The translations under genes and the position numbers were made by a program. 64,000 bases of DNA from an uncultured Lachnospiraceae bacterium. GTDB lineage: Bacteria > Bacillota > Clostridia > Lachnospirales > Lachnospiraceae. Position 1 is the stretch's first letter; every line of letters begins with the position of its first letter. Location: the NCBI GenBank assembly GCA_949840805.1, contig CATKXR010000001.1, forward strand, positions 1 to 64,000. Reading direction: 5' to 3'. The notes beneath the pieces are model-generated. The model did no database searches. It was given only the letters and a program-made list of their open reading frames with translations, and was not told the DNA's origin. Below are positions 1-64,000 of this stretch, piece by piece.

Positions 1-48
1 GTAGCGAGAGCGGCCTCACATTCTGGAGAATTTGTCAACCCTTTTTTT

Positions 49-96
49 AAAAAAGATAAAAAATGGTTAGACCTCATAAAAAGAATCTGACCATTT
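49..96 (-). terminator. Intrinsic terminator after the small ORF
   Basis: An 11-bp stem (61-71 with 86-96, one C-A mismatch on the minus-strand RNA) is followed on the minus strand by a T-rich tract (TTTTTATCTTTTTT). It lies about 20 bases past the stop of the 84-aa ORF at 116-370 and probably ends that transcript. Confidence 0.6.
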
Positions 97-115
97 CAGG
101 CAGTTCGTTATTAAC

Positions 116-370
116 TTAATGACATTGCTTCCTGAACACTCCTGTCAGAAACCGTATGGCAACGGTCCATTCCTGGTATGACATCCATTCCCTTAATCGC
201 AATCCGTTTCTCATCTGCATAAAATCCCTGTTTTCCATAGACGATATTCTTTTGTACAACAGGGCAATACCGGACATTTTGTTCATATTTTTTTCATAAG
301 GCGCCAGGTGAGGGCTTCTCCTCTTTTCATCCGTCCGGTTATCTTTCTTCTTTTCTTCATATATGTACAT
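116..370 (-). CDS. Hypothetical 84-aa basic protein
   Basis: I do not recognise this protein. It is short and basic, with a lysine-rich N-terminus, no membrane segment and no signal peptide. Support for a real gene comes from a well-placed ribosome binding site (AAGGAG, 7 nt before the ATG) and from the terminator just downstream. It follows the D,D-carboxypeptidase gene on the same strand after about 100 bp, so the two may be co-transcribed. The gap holds a small hairpin (397-416) without a T-run. The ORF could still be fortuitous. Confidence 0.4.
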   Translation of the reverse strand: MYIYEEKKKDNRTDEKRRSPHLAPYEKNMNKMSGIALLYKRISSMENRDFMQMRNGLRLREWMSYQEWTVAIRFLTGVFRKQCH

Positions 371-474
371 AAATCTTCTCCTTGTCTGCTGATTCTGCCT
401 GAATATTTCTTCAGGCGCTTATCCCTTCTTATGATCTGAATTTTATCTGGATTATTTATCAGGATCCGCCACCC

Positions 475-1824
475 TCACCGTCCAAAAAACTTATCCCAGA
501 CCTGCCAGAAACAATACTCCCAGTCCCTTCTTTCCACTGACCGGTCCGCAAAAAGAGGATAACTGCGGATTGTCTTCCCGTCCAGGATATACCGGATATG
601 CCCGATCAGCTCCCCTTCTTTCACCGGCGCCTCCAAAAGCTTTGGAAGCTCCGCCTGCCGCTCCACCTTCTCATCCTCCGCCAGAAGAAGCCGCAGGTGC
701 CGGTCCTTCTCCCCCAGGCGCGATACCGGCTTTACTGACGCCCCGTTCCCTTCTTCTATCCCGTTTTCCACAGGAATCTCCTGCAGTTTCGGCTCCTGGT
801 ATACATCCCGGTAATGATACCGTTCCTTCCCGTATCCAAACAAAGCCCGGGCATCCGCCCATTTATAAGTCTTATGAGGCGGCCATCCGCATCCTAAAAG
901 CGCTATGATATAAGTCCTGCCATCATCCTCTAAGGCCGCCACATAAGAATACCCTGCCTTGTCCGTAAACCCTGTTTTCCCGCTTAAAAGCCCTTCCATC
1001 ATGGACAGCAGGGCATTATGGTTCACACAGGAAAACGTCCCCTTTTTTTCTACATCCGTAAAGGTATGGCTTGCCGTCCTGGTTATCTCAAGAAATTCCT
1101 CCCGCTTCGGTGAATCCTTTATACAATAACGCATAATGGCCGCTAAGTCCTCCGCCGTGGTCCCATGGATATATTCCTCCCCGCCAGGCGCGGTATAAGT
1201 CTTATCCAGCCCGTTCGGCGTCAAAAAACAAGTATTCTCACAGCCTATCTCCTTAGCCTTCTGGTTCATCATGGCTGAAAATCCCTCCACGCTGCCGCCG
1301 ATCTGCTCCGCGATGGCGACTGCAGAATCATTATGGGATTCTAACATCAGGGAATAGAGCAGATCCTCTAAATAAAACTGTGTATCTTTTCTTGCCCCTA
1401 AGCGGACCTTGGGCTGGGCGGCCGCTGTTTCCGATACCGTGCAGATATCCCGGGGGGTCCCGTTTTCTAAAGCAAGGATGCAGGTCATGATCTTTGTGGT
1501 GCTTGCCATGGAACGGAATACCTGCCCGTCCTTTTCATAGAGGATGCGCCCCGTATCCCCGTCCATGAGAACGGCCGACAGGGAATGCAGGGACACCTTT
1601 TCCTCGTCTTTTTTATCCTTTCCTTCCTCCTTTGCCCTCTCTTCTCCCTCTGTATAAACGATTTCTCTGTACGGTCCTGCTGGTTCCGTAAATGCCGATA
1701 CCCTGTACGGATTTCTCGGCGATATGGCCTCCAGTGTCTTTGGCACTGCCTGTACGCGCCCCCAAAAAGCAAAGCCGATGGTGATTCCCACCATCAGCCC
1801 CCGTATCCGGTTCTTTTTTACCAT
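475..1824 (-). CDS. D-alanyl-D-alanine carboxypeptidase (S11, PBP5/DacF type)
   Basis: This is a low-molecular-mass penicillin-binding protein that removes the terminal D-Ala from peptidoglycan pentapeptides outside the membrane. The three active-site motifs are present: S108-T-T-K111, S163-H-N165 (family usually SGN or SAN) and K283-T-G285. A signal peptide ends near VQA and is followed by a charged linker of about 50 residues before the catalytic domain. A C-terminal beta-rich domain with membrane anchor is typical, but no clear amphipathic helix was identified here. I chose the ATG at 1824 (449 aa) because AGGAG lies 7 nt upstream. An ATG 33 bases further out has AAGG directly against it and is a worse start. 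It is divergent from dinB. Confidence 0.9.
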   Translation of the reverse strand: MVKKNRIRGLMVGITIGFAFWGRVQAVPKTLEAISPRNPYRVSAFTEPAGPYREIVYTEGEERAKEEGKDKKDEEKVSLHSLSAVLMDGDTGRILYEKDGQVFRSMASTTKIMTCILALENGTPRDICTVSETAAAQPKVRLGARKDTQFYLEDLLYSLMLESHNDSAVAIAEQIGGSVEGFSAMMNQKAKEIGCENTCFLTPNGLDKTYTAPGGEEYIHGTTAEDLAAIMRYCIKDSPKREEFLEITRTASHTFTDVEKKGTFSCVNHNALLSMMEGLLSGKTGFTDKAGYSYVAALEDDGRTYIIALLGCGWPPHKTYKWADARALFGYGKERYHYRDVYQEPKLQEIPVENGIEEGNGASVKPVSRLGEKDRHLRLLLAEDEKVERQAELPKLLEAPVKEGELIGHIRYILDGKTIRSYPLFADRSVERRDWEYCFWQVWDKFFGR

Positions 1825-2030
1825 GATCCCTCTCCTGTTTCTGATTTCTTCCGGCATCCTTCAGGAACGGTTCCCGAAGCCGCAAAAAGATTTACTTTAT
1901 CCTATTCTTCCAAAAGCTTGTATATTCCTTATGGAATTAAGAAGCCTTTAAAAATCCGGAATAGCGCAATCAAAAAAAATATGATAGACTATAGACAATA
2001 ACCTATATCACCTGGAGAAAGGATTTTCTT

Positions 2031-3272
2031 ATGGGACACGACCGCCTGATCTTCCATATTGACGTGAACTCCGCTTTTCTGAGCTGGGAATCGGTTTACC
2101 GGCTGGAGCAGGACCCGGAGGCATTGGACCTGCGTGCAATCCCTTCTGCCGTAGGAGGAGACTCGAAGTCCCGCCATGGGATTGTCCTGGCCAAATCCAC
2201 CCCGGCCAAAAAATATGGCGTCGCCACCGGAGAGCCTCTCGTGAACGCCCTGCGCAAATGCCCGGAGCTGACTGTGGTGCCTTCCCGCTTTGACCTGTAT
2301 TTAAAATGCTCGAAAAAACTCATCAGGCTTTTGGAAGACTACACCCCTGACATTGAAAAATTCAGCATCGATGAAGCCTTTTTAGATATGACAGAAACCA
2401 TCCATCTTTTTGGAAGCCCATTAAAAACAGCGGACCAGATCCGGCAGCGGATTGCCAGAGAGCTTAAATTCACCGTAAATATCGGCATTTCTTCCAATAA
2501 GCTTCTGGCAAAAATGGCATCGGACTTTGAAAAGCCAGATAAAATCCATACCCTTTTCCCGGAAGAAATCCGGGAAAAAATGTGGCCTCTGCCTTTGCGG
2601 GATCTGTTTTTTGTGGGAAGCTCCGCCGCGGACAAGATGAACCGGATCGGCCTTCACACCATAGGAGACATAGCCGCCTGCGATGTGCGGATTCTTAAGT
2701 CGCATCTGGGAAATAAATATGGCGCGTTGATCCACCGCTATGCCAACGGGCTGGACGACGAACCGGTAGCAGACCGTGAGCCTGTAAACAAAGGATACGG
2801 CAACAGCATTACCCTTTCCAGGGACGTATCCGACTATGATACGGCCTTCCAGGTGCTTCTGGCTTTAAGCGAAACCGTCGGAGCCAGGCTCAGGGAAGAC
2901 CATATCCGCTGCAACTGTATCTGTGTGGAAATAAAGGACTGGCAGTTTAACAGCCGCTCCCATCAGCTCACCCTGGACGCTCCCACAGACTCCACATATG
3001 TCCTGCACCAGAATGCCTGCCGCCTTTTAAAAGAATTCTGGGATCTGACGCCTGTGCGCCTGATCGGCCTTCGTACCAGCCAGATTTCAGAAGACTCTTA
3101 TGAACAACTGAGCCTTTTTGACACAGGCCAGTCAAGAAAAATGCAGGATCTGGAACGGGCTGTGGACAAGATTCGGGGAAAATACGGCACCGACATCATC
3201 AAAAGGGCCAGTTTTTTGAAAAAAGACGCCCTGACCGACCACGCGGTAAGCAAGGCAAAACACCTTTCCTGA
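2031..3272 (+). CDS. dinB: DNA polymerase IV (Y family)
   Basis: This is a translesion DNA polymerase that copies past damaged bases with low fidelity. The metal-binding Asp11 (FHIDVNSAF) and the S112-I-D-E motif with Asp114/Glu115 are both present, as are the thumb/little-finger region and a beta-clamp binding motif, QLSLFD, at residues 359-364. At 413 aa the length is normal and all domains are present. The start has GGAGAAAGG upstream. It is followed by a 9-bp hairpin (3282-3305) that lacks a clean T-run after the stem. Confidence 0.93.
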   Translation: MGHDRLIFHIDVNSAFLSWESVYRLEQDPEALDLRAIPSAVGGDSKSRHGIVLAKSTPAKKYGVATGEPLVNALRKCPELTVVPSRFDLYLKCSKKLIRLLEDYTPDIEKFSIDEAFLDMTETIHLFGSPLKTADQIRQRIARELKFTVNIGISSNKLLAKMASDFEKPDKIHTLFPEEIREKMWPLPLRDLFFVGSSAADKMNRIGLHTIGDIAACDVRILKSHLGNKYGALIHRYANGLDDEPVADREPVNKGYGNSITLSRDVSDYDTAFQVLLALSETVGARLREDHIRCNCICVEIKDWQFNSRSHQLTLDAPTDSTYVLHQNACRLLKEFWDLTPVRLIGLRTSQISEDSYEQLSLFDTGQSRKMQDLERAVDKIRGKYGTDIIKRASFLKKDALTDHAVSKAKHLS

Positions 3273-3368
3273 TTAAGGACAGCAGGAAAACAAGTTTTTT
3301 CCTGCCGTTCACAGACAAAAAACACAGCCATCCTCTCTTTACAACTATCTCAGGAGAATAAAACACTT

Positions 3369-4871
3369 ATGAAACAGACCAGACTTTCCAACAGCCAGAT
3401 CATCAACGGAACCGCCTTTTCCTTTTCCGTCTTTTTCCTTCTTTCTTCCCTTATCGCCTCCCTGATAACGGGAGAATGGGGAAGCACCTTTTTTAACTGG
3501 TACAACATCATGACCACCCCGGGTCCCTTAGTCACCGACTACCTGGAAATCGGCGGGCTTGCCAGCGCCATGCTCAATGCAGGGGCCTGCGGCATGGCAT
3601 GCTTCGTGTTCATGCATTTTTTAAAAGGCGACTCCCGTGCCGTCACCCTGGCAGGCTATTTTCTCGTGGTGGCCCATTGTTTTTATGGCCTGAACTTTCT
3701 CAACATGTGGCCCTGCTTCCTTGCCCCTTTTTTGTACCTCCGCCACAAGAAGCTGAACTTCAAGAGCAATCTCCACGTCTGTATGTTTGCCACTTCCTTC
3801 AGCCCGTTTATCAGCGAACTTCTGTTTCGGTATACCCAGGGGGAGGACTATGCCTTCGGCGTCGTGCAGCTTAACTCTTCCGGCGTCCTTTTGGCCATCG
3901 CCTTCAGCCTTATGATCGGCTATGTCATCCCGGCCATTCTTCCGGGCGCCCAGGCCTGGCATAAAGGCTACAACCTGTATAACGGCGGGCTTGCTTTCGG
4001 CCTCTTTGGCTTTTTCCTGTTTAACTTTTTGTACCGCACCATGGGCATTTCTTCCTACGGCCCTACCACCCGATTTAACCCCATTTACGAATCCTTCCAC
4101 CGGTCCTACCGCCTGTATGCCAATCTGTTTTTCCTTGTCATTTTCGCAGCCTGCCTTACGGTGGGATATCTTCTCAACGGGAAAAGCTTTGAAGGCTATG
4201 GCCGGCTTATGAAAGATACCGGCCATACCAGTGATTTTTCAGAAAAATACGGAATGCCCCTGTGCCTGATCAATATCGGCTGCTATGGGACCATGTTCCT
4301 TTTGTACATCAACCTGACCATCCTGTTTACGGAAGGAGTGGGGTTTACCGGCCCGACCATCGGCGTTGTCCTGGCATCCCTGACCTTCTCCGCCATGGGG
4401 CAGCATCCGAAAAATGTGTGGCCCATCCTTTTAGGCTACCAGGCCCTCTACTTTCTCACCATGTACCTGTGCTTCATCCATGACAGAGAACTGTCCTGGT
4501 CTTTGTCCGCCCAGGGTTATATCAATGCCGTTGCCTTTGCCACCGGGCTCTGCCCCATTGTGGGCCGCTATGGCATACGGGCCGGCATTGCCGCCGGCTT
4601 CATGTGCGCTTCTATGTGTACTGCCACCAGCACCCTGCACGGGGGCCTGGTCCTGTATAACGGCGGCCTGACCACCGGCATTACCGCCCTGATCCTCCTG
4701 CCGATCCTGGAGCATTACCAGCCTAACGCCCGTGAGGAAATCAAGTCCCAATCGAAAAATTTTCATGCCATGATCTCTCTGGTGGACGACCTTTCTGTGG
4801 AGGTGCGCAATGCCCACAACGAGATCCGTTTTGGCGTGTCTGAGGAAGACGGCCAGGAGGAAAAGCCCTGA
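3369..4871 (+). CDS. DUF1576 family polytopic membrane protein
   Basis: This is an integral membrane protein of 500 aa with about a dozen hydrophobic segments and a soluble charged C-terminus of about 45 residues. It matches my memory of the DUF1576 family, whose function is unknown to me. The two halves resemble each other. NGGLAFG (around residue 205) and NGGLTTG (around 430) are matching motifs, and a tract NMWP/NVWP with similar hydrophobic surroundings occurs in both. This suggests an inverted- or direct-repeat transporter fold. The best Shine-Dalgarno, CAGGAG, is about 12 nt from the ATG, which is rather far. It converges with the rRNA methyltransferase gene. Confidence 0.75.
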   Translation: MKQTRLSNSQIINGTAFSFSVFFLLSSLIASLITGEWGSTFFNWYNIMTTPGPLVTDYLEIGGLASAMLNAGACGMACFVFMHFLKGDSRAVTLAGYFLVVAHCFYGLNFLNMWPCFLAPFLYLRHKKLNFKSNLHVCMFATSFSPFISELLFRYTQGEDYAFGVVQLNSSGVLLAIAFSLMIGYVIPAILPGAQAWHKGYNLYNGGLAFGLFGFFLFNFLYRTMGISSYGPTTRFNPIYESFHRSYRLYANLFFLVIFAACLTVGYLLNGKSFEGYGRLMKDTGHTSDFSEKYGMPLCLINIGCYGTMFLLYINLTILFTEGVGFTGPTIGVVLASLTFSAMGQHPKNVWPILLGYQALYFLTMYLCFIHDRELSWSLSAQGYINAVAFATGLCPIVGRYGIRAGIAAGFMCASMCTATSTLHGGLVLYNGGLTTGITALILLPILEHYQPNAREEIKSQSKNFHAMISLVDDLSVEVRNAHNEIRFGVSEEDGQEEKP

Positions 4872-4891
4872 TGCTTTTATTTATCCTGCCG

Positions 4892-6424
4892 TCAGCCATC
4901 AGGGTCAGGCCGGTCTGGCCTTAACGGCTGTCCCATGATTCTCAGGCCCTTAGGGTAATGGTTTTTCAGCACGCCTCCCGCGGCCTTTCCCCATCCCAGG
5001 GAATACTCCCCTGCACAGACAAGGACCCAGCCTTTCCTCTCTTCTTTTACTTCTAAAATTTCTCCTGCCAGGTATTTTCGGATCTCGCTTCCGTCAGGTT
5101 CCAGACACAGCTTTCGTTTTACCAGATCAGGAGGAAGGGCCATCGCCAGGCTGTGGGACGGCTCAAAACGGTTTTTCTGCAGGGTTCCCAGATGAAGCCC
5201 CGGCCGCAGGACCTTAATGCCGTTTAACCCTGTCATCTTGTCCGGAATCCGGTAAACCTGGCTGCCGGATAAAAAAAGCCTTTCTCCCGGTTTCCACAAG
5301 GAAGAAGCGGCATTTTCCTCCCATAATAGTTCCTTAAAAAATGCCAAAAGAACCTTCCCGATCTCGGGATCCTCCTGTTTTTTTTCCTGTTTCCGGCTCT
5401 TCCGTCCCCGCGCGGGCAGTCCTTTTTTATGCCTTCCTTCTTTGGATTTCCCGTCTCTGTCCTGTTCCTTGTTTCCCTCTTTTGCCTTTTCCAAAAGGGC
5501 CAGGTAATGTCCCTCCCCTTCCGTCAGATGAGGCCAGATGCGGAAGGTATCCCTGACAGGACTGCATCCGTTCTTCGTCCACTCTGTCCGTCCTTTGGAC
5601 AATCCGGGCAGAAGGTTTGCCGGGGACGCCGGGACTATGGAAAACTCCGGATGCCGTTCTAAGAACCCCTCGATCTGCCTTTCATTTTCCTCCGGAGAAA
5701 AGGTACAGGTTGAATACACCATCCTTCCTCCGGGACGCAAAAGCCTGGCGGCATTTTCTAAAATTTCTCTCTGCCTGTCTGCGCAAAGCCTTACGTTTTC
5801 CTGGCTCCACTCCTGCCGCGCCTGCTCGTCCTTACGAAACATCCCTTCCCCGGAACAGGGCGCGTCCACTAAAAGCTTATCAAAAAATTCCGGAAAAACT
5901 TCTGCCAGCCTTTTGGAGTCTTCATTTGTCACCACCGTATTGGCAAATCCCATCCGCTCCACATTCCTGGAAAGGATCTTCGCCCGTCCGGGATGGATCT
6001 CATTACTGACCAAAAGGCCATCCGCTCCCAGCCTCTCCGCGATCTGGGTGGTCTTTCCTCCCGGAGCGGCGCACAAATCCAGGACCCGTTCTCCGGCCTT
6101 CGGATCCAGAAGAGGCACTGCTGCCATAGCGCTGGGTTCCTGGATGTAATACAATCCTGCTTCATGGAGAGGGTTCCTGCCCGGCCGGGTATTCTGGTCA
6201 TAATAAAAACCCTCCCGGCACCATGGAATCGGACGCAGCTTAAAGGTATCGCCGTACTGCCCATACAGTTTTTCCACGCTGCCCTTTCCCATATGGAAGC
6301 GAAGCCCCTGCACCCGCTCCTTTTCATAGCTATGTACAAAGGCTTCATATTCTTCTCCCAGCAGATCCTTCATCCGCTTCAAAAATCCCTCTGGCAGCTT
6401 CCCTGATAAAGCTTCCTCCGCCAT
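4892..6424 (-). CDS. RsmF-like rRNA cytosine-C5 methyltransferase (NOL1/NOP2/Sun)
   Basis: This enzyme is predicted to methylate a cytosine of 16S rRNA using S-adenosylmethionine. The SAM motif LCAAPGGKT lies at 117-125. The two cysteines of the catalytic cycle are Cys190 (VDAPCSGEG) and Cys240 (YSTCTFSPEE). A lysine-rich linker (about 320-350) leads to a C-terminal RNA-binding/FAS-like domain with a tryptophan-containing end. At 510 aa it fits the RsmF/YebU type. The gene starts 6 bp after the HerA-like gene and the pair is likely co-transcribed. Which rRNA position it modifies is inferred from the family, not shown. Confidence 0.88.
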   Translation of the reverse strand: MAEEALSGKLPEGFLKRMKDLLGEEYEAFVHSYEKERVQGLRFHMGKGSVEKLYGQYGDTFKLRPIPWCREGFYYDQNTRPGRNPLHEAGLYYIQEPSAMAAVPLLDPKAGERVLDLCAAPGGKTTQIAERLGADGLLVSNEIHPGRAKILSRNVERMGFANTVVTNEDSKRLAEVFPEFFDKLLVDAPCSGEGMFRKDEQARQEWSQENVRLCADRQREILENAARLLRPGGRMVYSTCTFSPEENERQIEGFLERHPEFSIVPASPANLLPGLSKGRTEWTKNGCSPVRDTFRIWPHLTEGEGHYLALLEKAKEGNKEQDRDGKSKEGRHKKGLPARGRKSRKQEKKQEDPEIGKVLLAFFKELLWEENAASSLWKPGERLFLSGSQVYRIPDKMTGLNGIKVLRPGLHLGTLQKNRFEPSHSLAMALPPDLVKRKLCLEPDGSEIRKYLAGEILEVKEERKGWVLVCAGEYSLGWGKAAGGVLKNHYPKGLRIMGQPLRPDRPDPDG

Positions 6425-6430
6425 TTTTCC

Positions 6431-8074
6431 TTACCTTCCGAACAGTGTCCCTAAAATCCCGCGGCCGATACTGGCTCCTAAGTTGCCGCCCAGTTTTTTC
6501 CCGAAGCTCCCGCCCACGGTCTTTCCGATCTCATTGCCTACTTCTCTTCCAATGGTTCCCGCCGCAGACTTGGCCACACTGGCCACCGCGCGTTTTTTCG
6601 CTTTCTGGGCGGCTTCCTGCTCCCTTTTCTCTGCCTTTTCCCTGCGTTCTTCCTCTCTTTTCGCCTCCCTGGCCTGCCGTTCTTCTTCCTTTTTCGCCGC
6701 CTTTTCGGCCTCTCTCTGCGCCTTTTCTTCCTCTTTTCTCCGCTGTTCTTCTGCCAGCCTGCGCTCCTTTTCGGCTTCCTCTTCTTTTCCCTTGCGGATA
6801 AAAAATTCATAGGCCGAATCCCGGTCGATCATGGTTCCGTATTTGGCATGTAAGGAATTTCCCAAAACATGTTTTTGCCGCTCCTTATCCTCAATGGGGC
6901 CAAGCTGGCTCTGCGGAGGCAGAATCTTTGCCCGGCGCACCACGGACGGAGAACCGTCCTCCTGCAAAAAGGACACCAGGGCCTCTCCGATCCCCAGCTC
7001 TGTCAGCGCCTCCTTTGTGTCGAAATCCGGATTCACTCGGAAAGAACTGGCTGCCGCCCGTATTGCCTTCTGGTCCGCCGGCGTATAGGCATGGAGGGCA
7101 TGCTGGATCTTATTGCCAAGCTGTCCCAACACCTCGTCAGGAATATCACCGGGGCTCTGGGTGATAAAATAGATTCCTACGCCTTTGGAACGGACCAGCT
7201 TTACCACCTGGCTGATCTTCTGCAAAAGCGCCTTAGGCGCCCCCTTAAACAGCAGGTGGGCCTCGTCAAAAAAGAACACCATCTTTGGTTTATCACAATC
7301 CCCTGCCTCAGGCAGGACTTCAAACAACTCTGACAACATCCACAACATAAAGGTGGAATACATCATGGGATCATTGATGAGGCTTTCACTGTGTAAAATA
7401 TTGACGATCCCTCTGCCGTCCGGGTCCGTCTTAAACCAGTCGTGGATATCCAGGGCCGGCTCCCCGAAAAACTCGTCCGCCCCCTGTTCCTCCAAAGCCG
7501 TCAGGCCCCTGAGGATGCTGTTAATGCTCTGTCTGGGAAGGCTTCCGTACCGGGCGCCATATTCTTTACTGTTCTCCCCCACATAGCTTAACATGGAGCG
7601 CAAATCCTTGGTATCGAGAAGCAGAAGCCCCTCGTCATCCGCAATCTTAAACACAACCATCAAAACGTCTTCCTGCACGGTCGTCAGATCCATGAGACGC
7701 GAAAGAAGCATAGGCCCCATCTCGCTGATGGTAGTGCGAAGGGGAAGCCCATTCTTTCCAAAGATATCCCAAAAGCATACGGGAAATGCCTGGCAGGAAA
7801 ATTCCCCCGGATCGATTCCTGCCTGTTCCATGCGCTTTTCAATATCCGCCGTAATATTTCCCGGCCTGCACATTCCGGCTAAATCTCCCTTTACATCAGC
7901 TAAAAAAACCGGGACTCCCCCGTCACTGAAGGATTCCGCAAGGACCTTCAAAGTCACGGTCTTGCCGGTTCCGGTCGCTCCGGCAATCAGCCCGTGCCGG
8001 TTTGCCATCCGGGGAAGAATCGCCAGTTTTTCCATGTTGTCTGCCGCTACCCAGACCTGATTTTCGTAAAACAT
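6431..8074 (-). CDS. HerA-like ATPase (DUF853/YjgR family)
   Basis: This is a P-loop ATPase related to the HerA/FtsK translocases. The Walker A motif GATGTGKT is at residues 32-39 and a Walker B strand ending in FFFDEAH is near residue 270. The ATPase core is followed by a very charged Lys/Glu/Arg helix (about 425-505, probable coiled coil) and a glycine-rich hydrophobic tail (about 510-547). YjgR-type proteins share this architecture and their cellular role is not settled. AAGGAGGAG precedes the ATG. It is the first gene of a two-gene unit with the rRNA methyltransferase. Confidence 0.85.
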   Translation of the reverse strand: MFYENQVWVAADNMEKLAILPRMANRHGLIAGATGTGKTVTLKVLAESFSDGGVPVFLADVKGDLAGMCRPGNITADIEKRMEQAGIDPGEFSCQAFPVCFWDIFGKNGLPLRTTISEMGPMLLSRLMDLTTVQEDVLMVVFKIADDEGLLLLDTKDLRSMLSYVGENSKEYGARYGSLPRQSINSILRGLTALEEQGADEFFGEPALDIHDWFKTDPDGRGIVNILHSESLINDPMMYSTFMLWMLSELFEVLPEAGDCDKPKMVFFFDEAHLLFKGAPKALLQKISQVVKLVRSKGVGIYFITQSPGDIPDEVLGQLGNKIQHALHAYTPADQKAIRAAASSFRVNPDFDTKEALTELGIGEALVSFLQEDGSPSVVRRAKILPPQSQLGPIEDKERQKHVLGNSLHAKYGTMIDRDSAYEFFIRKGKEEEAEKERRLAEEQRRKEEEKAQREAEKAAKKEEERQAREAKREEERREKAEKREQEAAQKAKKRAVASVAKSAAGTIGREVGNEIGKTVGGSFGKKLGGNLGASIGRGILGTLFGR

Positions 8075-8208
8075 ACCTTCTCCTCCTTAAAATAAATGTA
8101 AAAAAAGAAATAATAAAGAATTGTAGAAGAGCCACGTATCCTTTAGCGGATCCGCGGCTCCGGTCATTACCTCTTCCTCAAAACACTTTTATCATAAAAC
8201 TGCGGCTT

Positions 8209-8366
8209 AGGAACTGTTAAGAAATAACTTTTAAATAGTGCGCAGGATTTTTCTTCGAGAGTGCCGCTCAAAAATCAGGCGCATAGCGGGCTATGTAACT
8301 GATTTTTGAGTGGTGCTATCGGAGAAAAAGACAAGCAATATTAAAAGTTATTTTTGAACAGTTCCT
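8209..8366. repeat. 158-bp imperfect palindrome (long hairpin element)
   Basis: The two ends are 10-bp perfect inverted repeats (AGGAACTGTT 8209-8218 and AACAGTTCCT 8357-8366). Inside follow nested complementary blocks of 11 bp (ATAACTTTTAA), 7 bp, 12 bp (CTCAAAAATCAG) and a 6-bp apex (CATAGC). The whole element would fold into one long hairpin. It begins at the stop codon of the DUF6465 gene, so it could also act as that gene's terminator. It resembles a small non-coding dispersed repeat (MITE-like), although only one copy is in this window. Confidence 0.8.
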
Positions 8367-8794
8367 TAGATCAACGGGATCTTATTATTGCCTGCAGAAT
8401 CATCGCCGTTTACCACATAGTAAACAGCATTTTCCTCCGGCTTAATATAAATCGTAACCGTCTCAATCTCAGCTCCCTCATGGGCAGCCTTGTAAGCCTC
8501 CACTGCAGCATCCGTCACATCCTTTACCGAAACCTGGCCCGCGCTGCACTGGATCACCGCAGATACCTCCGGCTTCTTCTCCGCTTCCTTTGGCTCCGCC
8601 TTCTTTGCGGCGGTTCTCTTCTTTGGCGCTTCCGCCGGTTCCGCCACCTGCTCCACGGCCGCCTGCTCCGCTGCCGTCTCCGGCTCATCCTTTTTTACCG
8701 CCGGTTTCCTTCCTCTTCTTTTCTTCTCCGCCGGCTCGTCAGCTACAGCCACCGTCGTCTCTACCGCTTCCTCAGACACTTTTTTTCTAGGCAT
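8366..8794 (-). CDS. DUF6465-like protein with basic AT-hook-like N-terminus
   Basis: The 142-aa protein has two parts. The first 75 residues are low-complexity Lys/Ala/Glu/Pro with an AT-hook-like RRGRKPA at about 26-32. The C-terminal 65 residues form a compact domain (VSAVIQCSAG..., ending in a YVVNG strand) that I recall as DUF6465. The function is unknown; the basic tail suggests nucleic-acid contact but this is inference. GAGGAGGAAG precedes the ATG, and a consensus promoter (TTGACA-17-TATAAT) lies about 110 bp upstream, so strong expression is plausible. Confidence 0.65.
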   Translation of the reverse strand: MPRKKVSEEAVETTVAVADEPAEKKRRGRKPAVKKDEPETAAEQAAVEQVAEPAEAPKKRTAAKKAEPKEAEKKPEVSAVIQCSAGQVSVKDVTDAAVEAYKAAHEGAEIETVTIYIKPEENAVYYVVNGDDSAGNNKIPLI

Positions 8795-8902
8795 AATCTT
8801 CCTCCTCGTTTCACTCCTAAATCAGTCGCACAGCAGCCCGGACGGCTGCCGGTATATCAATCTTTTGCTTTCTTCTCTGTCATTCCTAACGTTGCTGATG
8901 GG

Positions 8903-8931
8903 ATTATAAATCGATTTTTCCCTTTTGTCAA
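8903..8931 (-). promoter_or_regulatory. Consensus sigma-A promoter for the DUF6465 gene
   Basis: On the minus strand a perfect -35 TTGACA (8926-8931) is separated by 17 bp from a perfect -10 TATAAT (8903-8908). Transcription would start near 8896, leaving a leader of about 100 nt that contains a small hairpin (GCAGCC/GGCTGC, 8833-8849). Confidence 0.75.
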
Positions 8932-9068
8932 TGAAATCCCCATAATTTTGCCCTAAAACTGCCTGTTTTATGCCAATTTCAGTAAAAATTACAGATTTTT
9001 CGTATCCTCGTCCCCTTTCATCCGAAAAAAACTTCAAAAGTCCCAAAAACCATCCCCTTTTGCCCGTC

Positions 9069-9374
9069 TTATATCCATAATTCCACAAAAAACACTGCCA
9101 GGCAGGCTCCAATGGATACCCGGAACAGGTTTCCGTCTACCCAGGCAATCACTATTCCCGCGGCAAATCCTGCAAATCCTGACCAAAAAGACGACGTGGC
9201 ATGTAAAATAGCAGGAAAAGTCATTACTGACAGGCTTACATAAGGTACATAGTAAAGAAAAGAACGGATAAAGGGATTCTTTATCTCCTTTTTCAGCAAA
9301 GTCAAAGGCAAGGCCCTCACCATGTAAATCGTGGCCGCCATCACCATCAGCCCAATCCCCACATTCGTACCCAT
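9069..9374 (-). CDS. azlD: AzlD-type branched-chain amino acid exporter, small subunit
   Basis: This 101-aa membrane protein has about four transmembrane segments and the family hallmark of an early arginine-proline pair (MVRALP). With AzlC it forms an exporter of branched-chain amino acids or analogues in the cytoplasmic membrane. I place the start at 9374, where AGGAGG sits 7 nt upstream and the ATG lies one base after the azlC stop. An upstream start would add eight residues, mostly arginines, and overlap azlC. It is translationally coupled to azlC. Confidence 0.85.
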   Translation of the reverse strand: MGTNVGIGLMVMAATIYMVRALPLTLLKKEIKNPFIRSFLYYVPYVSLSVMTFPAILHATSSFWSGFAGFAAGIVIAWVDGNLFRVSIGACLAVFFVELWI

Positions 9375-9375
9375 A

Positions 9376-10125
9376 TTACGCCTCCTTCTTCTCCTCATCC
9401 TTTACCGGAAACAACAATGACGCCGCCCCTGCCACCAGGATCGTTAAAATAATGATCTGAAAACCTGAAGATATCTGATTCAACACCGGAATCACGGAAA
9501 AAAGGGCACTTGCCGCCATGGATGCCACAACTACCAGGGCTATAATCCGGTCTTTTTTGGAAGGCGGAACCACAATCGCCAGGAACATTCCGTAAAGAGC
9601 CACGCCCATAGCGCTCATGGCCCTGGCCGGAAGGACCATCCCAAGCAGCACCCCCAGCACCGTACCCGTCACCCACCCTGGCATAGCTGTGACAATTGCC
9701 CCATACATATACCAGGGCTCCAATTTTCCCTCCACGCCCATGGACACGGCAAAAATCTCATCCGTAACTCCATATGCCATAAAAAACCTGTGAAAAAACG
9801 GCCGGTCCCTTCTGACCTTCTGGGAAAGAGCGCTTGACATCAAAAGATAACGCAAATTCACCACAATCTCTGTCACCACCATCTCCCAGTATCCTGCCCC
9901 TGAAGCAATGGCGTGGATTCCTGCAAACTGTCCTGCGCTTGCCAGCATGGACGCCGACATAAAGCCTGACTGATACCAGGTCATGCCAGCCTTCCGAGCC
10001 GCAATGCCCAAAGTAAAGGATACGGCAAAATACCCCATCCCGATGGGAATCCCTGCCTTCATCCCCCGAAAAAAACAGCTTCTTCTTTCCCCTTTTATCT
10101 TCTTTTCTGTCTCTTTCATTTCCAT
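9376..10125 (-). CDS. azlC: AzlC-type branched-chain amino acid exporter, large subunit
   Basis: This 249-aa polytopic protein belongs to the AzlC family. The N-terminal segment contains GIPIGMGYFAVSFTLG, followed by SASMLASAGQFA, typical of the family. It works with AzlD, encoded directly downstream. A charged cytoplasmic N-terminus precedes the first membrane helix. The gene is divergent from the zinc dehydrogenase at 10379, and a 92-bp palindromic repeat lies just upstream of its start (10163-10254). No Lrp-type regulator gene is adjacent. Confidence 0.88.
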   Translation of the reverse strand: MEMKETEKKIKGERRSCFFRGMKAGIPIGMGYFAVSFTLGIAARKAGMTWYQSGFMSASMLASAGQFAGIHAIASGAGYWEMVVTEIVVNLRYLLMSSALSQKVRRDRPFFHRFFMAYGVTDEIFAVSMGVEGKLEPWYMYGAIVTAMPGWVTGTVLGVLLGMVLPARAMSAMGVALYGMFLAIVVPPSKKDRIIALVVVASMAASALFSVIPVLNQISSGFQIIILTILVAGAASLLFPVKDEEKKEA

Positions 10126-10162
10126 TATCCTCTGCTCCCTGCAAACCGGAATTTTCCTTTCT

Positions 10163-10254
10163 TATACCCGTAAGCCAAATGATTTGCCAACACGGTTCCC
10201 ATCTTTCCATAAATACACCGAATCGTTTGGCAAATAAGTATGCTCGCGAGTATA
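10163..10254. repeat. 92-bp palindromic intergenic repeat, copy 1
   Basis: The element starts with TATACCCGTAAGCC and ends with GCTCGCGAGTATA. Inner arms CCAAATGAT and ATCGTTTGG also pair. It is closely similar to 52733-52824 over its full length, and its left half recurs at 15845-15885. It lies between azlC and the divergent dehydrogenase promoter. A reading frame across it encodes a misleading peptide (YLPNDSVYLWKDGNRVG). Confidence 0.85.
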
Positions 10255-10296
10255 ATCATACTCGCAACTTTTCTTCAAGTCAACCTTGGAAATCTT

Positions 10297-10325
10297 TTGA
10301 CGCCGCGAAATTTCCATACTATAAT
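10297..10325 (+). promoter_or_regulatory. Sigma-A promoter for the zinc dehydrogenase
   Basis: TTGACG (10297-10302) is followed after 17 bp by a perfect TATAAT (10320-10325). The predicted start is near 10332, giving a leader of about 45 nt to the ATG at 10379. Confidence 0.75.
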
Positions 10326-10378
10326 GTATCACAAAGGCCACCACTCAATAAACTATCACAGGCAAAGGAGTAAATATT

Positions 10379-11428
10379 ATGAAAGCCATACAGGTTGTCA
10401 GCCCCAAAAACATCAAAATCATCCAGCAGGAAAAACCGTCAGTTGATTCCCGCAATAATGTCCTGGTGAAAATGACCGCCGCCGGTATATGCGGTTCTGA
10501 CGGCACTATCTACCATGGCACCAATGCCATAGTCACCTATCCGCGGATCATCGGCCATGAGATGGTGGGTGTTGTGGAAGAAACAGCAGTCAGTGCAAAG
10601 AATTTAAAGCCTGGCGACCGGGTCATTATCAACCAGGTCGTAAGCTGCGGACACTGTTACCCCTGTAAAAAGGGCAGAAACAATGTTTGTGACAATCTGA
10701 AAGTAAGGGGTGTACATATTGACGGCGGGTTTCGGGAATACATTGCAGTTCCTGAATCCGACTGTTATCTGCTTCCCGGCTGCATCTCCGACCAGGACGC
10801 CGTTATGATTGAGCCGGCTACCATCGCCATCCAGGCCTGTACCCGCGCCCGGCTTGCAGACGACGATATGCTGCTCATCCTTGGCTATGGCGCTTTAGGC
10901 AGCTCTGTCTTAAGAATCGCAAGGCTTTTGACCAACCATATCATCGTTGCCTGCAGAACGGATGAGAAATTGGAAAATGCCAGAAAAAACGGCGCCCTCC
11001 ATACCATCAACGTGAATAAAGAAGATTTAACAGAAAAAGTTTACGAATATACCGAAGGACACGGCGCCACTGTCTCCATCGACGCAGCCAACTCCGGCAA
11101 TTCCCTGCCCGATCTTTTAAAAGCAACCGGGAATGCCGGACGGGTCATGGTTCTTGGCCTTACATCCAACCACTTCCAGGTCTCTCCGTCCCTGATCACT
11201 GCCAAGGAGCTGGACGTGAGGGGCTCCCGCCTGCAGAACCAGATGTTCACAAAAGCCATCCGGATGGTCCAGGAGGGAACCTTGGACTTAAAAGGCAGCG
11301 TCTCCCATACCTTCCCCTTTACGAAGGTACAGGAAGCATTCGACTTTATTGACAGCCATGACCCGTCGATCCGCAAAGTCGTGCTCACCTTTGAAGACGG
11401 AGCCGGACTTCCTCCTGAAACCGTTTAA
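10379..11428 (+). CDS. Zinc-dependent medium-chain alcohol/polyol dehydrogenase
   Basis: This is an NAD(P)-dependent MDR-family dehydrogenase. The catalytic zinc ligands Cys38 (GICGSD), His60 and Glu61 (GHE) are present. Four cysteines (90, 93, 96, 104) form the structural zinc site. The Rossmann glycine motif GYGALGSS follows near residue 168. The substrate cannot be told from sequence. The closest types are sorbitol, threonine or sugar-acid (idonate/gulonate-like) dehydrogenases. AAAGGAG lies 8 nt before the ATG. It is monocistronic, and its stop overlaps the convergent chemoreceptor gene by 4 bp. Confidence 0.85.
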   Translation: MKAIQVVSPKNIKIIQQEKPSVDSRNNVLVKMTAAGICGSDGTIYHGTNAIVTYPRIIGHEMVGVVEETAVSAKNLKPGDRVIINQVVSCGHCYPCKKGRNNVCDNLKVRGVHIDGGFREYIAVPESDCYLLPGCISDQDAVMIEPATIAIQACTRARLADDDMLLILGYGALGSSVLRIARLLTNHIIVACRTDEKLENARKNGALHTINVNKEDLTEKVYEYTEGHGATVSIDAANSGNSLPDLLKATGNAGRVMVLGLTSNHFQVSPSLITAKELDVRGSRLQNQMFTKAIRMVQEGTLDLKGSVSHTFPFTKVQEAFDFIDSHDPSIRKVVLTFEDGAGLPPETV

Positions 11429-12384
11429 TGGGTTCTTGAACCGATATCTCCGTCCTCTTTGATGATCGGCGGAATCTGAGACATCATATTGTCGATATCC
11501 TCAAACATGGCGCTTTTTGTAGTACCCAGGTAACTTGCACGGATGATATGTTTAACCACCTCCTGATACAGATCCCGGATCTTATCGAAAAATCCGCACA
11601 ATACCTGAAGGGCCGTCCGGGATTCTCCGATCACCCCGGAGATCTCTGACTGGACCTGGGCTGCCCCTTCTGCTGCCTGGGTAATCTTGTCGAACATTTC
11701 ATAAGTCTCATTGACTTTCTCCATACTTTGTCCCAGAGCCTGCCTTGAGCTGTGGATACTGGCATTCAGCTTGTCGGTTCCACGCTCCACATCACGGATG
11801 CTGGAATCAACCAGGCCGGTCAGGTCCTTGATCTCTTCCGCCAGCTTTTTCACCTCTGACGCCACCACGGAAAAGCCTTTTCCCTGGGCGCCTGCCCTGG
11901 CTGCCTCAATGGAGGCGTTCAGCGCCAGGATATTGGTCTGGTTTGCAATGGAAACGATCTGGCCCATACAGGTTTTGATCTCTCCCACAGCCGCCTGCAG
12001 ATCTTCAAATGTATTGTTCATCTCCACAAAATGGTCTTCCACCTGCATGGAACTGCTCTTTAACTGCGCCACCTCGTTCTGGGCCTGGGATACTGACTCG
12101 TCAATCTTGTTCTTTACCAGGGCAAACTCGCCGGATACTGCTTCAATGCTGGAAAAGGTATTGCCGAAATCCTGCAGTTTTTCCTGAAAACTCCCGGTCT
12201 CATCCAGTACATGATTAAAAGAGCTTTTTATCTGGCCGAGCTCATTCAGGGAATCCACCTCTTTCTGCACAAGCTCTTTACGGTAATCGTTCAAAGTGTC
12301 CATTACAAATAAAACCGGGTAAAGACTTTTTTTCTCATTATGATTTTTTTCGTTCCCTTTCCGGGCCTTTTTCAAAAATCCCAT
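11425..12384 (-). CDS. Soluble methyl-accepting chemotaxis-type signalling protein
   Basis: This 319-aa protein carries the chemoreceptor signalling domain but no transmembrane segment or HAMP domain. The conserved hairpin tip is [20 protein letters not shown] (residues about 150-170), which binds CheA/CheW in the family. The N-terminal 30 residues are basic and polar. The gene starts 14 bp after the FIST gene, with GGGGGAAG before the ATG, so the two are one operon. This suggests the FIST protein supplies the sensing module in trans. It could act in chemotaxis or in a separate CheA pathway. Confidence 0.85.
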   Translation of the reverse strand: MGFLKKARKGNEKNHNEKKSLYPVLFVMDTLNDYRKELVQKEVDSLNELGQIKSSFNHVLDETGSFQEKLQDFGNTFSSIEAVSGEFALVKNKIDESVSQAQNEVAQLKSSSMQVEDHFVEMNNTFEDLQAAVGEIKTCMGQIVSIANQTNILALNASIEAARAGAQGKGFSVVASEVKKLAEEIKDLTGLVDSSIRDVERGTDKLNASIHSSRQALGQSMEKVNETYEMFDKITQAAEGAAQVQSEISGVIGESRTALQVLCGFFDKIRDLYQEVVKHIIRASYLGTTKSAMFEDIDNMMSQIPPIIKEDGDIGSRTH

Positions 12385-12398
12385 CTTTCTTCCCCCTT

Positions 12399-13454
12399 TT
12401 ATTCAAATACCACACAGGTCATGGACTGATTGACAAAACGGTTGTTGTAATGCTCTCCATACCCTACCAGGCCCCCATGGCTGCCCAGGGAACTCATTTC
12501 TTTTAAATAATCCCCCATATAGCCGTTCTCACTGAACAGCTTATAACGGAACAGGCAGTTTACGGAAAACACTGCCGAGATCTTGGGGAATTCCCTGCGG
12601 ATGGTCCCTATAGTCTCCTTTACAATAGCCCGGTAATCTCCCAGCTCCAAAAGCACCAGCACATCTGAATCATTGACCTGCCGGAAACAGGCCAGGCTAT
12701 CTCCCTGCACTTCTTTAATGGAAATGATGCAGACATCATCTCCATTGACCTTGCCAAAAGGATTCTTGAAAGTCTGGGTGGAAATCTCCTGCTCTGTCAC
12801 CTTAAGGATCTTCTGGTATACCTGTTTGGCAGGCATCCCATTCAAGGCGCCAAGGACGTATCTGGCCCGGTCTGTCCGGGAAGCGATAAACCGGTAATCT
12901 CCTTTTGTATGATAAATATTCTCTTTATATGCTTTTACTTTACCGCCTTCATTCCGGATCAGCGCATAGGCGACCCCGTCAGGGTAGACTCTGCCGTTGG
13001 CGGAAACCCTTCCTCCATCGCCGGTTCCTCCTACCAGGGAAATATTCCTGCGTTTTAATACACTGTAAATGGTAGTCAGCACACAGGCATCGTTTCCGGA
13101 ACAGAAATCAATGCAGATGGTATCTTTTTGGGAACCATCAACCTGGTCCACATCTTTCTCCAGGCGCCCTATGTACCTTACCGGCATGACAGATACCTGC
13201 TCCAGCACATTGGCCGCCGCTGAAACCCCGTCCAAAAAGGCGATCACTCCCACTCCGTCCTCGACTACCTGGGTGTCATAACTCATCCCGATACAGCCGA
13301 TACTTGGCACTCCTGGAAAAAGCTCCTCCAATTCTTTTACATGGGCCTCAAACTGTCTGTCATTGGACATCAAAAGAAGCATCTGCGGCATATGAAGCCC
13401 TTTTACGGCCTCACGCAGATCCCCGTGTTTGCTCATTCCAAAAAATTGTCTCAT
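12399..13454 (-). CDS. FIST-domain sensor protein
   Basis: This 351-aa cytoplasmic protein fits the FIST N plus FIST C arrangement, a predicted small-ligand (amino-acid-like) sensing module found with signal-transduction proteins. Family-like features are GCIGMSY near residue 54, the central SLVGGTGDGG near 138-148, and a C-terminal domain with cysteines near the end. No enzyme motif or membrane segment is seen. It is the promoter-proximal gene of a pair with the soluble chemoreceptor and has a strong promoter and a structured leader upstream. The ligand is unknown. Confidence 0.8.
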   Translation of the reverse strand: MRQFFGMSKHGDLREAVKGLHMPQMLLLMSNDRQFEAHVKELEELFPGVPSIGCIGMSYDTQVVEDGVGVIAFLDGVSAAANVLEQVSVMPVRYIGRLEKDVDQVDGSQKDTICIDFCSGNDACVLTTIYSVLKRRNISLVGGTGDGGRVSANGRVYPDGVAYALIRNEGGKVKAYKENIYHTKGDYRFIASRTDRARYVLGALNGMPAKQVYQKILKVTEQEISTQTFKNPFGKVNGDDVCIISIKEVQGDSLACFRQVNDSDVLVLLELGDYRAIVKETIGTIRREFPKISAVFSVNCLFRYKLFSENGYMGDYLKEMSSLGSHGGLVGYGEHYNNRFVNQSMTCVVFE

Positions 13455-13496
13455 AGCATCCCCTCTTCACTATGTATGGATTGATTTTCACAAAAG

Positions 13497-13542
13497 AACA
13501 GCCGAAGGGTTACGGTTACGATCGTGTTGCCCGGCGGCTGTT
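13497..13542 (-). promoter_or_regulatory. Structured 5' leader of the FIST gene
   Basis: The leader RNA holds an 8-bp perfect stem, AACAGCCG/CGGCTGTT (13497-13504 with 13535-13542). Outside it a second helix, CACAAA/TTTGTG, is possible. The roughly 30-nt loop contains GGGCAACACGATCG and tandem GTAACC-like units. It does not match the c-di-GMP-I core that I remember. It could be an unclassified riboswitch-like element or a simple stabilising hairpin. Confidence 0.4.
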
Positions 13543-13555
13543 TGTGACTAGGCTT

Positions 13556-13585
13556 ATTATACTTTATATTTCTGGTAAGCGTCAA
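13556..13585 (-). promoter_or_regulatory. Sigma-A promoter of the FIST/MCP operon
   Basis: On the minus strand TTGACG (13580-13585) and a perfect TATAAT (13556-13561) are 18 bp apart. The predicted start near 13549 gives a leader of about 95 nt. The remaining 13586-13817 is AT-rich and holds only a lone TATAAT (13707-13712, plus strand) that might serve the PurF-like gene. Confidence 0.75.
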
Positions 13586-13817
13586 CTATTTTTTGGTGAA
13601 AATGGAAGGAAGAAGAAAAGCTGGCTGCTATAAATTGTGTTATATTAGAAATTTTAATAAATATGACGATTGTCTTTCCCATATCTAATATGTTACACTG
13701 ACTTTATATAATTTAACATTTTTTTTACGACTTCATCAATAATTGGCAGATTCGGCTGATACCATGATACAGGTTAACCTGCCATATATATTTATTACAT
13801 TTTGGGAGGACTCGCAA

Positions 13818-15347
13818 ATGGGCGGATTTTTTGGTGTTGCATCAAAGACAGATTGTGTCATGGATCTATTTTTTGGAACGGACTACCATTCCCACTTAGG
13901 AACACGCCGGGGCGGCATGGCGGTCTATGGCAAAAACGGTTTTCAGAGAAGCATCCACAACATCGAGAATTCCCCGTTCCGCACAAAGTTTGAGCGGGAT
14001 GTGGAAGAACTTTCCGGCAATTCGGGCATTGGCTCCATTTCTGACAATGAACCGCAGCCTCTGCTGATCCAGTCCCATCTTGGCAGCTATGCTATCGTGA
14101 CGGTTGGCAAAATCAACAATGAGGAATTTCTGATCCGGCAGGCTTTTGAAAATGGCCATATCCACTTTATGGAGATGTCAGGAGGGCGTATCAATGCCAC
14201 GGAACTGACCGCTTCCATCATTAACCAGAAGCAGAGCCTGGTGGAGGGGCTTCTCTATGCGCAGGAACTGATTGAAGGCTCCATGACCATTCTTCTTTTG
14301 ACTCCGGAGGGTATTTATGCTTCCAGAGACCGGTATGGACGCACTCCCGTGGTAATTGGCCAGAAGGATGGCGCCTACTGTGTTTCCTTTGAAAGCTTTG
14401 CCTATATTAACCTGGGATTCCATGACTGCACGGAACTTGGCCCCGGAGAAATCGCACTAGTCAATCCGTCAGGGATCCAAACTCTCAGCAAGCCCAGAAA
14501 AGAAAGGAAGGTCTGCTCCTTTCTTTGGGTATATTACGGTTATCCTACCTCCAGCTATGAAGGGGTAAATGTGGAAGAGATGCGCTACCGCTGCGGGGAG
14601 ATCCTGGCCAGACGGGATCTTGACTGCGGCAGGGAAAGCTGTGAAAACTGCCCGGGACATGCAGAACCAGGTTCTTCATGGGCAGGAAAGGAAAAGCTAA
14701 AAAGTCTTTCGGCAGCAGAGACCCAAAAGCCGGACGGCAGCTCCATCCATCCTGATATTGTGGCAGGCGTGCCGGATTCAGGAATTGCCCATGCCATCGG
14801 CTACGCCAACCAGTCAGGGATTCCCTTTGCCCGTCCTTTTATAAAATATACCCCTACCTGGCCCCGTTCTTTTATGCCTCAGAATCAGAGCCAGCGAAAT
14901 TTAATCGCAAAGATGAAGCTGATTCCTGTAGATGCCCTTATTCGTGGAAAAAGCCTTCTTTTGATAGACGATTCCATTGTACGCGGCACCCAGTTAGGAG
15001 AGACCACCGAATTTCTGTATAAAAGCGGAGCCAGGGAAGTACACATCCGTCCTGCATGCCCTCCGCTGCTGTTTGGATGCAAATACCTGAATTTTTCCCG
15101 CTCCAGTTCTGATTTGGATCTGATCACCCGCCGGATCATCCGGGAACGGGAAGGTGACAATCTGTCCCCGGAACTGCTGGCCGACTATGCAGACCCGGAC
15201 AGTAAGAACTATTCCCAAATGGTTGAGGAGATCCGCAAACGGCTGAATTTCACCTCCCTCAAGTACCATCGCCTGGATGACCTGATCAAATCCATCGGAC
15301 TTCCGGCAGACTCCTTGTGTACCTTTTGCTGGAGCGGAAAAGAATAG
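13818..15347 (+). CDS. PurF-like phosphoribosyltransferase with degenerate glutaminase domain
   Basis: The fold is that of amidophosphoribosyltransferase: an N-terminal Ntn glutaminase domain and a C-terminal type I phosphoribosyltransferase domain with an intact PRPP loop, LLLIDDSIVRGTQ. The N-terminus, however, reads MGGFFGV where PurF has a catalytic Cys1 (MCG), and the usual HNG glutamine-site motif is replaced by VGK. Glutamine hydrolysis is therefore unlikely. The PRTase domain has an insert with clustered cysteines (CGRESCENC). The start at 13818 (509 aa) has GGGAGG about 8 nt upstream; a TTG further out has no support. It stands alone before a strong terminator. It may be an ammonia-dependent enzyme, a different PRPP enzyme, or a regulator. 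Confidence 0.8.
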   Translation: MGGFFGVASKTDCVMDLFFGTDYHSHLGTRRGGMAVYGKNGFQRSIHNIENSPFRTKFERDVEELSGNSGIGSISDNEPQPLLIQSHLGSYAIVTVGKINNEEFLIRQAFENGHIHFMEMSGGRINATELTASIINQKQSLVEGLLYAQELIEGSMTILLLTPEGIYASRDRYGRTPVVIGQKDGAYCVSFESFAYINLGFHDCTELGPGEIALVNPSGIQTLSKPRKERKVCSFLWVYYGYPTSSYEGVNVEEMRYRCGEILARRDLDCGRESCENCPGHAEPGSSWAGKEKLKSLSAAETQKPDGSSIHPDIVAGVPDSGIAHAIGYANQSGIPFARPFIKYTPTWPRSFMPQNQSQRNLIAKMKLIPVDALIRGKSLLLIDDSIVRGTQLGETTEFLYKSGAREVHIRPACPPLLFGCKYLNFSRSSSDLDLITRRIIREREGDNLSPELLADYADPDSKNYSQMVEEIRKRLNFTSLKYHRLDDLIKSIGLPADSLCTFCWSGKE

Positions 15348-15360
15348 GCTAAAATCATAC

Positions 15361-15420
15361 AACCCCCTCATAGGAAGCAGGCAATCCTATCGCCTGCTTC
15401 CTATGAGGGGGTTATTTTCC
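15361..15420. terminator. Perfect 22-bp-stem terminator
   Basis: AACCCCCTCATAGGAAGCAGGC (15361-15382; stem quoted in parts by position) pairs perfectly with 15392-15413 around a 9-nt loop. On the plus strand it is followed by ATTTTCCCTTTTTC, ending the PurF-like gene. The stop codon of the convergent VanZ gene lies inside the right arm. Confidence 0.92.
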
Positions 15421-15825
15421 CTTTTTCAAAATCTTCATAATTATGACGCCGATCCACACACCCAGAGTATTTAAAATCAAGTCATCCAGCTCGGATACGC
15501 CGGTTCCGAAGATAAACTGCATACTTTCGATAAAGAAAGAAAGCAGAAATCCCCACAGCAAAATCTTCCAGGTCTTTATCGGCCTTTCTTTGCAACAGCA
15601 AAGGACGCCAAAAGGTACAAACCAGATGATATTTCCAACAAACAGATAAAGAAAACGGAACCATCTCCTCTTTTGCATCAGAGGAATGTATTCCGCGAAT
15701 AATGTCAGGTTAAGCGTCCCCTTCTGAAGAAAGTTTGCAAGGCTAAAGCTGCTGCGGAACACGGTGATCCGCAGCAGCACAGCCAAATATACAATACATA
15801 CTGCAATTAGAGTCCTTTTCTTCAT
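15412..15825 (-). CDS. VanZ-like membrane protein
   Basis: This 137-aa protein has four hydrophobic segments and the VanZ-family signature region WFVPFGVLCC, plus SFFIESMQF...ELDDLILNTLG near the C-terminus. VanZ relatives are linked to low-level teicoplanin resistance, but most genomic copies have no proven role. No glycopeptide-resistance genes are nearby, so no resistance should be inferred. The C-terminus is short and basic (KILKKGK). The stop codon overlaps the terminator stem of the facing gene. Confidence 0.85.
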   Translation of the reverse strand: MKKRTLIAVCIVYLAVLLRITVFRSSFSLANFLQKGTLNLTLFAEYIPLMQKRRWFRFLYLFVGNIIWFVPFGVLCCCKERPIKTWKILLWGFLLSFFIESMQFIFGTGVSELDDLILNTLGVWIGVIIMKILKKGK

Positions 15826-15844
15826 CTTTATCTATATATTTATT

Positions 15845-15885
15845 TATATACCTGTGAGCCAAGTGATTTGCCAACCCAGTTCCCT
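15845..15885. repeat. Half copy of the 92-bp palindromic repeat
   Basis: TATACCTGTGAGCCAAGTGA and the following TTGCCAACCCAGTTCCC match the left half of the elements at 10163 and 52733. The right half is missing: the sequence runs into the 3' end of the permease gene (stop at 15890). Confidence 0.7.
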
Positions 15886-15889
15886 GCTT

Positions 15890-17149
15890 TCATCCTTCTT
15901 GGTCATTGGTCAGCTTCGCCCTGTCCAGGAGATAAAAAGCCAGGCTCAATGCCATACCTACCACACAGGCCAGAACCATGCCGGTCAACTGGATATTGCC
16001 GATCTTAATGGCAATTCCGGAAAGCCCTGCCACGAAAATCACCGATGTCAACGCCTGGTTCCGTGATTTTCCAAAATCCACCTTAGAGTCCACCAGGATC
16101 CGCAGTCCGGAGGTGCCAATCATTCCATATAGCAAAAAGGATATCCCGCCGATCACCGGCCCTGGTATCGTACTGATCAGCATGGAAAGCTTTCCGACAA
16201 AAGAGCATACAATAGAAAGCACTGCCGCTCCTGCGATCACATGGACACTGTACACGCCGGTCATGGCCATCACACCAATATTCTCTCCATAGGTGGTAGT
16301 AGGCACCGAACCGATCAGGCCGGAAATCATGGTGGAAAAATTATCTCCAAACAGGCTCCTGTGAAGCCCTGGATCTTTCAAAAGATCTCTTCCCACAATC
16401 TTGCTGGTCACTACCTGATGGCCTATATGCTCAGATGCAATCACCAGGATCACCGGCAGGATTATAAGAATCGCCTCCGGGTCAAACTTCGGTACTGTAA
16501 AATCGGGAAGAGCAAACCATGGCGCCGCCGCTACGGCCTCAAAACTGACGATCCCGCAGCAGACAGCAGCCACATATCCTGCTATCACTGCAATCAATAT
16601 GGGGATCACGGACAAAAATCCCCTGAAGAGAATGGATCCAAACACTGCAAACCCCAGAGTCACCAGGAAGACGACCACATTTGCCGGCTGAATGGACTCG
16701 TCTAAAAGTCCTGCATTGCCGGCTGCCGAGGAAGACAATTCCAGCCCGATCAGCGCCACCACCGGTCCCATAGCAGCCGGAGGCAGCACCACGTCGATCC
16801 ATTCCGTACCGAATTTATAAACAACCAATGCCAGGATACAGCCGCAGAATCCCACAGCCACAAAACCTCCCAAGGCATATTCATAACCCCAGTTCTGGAT
16901 CACGATCCCTGCCGGGGCAAGGAATGCAAAACTGGAACCTAAGTAGGCCGGAGCCTTTCCTTTCGTCACCAGGATAAACAGCAGCGTCCCCATGCCGTTC
17001 ATAAAAAGAACGATAGCCGGACTGATTCCAAAAATAAAAGGTACAAGCACAGAAGCCCCGAACATGGCAAACATATGCTGGATGCTAAGGGGTGCCAAAA
17101 GCCGGAACGGCACCTTTTCCTCAACCTGGATGATACGCTTTGTTCCCAT
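15890..17149 (-). CDS. NCS2-family nucleobase permease (UraA-like)
   Basis: This is a proton-coupled importer for uracil or another nucleobase in the cytoplasmic membrane. The 419-aa protein has 12-14 hydrophobic segments. Family features include the N-terminal QHMFAMFGASVLVP, GSSFAFLAP, and the central ASEHIGHQVVTSKIVG with the conserved Glu, plus TTTYGENIGVMAMT. These fit the uracil branch better than the xanthine branch, though the substrate is not proven. The gene starts 15 bp after a membrane chemoreceptor gene, with GGGGGA as ribosome binding site, so the two form one operon. Confidence 0.88.
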   Translation of the reverse strand: MGTKRIIQVEEKVPFRLLAPLSIQHMFAMFGASVLVPFIFGISPAIVLFMNGMGTLLFILVTKGKAPAYLGSSFAFLAPAGIVIQNWGYEYALGGFVAVGFCGCILALVVYKFGTEWIDVVLPPAAMGPVVALIGLELSSSAAGNAGLLDESIQPANVVVFLVTLGFAVFGSILFRGFLSVIPILIAVIAGYVAAVCCGIVSFEAVAAAPWFALPDFTVPKFDPEAILIILPVILVIASEHIGHQVVTSKIVGRDLLKDPGLHRSLFGDNFSTMISGLIGSVPTTTYGENIGVMAMTGVYSVHVIAGAAVLSIVCSFVGKLSMLISTIPGPVIGGISFLLYGMIGTSGLRILVDSKVDFGKSRNQALTSVIFVAGLSGIAIKIGNIQLTGMVLACVVGMALSLAFYLLDRAKLTNDQEG

Positions 17150-17164
17150 GGTTTATGTCCCCCG

Positions 17165-18847
17165 TCATCCTTTTCTTAACTGGAACCGCTGTACCAGCAT
17201 CTTCATTTCCTCTGCCTGGACATTCAGATCCCTTGCCGTACCTGCCGACTTTTCTGCAGTGGCCGCATTGGTCTGAACCACATTGGAGATCTGCTCCATG
17301 CCCTCGGTAAGCTGGGACAGGGATTCCGCCTGCCCAATGGCAGATTCCGCAATCCGACCCACCAGCTCCGTAGACCGCCTGGCGCCTAAAACACCTGTGG
17401 CAAGCGACTGGGTCGTATCGGTGGACAAAGCAGTACCATGGGCCACCAGCTTCATAGAAGTCTCAATCAGCTTGGTTATGTCCTTTGCTGCAACAGAACT
17501 CTTGGTGGCAAGGCTCTGCACCTCGTCCGCCACCACAGCAAACCCCTTGCCTGCCGCGCCTGCGCGGGCTGCCTCGACCGCCGCGTTCAAAGCCAGGATA
17601 TTGGTCTGGAAGGAAATATCTTCAATGGTCTTGATGATGCCGCTGATCTGCTTGGAAGATTTGGAGATGTCTTCCATGGCGACCGTGAGCTGTTCCATCT
17701 TCTGGTTGCATACGGTAAGCTGCTCCGTAGCGTCAATGGAACACTGCCTGGCATCCTTGGCATCCTCGGAAGTAGAATTCACCTGATGGGATAATTCCTG
17801 GATACTGGCGGAAAGTTCTTCCACAGCCGAAGCCTGGGCAACGGCCCCGTCAGAGAGGACCTGGGCGTCTGACGCCATCTGCTCTGACTCTGCCGAAACA
17901 TGCCCCGATGTCTGGTTAATCCGGGAAAGCGCATGGTTTAAAGAATCAAGAATCTGCTTCATGGCCTGCTGGATGGGACGGAACTCACCGCGGTAATCGT
18001 CACCGATAACCTGATCCATCTTGCCGTCCGCCATCTGGGCCAGCTTGGAATCAATGTCATGAATATATTTTTTCAGTTCATTTTTCGTGTCGTAAATGGA
18101 TGCCACTAACATACCGATCTCCGAAGTGTCCGGCTCTAAGGGGAACTCGGCAGAAAGATTGCCCTGGGAAATCTCTCCCACCTGATCCCGAATCACAAAA
18201 ATCGGCTTTAATATCTTATTTTTCGTCACTGCCATGACAATAACCTGCATAGCCGCAACAATTATTACTGCAACGAATATAAGCAGCCGAATGATCTCCG
18301 CTTTCAGCTTCAGATCCTTTACCTTGGATAAAGTCCTGTTCTCAAGCGCAGACAGAAACTGCTCTTTTAAAGCGTTGATCTTTGTAACGGAATTTTCATA
18401 TTCCAGACCGTACACGGAAGCAACGGCCGCCTCTATATTGCCCTGGTTCACGTTCTCCATGGCCGCTTCCTCCAGGGGAACCAGGTCATTGGACATGGAA
18501 GACATCTCGTCGATCATGGCCTGCTCATTGGCAGTGATTCCGATCTCCTGCATGGCGGCAAGGCCATAGTCACGGTTTTTATCCTCATTGATCTCATCCC
18601 AGTAATTGTTGTAATGGGTCAGATTTCCAGTGGCGGAGTAAGCACGCACCTCATTAGTCAGGGTGGACGACCCGTTCATGAAACGATTCGCATTATAAGT
18701 AAGGTCAAAACGCTCATCATTTGCCAATGAAAGCTGATTACTCACACTGCTGTAATAAAATAAAAACACTGTCATTAACAGCAATGCCAACATGGAAACA
18801 CCATTTAAGATCAAGGTTAGTTTTGACAGATTCATTGCCTTTTTCAT
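17165..18847 (-). CDS. Membrane methyl-accepting chemotaxis protein
   Basis: A classical transmembrane chemoreceptor of 560 aa. It has one membrane helix at about 9-31, a roughly 150-residue extracellular helical-bundle ligand domain, a second membrane helix at about 186-208, a HAMP domain (about 210-265) and a cytoplasmic signalling coiled coil. The signalling tip reads [20 protein letters not shown]. Adaptation and CheA/CheW binding are inferred from the family. Its ligand domain has no recognisable binding motif. The downstream NCS2 permease gene (15 bp) hints at a nucleobase or related ligand. AAGGAGAG precedes the ATG. Confidence 0.9.
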
Positions 18848-19001
18848 CTTAGACTCTCCTTTGCTCCTACCTTTTTCTCTTTTTATCTACATTATCTAGT
18901 TTACAAAAATTTTTCAAAAATAGCAACAAAAATTGTAAAAAAAAACTATAAATTTCCTGATTTTCATGACAACCTGCCAACAAGCAGATCAAAACGGCCT
19001 G

Positions 19002-19535
19002 CTATCCTCTGCGTTCTAAGTCCTTTTGCAGGGTCTCCAGGTAATGGACCAGGATATCCCGGCGGGCATGTACCTGAAAATTCTTGTCCACTTCTTCGTA
19101 GGTAAAGCTTTTCCGTCCCCCTTCTTCCATTCTTTTCCAGAACCGGCACAGATCCGAAAAAGGCAGGTAATAGATCTCATCCTCCCCCGTAAAATGCAGG
19201 AGAATAAAGGAAATTCCCCCCTGTTCCTCAAACTCCGCCATAAAACGGATCTGGTGTTCATGGACATTTTGCAGGGGGAAGGTCCGTGCCGCGCATTCCT
19301 TGGCGTCAAAACAGACCGGGATTCCCTGTACTGCGCCTATGTAGTCCACCGTACTCTTCTGGTCAAAGTATGCCAGCGTGATATGGCGGCTCTCCTTGTC
19401 AATGGTAATCGGTGTGATCGGTGTGGGAATCTTCTGGATCAGCGCCAGCTTTTTTTCGCGGTACAGACTGTTGCTGTGGTTGATCATGTCCTCCAAAGTG
19501 GATCCTCTGAGTCCCCTGCTCTTCCATGTTCCCAT
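19002..19535 (-). CDS. recU: Holliday junction resolvase RecU
   Basis: RecU is the Firmicutes resolvase that cleaves Holliday junctions in recombination and chromosome segregation. The 177-aa protein shows the family N-terminus GSTLEDMINHSN, LIQKIPTPITPI, and the PD-(D/E)XK-type active site in STVDYIG and CFDAKE. The C-terminal part is conserved in length. In Bacillus recU sits beside a penicillin-binding protein gene; here it follows clpA by about 95 bp on the same strand. The gap holds GC-rich hairpins (around 19580-19615) without a T-run. Confidence 0.9.
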   Translation of the reverse strand: MGTWKSRGLRGSTLEDMINHSNSLYREKKLALIQKIPTPITPITIDKESRHITLAYFDQKSTVDYIGAVQGIPVCFDAKECAARTFPLQNVHEHQIRFMAEFEEQGGISFILLHFTGEDEIYYLPFSDLCRFWKRMEEGGRKSFTYEEVDKNFQVHARRDILVHYLETLQKDLERRG

Positions 19536-19630
19536 ATTCTGCCTGATCCTTTCCCTTTCCTTATAATTATCCGCCCTTTATGGGCAGCCGTTTAAGGCCG
19601 GTGCCGGCCCGGCCTCTCTCCTGGTCAGCA

Positions 19631-21925
19631 TCACTTTACCACCAGCTTCCCGTCCTTTACATCAAGCACACAGCTCCCGCCGCGCTTTAATTTGCCAAAC
19701 AGCAAAAGCTCCGCCAGCAAAGGCTTTACCTCCCCGGCGATGACCCGGTCGATCTCCCTGGCCCCGTATTCCCTGGTGATGCCTGTCCGCTTCACATGGT
19801 CCGCAGCTTCCTTTGTCACCTCCAGCTTCACCTTTCTGTCCGAAAGCCTGTCCGAAAGCTGAAGAAGCTTCTTGGCAGTAATCAGCCCTGCCATCTCCTC
19901 ATCCATTCCCTTAAACATAATAACCCGGCTTAAACGGTTGCGGAACTCCGGCTGGAATGTCCTTTTTACGGCCCCGTCCAGGGCGTCCATATTTATGGCC
20001 TCCCCTCCAAAGCCGATCCGGCCCTTCCCGATCTGGCTGGCTCCCGCATTGGAAGTCATAATCAGGATAATATTGCGGAAATCTGCTTTTCTTCCCTGAT
20101 TGTCAGATAAAGTGGCATAATCCATCACCTGAAGCAGGACATTGAAGATATCGGGGTGTGCTTTCTCAATCTCATCCAGCAGAAGCACCCCATGGGGATG
20201 GCGGCGGATCTCTTCCGTCAGGATTCCGCCCTCCTCATAACCCACATAGCCTGCCGGCGCCCCGATCAGCTTTGCCACCGTATGCTTTTCCGCATATTCG
20301 CTCATGTCAAAACGTATAAAGGAGACTCCCAGCTCTTTTGCCAAAGCCTTGGAAAGCTCGGTCTTGCCCACTCCCGTAGGACCTACAAACAAAAAGGATG
20401 CCACCGGCTTATCTTCCTCGTTGAGCCCTGCCCTGGAAAACTTGACCGCGTTTGCCACCTGTTCCACAGCCTCATCCTGCCCGTAAATCTGGTTCTTTAA
20501 ATGCTCTTCAAGCAAGGCCAGCTTCTCCGTCTCTTCCTTTTCCACGGTCTGCACCGGGATACGGCAGGTTTTTGCCAGCACCTCGTCAATCAATGCTTTC
20601 CCTACGGTCTGCCGCTTCTGCTCCAGAGGATGGATCCTGCGGTAAGCCCCGGCTTCGTCGATCAGGTCAATAGCCTTATCGGGAAGAAAGCGTTCATTGA
20701 TAAACCGGCTGCTCAGTTCCACCGCGTGCTCCATGACCCCGGCTGAGTATCTGACTTCATGATACTTTTCATAACTGCGCTTCAGGCCCTTTAAGATCTT
20801 CACGGCTTCTTCCTTGGAAGGCTCCCTGACCTCCACGTTCTGGAACCGCCGCACCAGGCTCTTATTCACGGAAAAATATTTCTTGTACTCTTCAAAGGTA
20901 GTGGCTCCGATGAATCGGATGGTTCCTGCCTCCAGATAGGGTTTCAGCAGGTTTGCCACATCTAGGCTGCCGCTGCTCACGGCCCCCGCCCCTACGATAT
21001 TGTGGATCTCATCCAGGTAAAGAATCGGCTGGTCCTCCTCCAAAAGCCCTTCCATAACCTGCTTAAACCGTTTCTCAAAATCGCCCCGGTACTGGGTTCC
21101 AGCTAAAAGCCCGGCTAAATCAAGGGCATACAGGCGGGCGCCGGCCAAAGGCTTTGGCACGTCCTTTTGGATCAGGCGCTGGGCCAGCCCGTAGGCAATC
21201 GCTGTTTTTCCGACGCCCGGCTCCCCGATATGGAGCACATTATTCTTCTCTCTCCGGCAAAGAATCTGGATTGTCCTCTCCAGCTCGTCTTTTCTTCCGA
21301 TCAGAGGATTATGAAGCCGGCAGGTCTGGTTCATATCTTCCACATATTCCAGCCATCTCCGGCCGCCACTAAGCTGGTCATACTCTCTTAAATACTCATC
21401 GTCTTCGTCATCGTCATCCTCCGCAAAGAAACGGTCCCGCCATTCTAAAAGCTTTTTCTTCCTGGAGACATCTCCGTCTTTCTTATCTCCTCCCCGTTCT
21501 TCCGCAAGCCCCTGCCTGGACAATTCCCCTATCACCTCTACCAAATCCACATCCTGCATGGTGAGAAAATACACTCCATAGGAATCCTCCAGGTTGAGAA
21601 TCGCCGATAAAAGATGGCTTACCCCCACTGTTTTCCTGCTGCTGGACATGGCCTGCCCGGTTGCCAGGTAGAGAACCCGTTCCGTATCGCTGCTCAGCCG
21701 CAGCTCATCATCTTTTGCGATCTCCGCATGTTCCTGCAGAAAACCCATCAGATCTTTCCGAAGCTTGTCAATCTGCCCCCCGCCAAGTTCAAATTCCCTC
21801 TGGAAATTCTCATCAAACGTCATTCCGTACAATAAATGTTCCGGCATAAAATAGCGATGGTGCTTCTCCCTGACCAGCAATACCGCGCACTCCATCACCC
21901 TCTGCATATTTTTTGTAAATTCCAT
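19631..21925 (-). CDS. clpA: ATP-dependent Clp protease ATP-binding subunit ClpA
   Basis: ClpA is the AAA+ unfoldase that feeds substrates into ClpP. The protein has a Clp-N domain (about 1-145), an acidic linker (EDDDDEDDEY, 169-178), a first AAA module with Walker A GEPGVGKT at 234-241 and a second with GPTGVGKTE near residue 515. The ClpP-docking loop IGF is seen in GRIGFGGEA. The 764-aa length fits ClpA and there is no ClpB/ClpC middle domain. clpS lies directly upstream on the same strand, as in proteobacteria. clpP is not in the window. Confidence 0.93.
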   Translation of the reverse strand: MEFTKNMQRVMECAVLLVREKHHRYFMPEHLLYGMTFDENFQREFELGGGQIDKLRKDLMGFLQEHAEIAKDDELRLSSDTERVLYLATGQAMSSSRKTVGVSHLLSAILNLEDSYGVYFLTMQDVDLVEVIGELSRQGLAEERGGDKKDGDVSRKKKLLEWRDRFFAEDDDDEDDEYLREYDQLSGGRRWLEYVEDMNQTCRLHNPLIGRKDELERTIQILCRREKNNVLHIGEPGVGKTAIAYGLAQRLIQKDVPKPLAGARLYALDLAGLLAGTQYRGDFEKRFKQVMEGLLEEDQPILYLDEIHNIVGAGAVSSGSLDVANLLKPYLEAGTIRFIGATTFEEYKKYFSVNKSLVRRFQNVEVREPSKEEAVKILKGLKRSYEKYHEVRYSAGVMEHAVELSSRFINERFLPDKAIDLIDEAGAYRRIHPLEQKRQTVGKALIDEVLAKTCRIPVQTVEKEETEKLALLEEHLKNQIYGQDEAVEQVANAVKFSRAGLNEEDKPVASFLFVGPTGVGKTELSKALAKELGVSFIRFDMSEYAEKHTVAKLIGAPAGYVGYEEGGILTEEIRRHPHGVLLLDEIEKAHPDIFNVLLQVMDYATLSDNQGRKADFRNIILIMTSNAGASQIGKGRIGFGGEAINMDALDGAVKRTFQPEFRNRLSRVIMFKGMDEEMAGLITAKKLLQLSDRLSDRKVKLEVTKEAADHVKRTGITREYGAREIDRVIAGEVKPLLAELLLFGKLKRGGSCVLDVKDGKLVVK

Positions 21926-22003
21926 TCTGTCATCCTGTCCTTTATGCGCAACGGTTCAGACAGGATATTCTCCTGTCCGGACCGCAGACTATGTTCACGT
22001 TGT

Positions 22004-22306
22004 TTAAGGCATACAGACTGCCTCCACCTTCAGGGGATACTTTTCTTCCCGCGCCCACTGCACTGCTTCCATCGCCTTGGTCCTGGCAATATCCCTTGGA
22101 TAGATCCCTGCCACCGCATGGCTGCCCGTGTGGATATTCATCATGAGGGCAACCGCCTCCTCCTCTTCTTTATCAAATATTTGGATCAGTACCTCCACGA
22201 CAAAATCCATAGGAGTAAAATCATCATTGTAAATCAGAACCTGGTACTGCCTGGGTACTCTGACCTGGCTCTTCGTCTGGCCTTTGATTCCTTCCTTTAC
22301 CGCCAT
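22004..22306 (-). CDS. clpS: ClpS adaptor for N-end rule substrates
   Basis: ClpS binds proteins with destabilising N-terminal residues and delivers them to ClpA. The 100-aa protein has the core QVLIYNDDFTPMDFVVEVL, in which the Asn-Asp pair forms the N-degron pocket, and the conserved second helix with MMNIHTGS. The last residues (KVEAVCMP) match the family end. A short Gln/Lys-rich N-terminus would insert into ClpA. It lies 78 bp upstream of clpA, which supports a shared transcript. Confidence 0.93.
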   Translation of the reverse strand: MAVKEGIKGQTKSQVRVPRQYQVLIYNDDFTPMDFVVEVLIQIFDKEEEEAVALMMNIHTGSHAVAGIYPRDIARTKAMEAVQWAREEKYPLKVEAVCMP

Positions 22307-22464
22307 ATTGTATTTCTCCTTCCTGTCTTGTGGTTACACTTGTCCTGCCGGCCTGTTATTCCGGTCCGGCTTTATTAAATACAGCAGTTGAAACAAGGCA
22401 TCTTCCTGCTCTTTCCGGCAAATCATTTTGCTTTCGGGCATAAAAATTGCGCGGCAGGAAAATC

Positions 22465-23223
22465 TCACAAAGAAAGCATCTGTCCTTCCTGGCATATCAT
22501 GGTTAATTCCCCGTCTGCAATGCGGTAGGCATTCCCGTACAGAGTCTCATGCCCATCGGCACACAGGATATAGCTGCCATCCTCCAGGGCATAAAATATC
22601 TTCCCCATGCTGTCCGGATAGGTGATCTGTTCCATCAGGCGCAGGCCGTCCAAAGTATAATCCTTCACCATTTGGTAATGGGGAAGAATATTATGTCTTG
22701 TCAGGCCCAGCCCATCCAAATACCGTTCATATCCCGGATCTTTTGCCTCTCCGGCAAGCTCCGGCTGGGCATAAACCACATCTGCGCAATTCATGCTCCC
22801 GGCACTGATCCCCATCACCACGCCCTCGAAACCAAAAAGCTTCTCCTTCAGCCCGATCTGCCGGAAAAACCGGTTCTGTGTCGGCACATGGCCGCCTCCT
22901 AAAATCACCACATCGCTAAGGCCAAGCCACTCTGAAATCTTTTCTTTTGTCGCTTCCTCCACAAGCCGCATGGCTTTTACATCCATGCGGCTGGCTGCAA
23001 ACACCCGGGAAAAATACTCCTCCATCTCCCGGTTCTTCTCTTTCTCATCCGGAGTTGCCGTAATCAGCAATACCTGAGGCATCTTCGGACATGCGTTCCG
23101 AAAACGCTCCAAAAACCCATTCTTCTCCGTAAACGGCCCTGTCACCCATTCTCCGGCTTCCTGGAAAGAAGCATCCGGACTGCTGGTAAGAAAAACCGTT
23201 TTTTTTCTGTTGTTCTGTTTCAT
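22465..23223 (-). CDS. S51 family peptidase (PepE/cyanophycinase-like)
   Basis: This serine peptidase of the class I glutaminase-like fold is predicted to hydrolyse Asp-containing dipeptides (PepE type) or similar. The nucleophile lies in MGISAGSMN, and an upstream VILGGGHVPTQ loop is typical. Cyanophycinase activity is less likely because no cyanophycin synthetase is visible. The start at 23223 (252 aa) has GGAGG 8 nt upstream; an ATG 27 bases further out has none. The 3' gene on this strand, clpS, begins about 160 bp on. Confidence 0.8.
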   Translation of the reverse strand: MKQNNRKKTVFLTSSPDASFQEAGEWVTGPFTEKNGFLERFRNACPKMPQVLLITATPDEKEKNREMEEYFSRVFAASRMDVKAMRLVEEATKEKISEWLGLSDVVILGGGHVPTQNRFFRQIGLKEKLFGFEGVVMGISAGSMNCADVVYAQPELAGEAKDPGYERYLDGLGLTRHNILPHYQMVKDYTLDGLRLMEQITYPDSMGKIFYALEDGSYILCADGHETLYGNAYRIADGELTMICQEGQMLSL

Positions 23224-23681
23224 CGCCCCATCCTCCGCTTTTCTGCTCATTTTAAGCTGTCAGGCCGCAGCCTGTCCTTTTATGTCCCGGCTCTTTCCAT
23301 CAATAACACCTCGTTTTTCTGGTTCCTTCTCAATTGCCTGTTAAGCAATTGCTCTTATTATACCACAGAAAGTCCATAACGAAAATGGGATTTCTGTTTT
23401 TGTTGTAAACTTTGTCCCGGGAGCCGTATGAAAGTAACCTGTCATATAGCTTTACGGGTCGCAGTCATGGAACACACAGCTCCTTGATAATAAATAAACC
23501 GAGGGATTTTCGTTATAAAAACCTCTCGGCTATGTAAAAATATCCTGTCCGATATATGGTATTGTTGATTTTTTAATATCGATATCATAAGAAAAATTCT
23601 GTGCTGTAAAAAATCAAATTCATTTCTGCCTTTTCCGTGGCCTGTTTTTGATCAACATCATATACAGAAACGTTGAAATTC
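23224..23681. other. Intergenic region, 458 bp
   Basis: No gene is seen. It contains a TATAAT (23357-23362, minus strand) that could serve the S51 peptidase, a CAATTGC/GCAATTG hairpin (23331-23351), and a terminator-like hairpin for the macrodomain gene (23485-23530). The rest is AT-rich without clear structure. Confidence 0.4.
23485..23530 (-). terminator. Probable terminator of the macrodomain gene
   Basis: On the minus strand CCGAGAGG pairs with CCCTCGG (one bulge) around a loop, followed by TTTATTTATTATC. It lies about 150 bases after the macrodomain stop codon. Confidence 0.5.
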
Positions 23682-24464
23682 TCAAACATACAAAATAGAT
23701 TTATAAATGTCAAAATCTTCCTGCTTGAAAACATTAAAAATGACCTTTTCTATCTGTGTGTCCGTCTGTAAAAACTCTGAAACTGTCTGCACGGCAATCT
23801 CAGCCGCTTTTTTCTGTGGGAAATGATATTCCCCCGTGGAAATACAGCAGAAAGCAATGCTTTTTAGCCCATTACCGGCGGCAAGCTCCAAACATGACCG
23901 ATAGCAGTCCGCAAGCTGCCTGCAATGCTGTTTTGTAAGCTGTCCATGCACAATCGGCCCGACTGTATGCAGGACATAACGGCATGGAAGATTAAAAGCA
24001 GGCGTAATCTTTGCTCTCCCCGTCGGTTCGTCATGTCCCTGCTCTGTCATCAGCTCATCACAAGCCAAACGCAGCTGGATACCGCTGACGCTGTGAATGA
24101 TGTTATCTACGCAAGAGTGGCAAGGCACGAAACATCCCCTTAAAGCACTGTTAGCGGCATTTACAATCGCGTCTGCCTTTAATGTTGTAATATCCCCACG
24201 CCAAAGGATAAGCTTATGATTGACAGGTGACGCGGGCAGGACATCACTGTTGGTAATCCCTTTTTCCTCAACCTCCGCACTTAGATATTCGTCCTGCACT
24301 TTTAAAAAATCTTTTCCGATCGGACGAGGAGAGCGTATATTCATAAGGCTTCTAAGAAGCCGTTTCTGTTCCTCTGTATTATCTGGTATTTCCATATTCC
24401 TATATTGCGGCAGTTCGGATAAAAGCTCCTTGATCAGGTATAGTCTTTTTTCGCTGTGTGTCAT
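23682..24464 (-). CDS. Zinc-type macrodomain protein-ADP-ribose hydrolase
   Basis: The 260-aa protein has a helical N-terminal extension (about 1-85) and a macrodomain that binds ADP-ribose. The sequence VNAANSALRGCFVPCHSCVD contains the NAAN loop and the Cys/His cluster of zinc-containing macrodomains. A later CISTGEYHFP loop is typical. In the characterised family, these enzymes remove ADP-ribose from proteins and often sit with a SirTM sirtuin and lipoyl-carrier genes; none of those is adjacent here. The start at 24464 has AAAGGAG 6 nt upstream. A start 117 bases further out adds a hydrophobic stretch unlike the family. Confidence 0.85.
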   Translation of the reverse strand: MTHSEKRLYLIKELLSELPQYRNMEIPDNTEEQKRLLRSLMNIRSPRPIGKDFLKVQDEYLSAEVEEKGITNSDVLPASPVNHKLILWRGDITTLKADAIVNAANSALRGCFVPCHSCVDNIIHSVSGIQLRLACDELMTEQGHDEPTGRAKITPAFNLPCRYVLHTVGPIVHGQLTKQHCRQLADCYRSCLELAAGNGLKSIAFCCISTGEYHFPQKKAAEIAVQTVSEFLQTDTQIEKVIFNVFKQEDFDIYKSILYV

Positions 24465-24822
24465 GGCAGTCTCCTTTCTTTCCGTCCCTTTGCAGGCGGC
24501 CTCAACTTTTAATCCTTTGCGGCCTGTTTTTACCGTCTGCAATAATAATAGACCCGTAAAGAAAAAATGTAAAGCAAGCACTTTATTGTGCCATAGTTAC
24601 CAAAAAGAAACTATTGTGAAGAAGCGGGGGATTCATGGAAAAAACAAGCAGACAAAAATGAATAACGAAATAAAACGCCCGGAAATGGCATTCTGTAAGC
24701 CGCCATTCCCCGGGCGTTTCCATGATTCCAATCGTTTTCTCCGGGATTTACGGTTCCCTGCACGCTCCGAAAATCCCGGTGTCCGATACCAATCCGTTCA
24801 TATATTATGCAGCCTGTAAAAA
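24465..24822. other. Intergenic region, about 360 bp
   Basis: No gene is seen apart from the tiny ORF next door. The main feature is the GC-rich hairpin at 24673-24719, listed as a terminator. Confidence 0.4.
24660..24719 (-). terminator. Intrinsic terminator of the peptide operon
   Basis: AAACGCCCGG and AAATGGC (24673-24689) pair with GCCATT and CCGGGCGTTT (24702-24719) with a small internal bulge. On the minus strand the stem is followed by TTTTATTTCGTTATTCATTTTT. It lies about 220 bases after the M20 amidohydrolase stop. Confidence 0.75.
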
Positions 24823-24951
24823 TCAGCTTTCTTCTCTTAAAATTTCACCAGTATACTCGATTCCTTCCAAAAGCGGATATCCCAGAGTTCCATGTGCAAA
24901 CCAGTATGAAAACTGCCGGACAGCTCCGCTTACATATGTGTTAATCTTCAT
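24823..24951 (-). CDS. Small overlapping ORF, 42 aa
   Basis: This ORF starts inside the last codons of the M20 amidohydrolase gene (11-bp overlap) and reads MKINTYVSGAVRQFSYWF onward. I do not recognise it. The frame contains a plausible folded-domain composition with aromatic residues, and the next in-frame stretch past its TGA also looks protein-like, so it may be a remnant. No good ribosome binding site is seen. It may not be expressed. Confidence 0.2.
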   Translation of the reverse strand: MKINTYVSGAVRQFSYWFAHGTLGYPLLEGIEYTGEILREES

Positions 24952-26149
24952 CTGCCACCTGCCAGGTTTCCTTCTGGGCGTCCAGAAGATACTGCACATA
25001 GAAGGCCGCTCCGTTCACCAGAGCGTCCTCATCCAGGTCAAACCTCTCGTGATGAAGGGAATAGCAGCAGTCCTTTGCCTCGTTCCTGCACCCCACAAAA
25101 GCGTAGACTCCCGGAAATTGTTCCAGGAAATAGGCGAAGTCCTCTCCGCCCGGGGTGCCGGCATATTTGGCCAGCCCGGCCTCTCCCAGAATCTTTTTGA
25201 CGGAACCGGCCGCGATCTGGCTGCATCGCTCATCATTGATGGTGGCAGGAATGTCCGAATAATAGTCAAACTCATAAGAAGCCCTGTGAGCCTCACAGGT
25301 GTTTTTGATAATCCGCTCAATCATACCTGGCAGCTCCTTCTGCAGCTTCGGGTTAAAGGTTCTCACCGTACCGCTTAACTCAGCCGTCTCCGCAAAAATA
25401 TTGGCCAGGGTGCCTGAGTGGAACGTGCAGATACTGACCACCACCGTATCCATAGGGCTGGCTTCCCGGCTGGCAATGCTCTGAAGGGCATCCACCACCT
25501 TGGCCCCTACATAAATGGGGTCCACGGCATAGTGAGGCATGGCCCCATGGCCGCTTTTTCCGATAATCTTGATATTCATAAAAGCCGCCGACGTGTAGCG
25601 CGGCCCGGGATCCACGGAAATGGTTCCGCATTCCAGCATAGGCAGAAGATGCATGCCCGCAACGGTGTCAAGCTTTCCCACCTTCCCCGTCTCCAGCATC
25701 TTTACTGCCCCGTTGGTGCGCTCCTCCGCCGGCTGAAAGATCAGCTTCACCACACAGTCCAGCTCCTCCTTATGCTCCGCCAGCACCTTTGCCGCCGTAA
25801 GAAGCATGCTGATGTGGCCATCGTGGCCGCAGGCATGCATAACCCCCTCATTTTCCGACCGGAAAGGAAGATCCTTTACTTCCTTTATGGGAAGGGCATC
25901 AATGTCGCATCGCAGCCCGATAACCGGATGGTCTTTTCTTCCCTTTATGGTGGCAATGGTGCCTGTGCCTGCCACCTCCTCCCAGCTTATCCCCATGGCG
26001 GTCAGCTCCTTTCGGATCCGTGCAGCCGTCCTCTCCTCCTGCCAGCTCAGTTCCGGATGCCTGTGGAACTCCCTGCGCATGGCTATGGCATAATCTTTGT
26101 ACTTCCCCACTTCCTCCATTACCTTCATCATATCCTCCATTCCGTGCAT
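24941..26149 (-). CDS. M20-family amidohydrolase
   Basis: This is a zinc-dependent amidohydrolase of the hippurate/N-acyl-amino-acid/AbgB type. It carries the HACGHDGH metal motif, QPAEE with the catalytic glutamates, and the C-terminal GGEDFAYFLE. These enzymes cleave N-acyl or amide groups from amino acids in the cytoplasm. At about 400 aa the length is normal. The first ATG (26149) has GGAAG about 13 nt upstream; an ATG seven codons later, with GGAGG 5 nt before it, is an equally good start. It is the last main gene of an operon with the YfcC transporter and the PepT-like protein. Confidence 0.85.
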   Translation of the reverse strand: MHGMEDMMKVMEEVGKYKDYAIAMRREFHRHPELSWQEERTAARIRKELTAMGISWEEVAGTGTIATIKGRKDHPVIGLRCDIDALPIKEVKDLPFRSENEGVMHACGHDGHISMLLTAAKVLAEHKEELDCVVKLIFQPAEERTNGAVKMLETGKVGKLDTVAGMHLLPMLECGTISVDPGPRYTSAAFMNIKIIGKSGHGAMPHYAVDPIYVGAKVVDALQSIASREASPMDTVVVSICTFHSGTLANIFAETAELSGTVRTFNPKLQKELPGMIERIIKNTCEAHRASYEFDYYSDIPATINDERCSQIAAGSVKKILGEAGLAKYAGTPGGEDFAYFLEQFPGVYAFVGCRNEAKDCCYSLHHERFDLDEDALVNGAAFYVQYLLDAQKETWQVADED

Positions 26150-26203
26150 GATTCACAGCACTTCCTTCCAAAATAACACTTTCTGTTTTTTGATAAAGAA
26201 AGA

Positions 26204-27598
26204 TCAGAACGGGCCATAACCAGTCTGGACCGCAAAGAACAGAAATGCAAATTCCACCAGGAAGAATATCCCCTGCAGAGGCAGGATAAACTTATACCAG
26301 CTCTTTAAAGGCACCTTTCCCAGGGACAGATAAATCAGCAGGGTTCCGTTGGTAAACCAGAACGTATTGGAGATACCGTCACCAAACTGGAATGCCAGCA
26401 CTGCCGTCTGACGGGTAATGTGCAGCATATCCGCCAGGGGAACCATGATCGGCATAACGGCTGTCGCCTGGCCGGAACCGGAGGGAATCAGCGCGTTGAT
26501 AAAGAAGTTGACAATAAACATGCCAATCGTACTCATATAGGCGGACGCGCTTCCCATCAGCTTGGAAAGGCCGTGTACCAGAGGATCGATCAGTCCGCCG
26601 TTGGTCATGGTCCACTGGACAGCCCTGGCCACGCCGATGATCAGAGCGCCGTTAAATGCCCCCTTGGCACCGTCCAAAACCATGTTGATGGAATCTTCAA
26701 AGCCCACCCGGTTGATCACCGCCACGATCACGCCGCCGATCATAAAGGTGGCCGCCATCTCCGTGTAGGACCATTTCAGCTTTAAAATCCCGTAAATGGT
26801 AAACAAAATCGATACTGCCAGCACTACAAAAGAAAGCTTTTTCGGCATGTCAAATTTCAGGTTGGAATCCACCGGGATTAACAGGGAGGAGGTGTCCACA
26901 TCCTTCACCAGGCTCTTGGAGGGATCGGCCTTGATCTTCTTTGCATACCGCATCACCCAGAAAAGGCTTAATGCCCAGATGGTGATCAGAGCCACAAATC
27001 TTAGCTGCCAGCCGGAAAACATGGGCAGTTCCGCAATGGTATGGGAGATCCCCACGGTATATACATTAAAAGGAGCCACTGCAAAGCTGATCAGGCAGGC
27101 AAAGCCGGAAATCGCCATCCCTACCAGTGAATCGTATCCCAGGGATATGGCCAGGGATATGATGATCGGCACAAAGGGAATAATGTGCTCGCTCCATCCA
27201 AGAATCCCGCCGAAAATAAAAAATACAATCATCACAACCGCAATAATCACCTGGCTGTTCAATTTCTCGGATGTCTTCAGCACGCTGTTGATGGCAGCTC
27301 CCACGGTGTCCGTTCTCTTGTAAATCTCCACGATTCCGCCGATGATCATAACGCAGAACATCATATTGGCGCTGGCTGTAAGACCCTCAGGAACAGAGCG
27401 GAACAGGTTAAAAAAGGAAATCGGCGTCCGGTCCACCGCATGATAGCTGTCTGCCAGCACTCGGGTAACACCATCCACGGTCTCACGCTCATAGGCGCCC
27501 GGCGATACGAAATAGGATACAATGGCACAGGCCAGAATCATCAGAAGAAGCGGCACAAACGGGTTCATCGTACTTGCATGTTTCTTATCTTTACTCAT
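26204..27598 (-). CDS. YfcC-family amino acid/C4-dicarboxylate-type transporter
   Basis: This 464-aa membrane protein has about 12 segments and the YfcC/DcuC-superfamily pattern: an early GAYERE loop, a WSEHIIPFVPI helix, and a C-terminal SGSGQATAVMPIMVPLAD motif. YfcC relatives are predicted carriers for basic amino acids, dicarboxylates or small peptides; the substrate is not shown by the sequence. Its place between an M20 amidohydrolase (54 bp downstream) and a PepT-like peptidase (27 bp upstream) suggests import or exchange of an acylated amino acid or peptide. Confidence 0.82.
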   Translation of the reverse strand: MSKDKKHASTMNPFVPLLLMILACAIVSYFVSPGAYERETVDGVTRVLADSYHAVDRTPISFFNLFRSVPEGLTASANMMFCVMIIGGIVEIYKRTDTVGAAINSVLKTSEKLNSQVIIAVVMIVFFIFGGILGWSEHIIPFVPIIISLAISLGYDSLVGMAISGFACLISFAVAPFNVYTVGISHTIAELPMFSGWQLRFVALITIWALSLFWVMRYAKKIKADPSKSLVKDVDTSSLLIPVDSNLKFDMPKKLSFVVLAVSILFTIYGILKLKWSYTEMAATFMIGGVIVAVINRVGFEDSINMVLDGAKGAFNGALIIGVARAVQWTMTNGGLIDPLVHGLSKLMGSASAYMSTIGMFIVNFFINALIPSGSGQATAVMPIMVPLADMLHITRQTAVLAFQFGDGISNTFWFTNGTLLIYLSLGKVPLKSWYKFILPLQGIFFLVEFAFLFFAVQTGYGPF

Positions 27599-27625
27599 TT
27601 CTTTCCCCTTTCCCGGCAGAAAAAA

Positions 27626-28699
27626 CTAAAAATAGCGGATAATGTTCTCTGCCAGTTCAAACATTTTCTTTACGTCCTTCACTACTACATACTCTTTTGC
27701 ACTGTGTGAATGATAGATATTAAAGCCTAAAGGAACGGTCCGGATACCAAGACGGTCCGTCCAGGTGGCATCCAGGACACCAAAGGAGCGGGCTTTTACC
27801 ATAGGAATCCCGGTCCGGTCATAAATGGCTTTCAGCCGTTTCAGAATATCCGTATTTCCGCCGAAATCTGCCTCCGGCACGTCCTGTTCCTCTTTGTACT
27901 TGTATTTACACCCCTGCTTTTGTGCCGTTTTCTCCACAATCTGCCTGAGCTTTGTACGGTTTTCTTCCATAATCTCATTGCCGAAGCACCGCACCTCCAC
28001 ATCAAAACGGGCATATTCCGGAACGATATTCGATGGGGAGAGGGCTACCAGGTCGTATACATTGATGCTTAAGTTTTCGTTGATCCGGCCTGTGGGGATC
28101 TGATGGATAATATCCACTGCCGCTTTCAGGGCATTGACTCCCGGCTCCTCATTGCGGATCACATGGGCCGCGCGGCCGATCAGCTCCACACTGACCTTCA
28201 GCCTGGCCGGCGTGCGCACCAGTACCTCCCCGGTAATATAATGGTCAATGACCAGGGCTTCCTCGCTCTCAATCCCGGAATAATCCGCGTACCGGGAGCC
28301 ATGCAGTCCCAGTTCCTGGCATACGGTAAACAAAAGCTCTATGGGACGGCAAAGGGTTCCATCCTTCTTTGCCTGGCTGATGGCCTCCATTACCACGGCT
28401 ATGGCCAGCTTGCCGTCAGCTCCCAGCACGCTGTTGGCCCGGCTCCGGATCAGGCCGTCCTCGATATAGCTTTTTACAGGGCTTCCCGGCGTCGCCGTGT
28501 CCAGATGGAACACAAAGAGAAAAGGCTTTTTTCCCTTTTTTCCCGGAACTTTTGCCAGGATATTCCATCCGTCCGTCACTACCTCGTTGCCCAAAAGCTG
28601 GCGCTCAAAAGGTATTCCCATTTCCTCCAGCTCCCTCTCCATCAATTCACAAAATGCTTTCTCGTTATGAGATTCACTTGCACAATCCGCATAGCGCAT
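27626..28699 (-). CDS. PepT-like M20 peptidase with altered active site
   Basis: The fold is that of PepT-like tripeptidases. Metal ligands are all present: His65 and Asp67 (HLDT), bridging Asp95 (GADGK), Glu129, Asp152 (VID) and a C-terminal His near 330-332. The general base, normally the first Glu of the EEIG motif, is Gln128 (CQELG). The only ATG (28699) has no ribosome binding site. AGGAGG instead sits 7 nt before a GTA codon in frame at 28721-28723. The extra residues (VDGAVLRF) fit the family N-terminus, so a GTG-to-GTA change may have removed the start. Possible outcomes are an inactive protein or a changed function. Confidence 0.75.
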   Translation of the reverse strand: MRYADCASESHNEKAFCELMERELEEMGIPFERQLLGNEVVTDGWNILAKVPGKKGKKPFLFVFHLDTATPGSPVKSYIEDGLIRSRANSVLGADGKLAIAVVMEAISQAKKDGTLCRPIELLFTVCQELGLHGSRYADYSGIESEEALVIDHYITGEVLVRTPARLKVSVELIGRAAHVIRNEEPGVNALKAAVDIIHQIPTGRINENLSINVYDLVALSPSNIVPEYARFDVEVRCFGNEIMEENRTKLRQIVEKTAQKQGCKYKYKEEQDVPEADFGGNTDILKRLKAIYDRTGIPMVKARSFGVLDATWTDRLGIRTVPLGFNIYHSHSAKEYVVVKDVKKMFELAENIIRYF

Positions 28700-29066
28700 G
28701 AATCTTAAAACGGCTCCGTCTACTTTTATCCCTCCTTTTCCTTACATGCATTCCCGAAATTTCTCAGGTACAAAAAATCCGAAAACACATCCGTCCCTGC
28801 AGCCGCCTGGCATCAGCCTGACAGCAAACAAATCAGTCGTTACAAACGATTCATAAATCGTTTATAGATATTTTATATTTTATCATTTTATTTTTATAAA
28901 TTCCATTGTACAATCCATGTAAATTTTTTGTTAATTATTGTCTGATTGCACAATTTTTGGGCGCGATATTGCGTTTTTTAATGGGATTTATTATAATAAA
29001 CTCAGAAAAAACAATATTTACCTTGTGTATGCTTCTTTTTTGCTTTTAAGAGTTTTGGAGATTGAT
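28700..29066. promoter_or_regulatory. Divergent control region, peptide operon and PucR-type regulator
   Basis: This 367-bp region holds an inverted repeat AAACGAT-N6-ATCGTTT (28844-28863), a palindrome ATTGTACAAT (28905-28914) and ATTGT-N8-ACAAT (28937-28954). On the plus strand TTGCGT (28969-28974) and TATAAT (28992-28997), 17 bp apart, form a promoter for the regulator. The repeated ATTGT/ACAAT half-sites are candidate operators. Confidence 0.5.
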
Positions 29067-30134
29067 ATGTTTGAAAATAGAATCATGTACGAAATCGTGG
29101 AAAAGCTGCAGGAAGGACTCTCTTTCCCCATCAGCATTTGTGATGTAAGCGGACGGGTCATGGTATCCACCGACTCCTCTTCCATCGGCAATATGAACCT
29201 GTTAGCCATCAAGGCCTTAAACATCAATGGCCGGGTCTTTTCTTCCCCGGACAATCCGGTCCAGAAGGCAGGAACCGCCGTCCCCCTTACTCTTGAAGGC
29301 CACCGGATCGGCGCTGTGGTGGTGGAACAGTCTGCCTCTCCCGACTCCTGTGCAGCCGAACTGCTGGCCAAAACTATCGAAATGTTATATCAGGAAATAT
29401 TCCTGTCCCGAAAGCAGCAGAACCGTTCTCAGGAGCGGGATCAGTTTCTCTATGAATGGCTCCATCTTCAGTCCGGCTATACTGACAGCTTTATAAAGCG
29501 GGGGGAGCTTTTAGGAATTCAAATCACCGGAAACAAGACCGTACTTGTTATGGAGAGAGGGCCAGAACATGTATTTGTCTCCTCCTCCGTTCTTCTAAAC
29601 CTCCTGAACGAGGAAGACATCCTGCTTCCTCTTTCCTCCAACCAGTTTCTTCTGATTCTCAGGGAAAATGAACATTTTCAGAGGAAATACCACCGGCTTC
29701 TCTCAGCCGGCTCCCAATGCCACACCGGTATCTGTTCCGGACAGGATCATCTTCACACGGCCTACCAGGCTGCTATGGAAAGCCTGACCCTTGGCAGGCT
29801 GATTTTTCCGGATCAATATGTACACGATTATGAACAGATGAAGCTGGCCATCGCTTTATCCCGCCTGGATCTTCCCGGCCTGGAGGACGCCTTTGCCCGG
29901 CTGGCGGACAAGGGAAAAACCGCCCAGCTTGCCGAGACGGCCATCGCCTACATCCAGCTAAACGGAGATATACGGAAAATCTGCGAAAAGCTCCACATCC
30001 ACCGCAACAGCATCCCCTACCGTCTGCGGCGCATCCAGGAGCTGTGCGGCAAAAATCTTACGGATTCCTATGACCTGTTATATCTGTATGCATCCATGAT
30101 CCGGTATGCGGGGCTTTACGGTGAAAACCGTTGA
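29067..30134 (+). CDS. PucR/CdaR-type transcriptional regulator
   Basis: The 355-aa protein has an N-terminal sugar-diacid-recognition-like domain (FPISICDVSGRVMVSTD) as in CdaR, and a C-terminal PucR-type helix-turn-helix (DIRKICEKLHIHRNSIPYR). It is probably a ligand-responsive activator or repressor. The start at 29067 has TTTGGAG 6 nt upstream; the frame is open for 43 more codons but without support. The gene is divergent from the PepT-YfcC-amidohydrolase operon, which it may control. Confidence 0.85.
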   Translation: MFENRIMYEIVEKLQEGLSFPISICDVSGRVMVSTDSSSIGNMNLLAIKALNINGRVFSSPDNPVQKAGTAVPLTLEGHRIGAVVVEQSASPDSCAAELLAKTIEMLYQEIFLSRKQQNRSQERDQFLYEWLHLQSGYTDSFIKRGELLGIQITGNKTVLVMERGPEHVFVSSSVLLNLLNEEDILLPLSSNQFLLILRENEHFQRKYHRLLSAGSQCHTGICSGQDHLHTAYQAAMESLTLGRLIFPDQYVHDYEQMKLAIALSRLDLPGLEDAFARLADKGKTAQLAETAIAYIQLNGDIRKICEKLHIHRNSIPYRLRRIQELCGKNLTDSYDLLYLYASMIRYAGLYGENR

Positions 30135-30176
30135 CAGATTAAACCAGGTTCCTATACAAAAAGACCCCTGGACTTA

Positions 30177-30560
30177 TTAAGGGTTCTTTCTGAACTTTGG
30201 GTATAACAGCATAGTAATTAAGCCGTCAGATAAGCGTTCTGGCGGCTTAACGTATATCAGATCCATAAGGGTAAAATCTTCGGTTTTGATCAGAAAAGCG
30301 AGCTTGCACTTTTTGGTCAGGTTGACAATCTTAGACCTGCCATATACTATACGCCTGATGAGCTTAAATTTGTTGTTGTTCCCTTCGACAAATCCATCCC
30401 GTTGATCTCATCATCTGTCATGGAAACATATTTTTTCGCTGTATGCCTCGCGATGTCATACTCCCGGCACACCAGACTGATCTTCTTCTTTGGCAGGCTG
30501 TCCCAGAATAACTGAATCTCACGTATCAATTGCTGTTTTTTCCCTGTTATAGGCATTCTT
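30177..30560 (-). pseudogene. Decayed ISL3-family transposase
   Basis: On the minus strand a fragment near 30396-30560 reads IREIQLFWDSLPKKKISLV and ARHTAKKYVSMTDDEIN, like the middle helical part of ISL3 transposases. It then shifts frame to FVEGNNNKFKLIRRIVYGR, the hallmark C-terminus of the family, ending in KFRKNP and a stop at 30177-30179. The catalytic DDE core between them is missing, so the gene has an internal deletion and a frameshift. GGGTTCTTTCTGAACTTTGGG just at the stop (30181-30201) looks like the terminal inverted repeat. The other end was not found. Confidence 0.75.
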
Positions 30561-30800
30561 CTTATACTGCCTGCTATTGAGGTTTTGCTTCTTGCTTTTG
30601 AATTCAATTTCAACTCCGTTTTCATCAATCGGTGGTGAATTATCATAGGAAATACCATCCAGCCGCTTTCCGTCAAATCCTTTCTCCATAACTTCCTTTT
30701 CGGGGACCTTGTCCAGCACTGTTCCGTCCTTTATAAATATAGCAGAGGGTATTTCGTTTTTGAAGATATCTTTCATCTTATCCAGCAGATTTTGCATCAT
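30519..30800 (-). CDS. Truncated hypothetical protein fused to IS remnant
   Basis: The 93-aa frame starts 9 bp after the dehydratase stop with an excellent ribosome binding site (TAGGAGG, 5 nt before ATGATG), so it belongs to that operon. The first 70 residues (MMQNLLDKMKDIFKNEIPSA onward) look like a genuine, unrecognised protein. The last 20 run through the ISL3 fragment in another frame. The insertion or deletion probably cut a longer gene. Confidence 0.45.
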   Translation of the reverse strand: MMQNLLDKMKDIFKNEIPSAIFIKDGTVLDKVPEKEVMEKGFDGKRLDGISYDNSPPIDENGVEIEFKSKKQNLNSRQYKKNAYNREKTAIDT

Positions 30801-30809
30801 TTCTGCCTC

Positions 30810-31958
30810 CTACCAGTCCTTCACCGCCCCATCAAACGCCCTCTTGGCCTCATTGCTCCCCCGCTCCTTAGCCGGATAGCGCTGCCCGGCATCTTCCGCC
30901 AACTCCACGCCGATTCCGGGCTTCTCGGGAATTACCATGCAGCCGTTCTCAAACCGCAGCGGCTCCTTCACCATGGCATCCTCAGCCCCGTTCAGGCAAA
31001 AGTCCGGCAGCTCCTGAATCCCCAGGTTGGGAATGGAGGCACAGATCTGCAGGCAGGCTGCCGTGGATACCGGCCCCAAGGGATTGTGGGGAATCACCAG
31101 CACATCATTGGCCTCCGCCAAGGCGCATATCTTCTTGCTGGTGGTAATGCCGCCCACGGCACACACATCAGGACGGACATACTGGCAGGCATGACGGGAC
31201 ATCAGCATCTCAAACTCTTTCAAATCGATAAACCGTTCCCCCGTGGCAATAGGTACATTCACCCTTCTCGCCACCTCGGCCATGGAGTCCATATTATCCG
31301 GTGTGATGGGATCCTCCAGCACCATAGGACGGTATTTTTCCACCTGCCGTCCAAAGGCCACCGCCTCCGGCAGATTCATTCCCCGGTGAACCTCCAGAAT
31401 CAGATCAAAATCATAGCCCACTGTCTCCCGGCAAACCCGTACTTTTTCCAACTCCTCTTCCACACGACCGCTGAAAAATTCGTCCCGCCCGTCATTACGG
31501 CTCCTCACAGGGCCATTGACAAAAATCTTAGCCGCCGTAAAACCCTTTTTCTTTAAATCCCGATACCCCTCTGCCAGCTCCTTTAAATCTTCGGTCTTTG
31601 TCATAACTGAGGCGTACACGCGGATCTTCTCCCTGGTTTTTCCTCCCAAAAGCTCATACACCGGTACCCCCAGTGCCTTTCCCTTGATATCCCACAGGGC
31701 AATGTCAATAGCTGAAATGGCGCTCATAATCACCGAACCCCGGAAATATACGGAACGGTAAAAATTCTGGTTGATGTCCTCGATACGGAAAGGATCACAT
31801 CCAATCAGGTAAGAAGAAAATTTCCGGATTGCTGCCGCCGTTGCGTCCAGATATCCCCAGTTCCCCGCCTCTCCAAGACCTACAATTCCTTCATCTGTAT
31901 AGATCTGCACAAACAGATAATGCTTTGCATAAATCAGTTTTACATCTGTAATCTTCAT
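30810..31958 (-). CDS. Enolase-superfamily sugar-acid dehydratase (MR/MLE family)
   Basis: The 382-aa protein has the mandelate racemase fold: a capping domain and a TIM barrel. Likely Mg2+ and base residues are in LEVHRG (Glu in place of the usual Asp, with His two residues on), LEDPI, ATGERF and IPHNPLGPVS, close to D-galactonate dehydratase and its relatives. It would dehydrate an aldonate or uronate to a 2-keto-3-deoxy acid. The start at 31958 is preceded by GCAGGGAAAAGG. The frame extends 147 bases further without support. It follows the UlaG-like gene and precedes the truncated ORF. Activity is not predictable to one sugar. Confidence 0.83.
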   Translation of the reverse strand: MKITDVKLIYAKHYLFVQIYTDEGIVGLGEAGNWGYLDATAAAIRKFSSYLIGCDPFRIEDINQNFYRSVYFRGSVIMSAISAIDIALWDIKGKALGVPVYELLGGKTREKIRVYASVMTKTEDLKELAEGYRDLKKKGFTAAKIFVNGPVRSRNDGRDEFFSGRVEEELEKVRVCRETVGYDFDLILEVHRGMNLPEAVAFGRQVEKYRPMVLEDPITPDNMDSMAEVARRVNVPIATGERFIDLKEFEMLMSRHACQYVRPDVCAVGGITTSKKICALAEANDVLVIPHNPLGPVSTAACLQICASIPNLGIQELPDFCLNGAEDAMVKEPLRFENGCMVIPEKPGIGVELAEDAGQRYPAKERGSNEAKRAFDGAVKDW

Positions 31959-32044
31959 TGCCTTTTCCCTGCCTTTCTTATTTTTTCTCTTGGTATTTAT
32001 CTCTGGTCTCACACACCTCTGTGATATTTCCTTATCTTCTATAA

Positions 32045-32926
32045 CTAATACAGATCTTCTTCCCCGCTTTCCCTGCATATAACATTCATATGAATCGTAT
32101 ACCACCTGGTTCTCTTAGGCGACAGGATCCGGCATATCAATCCCTTTTCTTCTGCCAGTTCATTGGCCCGGCAAAAAGTTTGATCAGAAAATCCTGGATT
32201 TTGATTTTCCCACACTTCAAAATGCATTGGTATCACAAGTTGCGCATAACTCTGTTCCATAACATGGCACCAGTCCTTCGCCACACGCTCCACATCCATC
32301 TCATTGGTAAGCTTATTGCGCAGGACTATGTTAGGCCGCAATGTCCGCAGGCGTTCCTCCATGCCGTCATTGGTTCCTCCCACAAAAGCGATACGAAATC
32401 CATGGTCAAGGGTCAGAAGATAATTCATGTTAAAGAGTCCGCCCAAAGTATGAAGCCGTGTCAGTCTGGGATCTTGGGAAATGATATCTCCTTCCTCCAT
32501 GCTGCGCCTCCAGGTAAAACGCTGAGGTTTGTGTTCTCCATGAAAGGTCTCAAGCTTAAATCCGTCAAAATAATATGTACCATCATAATCAACCGGATAA
32601 ATTGATGTCAGCTCCATATCCTCATATACACTTGCAATTTCCCCGGCCACTCCGCTGTGGCAGATTACCTTTGGCGAAAAACGTCGGATCACCTCTCCCA
32701 GATTGGCGATGTGGTCTCCGTGGGTGTGATTGAGAATCACGTAATCACACCCCTCCAAATCACTTGTCTTAAATCCCTTTAGCTGAAACAGTCCTGCCAG
32801 AGGAACCTCAGGATTCTCTTTAAAATCATAGCAGGGATCTGTCAGAATTGTTTTCCCGTTAGGAAGCCTGATTTCAAAACACTGACAATTAATCCACCGA
32901 AAAGAAACGCTTTCTGTTCCTATCAT
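32045..32926 (-). CDS. UlaG-like metallo-beta-lactamase-fold hydrolase
   Basis: The 293-aa protein has the zinc motif NHTHGDH (about residue 90) and TFHGEH, with the metal-dependent hydrolase fold. It resembles UlaG, the L-ascorbate-6-phosphate lactonase, and similar lactonases. GGAGGAG lies just before the ATG. It is between an SLC13-type carrier and an enolase-superfamily dehydratase, so a lactone- or sugar-acid-opening role is a reasonable guess. Exact substrate unknown. Confidence 0.8.
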   Translation of the reverse strand: MIGTESVSFRWINCQCFEIRLPNGKTILTDPCYDFKENPEVPLAGLFQLKGFKTSDLEGCDYVILNHTHGDHIANLGEVIRRFSPKVICHSGVAGEIASVYEDMELTSIYPVDYDGTYYFDGFKLETFHGEHKPQRFTWRRSMEEGDIISQDPRLTRLHTLGGLFNMNYLLTLDHGFRIAFVGGTNDGMEERLRTLRPNIVLRNKLTNEMDVERVAKDWCHVMEQSYAQLVIPMHFEVWENQNPGFSDQTFCRANELAEEKGLICRILSPKRTRWYTIHMNVICRESGEEDLY

Positions 32927-33017
32927 CTACTCCTCCATTCTGCGCATATTTCACAGCATTGTATGCCCCACTTTATCCATCACAAACAAATATGGGTGAA
33001 ACTTTTTCTCCCTTCCT

Positions 33018-34310
33018 TTAAAACGCCGGCAGCACAGTCATGGTATAGCAGATATAAATAACCGGCAGAATCAGGGTGATCAAAATACCGCTTTTCATTA
33101 AGGTTTTCAAATCATAACCGCCGTCAGCCATACACATTGGCACTGCCGGCGTGGCCATAGGCGTCAAAAATGCGGTCAGGCTTCCTGCATTTACCAGAAG
33201 AATCAGTCCGATGGGATTGGCTCCCAGAGCGGAGCAGGTCAGCAGGCAGATCGGCACAAACACCGCCGAGACCGCCCGGTTCAGCATAAACTGTGTCAGC
33301 AAAAACGGTATGAGGAAGAACAACGCGCCCAGCACATAGTTATTGTGCGTTCCTCCCACTGCATTTGCCAGAGCATTTCCAATCATATCACCGGCTCCCG
33401 TATTGGTCAATGCTGACCCCAGAGCCAGGGCGCCCACAAACAGCATCAGCATATCCCAGGGAATATCCCGCAGGGCAGTTTTCTGGTCCACCACTCCAAA
33501 GAGAACCATCAGAAGGCTCCCCACCAGGGCGATAAACCAGGTAGGCATTTTCAGTTGGGCCGAAAAAATCAGGGCAATAATGGTCACGAAGAAAATCACG
33601 ATGCCAACCTTGTCTGCCATGGGAGACAATTTTACCTGTCCGCCCTGTCTGGCCTTCTCCTTTGCCTCAATGGCCATAACCGGCTCGGGAGGGCAGCTTT
33701 TTGGCCCCAGAAACAGAGCCCACAGAATAACCACAGGCAGGATGGGCCACGCTCCGATCATGAAATCAACGGGCCGCATCACCATACCGCTAAAGCCGTA
33801 TGTTTCCATAAATCCACTGAACTGTCCCGCCTGCTGAATGGCTGTAGGCAGCGGCAATATCCCACAGCATGCCACGCAAACCACCATAATGGGAAACATA
33901 TATTTGGAGCGGCTGTTGTCCGTGGTATCACAAAGAGCTGCCAGAAGCGGCGACACAATGGCATAAACCACCATTGGGCTGGAAATGAAATTTGTCAGCA
34001 GGGCCGCCAGAAAAAGGTATCCTAAATACGCCATGCGAAAAGAACCATGAGTCATTTTCATCAGGCTACCGCACATGCGGTCCACCATGGAGGTTCTCCG
34101 AAAACCGGCTGCCACAATGAACATGGTTGCCATCAGAATCGTATTGGTGTTGGAAAATCCTGCCAGCGCGCCATTGGCGTCAATGCAGCCGGTGATATAC
34201 AGCAATGCCATGGAAAACATGGCTGTAAGCCACATGGGAATCTTGTTGAGCATATAGCTGATCAGGGTCACTGCAAAAATCGCCATACAGATCATCATTT
34301 GAGTTGACAT
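33018..34310 (-). CDS. SLC13/ArsB-type anion permease
   Basis: This 430-aa protein has about 11-12 hydrophobic segments in two similar halves, as in the ion-transporter superfamily with citrate, dicarboxylate and SLC13 carriers. SNTNTILMATMFIVAAG and GSALTNTGAGDMIGNAL resemble the family SNT-type hairpins, and a second asparagine-rich hairpin follows. It probably imports an organic anion. The ATG at 34310 has AAGGAAG about 11 nt upstream. An earlier in-frame ATG adds a basic, unlikely leader. It is the first gene of the unit with the UlaG-like hydrolase and dehydratase. Confidence 0.8.
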   Translation of the reverse strand: MSTQMMICMAIFAVTLISYMLNKIPMWLTAMFSMALLYITGCIDANGALAGFSNTNTILMATMFIVAAGFRRTSMVDRMCGSLMKMTHGSFRMAYLGYLFLAALLTNFISSPMVVYAIVSPLLAALCDTTDNSRSKYMFPIMVVCVACCGILPLPTAIQQAGQFSGFMETYGFSGMVMRPVDFMIGAWPILPVVILWALFLGPKSCPPEPVMAIEAKEKARQGGQVKLSPMADKVGIVIFFVTIIALIFSAQLKMPTWFIALVGSLLMVLFGVVDQKTALRDIPWDMLMLFVGALALGSALTNTGAGDMIGNALANAVGGTHNNYVLGALFFLIPFLLTQFMLNRAVSAVFVPICLLTCSALGANPIGLILLVNAGSLTAFLTPMATPAVPMCMADGGYDLKTLMKSGILITLILPVIYICYTMTVLPAF

Positions 34311-34817
34311 TATTTTGTTACTTCCTTTCTTTGGTCTTCTTTCCCTTTTCAGCTTTCCAGGCCTGTACATCACTGAACTTGTGCCTTCACTATAACAGAT
34401 CTTCTGTCTGGTTGTCGTTGAAAATATTTGTCAGTTTCCGGGACTTACCCTGTCTGTTACTTCCAGTTTCTCCTCTCCAAAGCCCTTTTTCTAATAAAAA
34501 CATCCAAATATTTCCCCTGTATAAAGTGCTGCATTTTCCCTTTGATTTTTGTCAATCCTGCCTAATGGACTGGGAATCGTTTCATCACGTAAAACCGAAT
34601 CATTCCTGTCAAATTTCTCATTGACAATCTCTGCCTTTCCCGATATTCTTAAATTATCCCTGTACCTCACACCCTGATTCAAACATTCACTACAGGGAAA
34701 ATATTTGGATTTTATTTTTTATATTCCGGAATTTTGCAGCGATTTTCTGCATGGATGGATGAAAAATATTTGATTCTGAGACCGGTTTGTCCGGTATAAA
34801 AAGGGAAGGGGACCTAT
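34311..34817. promoter_or_regulatory. Divergent control region with repeated AraC-type sites
   Basis: The 507-bp region contains four copies of GAAAATATTTG or near-matches: 34420-34430 (+), 34505-34515 (minus, one change), 34697-34707 (+) and 34761-34772 (+, close). Two are part of an inverted 20-bp repeat (34502-34521 and 34691-34710; 19 of 20 identical). A minus-strand extended -10, TGTTATAGT, with hexamer at 34389-34394, lies about 30 bp from the first site and likely drives the permease operon. Confidence 0.6.
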
Positions 34818-35762
34818 ATGAAACAGGCATATTTTGAAATGCAGTGGCCCAGAGACAATCTGTTCCTGGACGGCTTTGCACACGAGATTATGAATTACCG
34901 CTATCACTGGCATGCTTCGGAATACGAGCTGAATATCCTGCTCCACGGAAGCCAGGAATTCTGTATCGGAACTGAGACGCACATTTTAGAGGAGGATGAT
35001 GTGCTGCTCATCAATCCCGGCACAGGCCACGCTTCCTTCGCGCCTCAGGCCAATACCAGGGCTTTGGTGGTGCATTTCTCCGCCTCCGCCTTCAAACCCT
35101 TTGTAAAAAAGGGCTGCACTTACCATTTCAGCTCTTGCCTGTCCACGGCCCAAACCCGCAATGAACCGGCTTATAACCGCATCCGTTTCTATGCCGGGCA
35201 GATTTTTCATGCCATGGCCGAAAACGGCCCCTATTCCCGGCTGACGGCAAAGGCCAGTCTAGAGCTGCTTCTTGCCACTTTATGTACCATGTTTGACCCT
35301 GAAATGGTGAAAAATCCAGATGAAGAGGATCAGGAACATCAGGAGACCGTCAGACAGCTAATCCGCTATATGGAAAAACATTACAGAGAAAAAATATCAT
35401 TAGAAGATCTGGCCCGGTTCTCCCAGTACAACCGCACCTATGTCTCCACTCTTTTTAAAAATACCATTGGCATCAATTTTCATGAATACCTGACACGAAT
35501 CCGTTTCCAAAAGGCTCTGCTGGAGCTTTCCGCCACTTCCAAAAACCTGACGGAAATCGCTATTGGCAATGGATTTCCTGATTTAAAATCCTTCAATGCA
35601 CGATTTCGGGAGACGCTGCACCGGACTCCCGCCCAGTATCGCTCCCAACTGTCCCCTGAGCGGGTCTTCCATGAGTCGTCACGGAATTATCTCTCCCTCC
35701 AGGACAGGATTCTTAAGGGAAAGCTTACAGAGTATCTGCGGCTGCCGGACAAACCGGCTTAA
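34818..35762 (+). CDS. AraC-family transcriptional regulator
   Basis: The 314-aa protein has an N-terminal cupin (YHWHASEYELNILLHGSQEF) and a C-terminal pair of helix-turn-helix motifs (about 175-275), with the conserved FNARFRETLHRTPAQYR in the second. It probably binds a sugar acid and activates the divergent permease-hydrolase-dehydratase operon. GGAAGGGGAC precedes the ATG. Repeated GAAAATATTTG sites upstream are candidate binding sites. Confidence 0.88.
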   Translation: MKQAYFEMQWPRDNLFLDGFAHEIMNYRYHWHASEYELNILLHGSQEFCIGTETHILEEDDVLLINPGTGHASFAPQANTRALVVHFSASAFKPFVKKGCTYHFSSCLSTAQTRNEPAYNRIRFYAGQIFHAMAENGPYSRLTAKASLELLLATLCTMFDPEMVKNPDEEDQEHQETVRQLIRYMEKHYREKISLEDLARFSQYNRTYVSTLFKNTIGINFHEYLTRIRFQKALLELSATSKNLTEIAIGNGFPDLKSFNARFRETLHRTPAQYRSQLSPERVFHESSRNYLSLQDRILKGKLTEYLRLPDKPA

Positions 35763-35808
35763 GACTCTGCCTTACGCCGTACCAGCTTTCCCGTCACATA
35801 CCGTTTCA

Positions 35809-37413
35809 TCAATACACATTCACGGCTTCCTTTCGCACCTTCTCAATCACACAGGTATGGGTCTTTGTCTGCCGGTCATAATTGATGCCCGCCAGAAGAA
35901 TATTTCCCTCATATTCCTTCAGCGCGTCCACATAGTTTCTGTCTTTGATCTGGCCGATTGCCCCGGACGCGCTCTTGTCCCATTTCAGTTCAATCACCAC
36001 TGCCGGCTTATCCCCATACAATTTCCGGGGGATGAAACAGATGTCGGCGAATCCCTTTCCACTGGGAAGCTCTCGGATAATGGTATAATACTCCCTGGCA
36101 AAATAAAAGGCCAGATGAATGGTACAGCTCAATGAATTTTCATCATTATACTGAAGAATCGAGATTTCGCGGTGGGCGCGGTCAATTCCCTGTGCCACTG
36201 CCCTGCCGTCCATTTCCCACAGGGATTCAAGAAGCTTTCTGGAAGCCTCAACCGAATGTATCACTTCATGCCAGTCCATTGTACGGATTGCGTTCACATA
36301 TTCCTGTGACACCTCCTTGTTGGGAATTGTAACCATGCCGCGCATGCTGTCATAAGTCAGATACCCAAGATGCACCAGAAGCGTCAAAACATCATCTTTC
36401 ATGGCAAAAGTTGTCATATCATTGCTGAAGGTTCCGGTGTTCACCGGGATCTCCTCCCCTGCCAGCATCCTGACAACCGCGTCTTTTAGCCCATCCATAT
36501 CCATCTGGATATAGATTTTAAGCGCTTCATACGTCTCCGTCTGGTTCCAGTAGGTTCCGAATTTATGGCGCAACATGGACTCCACCACTGACTTGGGGCT
36601 GTACATAGAATAGGAGATGCCTCCCTGCTCCGTATGCGCAGCAAGCCGATAACCGTCATACCATGCCTTGGCTTCCTCAAAACTCATTTTATATTTTTTA
36701 CAGAGCGTCTTTACCTCATGTTCCGTAAAACCGAAATACTCTGCCAGATTCCCCGGGTCTGTCATAGAGTACTCTGTAAACATGTTTAAAGCCGAATGGG
36801 AACCATACTTTTTTACCGGCAATATCCCCGTCATGTAGGCCAGAGCCACATAATCCTTATCCTTTAGCCAGGCGCGGAGGAAATCAAGATATTGCTTCTG
36901 TGCTTTCATATCCTGACGGTATTCCCGGAAAAGACAGTCCCACTCGTCTATCAGGATGATAAAAGGCCGCTTTGTATGAGCAAATATATCCTGCATTACA
37001 AATACCAAATAACTGCCGTCTGCAAGCTCAGGATATTCCTGTTTTAAGTCTGAAATAATTCTGGATTGCAGCATTAACAACATCTCGCTCACACTTCCCG
37101 CCACACTCAAAAAATCCTGCATATTAAACTTAATCACATCATACTGGTTCAAATGTTTTTTGTAAGATTGTGTCCCGCTGACCGCCAGTTTATCAAACAG
37201 CCCTGAGGAATCCACATCCCGCCCATAATATGCAGCCAGCATATCCACCGCCATTGACTTGCCAAAACGCCTGGGACGGCTCACGCACATAAACTTCTGC
37301 CTGGTATCGAGAACACTGTTTGTCTTCTCAATAAGCGCCGATTTATCTACATAGATCGCAGAGTTCAGGCTTTCGCAAAAACCTTTATTCCCCGGATTCA
37401 AATAACTTCCCAT
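35809..37413 (-). CDS. AAA-type ATPase fused to PD-(D/E)XK nuclease-like domain
   Basis: The 534-aa protein belongs to the AAA_ATPase-like family with a C-terminal DUF1703/PDDEXK_9-like domain. The Walker A reads RPRRFGKS and the Walker B FIILIDEWD. At the C-terminus FADICF and VVIELKW supply the Asp and Glu-x-Lys of a nuclease core. The function is not known; such genes are multicopy in gut Firmicutes and Bacteroidetes and have been linked to defence or selfish elements only by context. I start it at 37413 because the frame upstream has no support and the DUF4240-like gene ends 5 bp before. Confidence 0.82.
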   Translation of the reverse strand: MGSYLNPGNKGFCESLNSAIYVDKSALIEKTNSVLDTRQKFMCVSRPRRFGKSMAVDMLAAYYGRDVDSSGLFDKLAVSGTQSYKKHLNQYDVIKFNMQDFLSVAGSVSEMLLMLQSRIISDLKQEYPELADGSYLVFVMQDIFAHTKRPFIILIDEWDCLFREYRQDMKAQKQYLDFLRAWLKDKDYVALAYMTGILPVKKYGSHSALNMFTEYSMTDPGNLAEYFGFTEHEVKTLCKKYKMSFEEAKAWYDGYRLAAHTEQGGISYSMYSPKSVVESMLRHKFGTYWNQTETYEALKIYIQMDMDGLKDAVVRMLAGEEIPVNTGTFSNDMTTFAMKDDVLTLLVHLGYLTYDSMRGMVTIPNKEVSQEYVNAIRTMDWHEVIHSVEASRKLLESLWEMDGRAVAQGIDRAHREISILQYNDENSLSCTIHLAFYFAREYYTIIRELPSGKGFADICFIPRKLYGDKPAVVIELKWDKSASGAIGQIKDRNYVDALKEYEGNILLAGINYDRQTKTHTCVIEKVRKEAVNVY

Positions 37414-37418
37414 TCTTT

Positions 37419-38339
37419 CTACTCTCCGTTTTTCTGCAATGTCTGTAAAACCTCCATGGCTTCCACACATTCCTCTCTGCTTCTTCCAAAAATATTCGCC
37501 GACAAAAGTTCTCCCTTGGCAAAATATCCCGCATAGATATGGCACATAGGCGCCCCTTCCCCCGTCTCCCTGTTTTCAAAGAACCTGGAACGGAATCCTG
37601 CCAGTCCATATCCCTCCGGCTTCATCCCCGCAGCACCCGATGGAATGGTCTGCAGAAACGCCTGTTCCATGACCTTTGCCGGGGCAGGTTTGCCGGATTT
37701 TTCCGCATGGAAAGGGGTGATCCGCACCGTAAGCTCACTTTCCAGAGGATACAATACCGTCTCCCCGCCGTCTCCTTCCTCCCGCTTCCAGTTCCCCGGA
37801 ACTGATATGCTCCATCCCAGAGAAAGGTCGTGCTCTTTCCACAAATTTTCCTCCTGCCAGCATGCCCGATTGCTTCCGGTCTCATAATCAGGGCTGGCTA
37901 TATGGGGATATTCTGCCGGGTCTCTATGGTGCTTCCTGGCCCATGCCTTCCCCGGAGCATATAAAATCGCCTCAAACTCCATGTCCCCGTCCAGCTTCTT
38001 TCTCCCGTCCAGAATCTTTTGATAATAAGCCCGCCCGTTTACCAGCGCCACACACCGGGCATAGAGAAAACCATCCCCGGAAAAATATCGGTCCGTCCGG
38101 TATGCGCGCCGGGCAATGTCCGGCCTGTCCAGCCGATATAAAAGCTCCGCCATCTTATCCTCAAATACAAAGATCACCTCATCGGGCCACTGAGATAAAT
38201 ATTGAATCAGCGGCTCCAAAACCAGGTTGTCATCTCCCTGCTGCGACCAGTCAAGGGAATTGGTCATGGCAAAAAAATCCAGGTCATGCAGGCTTTTTTC
38301 ATGATACATTTTCTCTATCACCGGGGGCAGATATGCCAT
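37419..38339 (-). CDS. DUF4240-like protein
   Basis: The first half (about residues 10-130) resembles DUF4240: an acidic helical domain with a WPDEVIFVFEDKMAELLYRL core. The second half has an unrelated beta-rich domain (LGWSISVPGNW) that may be PsbP-like. No catalytic motif is seen and no function can be named. The start at 38339 (306 aa) has AAGGAG 8 nt upstream. It ends 5 bp from the start of the AAA/nuclease gene, so they are translationally coupled. Confidence 0.55.
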   Translation of the reverse strand: MAYLPPVIEKMYHEKSLHDLDFFAMTNSLDWSQQGDDNLVLEPLIQYLSQWPDEVIFVFEDKMAELLYRLDRPDIARRAYRTDRYFSGDGFLYARCVALVNGRAYYQKILDGRKKLDGDMEFEAILYAPGKAWARKHHRDPAEYPHIASPDYETGSNRACWQEENLWKEHDLSLGWSISVPGNWKREEGDGGETVLYPLESELTVRITPFHAEKSGKPAPAKVMEQAFLQTIPSGAAGMKPEGYGLAGFRSRFFENRETGEGAPMCHIYAGYFAKGELLSANIFGRSREECVEAMEVLQTLQKNGE

Positions 38340-38443
38340 ACTATCATCTCCTTTACAGTTACAAACCGGCTGTATGAAAATTTTTTGCACTCCATCCATA
38401 AATCAATCTGCAAGGAGAATCCCCTGCATGCTAAACGGACAGA

Positions 38444-39070
38444 TCATAAGGTGTGCTTCCCATCGTCCTGCAAATGCACCCCATAATGGATGATGTATGC
38501 AGCTATCATAAAAGCGATGCCAGGGAAAAGCATATTGAGCATTGACTGCCCTGTAGAAATGGACATTCGGCCATTTGATACAAGGTTGACCATCCAGCAA
38601 ATCAGCAGTTTGACAAACGGAACAAAAACAGCCGCCGAAAACTGGAGCATCCCATAATAAAACAGGTAAAATGAGTTTTGTCCTGTAAAAATCTGTCCTT
38701 TATTTATATTAGAAAACACACGGCCCAAAAACCAGTAAGCAAAAATCATAGGAACTGTATGGATCGCATACATGAGTGAAAGCCCTATCTGCATTGTCAG
38801 GTCAATCCGGTCCTCATCATTCACCCATACATGAATATCATCGCCCATGGAGACAGTCATGCCGCGGGAATGTGGATTGTGATTTTCCTCTGCGTAAATC
38901 GCCTGCTCGAAGGTTCCCTCTTTTGTATGCAGGAAAAAAGTCTGACGCCCCATAAAACTAAGAACAATACAAAAGACATAGAAACCGATTACAAAATAGC
39001 AGGCAAATTTCATGAACTGAGCGGCAGATCTTGCAAACTGCTCGTTTATCATTTTTTCAAAAAATTTCAT
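38444..39070 (-). CDS. DUF2975-like membrane protein
   Basis: This 208-aa protein has about four membrane segments. The central motif VFSNINKGQIFTGQN and the following FYYGMLQF are typical of DUF2975. The function is unknown. DUF2975 genes often sit beside a small Cro/CI-type regulator; here the neighbour is a 68-aa protein of another type, 26 bp upstream. Confidence 0.75.
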   Translation of the reverse strand: MKFFEKMINEQFARSAAQFMKFACYFVIGFYVFCIVLSFMGRQTFFLHTKEGTFEQAIYAEENHNPHSRGMTVSMGDDIHVWVNDEDRIDLTMQIGLSLMYAIHTVPMIFAYWFLGRVFSNINKGQIFTGQNSFYLFYYGMLQFSAAVFVPFVKLLICWMVNLVSNGRMSISTGQSMLNMLFPGIAFMIAAYIIHYGVHLQDDGKHTL

Positions 39071-39096
39071 ATTTTATCACCTCGGACTTATGGCTT

Positions 39097-39303
39097 TCAC
39101 TCAATTTTCCTGAAAATAACAGTCTGTCCCTTCATGGATATTTTTCCCACCTCATATCCATATTCTGGCAGCTCCTTTTTATATTTTAAAAAAGAATGGT
39201 CAATGGGTACTCCTGCTATATCCTGTATTTCTGCAAACGTAAGAGTAAACGACGGCTGTCCGTTTTTCTGTACATACTCCCATAAAGCATCATATTTGCT
39301 CAT
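39097..39303 (-). CDS. Small conserved hypothetical protein (68 aa)
   Basis: The protein reads MSKYDALWEYVQKNGQPSFT and includes IQDIAGVPIDHSFLKYKKEL. I recall similar small proteins with FxEIxxIxGVPIDHSFL in Firmicutes, without a known function. It has a strong AGGAGGAG ribosome binding site. A helical first half and beta-strand end (TVIFRKIE) suggest a compact domain, possibly nucleic-acid binding. It is upstream of the DUF2975 gene. Confidence 0.65.
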   Translation of the reverse strand: MSKYDALWEYVQKNGQPSFTLTFAEIQDIAGVPIDHSFLKYKKELPEYGYEVGKISMKGQTVIFRKIE

Positions 39304-39387
39304 TGCATTTCTCCTCCTGATCCGTTATCACTTCTGCCTGGTACGGCGCTGCATTAATTCTCGAGTAAATAACACTCGCTGGATTCG

Positions 39388-40302
39388 CTACTGCATCATC
39401 CAACATACCGCCGGTAATGTGAACAGCGACAAAATTGTCGTAACAAAAACGCCCCCCGCCACATAGTCGCCCCCCGAACTGCCTTCCTTTGCCATCATGA
39501 CCAGGGAAGACATAGAAGGCATTGCCGTCAGCAGAGCCATCGTCATACGAAGTTCTCCGTTGATCGGAAAAAGGCCAAGCAGAGAAAAAAAGAAAAGCGG
39601 GAACACCATCATTTTCATAACTACCATGCCGTAGAACTCTAATCTTCCCAGATATTGCCGAAGATCCATACAGGCAAAGACGCCGCCAAGATAGATCAGC
39701 GCCAGGGAGGTTGCCGTTGTCCCGACGTTTGTAAGCGCTTTATTGAAAAAATCCGGTATTTTCCAGCCTGTAACAACGAAAATAACTGCCGTAAGAATAG
39801 CGATTACGGCCGGATTCAGCATCTTTTTCCAAACAAACGCTGCCTTGCCGGACGTAAGCCGGACTCCGACCGTCCAAAGAAGAAACTGGTCAATAATCGT
39901 AACAATACCGATATACATAATTCCGTTTTCGGGAAAAAGGCTTGTCAGGATTGGGATTCCCATAAATCCTATGTTACCGAACATTCCCAATACATGATAG
40001 AGATCCTTATGTTCCTCTGGCAGCCGGAAAACCCTGGCCAGAAGATAATTTAAAACATAGAGCAAACCATAAGCCAGTGCCGAACAGAGTAAAATAGGAG
40101 CGGCCCCCCAAAGCTGCTGCCTGCTGACGCCATTTATCGTATTCGTAAAAATCAGGAGCGGAAGCGCCATCCTCATCACAAAACGTGAAATGGGCTCCAG
40201 TGTTTTTGCATCCAGCACTCTCGTTTTTACAAGCAATATTCCCAACACCATATATACGGCAAACAGCTTAATCTGCCCCAGAAGTATAAAAAAAGCATTC
40301 AT
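39388..40302 (-). CDS. AEC-family (auxin efflux carrier type) transporter
   Basis: This 304-aa protein has about 10 membrane segments and the AEC pattern: an N-terminal FFILLGQIKLF helix, a GNIGFMGIPI motif in the first half, and MPSMSSLVMMA in the second. Bacterial members export or import organic acids or amino acids; the substrate cannot be read from the sequence. No neighbouring enzyme suggests one. It is likely monocistronic. Confidence 0.85.
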   Translation of the reverse strand: MNAFFILLGQIKLFAVYMVLGILLVKTRVLDAKTLEPISRFVMRMALPLLIFTNTINGVSRQQLWGAAPILLCSALAYGLLYVLNYLLARVFRLPEEHKDLYHVLGMFGNIGFMGIPILTSLFPENGIMYIGIVTIIDQFLLWTVGVRLTSGKAAFVWKKMLNPAVIAILTAVIFVVTGWKIPDFFNKALTNVGTTATSLALIYLGGVFACMDLRQYLGRLEFYGMVVMKMMVFPLFFFSLLGLFPINGELRMTMALLTAMPSMSSLVMMAKEGSSGGDYVAGGVFVTTILSLFTLPAVCWMMQ

Positions 40303-40389
40303 TTGTTCTCACGCTCCATAGTATTTTCCCGGAGGATACAACATCTGTCTCCAAAAAATCCCTGGTTTTCCGGTATTAAAACAACGCCG

Positions 40390-41352
40390 CTATAAAAAAC
40401 TCTTTTTGAGCAGCTCCCCAAGCCCTTCCAGACTCTCCACATGGTTGCACTCTCTCCTCACGGACGCGGAATGGGGAAGCCCTGCCGTATACCAGGCAAT
40501 ATGTTTGCGCATTTCTTTCATTCCCAGGTTCTCCCCCTTTCGTTCCACCTGCATTTGGGCGTGGCGCAGGATCATCCTGCAGATCTCCTCCCGGTCCGGC
40601 CCTGCAAGCAACTCCCCGGTCTCAAGATAATGCCGGATCCGCCGAAATATCCATGGATTGCCCTGGGCTCCCCGTGCCACCATGATCCCGTCGCAGCCCG
40701 TCTGCTCCAGCATCTTTTTTGCATCTTCCGGGGTAAAGATATCCCCGTTGCCGATCACCGGGATTTTAACCGCCTCTTTAATCTTGCGGATGATTTCCCA
40801 GTCCGCCCTGCCGGAATAGAACTGCTGCCTGGTTCTCCCGTGGACTGCCACCGCCGCCACCCCGCACTGCTCTGCAAGTTTTGCAATCTCCACCCCGTTT
40901 TCCAGATTTTCGTCAAATCCCCTTCTGATCTTGACTGTCACCGGCTTTTTCACTTTTTTCACCATAGACGAAAGGATCTTCTCCGCCAGTCGGGGATTTT
41001 TCATAAGGGCCGAGCCCTCGCCGTTATTCACCACTTTGGGGACGGGGCATCCCATATTAAAATCAATGATATCATAAGGGCCGTCTTCCATTTGCGCCGC
41101 CATATCACTGACAATATCGGGATCAGAACCAAAAAGCTGCACGGCGATGGGACGCTCCTCTTGTTCCACCTGCAAAAGCTCCTTCGTATTGCGGTTATGG
41201 TAGAGAATCGCTTTCGCGCTGACCATCTCCGTGTAAAGAAGGCCGCATCCCTGTTCCCGGCACAGCTTCCGGAACGGCCTGTCCGTAACGCCGGCCATAG
41301 GCGCCAGTATGAGGTTATTTTCCAGTTCCACATTTCCAATCCGCAGCTTCAC
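40390..41352 (-). CDS. dusB: tRNA-dihydrouridine synthase
   Basis: This flavoprotein reduces uridines in the D-loop of tRNA. APMAGVTDRPFR, the FMN-binding NMGCPVPKV loop with the catalytic Cys, VHGRTR, and MVARGAQGNPW are all present. The 320-aa length fits DusB. It uses a GTG start that overlaps the TGA of the DUF6145 gene by four bases, so the two are coupled. Confidence 0.92.
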   Translation of the reverse strand: MKLRIGNVELENNLILAPMAGVTDRPFRKLCREQGCGLLYTEMVSAKAILYHNRNTKELLQVEQEERPIAVQLFGSDPDIVSDMAAQMEDGPYDIIDFNMGCPVPKVVNNGEGSALMKNPRLAEKILSSMVKKVKKPVTVKIRRGFDENLENGVEIAKLAEQCGVAAVAVHGRTRQQFYSGRADWEIIRKIKEAVKIPVIGNGDIFTPEDAKKMLEQTGCDGIMVARGAQGNPWIFRRIRHYLETGELLAGPDREEICRMILRHAQMQVERKGENLGMKEMRKHIAWYTAGLPHSASVRRECNHVESLEGLGELLKKSFL

Positions 41353-41672
41353 TCTTCCCCGCCTTTCCCGGCAAGAAACAATGCCCGGTAATACAGCTCC
41401 AGCTTTTCCAAAAGCTCCCGCCTTTCTTCCCGATACTGCTTGATCTTCAAATCAGCGCCGATTTCATCATAATACCCGTCATACTCTGACACCATATGTT
41501 TAAATTCCAGGCACCCGTCCTCATCATATTCCATGGTAAGAATTCCGCCGCATTCTTCCGTAAACCACACGCACATTATCTGGAGCTCTCTTTGCACCGC
41601 CTCCGGCAGGCTGGCAAATTCCTCATTAAAATAATATTTTCTCTCATATCCGTTAGAACCACAGAGTACCAT
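41349..41672 (-). CDS. DUF6145-like protein
   Basis: This 107-aa acidic protein, with many Glu and Tyr (YYDEIGADLKI), fits DUF6145 as I recall it. The function is unknown. The start at 41672 has AAGGAG 6 nt upstream. The frame upstream lies in the pfkA terminator region. It ends inside the dusB start codon, which suggests a role tied to tRNA modification or simple co-expression. Confidence 0.65.
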   Translation of the reverse strand: MVLCGSNGYERKYYFNEEFASLPEAVQRELQIMCVWFTEECGGILTMEYDEDGCLEFKHMVSEYDGYYDEIGADLKIKQYREERRELLEKLELYYRALFLAGKGGEE

Positions 41673-41725
41673 AATCTTCTCCTTAACAGGAAATAAAGAA
41701 GTATCCGGAAATATGCCGTACAACA

Positions 41726-41770
41726 AATACCCGGCAGTCCTGTCCACATCGGCTGCCGGGTATTACTCGC
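41726..41770 (-). terminator. Intrinsic terminator of pfkA
   Basis: A perfect 12-bp stem AATACCCGGCAG (41726-41737) with CTGCCGGGTATT (41753-41764) is followed on the minus strand by TTTGTTGTAC. It lies 60 bases after the pfkA stop and upstream of the DUF6145 gene. Confidence 0.75.
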
Positions 41771-41823
41771 AGACATACATCTGATACAAATATCAAAATC
41801 TGTTCCTTTAAACGAATCTTTCC

Positions 41824-42798
41824 TTACCGGACCAGCAATTTACAGATCTCATACTGGTCTTCCGGAATGTCCTTCTTCATCTGAAGGGCTTCTTGGATAT
41901 CAAAGTCCACATACTGGCCATCCTTATATGCCACCACCCGGTTGCTCTTTCCCTCTGACAAAAGCATAGCCGCCTTGGCTCCCATAATGGACGCATACAC
42001 CCGGTCCTTACAAGTAGGTGTGCCGCCCCGCTGCATGTGGCCTAAAATGGTCGCCCGTGTCTCCACCCCTGTGGCCGCTTCGATACGCCTTGCCATGGAA
42101 GTGGAATGGCCGATTCCCTCCGCATTGATAATAATGTTGTGCTTCTTTCCCTGCTTCCGGTTGGCGATGATCCGGTTGATCAGCATCTGCTCATTCCCGT
42201 CATAGCGCTCCGGCAGAAGCACATCCTCCGCACCGTTGGCAAAACCGCACCAAAGGGCAATATAACCGGCATTCCGCCCCATTACCTCAATAATACTGCA
42301 TCGCTCGTGGGAAGTAGAGGTATCTCTCACCCGGTCGATCGCCTCCATAGCCGTGTTCACCGCCGTGTCAAACCCAATGGTATAATCACTGCACGCCACA
42401 TCCAGGTCAATGGTTCCCGGCACGCCGATGGTATTGATCCCCAATGCAGCCAGCCTTCCGGCGCCGCGGAACGAACCGTCTCCTCCGATCACAACAATAC
42501 CCTCGATCCCGTGCTTGCGGCAGATCTCCGCCCCCTGCTCCTGTCCTTCCGGCGTCATGAATTCCATGCACCGGGCTGTGTAGAGGATCGTTCCTCCATG
42601 ATAAATGATATTGGACACACTGGAGCTTTTCAGATCCACGATCTCCTCCTGCAGAAGTCCTGCATATCCGCGCATGATCCCTTTCACGTTCATGCCCAGA
42701 TTCAAAGCAGTACGGACTACCGCACGGATAGCAGCATTCATGCCTGGCGCATCTCCTCCGCTGGTAAGAACACCAATTGTTTTAATCTGCTTTGCCAT
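41824..42798 (-). CDS. pfkA: ATP-dependent 6-phosphofructokinase
   Basis: PfkA phosphorylates fructose-6-phosphate in glycolysis. ATP-binding GVLTSGGDAPGMNAA and GGDGS, the catalytic loop GVPGTIDLD (usually TIDND; the two aspartates are kept), and MGRNAG for the sugar phosphate are all present. The 324-aa length is normal with the start at 42798, which has AGGAGAGAGG upstream; the longer frame would add an odd leader. It is downstream of dnaE on the same strand. Confidence 0.95.
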   Translation of the reverse strand: MAKQIKTIGVLTSGGDAPGMNAAIRAVVRTALNLGMNVKGIMRGYAGLLQEEIVDLKSSSVSNIIYHGGTILYTARCMEFMTPEGQEQGAEICRKHGIEGIVVIGGDGSFRGAGRLAALGINTIGVPGTIDLDVACSDYTIGFDTAVNTAMEAIDRVRDTSTSHERCSIIEVMGRNAGYIALWCGFANGAEDVLLPERYDGNEQMLINRIIANRKQGKKHNIIINAEGIGHSTSMARRIEAATGVETRATILGHMQRGGTPTCKDRVYASIMGAKAAMLLSEGKSNRVVAYKDGQYVDFDIQEALQMKKDIPEDQYEICKLLVR

Positions 42799-43017
42799 AA
42801 CCTCTCTCCTCCTATAATATCCTGCGCCTTTTGGGCGTTGATCTCCTGCATAACCAGTATCACTCCGGCCCCGGACAGTCTGAAAATGAAAACCGTGCCT
42901 GTAAACCATTGCCGCCTGGTCCGCTCCGCCTTTCATACCACTGTCCTTGCCATTCTATGCAACAGCCCGGATATTCCCTGGACTGTTACCATTCCATTCC
43001 ATTTTAAATCATTTCTT

Positions 43018-46000
43018 CTATCTTTTCAATCCCTTTTCCACAACTTTGACATTATTTTCACCAATCACCGGGTACAGGCGCTCCAACATTGTTCTATTTG
43101 CACATACTCTCCAGTTGGCAGGAAGAATTTTCTTGGCCCGTTCCTTTTCCAGATAGATCACTACCGTATCCTGCCCCTCTTCCGCCCTGAGAAGATCCAT
43201 CACCTGTTTCTGTTTTCCGTCGTATTCCTTCTTATCGGCAAACTTCAGCCACAGTTCCTTTGGAAGGGAATCAAAAGGGATCACCTGTTCCAAAATGAGC
43301 TTTCCCACCGCGTCGTCCCCTATGGAGGCCCGTCCCCGCACAAACACTTTGGAGTCCTCGATCAAAAGGCTTCTCTTGTTCTCGTAATCCTTAGGAAACA
43401 CCAGCGTTTCCACCGTTCCCACCAGGTCTTCGACCGTCACAAAGGCCATCATCTTGCCGGTCTTTGTAGTCTTTAAAACCTTATTGGTTATCATTCCTCC
43501 TACCGTCACATGGGCGCCGTCTGTGAGGATCGCCTTGCCGGTCTCCTCGTCTGCCAGAAAGTCCGTGGTTTTCGCCGTTATATTATTCTTCCACAATTCC
43601 ATATATTCATCCAAAGGATGGCCGCTGACATAAACTCCCAGGATATCCTTTTCAAAAGCGAGCAACTCTTCTTTGGGAAATTCCTCCACATCCGGCATGG
43701 CAATCCGGAACTGCTTCTTTTCCTCTTCCCCGGCAAAATCAAACAGGCTCATCTGCCCTGTCATCGTTGTTTTCCGCTCTTTATTTTTCTGGTCCAGAAG
43801 TTCCGGAGCGATCATCGCCTTCTGCCGCCGGTTTCCCGGCAGAGTGTCCAATGCCCCTGACTTGATAAAGTTCTCCACGGTCCGCCGGTTCACATCCTTG
43901 CCGCTCATCCGCTCCACGAAATCATCCAGGGAAGTATAGCGGCCGTTCTGTTCCCGCTCCTTTATGATCGCGTCCACCACAGTCCGCCCCACGCTCTTGA
44001 TTGCCGACAGGCCGTAGCGGATCCCGTCTCCTGCCACAGAAAAACCGCTCTGTCCCTCGTTAATGTCCGGCGGCTGAATGGGAATCCCCATCTGACGGCA
44101 GCTCAGAATATACTCTGCGACCTTATTATTATTATCTATTACGGAAGTCATGAGGGCGGCCATAAATTCCTTTGGATAATAATACTTCAGATAAGCCGTC
44201 TGGACCGCAACCACCGCGTAACAGGCGGCATGGGACTTGTTAAAGGCATATCTGGCAAAATCGATCATCTCGTCAAAAATATGGTTGGCAGTCTTTTCAT
44301 CGATTCCATTGGCAATACATCCCGCCACTCCTTCCTCCTGATTGCCGTAGACGAAGTTCTTCCGCTCTTTCTCCATCACCGAAGCCTTTTTCTTTGACAT
44401 GGCACGGCGCACCAGGTCGCTCCTCCCCATTGTATACCCTGCCAGGTCCCTTACAATCTGCATAACCTGCTCCTGGTACACAATGCACCCGTAGGTGGGC
44501 TTTAAAATAGGCTCAAGGGCCGGGCAGTCGTAGGTAATCCCCGTACCGCCGTTCTTTCCCTTTAAGTATTTGGGAATAAAATCCATGGGGCCCGGACGAT
44601 ACAGCGCCACTCCTGCAATAATATCCTCCAATCCCTGAGGCTTAAGCTCCTTCATGAAATTCTTCATCCCCGTGCTTTCAAGCTGGAACACGCCGTCACA
44701 CTTTCCTGTGCCGATAGACGCCAGAACCTCCTTATCGTTGTAGTCAATCCGCCCCATATCCAGATGGACCCCATAATTCTCCTCCACCTGACGGGCGGCG
44801 TTCTGAATCACGGTCAATGTCCTGAGGCCGAGAAAATCCATTTTCAAAAGCCCCAATTCTTCCAGAGTCGTCATGGTAAACTGAGTGGTGATCGTACCGT
44901 CCTGGGCGCGGGAAAGAGGCACGAACTCATCCATAGCCCGCTGGCCGATCACCACTCCGGCCGCATGCATGGACGTATGGCGCGGCAGCCCTTCCAGCCT
45001 CCTGGCCATATCGATGAGATATTTGACTTCATCATCCTGCTGGTAGGCTTCCCGCAGCTCCGGATTCTGCCGCAGGGCTTTATCCAGGGTCATCCCCAGA
45101 TCTCCCGGTATCATCTTGGCGATGGCATCACAGCGGGCATAAGGCATGTCCAGCACGCGCCCCACATCCCGGACCACACCCTTTGCCGCCAAAGTACCAA
45201 AGGTGACGATCTGCACCACCTGATCCTTGCCGTACTTCTCCACCACATAATCAATGACCTCCTGCCTCCGCTCAAAGCAGAAGTCAATATCAATATCCGG
45301 CATGGATACCCGCTCCGGATTCAGGAAACGCTCAAAAAGCAGATTGTACCGGATCGGGTCAATGTCCGTGATCTCCAAACAATATGCCACAATACTGCCT
45401 GCCGCAGACCCCCGCCCCGGCCCTACCATAATATCGTGGGATCTGGCAAAATGGATAAAATCCCACACAATCAGGAAATAATCCACATAACCCATATTGC
45501 GGATCACCTCCAGCTCATAGGTGAGACGCTCTTTTAAAGTCCCGTCATCTTCCGGATAACGTTTCTCCATGCCGTCCATGCAAAGCTTGTTTAAATATCC
45601 CCAGGAATCATACTCCTCTGGCACATCATACCGGGGCAGCTTTAACACGCCGAACTCGATCTCCACATTACAGCGCTCCGCGATCCTGTGGGTATTATCA
45701 ATGGCCTCCTGGGCGTAGGAAAACAGCTCCCTCATTTCCTCTTCGGATTTACAGTAGTACTGGCCGCCCTCATACCGCATCCTGTTCTCGTCCGCCACCT
45801 TTTTCCCGGTCTGGATACACAGAAGGATATCATGGGCCGCCGCGTCCTGGTCATAGGTATAATGAATATCATTGGTAGCTACCAGATCAATGCCAAGCTC
45901 CCGGCTCATCCTTAAAAGCCCCTGATCCACGGTCTTCTGGGCCGGAATCCCATGGTCCTGCAGCTCTAAAAAGAAATTGCCCTTTCCGAAGATCTCCTGA

Positions 46001-46485
46001 TAATGAAGGGCTGACTTCTTTGCCTCCTCATACATTCCCCGGGCCAGATACCGCTGCACCTCCCCTGCCAGGCAGGCGCTTAAAGCGATGATTCCTTCAT
46101 GGTAAGCCTCCAGTACCTCATAATCCACCCTGGGCTTATAATAAAAACCGTCCAGAAATCCTTTGGACACAATCTTCATCAGATTGTGATATCCCTGGTC
46201 GTTCTCCGCCAGCAGCACCAGATGGTAATACCGATCCTCCCCATTTCCGACATCTTTATCAAACCGGGAACCAGGAGCCACATACACCTCACATCCAATG
46301 ATCGGCTTGATCCCCACCTCCTTCGCTGCCTTATAAAAATCGATCACTCCATACATGACCCCATGATCCGTTATGGCCATGCTGTCCATGCCCAGATCCT
46401 TAGCGCACTGCACCAGCTCATGGATCTTGCAGGAACCGTCCAGCAGGCTGTATTCCGTATGAACATGCAAATGCGTAAATGCCAC
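43018..46485 (-). CDS. dnaE: DNA polymerase III alpha subunit
   Basis: DnaE is a replicative-type C-family polymerase. It has the N-terminal PHP domain (HLHVHTEYSLLDG), the polymerase active site GPGRGSAAGS and MPDIDIDF (about residue 400), a helix-hairpin-helix region, and a C-terminal OB-fold (VTVGGMITN). At 1155 aa it is normal. I choose the GTG at 46485, with AAGGAGG 5 nt upstream. An ATG 21 bases earlier lies only about 10 nt after the predicted transcription start. Gram-positives also have PolC, which is not in the window. Confidence 0.95.
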   Translation of the reverse strand: MAFTHLHVHTEYSLLDGSCKIHELVQCAKDLGMDSMAITDHGVMYGVIDFYKAAKEVGIKPIIGCEVYVAPGSRFDKDVGNGEDRYYHLVLLAENDQGYHNLMKIVSKGFLDGFYYKPRVDYEVLEAYHEGIIALSACLAGEVQRYLARGMYEEAKKSALHYQEIFGKGNFFLELQDHGIPAQKTVDQGLLRMSRELGIDLVATNDIHYTYDQDAAAHDILLCIQTGKKVADENRMRYEGGQYYCKSEEEMRELFSYAQEAIDNTHRIAERCNVEIEFGVLKLPRYDVPEEYDSWGYLNKLCMDGMEKRYPEDDGTLKERLTYELEVIRNMGYVDYFLIVWDFIHFARSHDIMVGPGRGSAAGSIVAYCLEITDIDPIRYNLLFERFLNPERVSMPDIDIDFCFERRQEVIDYVVEKYGKDQVVQIVTFGTLAAKGVVRDVGRVLDMPYARCDAIAKMIPGDLGMTLDKALRQNPELREAYQQDDEVKYLIDMARRLEGLPRHTSMHAAGVVIGQRAMDEFVPLSRAQDGTITTQFTMTTLEELGLLKMDFLGLRTLTVIQNAARQVEENYGVHLDMGRIDYNDKEVLASIGTGKCDGVFQLESTGMKNFMKELKPQGLEDIIAGVALYRPGPMDFIPKYLKGKNGGTGITYDCPALEPILKPTYGCIVYQEQVMQIVRDLAGYTMGRSDLVRRAMSKKKASVMEKERKNFVYGNQEEGVAGCIANGIDEKTANHIFDEMIDFARYAFNKSHAACYAVVAVQTAYLKYYYPKEFMAALMTSVIDNNNKVAEYILSCRQMGIPIQPPDINEGQSGFSVAGDGIRYGLSAIKSVGRTVVDAIIKEREQNGRYTSLDDFVERMSGKDVNRRTVENFIKSGALDTLPGNRRQKAMIAPELLDQKNKERKTTMTGQMSLFDFAGEEEKKQFRIAMPDVEEFPKEELLAFEKDILGVYVSGHPLDEYMELWKNNITAKTTDFLADEETGKAILTDGAHVTVGGMITNKVLKTTKTGKMMAFVTVEDLVGTVETLVFPKDYENKRSLLIEDSKVFVRGRASIGDDAVGKLILEQVIPFDSLPKELWLKFADKKEYDGKQKQVMDLLRAEEGQDTVVIYLEKERAKKILPANWRVCANRTMLERLYPVIGENNVKVVEKGLKR

Positions 46486-46522
46486 GGCTGCCTCCTTCCC
46501 ATACACTCATTCTTGTGTATAA

Positions 46523-46551
46523 ATTATACGTTCTGCCCTGGATACAGTCAA
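46523..46551 (-). promoter_or_regulatory. Sigma-A promoter of dnaE-pfkA
   Basis: On the minus strand TTGACT (46546-46551) and a perfect TATAAT (46523-46528) are 17 bp apart. Transcription would start near 46516, supporting the GTG start of dnaE at 46485. Confidence 0.75.
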
Positions 46552-46632
46552 GATAAAGTTCGGTTACAGAACACACTTTACGAATGAAAAAGTTGCTGTT
46601 CACAGTTCCTGTAAACGGTAACATGAAAACAT

Positions 46633-46675
46633 CAAAAAAACGTTTGCACGGTCAATGTAATATCCGTGCAGACGT
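46633..46675 (-). terminator. Intrinsic terminator of the sugar-acid cluster
   Basis: ACGTTTGCACGG (46640-46651) pairs with CCGTGCAGACGT (46664-46675), one G-U or mismatched pair. On the minus strand the stem runs into TTTTTTTGATG. It is 40 bases after the IlvD/Edd stop codon. Confidence 0.8.
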
Positions 46676-46714
46676 CTTTTCTTTGAAGCAAAATACTGTT
46701 ACAAACTTAAAGCA

Positions 46715-48469
46715 TTATCCTTCATCCTTAAATTCCAAATAAGCTCCCTTCATCGGCGTGGCAGCATGTTCCCCAAACAACCGAAGAGTCCCTGACTTAT
46801 ATTTTCGTGGTTTTACCTTCCATCCCTGCCTGCGTTTTGCAAGAATTTCCTCCACCTCTTCTGGTGTCTTTGGTTCTCCCTTAACGCCTACAATGGCAAG
46901 AATCCTTTTTTCCACATCAATCTGAATCAGATCCCCCTCTTCCACCAGGGCAATGGGTCCTCCTGCCTGAGCCTCCGGGCTACAATGCCCGATTACCGGT
47001 CCGGTGGATGCCCCGGAAAAACGGCCATCCGTAATGAGTGCAATAGATCGTCCTAACTCTTTATCACTGCTGATTGCCTCGCTGGTATAAAACATCTCCG
47101 GCATGCCGCTGGCTTTTGGCCCTTCATAGCGGATAAAGACCGCATCCCCTTTTTGCACCTTATGATGAAGCACAGCGTCCAGACACTCCTCCTCACTGTC
47201 AAAGGGACGGGCCCGAAGCACTGCCTGAAACATCTCCTTGGGACACGCCGTATGCTTCATCACAGCTCCCTCAGGCGCCAGATTCCCTTTTAGCACCGCG
47301 ATGCTGCCTCCGGTTCCAATGGGGCTGTCGTAGGGGCGGATGATATCCTCCTTTTTCAGGAAAATTCCATACTTTTGGTTAGCTTCCTCAAGCCGCTTTT
47401 CGCATCGCTCGTAAAAACCATTTTCCTGAAGCTCCTTCAGGTTTTCACCCAGAGTTTTCCCCGTAATGGTCATGGCATCCAGATGAAGCACAGGCCGGAT
47501 CTCTTCCATAATAGCCGGCACTCCTCCAGCATAATAGAAAAACTCTGCAGGCCACCGGCCGGCCGGCCGTACATCCAAAAGATAATGCGCTCCCCGGTGG
47601 AGCCGGTCAAAGGTATTGCCGTCAATCTCAATCCCGTATTCATGGGCAATCGCCGGCAAATGCAGGAGACAGTTGGTGCTTCCGGAAACAGCAGCATGAA
47701 CCAAAATTGCATTTTCAAAGCTATCCATGGTCAAAAAATCCTTTGGAGCCATTCTCTTTAATGCCAGTTCCACTGCCTGCTTCCCTGCCCGGTAAGCGTA
47801 ATCCAGAAGATCCGGACTGGAAGCCGGGAGGAGAGCCGAACCAGGAAGGGCCAGCCCCAGGGCCTCCGCCATGATCTGCATGGTGGAGGCTGTGCCGATA
47901 AAGCTACATGCTCCGCAGCCCGGACAAGCATTTTCCTTGGCCCAGTTTAAAGTCTCCTCTTCGATTTCCCCCCGCTCATACTTTGCACTGTACATGCCTA
48001 ACTGCTCTAACGTAAGCAGGTTGGGACCCGCGCTCATGGTTCCCCCAGTGACCATAACAGCAGGAATCCCCGCCCTTGCCATTCCCATCATGTTTCCAGG
48101 CATTCCCTTGTCACAACTTGCGATAAATACCCCGCCGTCAAAGGGAGTCGCCTTTGCATGGATCTCAATCATGTTGGCAATCATTTCCCGGCTGGCAAGG
48201 CTGAAATTAATGCCGTCGGTTCCCTGGCTTTCCCCGTCGCAAATATCGGTGCAGAAATACCTGGCTCCAAATCCTCCTGCTTCACGGACGCCTTTTCTGA
48301 CCGCTTCTACCAACTGATTGAGATGGGCGCTTCCAGGATGGCTGTCCCCATAGGTGCTTTCCACAAGGATCTGGCATTTTCCCAAATCCTCTTTCGTCCA
48401 GCCGGCGCCAAGGCGCAAAGGATCCATCTCCGGCGCAAGCTTCCTCATTTTCTGACTGACTAATTCCAT
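46715..48469 (-). CDS. IlvD/Edd-family sugar-acid dehydratase
   Basis: This Fe-S dehydratase of 584 aa has the cluster cysteines in CDICDG, SCDKGMPGN and PGCGACSF. It resembles aldonate dehydratases (xylonate, arabinonate, phosphogluconate types) as much as dihydroxyacid dehydratase; the sugar-acid neighbours favour the first. It would produce a 2-keto-3-deoxy acid. The start at 48469 has GAGGAAA upstream. It is the last gene of the cluster, 105 bp after the KduD-like gene. Confidence 0.85.
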   Translation of the reverse strand: MELVSQKMRKLAPEMDPLRLGAGWTKEDLGKCQILVESTYGDSHPGSAHLNQLVEAVRKGVREAGGFGARYFCTDICDGESQGTDGINFSLASREMIANMIEIHAKATPFDGGVFIASCDKGMPGNMMGMARAGIPAVMVTGGTMSAGPNLLTLEQLGMYSAKYERGEIEEETLNWAKENACPGCGACSFIGTASTMQIMAEALGLALPGSALLPASSPDLLDYAYRAGKQAVELALKRMAPKDFLTMDSFENAILVHAAVSGSTNCLLHLPAIAHEYGIEIDGNTFDRLHRGAHYLLDVRPAGRWPAEFFYYAGGVPAIMEEIRPVLHLDAMTITGKTLGENLKELQENGFYERCEKRLEEANQKYGIFLKKEDIIRPYDSPIGTGGSIAVLKGNLAPEGAVMKHTACPKEMFQAVLRARPFDSEEECLDAVLHHKVQKGDAVFIRYEGPKASGMPEMFYTSEAISSDKELGRSIALITDGRFSGASTGPVIGHCSPEAQAGGPIALVEEGDLIQIDVEKRILAIVGVKGEPKTPEEVEEILAKRRQGWKVKPRKYKSGTLRLFGEHAATPMKGAYLEFKDEG

Positions 48470-48574
48470 AATTTCCTCTTTTCTGACGCCTTCGGCGCTT
48501 CCTCCGGCCCATAAGTTCCTGCCGGATGAAGCGCCTGCGCATCTCTCAGACACGGATTTTTCCTGCCCGAATTA

Positions 48575-49348
48575 TTATTTTACCAGATATCCTCCGTCTA
48601 CCGGAATCACTGCCCCATTCAGATAATCACTGGCAGAAGAAGCAAGGAAAAGAAGCGGCCCTTTTAAATCGTCCGGGGTTCCCCAGCGGGCTGCGGGGAT
48701 TCTGGCAGTACACTCGTCTTTTCTTGCCTGGGTCATATTGGCACACATCTCGGTATCCATGTAACCAGGAGCAATGGCATTGCAGCAGATGCTGTGATCC
48801 GCACAATCAGAAGCAATGCTCTTGGTGAGCTGGGCTACCGCGCCCTTTGCCGCTGTGTAAGCCGGAACCGTGGTTCCTCCAAAATAAGAAGACATAGAAG
48901 CAATATTAATAATCTTTCCGATTGTTTCCTTATCCCTCATAACCTGAATCGCCTTCTGACACATAAACCACACATGGTTTAAATTTACCTCAATGACCAG
49001 TCTCCACATATCCTCCGGGAACTCCCACGGCTCATACCGTCTCTGAATCCCCGCGGCAGGAACCATTACATCCAGGCTGCCGCCCAAAAGCTTCATAGCC
49101 TCGTCAAACATCCGGTCAATCTCAGGCTTTTTGGACAAATCCCCGGCAACCCCATAAGCCTTATAGCCCATTTCCTGATACTCCTTCACCACAGCGTCCA
49201 GCTTCTCAGCCTGCAGATCCATCAAAACCACCTCGGCCCCATTCTCCAAAAGCCCCTCAGCCATTCCTCTGGACAACCCCTGGGCTCCCCCGGTAACAAT
49301 ACACTTCTTCCCCTCCACACTAAACATCTTCTTAGAATCAAACGCCAT
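48575..49348 (-). CDS. SDR-family dehydrogenase (KduD/gluconate 5-dehydrogenase-like)
   Basis: The 257-aa protein is an NAD(P)-dependent short-chain dehydrogenase. It has TGGAQGLSRG for the cofactor, the catalytic Ser (IASMSS), Tyr-x-x-x-Lys (YTAAK), and the NAIAPGYM loop. APGYMDT, RIPAARWG and SSASDYLNG resemble KduD (2-keto-3-deoxygluconate 5-dehydrogenase) and gluconate 5-dehydrogenase. It would reduce or oxidise a keto sugar acid. It lies between a ManD-type and an IlvD-type dehydratase. Confidence 0.85.
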   Translation of the reverse strand: MAFDSKKMFSVEGKKCIVTGGAQGLSRGMAEGLLENGAEVVLMDLQAEKLDAVVKEYQEMGYKAYGVAGDLSKKPEIDRMFDEAMKLLGGSLDVMVPAAGIQRRYEPWEFPEDMWRLVIEVNLNHVWFMCQKAIQVMRDKETIGKIINIASMSSYFGGTTVPAYTAAKGAVAQLTKSIASDCADHSICCNAIAPGYMDTEMCANMTQARKDECTARIPAARWGTPDDLKGPLLFLASSASDYLNGAVIPVDGGYLVK

Positions 49349-49420
49349 AACCTTTTCCTTCCTTTCTTATCTTATATAAAAATAAATCACAACTACCAAA
49401 ATCCACTCTCCCCGCCAATT

Positions 49421-50668
49421 CTACGGCGTCTGCAGCGCTCCATCCCTTCTCCGGGTCTGAGTCCACGTAGTCACCACATTTTCACAAGGATATTTCTCTG
49501 CTTCCTTTTCATTCAAATCCACTCCAAGCCCAGGCTTATCATTGGCATACACATATCCATCCTTAAATTCCGGCAATCCGGGGAACACTTCCAAAAGTGC
49601 TCCGTGAGGTCCCTTCAGCTCCTGAATCACAAAGTTTGGAGGCTCAATTCCGGACCATTCCTGCACTCCGAAATTCGGCGCAGCCAGATCAATATGAATA
49701 TTGGCTGCATGAGCCAGAGGCGACATATCTCCTGGCCCATGCCAGGCGGTTCTTACTCCAAACTGCTCCGCAAAAATCTGAAGCTTTCTGGCAGGTGTAA
49801 TCCCTCCGATCTGGCTGATATGTACCCGGATAAAATCAATCAGCCTTTCTGTAATCAGGGTTTTCCACTCTTTGGGATTGTTAAACAGCTCTCCCTCTGC
49901 GATGGGCGTCATGGATTGCTCCCGGATCCTCCGGAGCCACTCGGTCTGCTCAATGGATACCGGATCCTCCAAAAACAGCAGATCAAAAGGCTCCAGCTCC
50001 TTTGCCAGTTTCACTGCTTCTCCTGGAGCAATCCGCTCATGGACATCATGAACCAGTTGGATCTCCTCCCCAAGCCGACTGCGGATGCCCTCAAAAAGCT
50101 TCACAGTATCCCGGATGTATTTCCGGCTGTCCAGATAGACCCCCGGGTTGGCCCCCACAGGAGCCCAGGGCGGCGTCTGTCCAAAAGACTCTCCGCCATA
50201 ACCACCGCACTGACAACGGATGGCTGTAATTCCCATCTCACGAAAACGCTGAATATTTTCACAAAGCTCATTCAAATCCTGGCCATCTGCATGGCGGTAT
50301 ACAGGAATCCCTTCCCTGCATTTTCCACCAAACAACTGATAAACCGGCATATTGGCCATTTTCCCCTTAATGTCCCAAAGGGCCATATCCACTCCAGAGA
50401 TGGCATTATTTTCAATCGGACCGTTTCTCCAATAGCCGTTTTGGTGCATGAGCTGCCACAAATCTTCAATATCCTCTGCACACCTTCCAATCAAAAGCGG
50501 CTTCAAATACTCTTCCACCACCAGCTTCACTGCCAGATGACGGTAGGCAAAAGTGGCACAGCCCAAACCATAAAGCCCGGGCTCGCTGGTCTCCACCTTA
50601 ACCACCACCAGATTAATCCCCTCCGGAGCTGTGCAGATCACCTTAATATCCTGAATCTTAACTGCCAT
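49421..50668 (-). CDS. ManD/RspA-type enolase-superfamily dehydratase
   Basis: This 415-aa protein belongs to the mannonate-dehydratase branch. AIRCQCGGYGG, the metal ligands in HDVHER, LEDPV and AEGEL, and WHGPGDMSP are seen, as is the C-terminal tryptophan region (TTWTQTRRRDG). D-mannonate or D-gluconate are the usual substrates. Members of this family range from efficient to nearly inactive, so the activity must be tested. It sits between a GldA-like and a KduD-like gene. Confidence 0.87.
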   Translation of the reverse strand: MAVKIQDIKVICTAPEGINLVVVKVETSEPGLYGLGCATFAYRHLAVKLVVEEYLKPLLIGRCAEDIEDLWQLMHQNGYWRNGPIENNAISGVDMALWDIKGKMANMPVYQLFGGKCREGIPVYRHADGQDLNELCENIQRFREMGITAIRCQCGGYGGESFGQTPPWAPVGANPGVYLDSRKYIRDTVKLFEGIRSRLGEEIQLVHDVHERIAPGEAVKLAKELEPFDLLFLEDPVSIEQTEWLRRIREQSMTPIAEGELFNNPKEWKTLITERLIDFIRVHISQIGGITPARKLQIFAEQFGVRTAWHGPGDMSPLAHAANIHIDLAAPNFGVQEWSGIEPPNFVIQELKGPHGALLEVFPGLPEFKDGYVYANDKPGLGVDLNEKEAEKYPCENVVTTWTQTRRRDGALQTP

Positions 50669-50729
50669 TTTCCCACTCCTTATGTTACTTTATAAATCCC
50701 GCCGCCGAACAGGCGGCAAAGCCTTGTCT

Positions 50730-51818
50730 TTATGCCTCAGGCCGGTAACTTTCCAAATCCCGGATCGCCTGCCGGATGCTTTCCTTTGTCACCGGATAGG
50801 GAGTGTGGGACAATTCCTGATTTGCCATGGTCACCTCCAGCACATCCTCCAAAGGATCGTCCTGCTCCAGCTCCAAATCCGCCAGACATACCGGAAGTTT
50901 AATAGACTGATTCAGCTTATATGCCTGCTCTAATTTCTCCCAATCCTTATCCATGATCAGATTCACCAAGGTCCCGTAGGAAACCACTTCACCGTGAAGA
51001 TGATTTTTCTCAATATGCTTCCGGCTGGTCAGCCCGTAAAACAACGCATGAGCCACCCCGCCGTTATAATTAGGATGGACGGATACCGAGACGATTCCCG
51101 GCGAAACAATAATGTTTAACAGCGTATTCTGCAGCTCCTCGCTGACGGTTCCCTGTTTTGCATCCTCCATGGCTTTGGCCGCATCCTTCAGCATAGGATA
51201 AAAGCACATCCGCCCGGACGTGATTCCAAGCTCGCTTCCAAAGCTTAAGGCCTCTCCTGCCTTGGCGGACCAGGACGATTCCACATGCTTTGCCATGGCA
51301 TCCCCGATCCCTGCCCAAAGATACCGCACCGGCGCGGCAAGGACAATCTTGGGATTGATGAAGCAGTGGGCCGGAACCTGCTTTAATTTGGGAATATCCT
51401 TAAAGGAACCATCCTCATTGTACATAATACTGATTTTTGTCACCGGAGCGCAGTTGGAGGCAATGGAAGGGATGGTAAAGACCGGTTTCCCTGCATAATC
51501 CGCCGCAAGCTTTACAGTATCAATGCACTTTCCGCCGCCTACGGCGATAACCATGTCCGCCGCCTTTACCTCCGGGCTTGCTGCAATCCTTTCCATATTG
51601 GCATAGGTAGCCTCATGGCCGTAGAGAAGCTCCCCGGTCACGGTAAGCCCTGCCTTAGAAAGAGCCGGAAGGACATATTCCTTTGAGGCGTTCCAGGCTT
51701 TCTCCCCATGGACCACCACCACCTTGTTTCCATATCTCCCCATCTCCACGGAAAATGCGTCAAACGCATCTTCTCCAATGGTAAATTGAGGCAGGTAAAT
51801 CGATTCCAGTTTATTCAT
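50730..51818 (-). CDS. GldA-like iron-type alcohol dehydrogenase
   Basis: The 362-aa protein is an NAD-dependent, metal-binding group III dehydrogenase close to glycerol dehydrogenase. GGGKCIDTVK and SNCAPVTK bind the cofactor; metal ligands are in GIGDAMAKH, GGVAHALFYG and HLHGEVVSYG. The context of sugar-acid genes is unusual for glycerol dehydrogenase and may point to a different polyol or aldehyde substrate. It is co-directional with the IolB-like gene, 31 bp downstream. Confidence 0.85.
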   Translation of the reverse strand: MNKLESIYLPQFTIGEDAFDAFSVEMGRYGNKVVVVHGEKAWNASKEYVLPALSKAGLTVTGELLYGHEATYANMERIAASPEVKAADMVIAVGGGKCIDTVKLAADYAGKPVFTIPSIASNCAPVTKISIMYNEDGSFKDIPKLKQVPAHCFINPKIVLAAPVRYLWAGIGDAMAKHVESSWSAKAGEALSFGSELGITSGRMCFYPMLKDAAKAMEDAKQGTVSEELQNTLLNIIVSPGIVSVSVHPNYNGGVAHALFYGLTSRKHIEKNHLHGEVVSYGTLVNLIMDKDWEKLEQAYKLNQSIKLPVCLADLELEQDDPLEDVLEVTMANQELSHTPYPVTKESIRQAIRDLESYRPEA

Positions 51819-51849
51819 TTTCTTCTCCTTTTTTGTCTATACCAATCCA

Positions 51850-52653
51850 TCAGTTCAAATCTGCCCTCTCAGGATCTGACACTGCCAGGTCGTAACGCCG
51901 ACTTTCATGGGAATGGGCTGCCAGCACCCAAAAATACGCATTTCTCGTACCTGGCGAGGCGGCTGTGGGATGATATCCCCTGGGGGCAAGAATCATGGTC
52001 CCGCTGCATACGGTGTGAACCGTCACACGATCAATGTCTCCCGGCTCAACATAGCTTAAGTGCAGCCCGAAATGAGGCGGATCCATGTCAAAATAACAGT
52101 ATACCTCTTCCAGGTCCTTCTCATGCTGATGAGGCGGCCAACTGGTCCAGGCCCCGTTTTCACTCCAGGTAAGCCCTGCCAGCAGGCGGGAAGAAGGGAC
52201 CTCCGGATTAACAGTCATAAAAACCTCCCGGCTGCCTACACCTTTTCCGTGGATTTGATGAATCTCCCCCAAAGGCAGATCCCGGTCAAAGGCCCGGAAA
52301 AACGGCTTCCCATATCCCTCGTCCACTGCCGCGCCCACATAAAAGCAGCAGTCCTCTTTGGCCTCAATCTCGATCTCCATGTTTCCGGTTATATAAAAGG
52401 AATCCAGCTTTCTGCAGTCATTTCCGATCCCGTTCCAGGATACTTTTGCCGCCCCTTTTACGCAGACCCCGTTCATCTCCTTTTCTTTGGTACAAAGCAG
52501 ATAAGTCTTTCCCGCAGGCAGATTCAGCCGGTAAATAAATACCTGCTCACAATCTGCCTTTCCCGGAGCAATCACTTCATAAAACCCCTCTTTCTCTGGT
52601 GAAGTAAACTTCCACCCCTCCATCCTTTCTTTCGTTATTTCTCCCTGAATCAT
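51850..52653 (-). CDS. IolB/KduI-family isomerase
   Basis: The 267-aa protein is a cupin-type isomerase. The metal-binding PHQHEKDLEEVYCY and the later RGYHP match the IolB (5-deoxyglucuronate isomerase) side more than KduI. In the inositol pathway IolB opens a 5-deoxyglucuronate. No other iol gene is nearby, so a related uronate isomerisation is more likely. It follows the TRAP transporter genes with the full 92-bp repeat between them. Confidence 0.82.
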   Translation of the reverse strand: MIQGEITKERMEGWKFTSPEKEGFYEVIAPGKADCEQVFIYRLNLPAGKTYLLCTKEKEMNGVCVKGAAKVSWNGIGNDCRKLDSFYITGNMEIEIEAKEDCCFYVGAAVDEGYGKPFFRAFDRDLPLGEIHQIHGKGVGSREVFMTVNPEVPSSRLLAGLTWSENGAWTSWPPHQHEKDLEEVYCYFDMDPPHFGLHLSYVEPGDIDRVTVHTVCSGTMILAPRGYHPTAASPGTRNAYFWVLAAHSHESRRYDLAVSDPERADLN

Positions 52654-52732
52654 ATAAACTCCTTCCCCTTTTTATTTTTTGTCACCATTCAAATTGCCCG
52701 CAAAAAGCTTCTTGCCTGAACAGTAACTTTTT

Positions 52733-52824
52733 TATACCCGTGAGCCAAATGATCTGCCAACACGGTTCCCAGATTTCCATAAATATACCGGATCATTTGG
52801 CAAATACATATGCTCACGAGTATA
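52733..52824. repeat. 92-bp palindromic intergenic repeat, copy 2
   Basis: TATACCCGTGAGCCAAATGA begins the element and GCTCACGAGTATA ends it. The outer arms (TATACCCGTGAGC/GCTCACGAGTATA) pair with one change and inner arms CCAAATGATC/GATCATTTGG pair perfectly. It is highly similar to 10163-10254 along the whole length. It sits between the IolB-like and dctM genes. Confidence 0.85.
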
Positions 52825-52844
52825 ACCACTCCCCACGATCTGCT

Positions 52845-54119
52845 CTAAATCAAAAACGTACAGAACGTCCTGGAGAACACGCAAAGCAAAAATACCGCCA
52901 CATATCCGATCAAAAACGGAATCTCCGCCTTTGCAATGTCTCCCATCTTCAGCTTTGACACCGTGGAAGCAGAGAATATATTCACGGCCACCGGCGGTGT
53001 CATGGTGCCTACCACGTTGGAAATACATACAATCATACCAAAATGAATCACGTCAATGCCCATGCTCTGCGCAATCGGCCACAGCACCGGGACCAGTAAA
53101 ACCGCGATAGCCGTGCCTTCCATAAAAGTCCCGAAAATCAGCAGGATAACAGCCACCACAAAGCAGAATAAGGTTGCATTTAGATTCATGGCAATCACTG
53201 CATTCACTAGGGCCTGAGAAGCTCCCGAAAAGGTAAATACCCAGGAAAACGCCGTGGACGCTGCGATAATAAACAAAAGCATGGCTGAGCTTTTCGCTGA
53301 ATCCTTCAAAATCGGAATTAAATCCTTAAAAGTCAATTCCTTGTAGATAAACAATCCGGCTATGGCCGCCCACACCACTGCTACTGCCGCGCTCTCTGTG
53401 GCGGTCAGCATACCAGAGTAAATACCACCCAAAATAATGATCGGGGTCATAAGGGCAGGGATAGCGTCAATAAGGATTTTGAATATCTCTCCACCACTTC
53501 TCTTCACGCTCTGCTTAGGCCATTTCTCCTTATTGGCAAAGTAGATGACCTCCGCCATCAGCACTGCCATAATGGTAACACCGATCATCATTCCCTGCTT
53601 AAACATGTTTCCCACAGAAGCCCCTGTCAGGGTGCAATAGATAACCATAATAATGGAGGGAGGAATGATCGGCCCTAAGCCGCCGGATACCACCAAAAGC
53701 CCTGCCGTCCTGTCCCCCGGATACCCAAGCTTCACCATATCTCCGTAAAGCATGGTGCCAATGGCAATCACCGTGGCCGGGGCCGATCCGGACAGCGCCG
53801 CAAAGAAAGCACATGCAAGCACCAGGGCAAGGCTCATACCGCCCCGCACATTTCCCACCAGACAGTTGGCAAAATTCACGATTCTCTTGGAAATACCTCC
53901 CTGGGTCATCAAATTTCCGGCCAGGACAAAAAACGCGATAGCCATAATGGAAGTAGACTGAAGTCCGCCAAAAATCCGTTGGGCGATAACGGTGGAGGAC
54001 GCTGACAGACCTCCGAAAACAACCGAACAGAGGGAGGCCACCCCAAGAGAGATGGAAACCGGCACGCCAATGACTAGGCAAAAGGCAAAAGCTGCAAACA
54101 AGATTATCCCTGCGTTCAT
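52845..54119 (-). CDS. dctM: TRAP transporter large permease (DctM)
   Basis: DctM is the large membrane subunit of a tripartite substrate-binding-protein-dependent secondary transporter. The 424-aa protein has about 12 segments and family motifs GVPVSISLG, SGSAPATVIAIGTM and GLGPIIPPSIIMVIYC. With DctQ and DctP it would import a sugar acid using an ion gradient. It starts four bases inside the dctQ stop (ATGA), so the two are coupled. Confidence 0.92.
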   Translation of the reverse strand: MNAGIILFAAFAFCLVIGVPVSISLGVASLCSVVFGGLSASSTVIAQRIFGGLQSTSIMAIAFFVLAGNLMTQGGISKRIVNFANCLVGNVRGGMSLALVLACAFFAALSGSAPATVIAIGTMLYGDMVKLGYPGDRTAGLLVVSGGLGPIIPPSIIMVIYCTLTGASVGNMFKQGMMIGVTIMAVLMAEVIYFANKEKWPKQSVKRSGGEIFKILIDAIPALMTPIIILGGIYSGMLTATESAAVAVVWAAIAGLFIYKELTFKDLIPILKDSAKSSAMLLFIIAASTAFSWVFTFSGASQALVNAVIAMNLNATLFCFVVAVILLIFGTFMEGTAIAVLLVPVLWPIAQSMGIDVIHFGMIVCISNVVGTMTPPVAVNIFSASTVSKLKMGDIAKAEIPFLIGYVAVFLLCVFSRTFCTFLI

Positions 54120-54622
54120 GAAGCCACCTCCTCATCCTTTTTCGTAAAAGCCATGATCTTTTCCACTAAAGTGACTGCCTGGATGATAAGAATCAGCCCA
54201 AAAGAAAGCACCAGGGAAAAATACATAAATGACATGGGAATCTTTAACACCGGCGTAGTCTGGCCGGTCTGCATCTGTTTGAGAAACAAGGCTAGCCCGG
54301 CCTTCACCATCACAAAGGAAAAAACCTCCAATACAATCTGCTCCACCAGATCCACTACCTTTCGGACAACACCGTGAAGCTTGTCGATCACCGCGGTCAC
54401 TGCCACCTGAGTGCCGTCCCGCAGCCCTACCTCAGTCCCCAAAAGAGCCATATATGTCATGCTGTACAAAGCAATTTCTTCTGTCCAGGGCATAGAAGCT
54501 TTGATCAGATTCCGGTTCACCACAGAAATAAAGTAAGCCAGCACCATGGCCACAAAAGCGGCAATCATGACTGCATATTCTGCGGTAGTGATATATGACA
54601 ATACTTTTTTCAGTCCTTTCAT
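54116..54622 (-). CDS. dctQ: TRAP transporter small permease (DctQ)
   Basis: The 168-aa protein has four membrane segments and the DctQ-type MPWTEEIALYSMTYMALLG motif. It links DctP and DctM. It overlaps dctM by 4 bp and lies 51 bp after dctP. Confidence 0.9.
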   Translation of the reverse strand: MKGLKKVLSYITTAEYAVMIAAFVAMVLAYFISVVNRNLIKASMPWTEEIALYSMTYMALLGTEVGLRDGTQVAVTAVIDKLHGVVRKVVDLVEQIVLEVFSFVMVKAGLALFLKQMQTGQTTPVLKIPMSFMYFSLVLSFGLILIIQAVTLVEKIMAFTKKDEEVAS

Positions 54623-54673
54623 AATCTTCTCCTTACTTTAAAAATTCTGCCGCCAAACAGGCGGCATAGAAAA

Positions 54674-55723
54674 TTACTGTACAGCCGCTTTTGCCGCGTC
54701 TACCGCCGCAACCCATTCCGCATCATAACTTGTCCCGTTTTTCTCCTGCTCCGCCTTGTATGCCGCCTTCATTTCTTCCACATCAATATCATAAAAGGTG
54801 ACGCCGGCCCCTTCCAGATTTCCTTTTGCTTCCTCATTGGCCTCGTCCAGATACTTCCACTGCTCTCTGCAGCCTTCCCAGACAGCTTCCACAAACGTAT
54901 CACGCAGATCCTCCGGAATCTTATTCCAGGCATTGTCGCTCATGCAAAGAGGAATATAGACAAAACAATGTTTTGTATTGATTACCGAATTTACCCCTGC
55001 CTCATAAAACTTATTGATCCAACAGTTGGACACGGCATTTTCACATGCGTCGATAGTTCCCTGCTGCAAGGCCGTAAACTGCTCCGAGGCAGACAAGGCA
55101 ATGGGGTTTGCCCCAAAGGAGGTGAAAGCCATCAACTGTCCGTCATTTTGCATTACACGGATTTTCACGCCCTTAAAGTCAGTCATAGACTGAATAGGCT
55201 TTGTGGAAAATACATCCCGAAAACCAGATTCCATATACCCAATCACATGGATTCCCTGCGCGTTGGCCTTTGCCTGAATCAAATCCCCAAGCTCATGCTC
55301 CACCGCGTAATTGGCCTGATCCGTGCTGTCCCACAAAAATGCCTGATCCAATATGTTCATCTCCGGGATATAATTGGCCAGCACTGAGTTTGCACAAGAA
55401 GCAATATCCAAATCCCCCTGGATTGCCATATCAAGCGTATCGCTCTCCCCGCCCAAGGTGCCTCCCGCCTGTACGGTAATGGTAATCTTCCCCTCTGTGG
55501 CCGCTGATACACACTCAGCGATTTTGCTGGCCCCCTTATAATAATTGGAAGATGTATTGTCCACCATAGCCAAGGTTAAATTAATACTATCCCCTGAGGC
55601 TGCCGGAGCCGCCGCCCCTCCTCCTGCCTGGTTTTCCCCGCCTGACGCCCCGCCGGAACCGCCACATGCAGTCAGACCCACTGCCATCGCAAGCGCCATA
55701 GTAAATACCATACCCTTTTTCAT
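54674..55723 (-). CDS. dctP: TRAP transporter solute-binding lipoprotein (DctP)
   Basis: The 349-aa protein is a secreted lipoprotein: the signal ends with LTACGGS, so Cys is the lipidated residue. The binding domain shows the TRAP features SGFRDVFSTKPI, MTDFKGVKIRVM and LQQGTIDACENA, the last two bearing the conserved Arg and substrate contacts. It probably binds a hexuronate or aldonate. The start at 55723 has AAGGAAGG upstream. The promoter-operator lies about 80 bp before it. Confidence 0.9.
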   Translation of the reverse strand: MKKGMVFTMALAMAVGLTACGGSGGASGGENQAGGGAAAPAASGDSINLTLAMVDNTSSNYYKGASKIAECVSAATEGKITITVQAGGTLGGESDTLDMAIQGDLDIASCANSVLANYIPEMNILDQAFLWDSTDQANYAVEHELGDLIQAKANAQGIHVIGYMESGFRDVFSTKPIQSMTDFKGVKIRVMQNDGQLMAFTSFGANPIALSASEQFTALQQGTIDACENAVSNCWINKFYEAGVNSVINTKHCFVYIPLCMSDNAWNKIPEDLRDTFVEAVWEGCREQWKYLDEANEEAKGNLEGAGVTFYDIDVEEMKAAYKAEQEKNGTSYDAEWVAAVDAAKAAVQ

Positions 55724-55778
55724 AAAATACCTTCCTTTCTTGAACCTTTGATTCATGTGTAAGTGATTTATCAAAACA

Positions 55779-55827
55779 ATAAGATGTCTGATGAATTTAG
55801 ATTATCACATCAGACATCTTATGTCAA
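55779..55827 (-). promoter_or_regulatory. dctP promoter overlapped by a 15-bp inverted repeat
   Basis: On the minus strand TTGACA (55822-55827) is followed after 15 bp by GATAAT (55801-55806). A perfect 15-bp inverted repeat, ATAAGATGTCTGATG (55779-55793) and CATCAGACATCTTAT (55808-55822), covers the spacer and the start region. This is the expected place for a repressor, most likely the GntR protein encoded just upstream. Confidence 0.7.
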
Positions 55828-55908
55828 TAGTTTTATTCATTTTTTTCAATATTTTTCTATATTTGTTAGTTAATCAGTGCTTTTTACCAATAATACATTT
55901 TAAAATTA

Positions 55909-55946
55909 ATCAGACGTATGATGATTTTGGCGTCAATCAGACATAC
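55909..55946. promoter_or_regulatory. Secondary ATCAGAC sites
   Basis: ATCAGACGTATGAT (55909-55922, imperfect palindrome) and AATCAGACATAC (55935-55946) repeat the ATCAGAC core of the operator at dctP. They lie between the gntR stop and the dctP promoter. Confidence 0.45.
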
Positions 55947-55976
55947 AGGCTTTCATCGGCTTTCCCGCTGCTGCAG

Positions 55977-56705
55977 TCATTGCTGCTTCTGTTTTTGCTT
56001 CTGCTTCTCCACCTCGTCCAGAATGGTTTTCCGGTTGCGGTTTAAATGGCCAATCATACCGCATCTGGCCCCCACCGCATCCCCGGAAGCTATAGATTCT
56101 GCAATTGCCTGGTGATAGTACAGGGTATGTTCGGAAAGTACATTTTTTGTCACCTTCACAAACACAGGAATCCCCGTAACAATAATCTCCATCAGCTTAT
56201 AAGCAATCTGGTTTTTAGAGCATTTGGCAATCTGTTTATGAAACTGGATATCATATTCATAGTAAGAGCGTCCTGCCACAATCTCCTCCCTGGTCTTAGC
56301 CTCCAGCTCCAGAAGCTTCTGACAGTCCTTATAGGTGGCATTGGTTGCCGCCATGGCGGCAATCTCTGGCTCCAGCATCAGCCGGATGTCAAAAAAATCC
56401 AAGGCTTTTTTTGGCAAATCCGTATCTTCCTCATAAAATCCCATGGGATCCGCCTCTGCCGCCGGCGCCTTCTGTTCGGCAATATAAGTGCCGCTTCCCC
56501 GCATCACCTCAACCAGCCCTTCAAATGTAAGAATCTTTATGGCTTCCCGTATGGTGCTGCGGCTGACACTGCAAATCTCCATCAACTGAAATTCGTTGGG
56601 AAGCTTATCCCCCTTTTTCATCTCCTTGTCTGCTATATACTGGCGAATCATCTCGGCCGCCTGTTCTGAAAGTGATTTTCCTCCTGATGATGTTTGTCGA
56701 TTCAT
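55977..56705 (-). CDS. GntR/FadR-type transcriptional regulator
   Basis: The 242-aa protein has an N-terminal winged helix (CSVSRSTIREAIKIL) and an all-helical FCD ligand domain with metal-binding histidines (FHKQIAKCSKNQ and YYHQAI). It likely represses the TRAP and dehydratase genes until a sugar acid binds. The start at 56705 has TTGGAGG 7 nt upstream; a TTG 15 bases further out reads across the same ribosome binding site. The gene ends in a Gln/Lys-rich tail. Confidence 0.87.
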   Translation of the reverse strand: MNRQTSSGGKSLSEQAAEMIRQYIADKEMKKGDKLPNEFQLMEICSVSRSTIREAIKILTFEGLVEVMRGSGTYIAEQKAPAAEADPMGFYEEDTDLPKKALDFFDIRLMLEPEIAAMAATNATYKDCQKLLELEAKTREEIVAGRSYYEYDIQFHKQIAKCSKNQIAYKLMEIIVTGIPVFVKVTKNVLSEHTLYYHQAIAESIASGDAVGARCGMIGHLNRNRKTILDEVEKQKQKQKQQ

Positions 56706-57169
56706 ATTCTTTTCCTCCAATTTGTTATTTACAAATTTTGATGCCTTTCCATCTGTTATTCATCCCCGCTTCTTATCCTGTCTCAAATACTGCTCAATCA
56801 CACACTGACGGGCCTTTTCCCCTTATCATAATTCACCCTTACCAGCAAGATATCCTCCGTATAGCCTCCAATCCAGTCTGCGTGTCCCTTTTTCTTACCG
56901 TATCACGGTACGATTCTAATTCCATTGTACCATATGTCATCAATTTCCGCTAGAAAATTGATGGCCTGCTTGTACGTCAGCACAATTCCATTGTACCAGC
57001 CCGCTTATGCGACGGCAAATCTTTACACATTTTTCCGAATTTTCTCATTTGTATATATTTTCCATAATCATCTTTATAAACATATAGATTTTTGTCAAAA
57101 TATGAGAAAATAAAATTAGTAGTTCACAAATTCCCCAAATTATGCTATAATGCATTTTGTAATTGAAAC
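56706..57169. promoter_or_regulatory. Intergenic region with repeats upstream of gntR
   Basis: This 464-bp stretch has no gene. AATTTGT-N5-ACAAATT (56719-56737) sits at the gntR ribosome binding site. Further up a 15-bp direct repeat (AATTCCATTGTACCA, 56918-56932 and 56984-56998) flanks a hairpin CATCAATTT/AAATTGATG (56938-56963). On the plus strand the tRNA promoter lies at 57123-57151. Confidence 0.5.
57123..57151 (+). promoter_or_regulatory. Promoter of tRNA-Ala
   Basis: TTCACA (57123-57128) and a perfect TATAAT (57146-57151) are 17 bp apart. Transcription would begin about 10 nt before the tRNA. Confidence 0.7.
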
Positions 57170-57242
<73 letters not shown>

Positions 57243-57259
57243 TTTCTGAATTAAAAAGT

Positions 57260-57305
57260 CCATCCGTTATTGGTTTTAAAATCAATAGCGGATGGTATTT
57301 TATTT
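57260..57305 (+). terminator. Terminator of tRNA-Ala
   Basis: CCATCCGTTATTG (57260-57272) pairs with CAATAGCGGATGG (57283-57295), one wobble pair, followed by TATTTTATTTC. Confidence 0.85.
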
Positions 57306-57395
57306 CTAGGACATCTGCAGATGCTTTTTCTGTTTTGCGCAGTCAGAAAGATACAAATTGATAGGTGTTTGGTACGGGATACCGGAATCCGGATT

Positions 57396-58511
57396 TCAAA
57401 GATATCCGGTGAGATTGACCAAATCCTCAATTTTACAAGAATGCTCTTTCGTCTTCCTGTTATAGCTGATTCCCACTGCCAGAATCCTACCTGTATATTT
57501 CGGCGTTTCTCCCATTTTTCCCAGAAAACGCAATGCGTAGTTTTTATTCTTAATCTGCCGGATTGCTTCCTCCGGCTTACTGTCCGTCTTCAGCTCTAAA
57601 ATAAACGCATCTGCTCCCCTGCGTTCCGGATAAAAAATAAAATCCACATATCCTTCACCAGCTTTCTCTTCCCGTTCCACACGATATTTATTCCGGGCGG
57701 CAAGGTAAACCAGATTAACCACGGCAGACAATTCAATCTCGCTGTTATAAGAAAAAATCGGTGATTCTGTATCATGCGCAAATTTTAATATTTTACACAT
57801 TGTCCTGGTATCACCTGCCAAAGTAGCTTTTAACATCTTTTCAGATTCTTTTGCCAGGTTGTATATATACCCAAGGTTATAGTTGGTAAGCAGCAATTCA
57901 TCAAACTTATCCATCAATTCCCTGTTTGGAACAAACACCGCCCCATTCTCATAGGTCAATAACCCGTATACCACCATGGCAGAATAAATCTGATCCTTTG
58001 TGTATAGCTGCATATCCGTTGCCGCATATCCCTGAAGCTTGATATCAATACGTTCTCCGGAAACCATCAGGGCCAGATCATCCCGGACATCTTCTATATT
58101 ATTGCGAATATAATAGAAAATTTCATCATACGGCCCCGAGCCAGTCCAATAGCTTCTGATCTGATTATCTGACAAAGCACACACCACCGATCTGGGATTG
58201 TATATCCTGTCCCCAGCCGCCGTATGATAACCATCATACCAAAAAGCCAGTTTCTCCCTCGTAATCCGTGGATTCAATGTCTTACTGACATAAATTTCAT
58301 AAAGCTGGTCAACTTCCCTCTCCAAAAAACCGAAATACTCACCAAATTTCACCCTGGTTGCCATATCATATTCCACGAACATATTCAATTCCGATCCTCC
58401 TGAGTATTTTGCAATAGGAAGGATTCCTGTCATGTATGCCAACTCTACATATGCTTGTCCCTTCAACAGATTATGTGAAAATTCAAGATAATCCCGCTTG
58501 TTCTTTTCCAA
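57396..58511 (-). pseudogene. Truncated AAA/PD-(D/E)XK protein
   Basis: The 371-aa frame aligns with the C-terminal two thirds of the protein at 35809-37413: AYMTGILPIAKYSG here, AYMTGILPVKKYGS there, and ending in the nuclease-like VDFIFYP and ILELKTD. The N-terminal part with the Walker A and B motifs is missing. The frame opens with a TTG after a TAA stop and has no ribosome binding site. About 115 bases upstream hold no further part of the gene. It is a 5'-truncated remnant, or at most a nuclease-domain protein. Confidence 0.75.
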
Positions 58512-58627
58512 AATAAAATTTCTTTAACTGCTTTCTCGTTTCCAAAACAAAAAAGACTGGCTTCTCTTTGATAATGTTTCTTTCTGCATTTCAAAACATC
58601 AAAACCTCCTTTTTTCCCCACTTTCTT

Positions 58628-59737
58628 CTATACTTCCTCATAATAAGTATCCGGCTTATCCGGATCAAACGTTTCATTCGCCCACATTACCGTCACCAGC
58701 TCCTCTGTTCCGATATTCTCAATATTATGTGTATATCCGGCAGGAATATCCACTACTTCCAGCTTTTCTCCCGAAGTGATAAATTCTGCCCCCTGCCCTG
58801 TTATCATATGACGAAGCTTAATCCGCGCGGTTCCCCTGACAACCAAAAACTTCTCGACTTTCGTGTGATGCCAGTGATTTCCTTTTACAATCCCCGGCTT
58901 TGCAATATTCACAGAGAACTGCCCGAAATCCTTTGAATGTATGAATTCTGTAAAAGACCCTCGTTTGTCTTTATTCATTTTAAGCTCATAACAATAATCT
59001 TTGGGTTCTAAATAGCTCAAATAAGTGCTGTACAGTTTCTTTTCTAAAAGACTTCCCACATAAGGGATTTCCAGCCGGTTTCTTTTTTCCTTAAAGGATA
59101 AGATCATCTCTGCCAGCTCGCCGACCGTAACCTGATAAACCTCCTCGATTTCCGGATACTTTTCCTGCCCCACTTCCTTCCCATCAATACAGGAAATCAT
59201 CCTGTCCACCACATCGTCTATATATACCAGCCTCATCCGGGCATCCGGATCATTTATCCGGATCTTTAAATCATGTGAAATATTATAGCAAAACGTGGCG
59301 ACAACACTGTTATAATTAGGGCGGCACCATTTTCCAAAAACATTGGGAAGACGAAAAATCGAAAGTAAGGAACCGGAACTTTGTGCAAATTCCTGTAATA
59401 TTTTTTCTGCTTCCCTTTTGCTTTCTCCATAGGCTTTGTGCCGTGTGTCTATGACAGTGGAGGAATATATGACCGGCAGCTTTTTATGCTTCTTTTCAAG
59501 CAGTTTTACGATATCTTTTGTAAATCCCACATTTCCCGTATAATATTCTGCTTCATCCATTGGCCTGTTGACTCCTGCCAGATGAATCAAGACATCGCAT
59601 TCCTCTATATACTGCTCCAGTTTTTCTGACGACGTATCCCGATTACAAAGCAATAGCTCTCCATACTTTCTGTTTTTCAGCTCCATAATCAGATTTTTTG
59701 CAATGAATCCGTTGGAACCGGTAATCAGAATCTTCAT
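58628..59737 (-). CDS. CapF-like UDP-sugar reductase/epimerase
   Basis: The 369-aa protein has an N-terminal NAD(P) Rossmann domain (ITGSNGFIAKNL) and a C-terminal cupin (HWHHTKVEKFLVV). This is the architecture and length of CapF/WbjC, which act in UDP-L-N-acetylfucosamine synthesis for surface polysaccharide. The ATG at 59737 overlaps the TGA of the CapE-like gene by four bases. The third enzyme of the pathway, CapG, is not visible in the window. Confidence 0.88.
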   Translation of the reverse strand: MKILITGSNGFIAKNLIMELKNRKYGELLLCNRDTSSEKLEQYIEECDVLIHLAGVNRPMDEAEYYTGNVGFTKDIVKLLEKKHKKLPVIYSSTVIDTRHKAYGESKREAEKILQEFAQSSGSLLSIFRLPNVFGKWCRPNYNSVVATFCYNISHDLKIRINDPDARMRLVYIDDVVDRMISCIDGKEVGQEKYPEIEEVYQVTVGELAEMILSFKEKRNRLEIPYVGSLLEKKLYSTYLSYLEPKDYCYELKMNKDKRGSFTEFIHSKDFGQFSVNIAKPGIVKGNHWHHTKVEKFLVVRGTARIKLRHMITGQGAEFITSGEKLEVVDIPAGYTHNIENIGTEELVTVMWANETFDPDKPDTYYEEV

Positions 59738-60795
59738 CTTATCTTTTTCCACTTTTTCAACCGCTCCCTTACATAAGATAATTCTAACAATTTTTCACTT
59801 ACCTGTTCGACATTTAACTGCCTGGTATTGGCGGAAGTAAATTCCGTAATGCCGACCCGCTTCAAATTTCCTTTGATAAAGTAATGATCATAATTCAAAT
59901 CCCTGTTATCAGCCGGCACCTGATAATAATTTCCACGGTCAATCGCCCTGGCGCACTCCTCGTTTGTGAGTAATGTCTCATGCATCTTTTCCCCGTGCCG
60001 GATTCCTATTATGTGGATATGCGATTCGACTCCAAAAACCCTTTCCACTGCCTGCGCTAATACTCCTACTGTGCAGGCAGGCGCTTTTTGGACCATAATA
60101 TCTCCGGTTTGCGCGTTCTCAAAAGCATATAAGACCAGCTCCACCGCTTCATCCAGGCTCATCAGAAAGCGCGTCATCCCCGGTTCCGTAACCGTCAATT
60201 CTTTTCCGGCCATAATCTGGTCGATAAACAGCGGGACCACTGACCCCCTCGAACAAAGTACATTCCCATACCTTGTGCCACAGATCAAAGTTTTTTCAGG
60301 AGATACTGTGCGTGATTTTGCGACAAAGACTTTTTCCATCATTGCCTTGGATGTTCCCATTGCATTAACCGGATACGCGGCTTTATCCGTAGATAAACAG
60401 ACCACCTTTTTTACGCCGGTCTCGATTGCCGCAGAAAGCACATTCTCTGTTCCCAATACATTTGTCTTTACTGCCTCCACAGGAAAAAACTCGCAGGACG
60501 GAACCTGTTTTAATGCTGCTGCATGGAATATATAATCTACGCCATACATGGCACTTTTCACACTCTGGATATCCCGCACGTCCCCGATATAAAATTTTAT
60601 TTTCTGAATACTTTCGGGATATGCCGACTGATACTGATGACGCATATCGTCTTGTTTTTTTTCGTCTCTGGAAAACACACGGATTTCCCGGATATCCGTC
60701 TGTAAAAATTTATTTAAGACGGCATTTCCAAAAGAGCCTGTCCCACCTGTAATCATTAATATTTTATTCTTAAATATTTTCTGTCCCTGTTCCAT
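59734..60795 (-). CDS. CapE-like UDP-GlcNAc 4,6-dehydratase/5-epimerase
   Basis: The 353-aa protein is of the CapE/WbjB/FnlA type and starts the UDP-N-acetyl-L-fucosamine pathway. ITGGTGSFGNAV, FSRDEKKQDD, the catalytic ALKQVPSCEFFP region and STDKAAYPVNAMG are close to CapE, in which the usual SDR Tyr is replaced (here AMGTSKAMMEK). I begin it at 60795, which gives the family N-terminus; this overlaps the glycosyltransferase gene by 26 bp. A GTG at 60834 would add 13 residues. Confidence 0.88.
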   Translation of the reverse strand: MEQGQKIFKNKILMITGGTGSFGNAVLNKFLQTDIREIRVFSRDEKKQDDMRHQYQSAYPESIQKIKFYIGDVRDIQSVKSAMYGVDYIFHAAALKQVPSCEFFPVEAVKTNVLGTENVLSAAIETGVKKVVCLSTDKAAYPVNAMGTSKAMMEKVFVAKSRTVSPEKTLICGTRYGNVLCSRGSVVPLFIDQIMAGKELTVTEPGMTRFLMSLDEAVELVLYAFENAQTGDIMVQKAPACTVGVLAQAVERVFGVESHIHIIGIRHGEKMHETLLTNEECARAIDRGNYYQVPADNRDLNYDHYFIKGNLKRVGITEFTSANTRQLNVEQVSEKLLELSYVRERLKKWKKIR

Positions 60796-61963
60796 ACTGT
60801 TTTTGTCCCTGTAATAATTTTTTATAAAACACACTTCCGATATGCTGCGGATTTAACGGATGGAAAACTGCCTTTTCGATTTTTCTGAAATCATCATCAT
60901 CCTTTTCATAGCATAAAAGAGAGTCAAGAAGTTCATAAACAAAATACATTTTACTGCCTTCACAGATGCCTTCTTTTATTAACAATTCTCTTACGCCCGA
61001 TAAAATCCTGCTTTCCGTTTCTTCCTCCCCGCCTGTTTCCTGGATACATTCCTTTACGATTTCATCTACACAAGTCTTAAAAACAAATTCCAGTTTTTCC
61101 TCCGGAGATAACGGACAATTGGCAGCCTGCAGATTTCGCAGTTCTGTTGTCAATTCTGCAATTCTTCTTTTGCCTATTAATTGTATATAGTCTTCCTTCA
61201 AAACATTCCAGCCTGAAAATAACCTTTTATGTTGTTCATATATTTCATTATACATAGAATGCACATACGGATAATATTTTCCAATGGATGCATTCATTTT
61301 CGGATCCCCGTATATGTAATGAATATATACGGGTTCCTTCAGGACCAGTGCAGAATGAATATAGTCTGCAATGCTGATATTATACAGGACATCCGCCCCA
61401 TATACGTCATTGCGAAATTGCTGCCTCTGCATTATTTCCCGACGGTACAGATTTGCCTGGTTATATGCTAATGAACTGGAAATGAAATAAACCCATGCTT
61501 TTCTTACTTCCTCAGCATTTTTATAATATTTTTCCTGTGTTACAAGTCCGTCCAGCCTGTATTTGTCATATTCAATGATCTTTTGGTCTGAATCGCACAG
61601 ATGCGCAATGACTTTTGTCCATATAATATCCGGATGATATTCTTTTATTTTTTCAGCCATCAGCGACAGCGCCCCTGCTTCCAGCTTATCGTCAGAATTT
61701 ACAATGTAAATATATTCTCCCTGGGCAGCCTTGATCCCATTATTGAAGCTTGCGTATATCCATTGATTTTTTTGGTGGATGACCCGGATTCTTTTATCCT
61801 GAGCCGCCATTTCATCAGCCAGGCCTGACGTCTTATCCGTGGAACCGTCGTCAACAATAATCAGCTCAAAATTTGTATAATCCTGCTCCAATATGCTTTT
61901 TACGGCTAACGGAAAATATTTTTCGTTATTATACACAGGCATTATCATACTAAACATTAACAT
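60770..61963 (-). CDS. GT2-family glycosyltransferase
   Basis: The 397-aa protein begins with a GT-A domain: SMIMPVYNNEKYFPLAV, IIVDDGSTDKT and the metal-binding NSDDK. The C-terminal part is helical and not conserved. It transfers a sugar onto a surface polysaccharide repeat unit; donor and acceptor are unknown. AAGGAG lies 6 nt before the ATG. It overlaps the CapE-like gene downstream. Confidence 0.87.
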   Translation of the reverse strand: MLMFSMIMPVYNNEKYFPLAVKSILEQDYTNFELIIVDDGSTDKTSGLADEMAAQDKRIRVIHQKNQWIYASFNNGIKAAQGEYIYIVNSDDKLEAGALSLMAEKIKEYHPDIIWTKVIAHLCDSDQKIIEYDKYRLDGLVTQEKYYKNAEEVRKAWVYFISSSLAYNQANLYRREIMQRQQFRNDVYGADVLYNISIADYIHSALVLKEPVYIHYIYGDPKMNASIGKYYPYVHSMYNEIYEQHKRLFSGWNVLKEDYIQLIGKRRIAELTTELRNLQAANCPLSPEEKLEFVFKTCVDEIVKECIQETGGEEETESRILSGVRELLIKEGICEGSKMYFVYELLDSLLCYEKDDDDFRKIEKAVFHPLNPQHIGSVFYKKLLQGQKQYGTGTENI

Positions 61964-62010
61964 TCCCTACTCCTTCAGCTCAAACTCCGGGCGCAACATA
62001 ATCCCGTACT

Positions 62011-62673
62011 TCAGAATTTCAGCTCCCTGATATTCTTCAATGTTTCTCCATAAGGCCTTCCTCTCCCAAACAGCAAGGTGGTTCCCAGGACAAACCCCTT
62101 TACTCCTTTCGGCGCATATTCTAAAATCTTATCTGAGCTGCAGGCTCCATCCCAGTAAATTTCAAAATCCATATCCTCCTTTATGGACAAAAGCTTTGTT
62201 ATCTTCTTTCCTACATAAGGCAGATACATCTGTCCTGCATTTCCCGGATTGACTGACATCACCAACACTTTTTTGACAATACGCAGCATTTCCATCACGG
62301 TCTCCACACTGGTTCCCGGATTGATGGCAATCCCCGGAACCATCCCTGCATTGATGATTTTTTGTAAAGTGGTGGAGGGATGGTATTCCGCCTCAGGATG
62401 AATATACACGGTATCCCCTTTCCGTAAACTCCCAAGAAACAAATGAATACAGTTATTGGGATGCTCGATCATCAGATGCACGTCCAAAGGTGCTTTGGAC
62501 GCCCCTGCTATATAACGCATATCGTTTAAGGACATGGCGAAATTCGGAACATAACGCCCGTCCATAATATCGATATGGAAAGAGTCGATGCCGCCTTCTT
62601 CCAGATCATTCACTTCCTTCTCCAGATTGCCGTAATTAGCGCACATCATGGAGGCTGTCAATTCAAATTCCAT
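62011..62673 (-). CDS. Ribulose-phosphate 3-epimerase-like protein
   Basis: The 220-aa TIM barrel matches ribulose-phosphate 3-epimerase and related hexulose-phosphate epimerases. HIDIMDG and LDVHLM carry the catalytic Asp and metal-binding His residues; the second catalytic Asp is in WDGACS (usually VDGG). It may be a paralogue for a sugar precursor of the polysaccharide or the pentose pathway. The start at 62673 follows GAGGGGAAAAC. It sits between glycosyltransferase genes. Confidence 0.83.
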   Translation of the reverse strand: MEFELTASMMCANYGNLEKEVNDLEEGGIDSFHIDIMDGRYVPNFAMSLNDMRYIAGASKAPLDVHLMIEHPNNCIHLFLGSLRKGDTVYIHPEAEYHPSTTLQKIINAGMVPGIAINPGTSVETVMEMLRIVKKVLVMSVNPGNAGQMYLPYVGKKITKLLSIKEDMDFEIYWDGACSSDKILEYAPKGVKGFVLGTTLLFGRGRPYGETLKNIRELKF

Positions 62674-62709
62674 TTTTGTTTTCCCCTCGCTTTTCCCTTG
62701 TGGCATTTA

Positions 62710-63792
62710 TCATGTAAGCATCCGGCATCCTGTATGATATAGTTTCAAATTTTTCTGATGATACCGAAAATATAAGGTTAATAAATTTTCTCCCAGATAA
62801 CCTAAATAGCGGTCACTGCGTTCCCATCCTTTCGGTATACTCAGCTCTTCGATTCTCTGAAGGATAGGGAACAGCCATCTGCAGTAATTTGATAAAACCT
62901 GCTTTTTTGCAATGACCAGATTATAATTATACAAATACGGCTGCCCTGATATTTTTTCAAATTCTTCCATATATTCCGGCTCCGATTCCTGCAAAGCCTG
63001 CTTCATGGCTTCCCAGTCCGATTCCTTCACATATCTTATATGATGCTCCCGAATATCCGGTTCATGCAAAGTCGGAAACGGCAGCACGGCATCTATATTA
63101 TTGGCTTTCATCCGCATTAAATCTTCTCTCGTAATATCCAATACGCGCCGATAATGAAAAAGCCCGTAATACGCTGCCTTTTCTGCAGGGTCCTCCTCAT
63201 TCAGCCGGTTTTTCCACAGCCAGTAGAGAGCTGTCAGCTCGCAGTAATTCACATTTTTTTCAGAAATATGGTCCCCCGTATTATCGCAAAGATCGGCAAT
63301 ACGTTCTTCCGTCAATGACGCCCCCACCTGTAAAAACGTAATCCAGGAAGGAAAATCATAAGATTTTGTCAGGCTGCGGTCTCTGTGGAACTTTGCCATA
63401 AAGACCTTCAGTCCGGCCTCATCTCCCTCAAAGGGAGCGTCTAAACTATGTACAGAAGGAAATATTCCTGTTTTTAAAAAATATTTTTCCATTAAAGAAG
63501 AACTTCTGACAGAATCCATACAGGTATAATGGTGAAATCCATATTGTTCCAGCTTAAAAGCGATTTCCGGATGAATGTCCTCCGGCGTCCCGACCAAAAT
63601 ATAAATATTGTCCTGATTTCCCCCGCAGGCAAAAGACCCGATTTCTCTCACAGGCAGTCCGGCTAACATAGACGGGTTTTCCTGTTTCGAACTCACAAGA
63701 AAACCTTGTATAGGATATTCCGGATACAAGTTTTTGACTGCATAGTATATCCCAAGTGCAAATGACCTTGCGCCATATATCACTAAATCCAT
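62710..63792 (-). CDS. DUF4422 glycosyltransferase with N-terminal Rossmann-like domain
   Basis: The 360-aa protein has an N-terminal part of about 110 residues (MDLVIYGARSFALGI) that looks like a small nucleotide-binding domain. It is followed by a DUF4422 domain (ALYWLWKN, GLFHYRRVL), a predicted glycosyltransferase. The end GYLGENLLTLYF matches DUF4422. The start at 63792 has no strong ribosome binding site (GGAGAGG is about 15 nt away), and a TTG further upstream is possible. The neighbour at the window edge is a paralogue. Confidence 0.8.
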   Translation of the reverse strand: MDLVIYGARSFALGIYYAVKNLYPEYPIQGFLVSSKQENPSMLAGLPVREIGSFACGGNQDNIYILVGTPEDIHPEIAFKLEQYGFHHYTCMDSVRSSSLMEKYFLKTGIFPSVHSLDAPFEGDEAGLKVFMAKFHRDRSLTKSYDFPSWITFLQVGASLTEERIADLCDNTGDHISEKNVNYCELTALYWLWKNRLNEEDPAEKAAYYGLFHYRRVLDITREDLMRMKANNIDAVLPFPTLHEPDIREHHIRYVKESDWEAMKQALQESEPEYMEEFEKISGQPYLYNYNLVIAKKQVLSNYCRWLFPILQRIEELSIPKGWERSDRYLGYLGENLLTLYFRYHQKNLKLYHTGCRMLT

Positions 63793-63843
63793 TTTTCTTT
63801 CAAAATCCTCTCCGATTTGTCCCAAAACGCGCTTTTTTTGCCT

Positions 63844-64000
63844 TTAATTTTCCACAAAATGCTTTTTTGCATGGACAATCTTATACTGTTTTTCATGCTG
63901 CTTTATATAAATTGTGAATAGCCGTTCCGCCAGGAAGCCCATATACCTGTTTTGGTACGGATTTTCCTTCTTTTTACAATGTGTTTCACAGTAAGACAAG
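63844..64000 (-). CDS. DUF4422-like glycosyltransferase, 3' end (partial)
   Basis: The last 51 codons of a gene that continues past the right edge. NRYMGFLAERLFTIYIKQH matches the family C-terminus and the paralogous tail in the gene at 62710-63792. It ends 52 bases before that gene's start. Confidence 0.65.
   Translation of the reverse strand, partial: LSYCETHCKKKENPYQNRYMGFLAERLFTIYIKQHEKQYKIVHAKKHFVEN

Follow-up and report, generated by a model that had tools for sequence, protein, structure and literature searches.

The window analysed here, a stretch of 64,000 nucleotides from an uncultured Lachnospiraceae bacterium, encodes a PurF paralogue without a glutaminase, probably a PurF-descended phosphoribosylamine (PRA) synthase that has given up glutamine and uses ammonia, and that serves as the sole PurF-type enzyme in some genomes and as an isozyme in others. 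At the level of sequence, the sampled family has lost the residues of the glutaminase, has kept those of the PRPP site and the Fe-S-type cysteines and is under purifying constraint; it forms one clade, co-occurs with PurD in genomes without PurF and is found at the purF location of the purine operon.

The window gene and its lost glutamine site

The gene and its immediate signals are as follows.

13804..13809, + strand: ribosome-binding site GGGAGG, read from the sequence
13818..15347, + strand: coding sequence of the PurF paralogue without glutaminase, 509 aa, supported by the ORF list, the sequence, the HMM score and homologues
15362..15412, no single strand: bidirectional intrinsic-terminator-like hairpin 3' of the gene, with sites on both strands

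Translation begins at an ATG and the N-terminus reads MGGFFGVASK. Purine-rich stretches resembling the ribosome-binding site precede the starts of many of 80 relatives. A missed upstream start restoring the canonical MCG was ruled out, as the listed in-frame 5' extension, which opens with a TTG at 13743, is 25 residues long and contains no Cys. The copy is solitary, with no pur genes adjoining. A divergent FIST-domain gene (12399-13454) adjoins the locus upstream, the opposite strand carries, downstream, VanZ-like and xanthine/uracil-permease genes, separated from the window gene by the terminator-like hairpin, and a methyl-accepting chemotaxis gene is found a few kb off (17165-18847). Terminator-like sites numbered four in the scanned region, against a mean of 2.5 in shuffled sequence.

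The PurF equivalog model TIGR01134 gave the window protein 164.2 bits, below its curated cut-off of 350, and Pfam returned GATase_7 and PRTase matches at sub-threshold level only; relatives occupying the purine-operon slot scored 156.9 bits each against the same model. The genome to which the window belongs (5.0 Mb, 152 contigs, 90% completeness, 6.35% contamination) also has a canonical purF on contig C7, as a check suggested with the original prediction had asked; its product scores 523 bits, above the cut-off, and carries EECGVFG and HNGN. This purF is flanked by purC and purB-purA as read from the sequence, PurF alone having been tested by HMM. A candidate stand-alone PurF glutaminase on contig C118 (L007:1420-2019) was rejected, as it proved to be the 5' end of another canonical purF (EECGVFG), cut off where the contig stops; given the contamination of the assembly, this piece may be a second copy or foreign DNA.

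The lost glutamine site was followed in an alignment of 133 family rows, made up of the window protein, 80 best-matching relatives (the best loci of a longer match list from a scan of genome contigs) and 52 rows from further loci, against 26 canonical PurFs. The 133 rows pool two sets and keep near-duplicates; a non-redundant set comprised 59 rows. The features of the N-terminal half are listed below.

13818..14510, + strand: N-terminal Ntn-like (former glutaminase) domain, residues 1-231, from the structure model and PDB matches
13821..13823, + strand: Gly2 codon, at the site of the nucleophilic Cys of class II amidotransferases, from the alignment
13881..13916, + strand: motif DYHSHLGT(R/K)RGG in place of the PurF LQHRGQ loop, the PurF Arg being replaced by Leu27, from the alignment
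13953..13991, + strand: motif IHNIENxPFRTKF, mostly without PurF counterpart, several columns being gapped in PurF
14025..14060, + strand: motif GIGxISDxEPQP, the PurF HVRYST loop with the second Gln-binding Arg being deleted, from the alignment
14100..14120, + strand: TVGKINN in place of HNGN at the glutamine site, from the alignment

At position 2 the family has Gly in 121 rows, Ser in 11 and a gap in one (L100, shortened by trimming), whereas the nucleophile column of the PurF rows holds Cys in 25 of 26 and a gap in the other. None of the 80 best homologues among the matches listed starts with MCG; 78 start with MGG and two with MSG. The original prediction had read MGG where MCG belongs and VGK in place of the HNG motif, and had asked whether the whole group shares these changes. 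Both readings hold, and the changes are common to the 133 aligned rows, with the Asn column of the HNG motif occupied by Val, Ile, Thr or Ala throughout. The other residues that hold glutamine, which we take to be R26, R73, N101 and D127 in E. coli PurF numbering, are affected as well: the Arg of QHRG is Leu in every family row, the column of the second Arg (HxR loop) is a gap in every row, and the Asp column of SDxE is Ala, Pro, Ser, Gln, Val or Thr in the 127 of 133 rows shown. No Cys within residues 1-231 is conserved to 97% of family rows.

New residues are fixed in the same loops. D22, Y23, S25, H26 and L27 are present in 133/133 rows and H24 in 132, H26 sharing its column with a His also present in the canonical PurF of the window's genome; H47 and R55 are likewise found in 133/133 and K57 in 131, and S75 and D76 are without exception. 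As aligned, the glutamine pocket is rebuilt, with new invariant residues where the glutamine loops stood. Mean pairwise identity over residues 1-231 was 0.59 among the 59 non-redundant family rows and 0.49 among the 26 PurFs, and over residues 232-435 it was 0.70 and 0.59, respectively. Judged by these identities, the former glutaminase domain is no less constrained than its PurF counterpart, which points to purifying constraint and not decay. A decaying pseudogene was rejected on this constraint and on the absence of any inner stop from the 83 full matches of the class search described below; the 133 aligned rows were chosen as open frames, and their openness is uninformative on decay.

A structure model (m7fbc0c74b8ab, built with 25 sequences) has high pLDDT over most of residues 1-230, and its PRTase half is predicted with low confidence. 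Among PDB entries it comes closest to B. subtilis PurF (1ao0, E 7e-25), the top match of the sequence comparison too, and the N-domain of the model additionally matches the GlmS glutaminase domain 1xff.

The PRTase half and the spread of the family

The PRTase half holds the following features.

14514..14516, + strand: Cys233, first Fe-S-type cysteine, Cys in 133/133 family and 26/26 PurF rows
14619..14741, + strand: lineage-specific insert with three clustered cysteines, residues 268-308, in the window protein and L012-L016
14832..14879, + strand: rebuilt catalytic flexible loop RPFIKYTPTWPRSFMP (PurF: KN(R/K)Y(V/I)GRTFI), from the alignment
14964..14990, + strand: PRPP loop IDDSIVRGT, intact, residues 383-391, from the alignment
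15078..15080, + strand: Cys421, second Fe-S-type cysteine, in 133/133 family rows
15318..15329, + strand: Cys501 and Cys504 (CxxC), third and fourth Fe-S-type cysteines, each in 133/133

The PRPP loop, described from the outset as intact, is unchanged throughout the family: D384, D385, S386, V388, R389, G390 and T391 occur in 133/133 rows, as do the Gly, Pro, Asp, Ser and Gly of the PPi loop GVPDSG. The four cysteines of B. subtilis type (C233, C421, C501 and C504), which had escaped the earlier reading, are Cys in all 133 rows, and their columns are presumably Fe-S ligands. The flexible loop is altered, with KYTPTWPRSF standing where PurF has KN(R/K)Y(V/I)GRTF; one change replaces Tyr by Pro, Y344 and P346 are found in 133/133 rows, and W348 is an inserted residue.

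The insert with clustered cysteines, which had drawn attention at first, does exist at residues 268-308. It turned out to be a local oddity and was rejected as a hallmark of the family, being present in only six of 81 rows (the window protein and L012-L016), with three to five Cys each. Its absence elsewhere was judged from protein lengths and from the aligned rows shown; the 16 rows unmatched by the insert pattern are at most 479 aa long and have room for few residues at most. From its distribution, the insert looks like a recent local acquisition in a loop that tolerates change, and it is distinct from the cysteines of Fe-S type.

A profile of 25 rows (A1) was used for the phylum and class searches. 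In the phylum search, 28 of 398 genomes reached 700 bits, and the best of the remaining matches, at 246 bits, was a divergent PurF with its Cys kept (L218, in G012). In the class search, for which a completeness of at least 95% was requested and to which the window's genome was added at 90%, 83 of 293 genomes scored at least 590 bits with the family profile. G596, whose match is only partial and lies at the end of a contig, stands outside the 83; a split copy without a listed PurF (G608, second piece 345 bits) is counted among them, and not among the 22 PurF-less carriers described below. Apart from that 345-bit piece, all other matches of both searches scored 246 bits or less and were Cys-bearing PurFs in nearly all cases read. 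The divergent PurF of G012 (contig C59, CGVLGLSFTDE) sits on a long branch and is nearest to the family by score. Another genome, G194, has two full family copies (783 and 777 bits, contigs C67 and C49) among three profile matches.

In a tree built by a quick method from 62 rows of the family and 26 PurFs, a branch with 100% SH-aLRT support separates the two groups, and the family has a long stem. On this tree and these searches, the glutaminase-less PurF paralogue is one clade spread through Clostridia.

Genomes without PurF

The family protein is the sole profile match in 22 of the 83 class carriers. At least one further profile match occurs in 60 of the 83, a count that excludes the second piece of G608 and in which canonical PurF status was checked for some. 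Together with G339, from the phylum search, the 22 carriers gave a PurF-less set of 23 genomes. None of the 23 reached the cut-off of the PurF model, whose sole match at E 1e-35 in each was the family protein. PurD was above its cut-off in 21 of them, belonging to 13 families; two of these 21 PurD matches (G579 and G537) have an in-frame TAA inside the matched stretch. The two genomes in which PurD was not seen are G566, whose sequence reads N after purH, and G339, which is 92% complete; the latter, a carrier lacking both PurD and PurF, may be a real exception. As a control, 31 genomes with neither protein were taken, 20 of the 37 no-match genomes of the class search and 11 from the phylum search, the remaining 17 of the 37 lying outside the control. 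PurF at E 1e-35 was found in 0/31 and PurD above cut-off in 2/31, a third genome having a fragment below it. The association with PurD (21/23 versus 2/31) gives a Fisher p of about 1e-10 with related genomes and kinship uncorrected. Considering that the genomes are related and that the control includes several reduced genomes, the co-occurrence still suggests a strong association. On the family tree, PurF presence or absence requires at least 10 changes over 53 rows, where PurF was scored as present in 30 rows from a second profile match or from other search results and not from a row-by-row check.

Since PurD consumes PRA and is kept where PurF is absent, the family protein most likely performs the PRA-forming step of the purine pathway. 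Gene order points the same way in part of the sample. The family locus was fetched for 15 PurF-less genomes, mostly drafts, and in six of them (G572, G409, G455, G434, G536 and G566) the family gene lies in a pur operon directly before purM, whereas the window locus has no pur neighbours. With X for the family gene, the order is purE-purC-X-purM-purN-purB-purH-purD-purL in G572, a genome consisting of a single 1.67-Mb contig, purE-purC-X-purM in G536, and purE-X-purM in the other four. In the G409 operon, purE, purM, purN, AICAR transformylase, purD and purL were confirmed by HMM, and a PurO-type gene scored below cut-offs. No pur gene was seen beside the family gene in the other nine. Five of these (G393, G440, G479, G504 and G467) have the family gene elsewhere; in their pur operon purM comes directly after purE, and the sequence fetched there contains no purF, G393 showing a whole purE-purM-purN-purO-purH-purD-purL operon; for G537, G410, G339 and G669 the family locus alone was fetched and had no pur genes.

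Genomes with a further PurF-type match also include pur-linked copies. The family gene lies between purC and purM in G065 and G377; canonical purF, the family gene, purM and purN are consecutive in G247 (L118); and canonical purF is directly upstream of the family gene in G535 (L147). Canonical purF was inside the fetched stretch of only four of the 80 best-matching loci (L050, L079, L084 and L086). Among the 79 of 81 loci that could be placed (L069 and L090 being left out), there was no conserved neighbourhood, the commonest neighbour family occurring in 14. No purine or PRPP riboswitch was found upstream of the gene in the window or in 11 of the 80 relatives' loci; the scan matched one glycine riboswitch, away from the gene in L019, and one tRNA.

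Two of the operons hold an additional gene between purM and purN (L192:9117-9806 in G536 and L205:10665-11273 in G566). A glutaminase at this place was considered and rejected, as the gene belongs to the formate/nitrite transporter family (PF01226). A formate channel feeding formyl-THF would make sense there, or a channel for another substrate. Separately, a PurO-type IMP-cyclohydrolase-like gene, below curated cut-offs, adjoins a separate AICAR transformylase in G409 (L189:9933-10658) and is fused to PurN in G572 (L188:9715-11148).

Proposed function and alternatives

In E. coli PurF, replacement of the N-terminal Cys abolished activity with glutamine and left activity with ammonia (Mei and Zalkin 1989, as cited in PMC3261824). 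Since the residues for PRPP use are kept in the family, those for glutamine use are lost, and such a Cys-less PurF is active, the simplest mechanism would be PRPP + NH3 -> PRA + PPi. We thus infer that PRPP is bound in the PRTase half and reacts there with ammonia to give PRA and PPi, which would be the reaction that commits the cell to making purines. The N-terminal Ntn-type domain would no longer hydrolyse glutamine, its nucleophile and ligands being lost and its pocket rebuilt, and its role is now probably that of a scaffold through which ammonium enters or is gated, or that of a sensor. The family protein would be the sole PurF-type enzyme in a good part of the Clostridia carriers; in the window organism and others it would accompany canonical PurF as a second isozyme, perhaps for ammonium-rich conditions. 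Gut anaerobes often live with high ammonium, and a glutamine-independent enzyme would therefore be affordable to them. Counterpoints to this reading include the position of most copies away from pur genes, the two PurF-less genomes in which PurD was not seen, the two of 31 control genomes that have PurD yet neither enzyme, and the existence of other routes to PRA.

The changes in the flexible loop (Tyr to Pro, with an inserted Trp) and the new invariant residues of the N-domain go, as far as the alignment tells, beyond what plain loss of a glutaminase needs. It is conceivable, as a more tentative extension, that the old pocket has become a site which takes another nitrogen donor or perceives ammonium or a nucleotide as a signal, formed by D22, H24, S25, H26, H47, R55, K57, S75 and D76, and that the family is an obligately glutamine-independent, regulated class of PRA synthases which has displaced PurF repeatedly across Clostridia.

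Four other explanations were weighed against the ammonia-using PRA synthase. The protein could make PRA with ammonia from a separate glutaminase docking on the altered N-domain, so that glutamine would remain the ultimate donor. An N-domain that is kept, strongly constrained and provided with new invariant residues is what a docking face might look like. Against it, the placed loci have no common neighbour (the top family reaches 14 of them); copies in pur operons adjoin pur genes, and the extra gene of G536 and G566 is a channel of formate/nitrite type. We regard this arrangement, in which the partner could also be encoded elsewhere, as rather unlikely.

Use of the PRTase for another acceptor, a small amine or amide, with a product outside purine synthesis and PRA made otherwise in the PurF-less genomes, is still harder to uphold. 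It would agree with the rebuilt flexible loop and pocket, with the lack of common neighbours among the 80 best-matching loci and with G339, which keeps the family protein while PurD and PurF go undetected; the pur-operon slot and the PurD association in PurF-less genomes speak against it, and its probability is low.

It is very improbable that the protein is a regulatory pseudoenzyme which senses PRPP or a nucleotide and acts as a partner of canonical PurF, without catalysis of its own, even with a further profile match in 60 of 83 carriers and with purF directly beside the family gene in G247 and G535, an arrangement that fits a partner subunit too. The residues of its PRPP loop are invariant, canonical PurF, the protein to be regulated, is missing from 22 of the 83 carriers, and six genomes have the family gene in the purF slot itself. 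A pure regulator is weakened because its supposed target is absent from the PurF-less genomes. The original prediction had offered either a PRPP enzyme with a new nitrogen donor or a regulator, and its first half is the best reading of the data; its further statement that this is not the purine-pathway PurF is not supported, since PurD in 21 of 23 PurF-less genomes and the purF slot in six indicate that the protein most likely performs the pathway step, without glutamine. Finally, a glutamine amidotransferase with an unorthodox nucleophile, such as the invariant Ser25, can be dismissed almost entirely: D22, H24, S25, H26, S75 and D76 are invariant or nearly so in the old-pocket loops, but the glutamine-holding residues (R26, R73, N101 and D127) are replaced or deleted and the stretch of residues 1-231 has no Cys conserved to 97%.

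Compared with known systems, the family resembles PurF of the B. subtilis Fe-S type (EC 2.4.2.14) in its two domains, its PRPP and PPi loops, its four Fe-S-type cysteines, its pur-operon slot in several genomes and its best PDB match, 1ao0, by both sequence and fold. Unlike PurF, it has no N-terminal Cys, has lost the glutamine-site residues, has a rebuilt flexible loop and an extra C-terminal stretch, scores 164 bits against a cut-off of 350 and forms a separate clade on a long stem. Ammonia-dependent versions of amidotransferases exist elsewhere, as in AsnA versus AsnB and in NadE without glutaminase, and follow the same logic of a glutamine and an ammonia enzyme for one step; the AsnA and NadE types lack a glutaminase domain or are unrelated, whereas the present family keeps the domain in remodelled form. 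It also differs from the Cys-replaced E. coli enzyme, which is a laboratory mutation, in being natural and in having its pocket rebuilt.

A precedent is PurF', a Cys-less protein reported from Crenarchaeota, where each organism also has one true PurF (Brown et al. 2011, PMC3261824). In that account, many PurF' carry Ala or Val, a Ser variant (Mlab_0150) occurs in a euryarchaeon beside a normal PurF, and an ammonia-dependent PRPP aminotransferase is named as one possibility needing a test. The two groups share a PurF-like sequence, a missing N-terminal Cys and, in some of the Clostridia genomes, proximity to pur genes, and the adjacency of purF and paralogue in G247 and G535 resembles that of crenarchaeal purF and purF'. 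As PurF' is described there (PMC3261824), the present family is set apart by its Gly or Ser, by its occurrence in Clostridia and by the lack of PurF in 22 of 83 carriers. The yeast PRPP amidotransferase is reported to synthesise PRA with NH3, depending on ammonium in the medium (PMC12017579), and in Salmonella other routes to PRA exist, none of those then known meeting the purine requirement (PMC3485032). Searches of the open-licence PMC literature listed no recognisable report of PurF relatives without the Cys in Clostridia, nor of an experiment on PurF'. The family would give natural support to the PurF' hypothesis of 2011 (PMC3261824).

An equivalog model that does not pass the family has a practical side, as a pipeline resting on it would find purine synthesis lacking its first step. 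Textbooks describe this committed step as glutamine-dependent. A version without glutaminase is found in a large clade of Clostridia, many of which come from guts, and is seemingly the only one in about a quarter of the carriers sampled (22/83), and PurF-less genomes such as G572 make glutamine-independence directly testable. If the ammonia-using reading is true, it changes predictions of purine prototrophy, nitrogen use and sensitivity to glutamine analogues for the bacteria that carry it.
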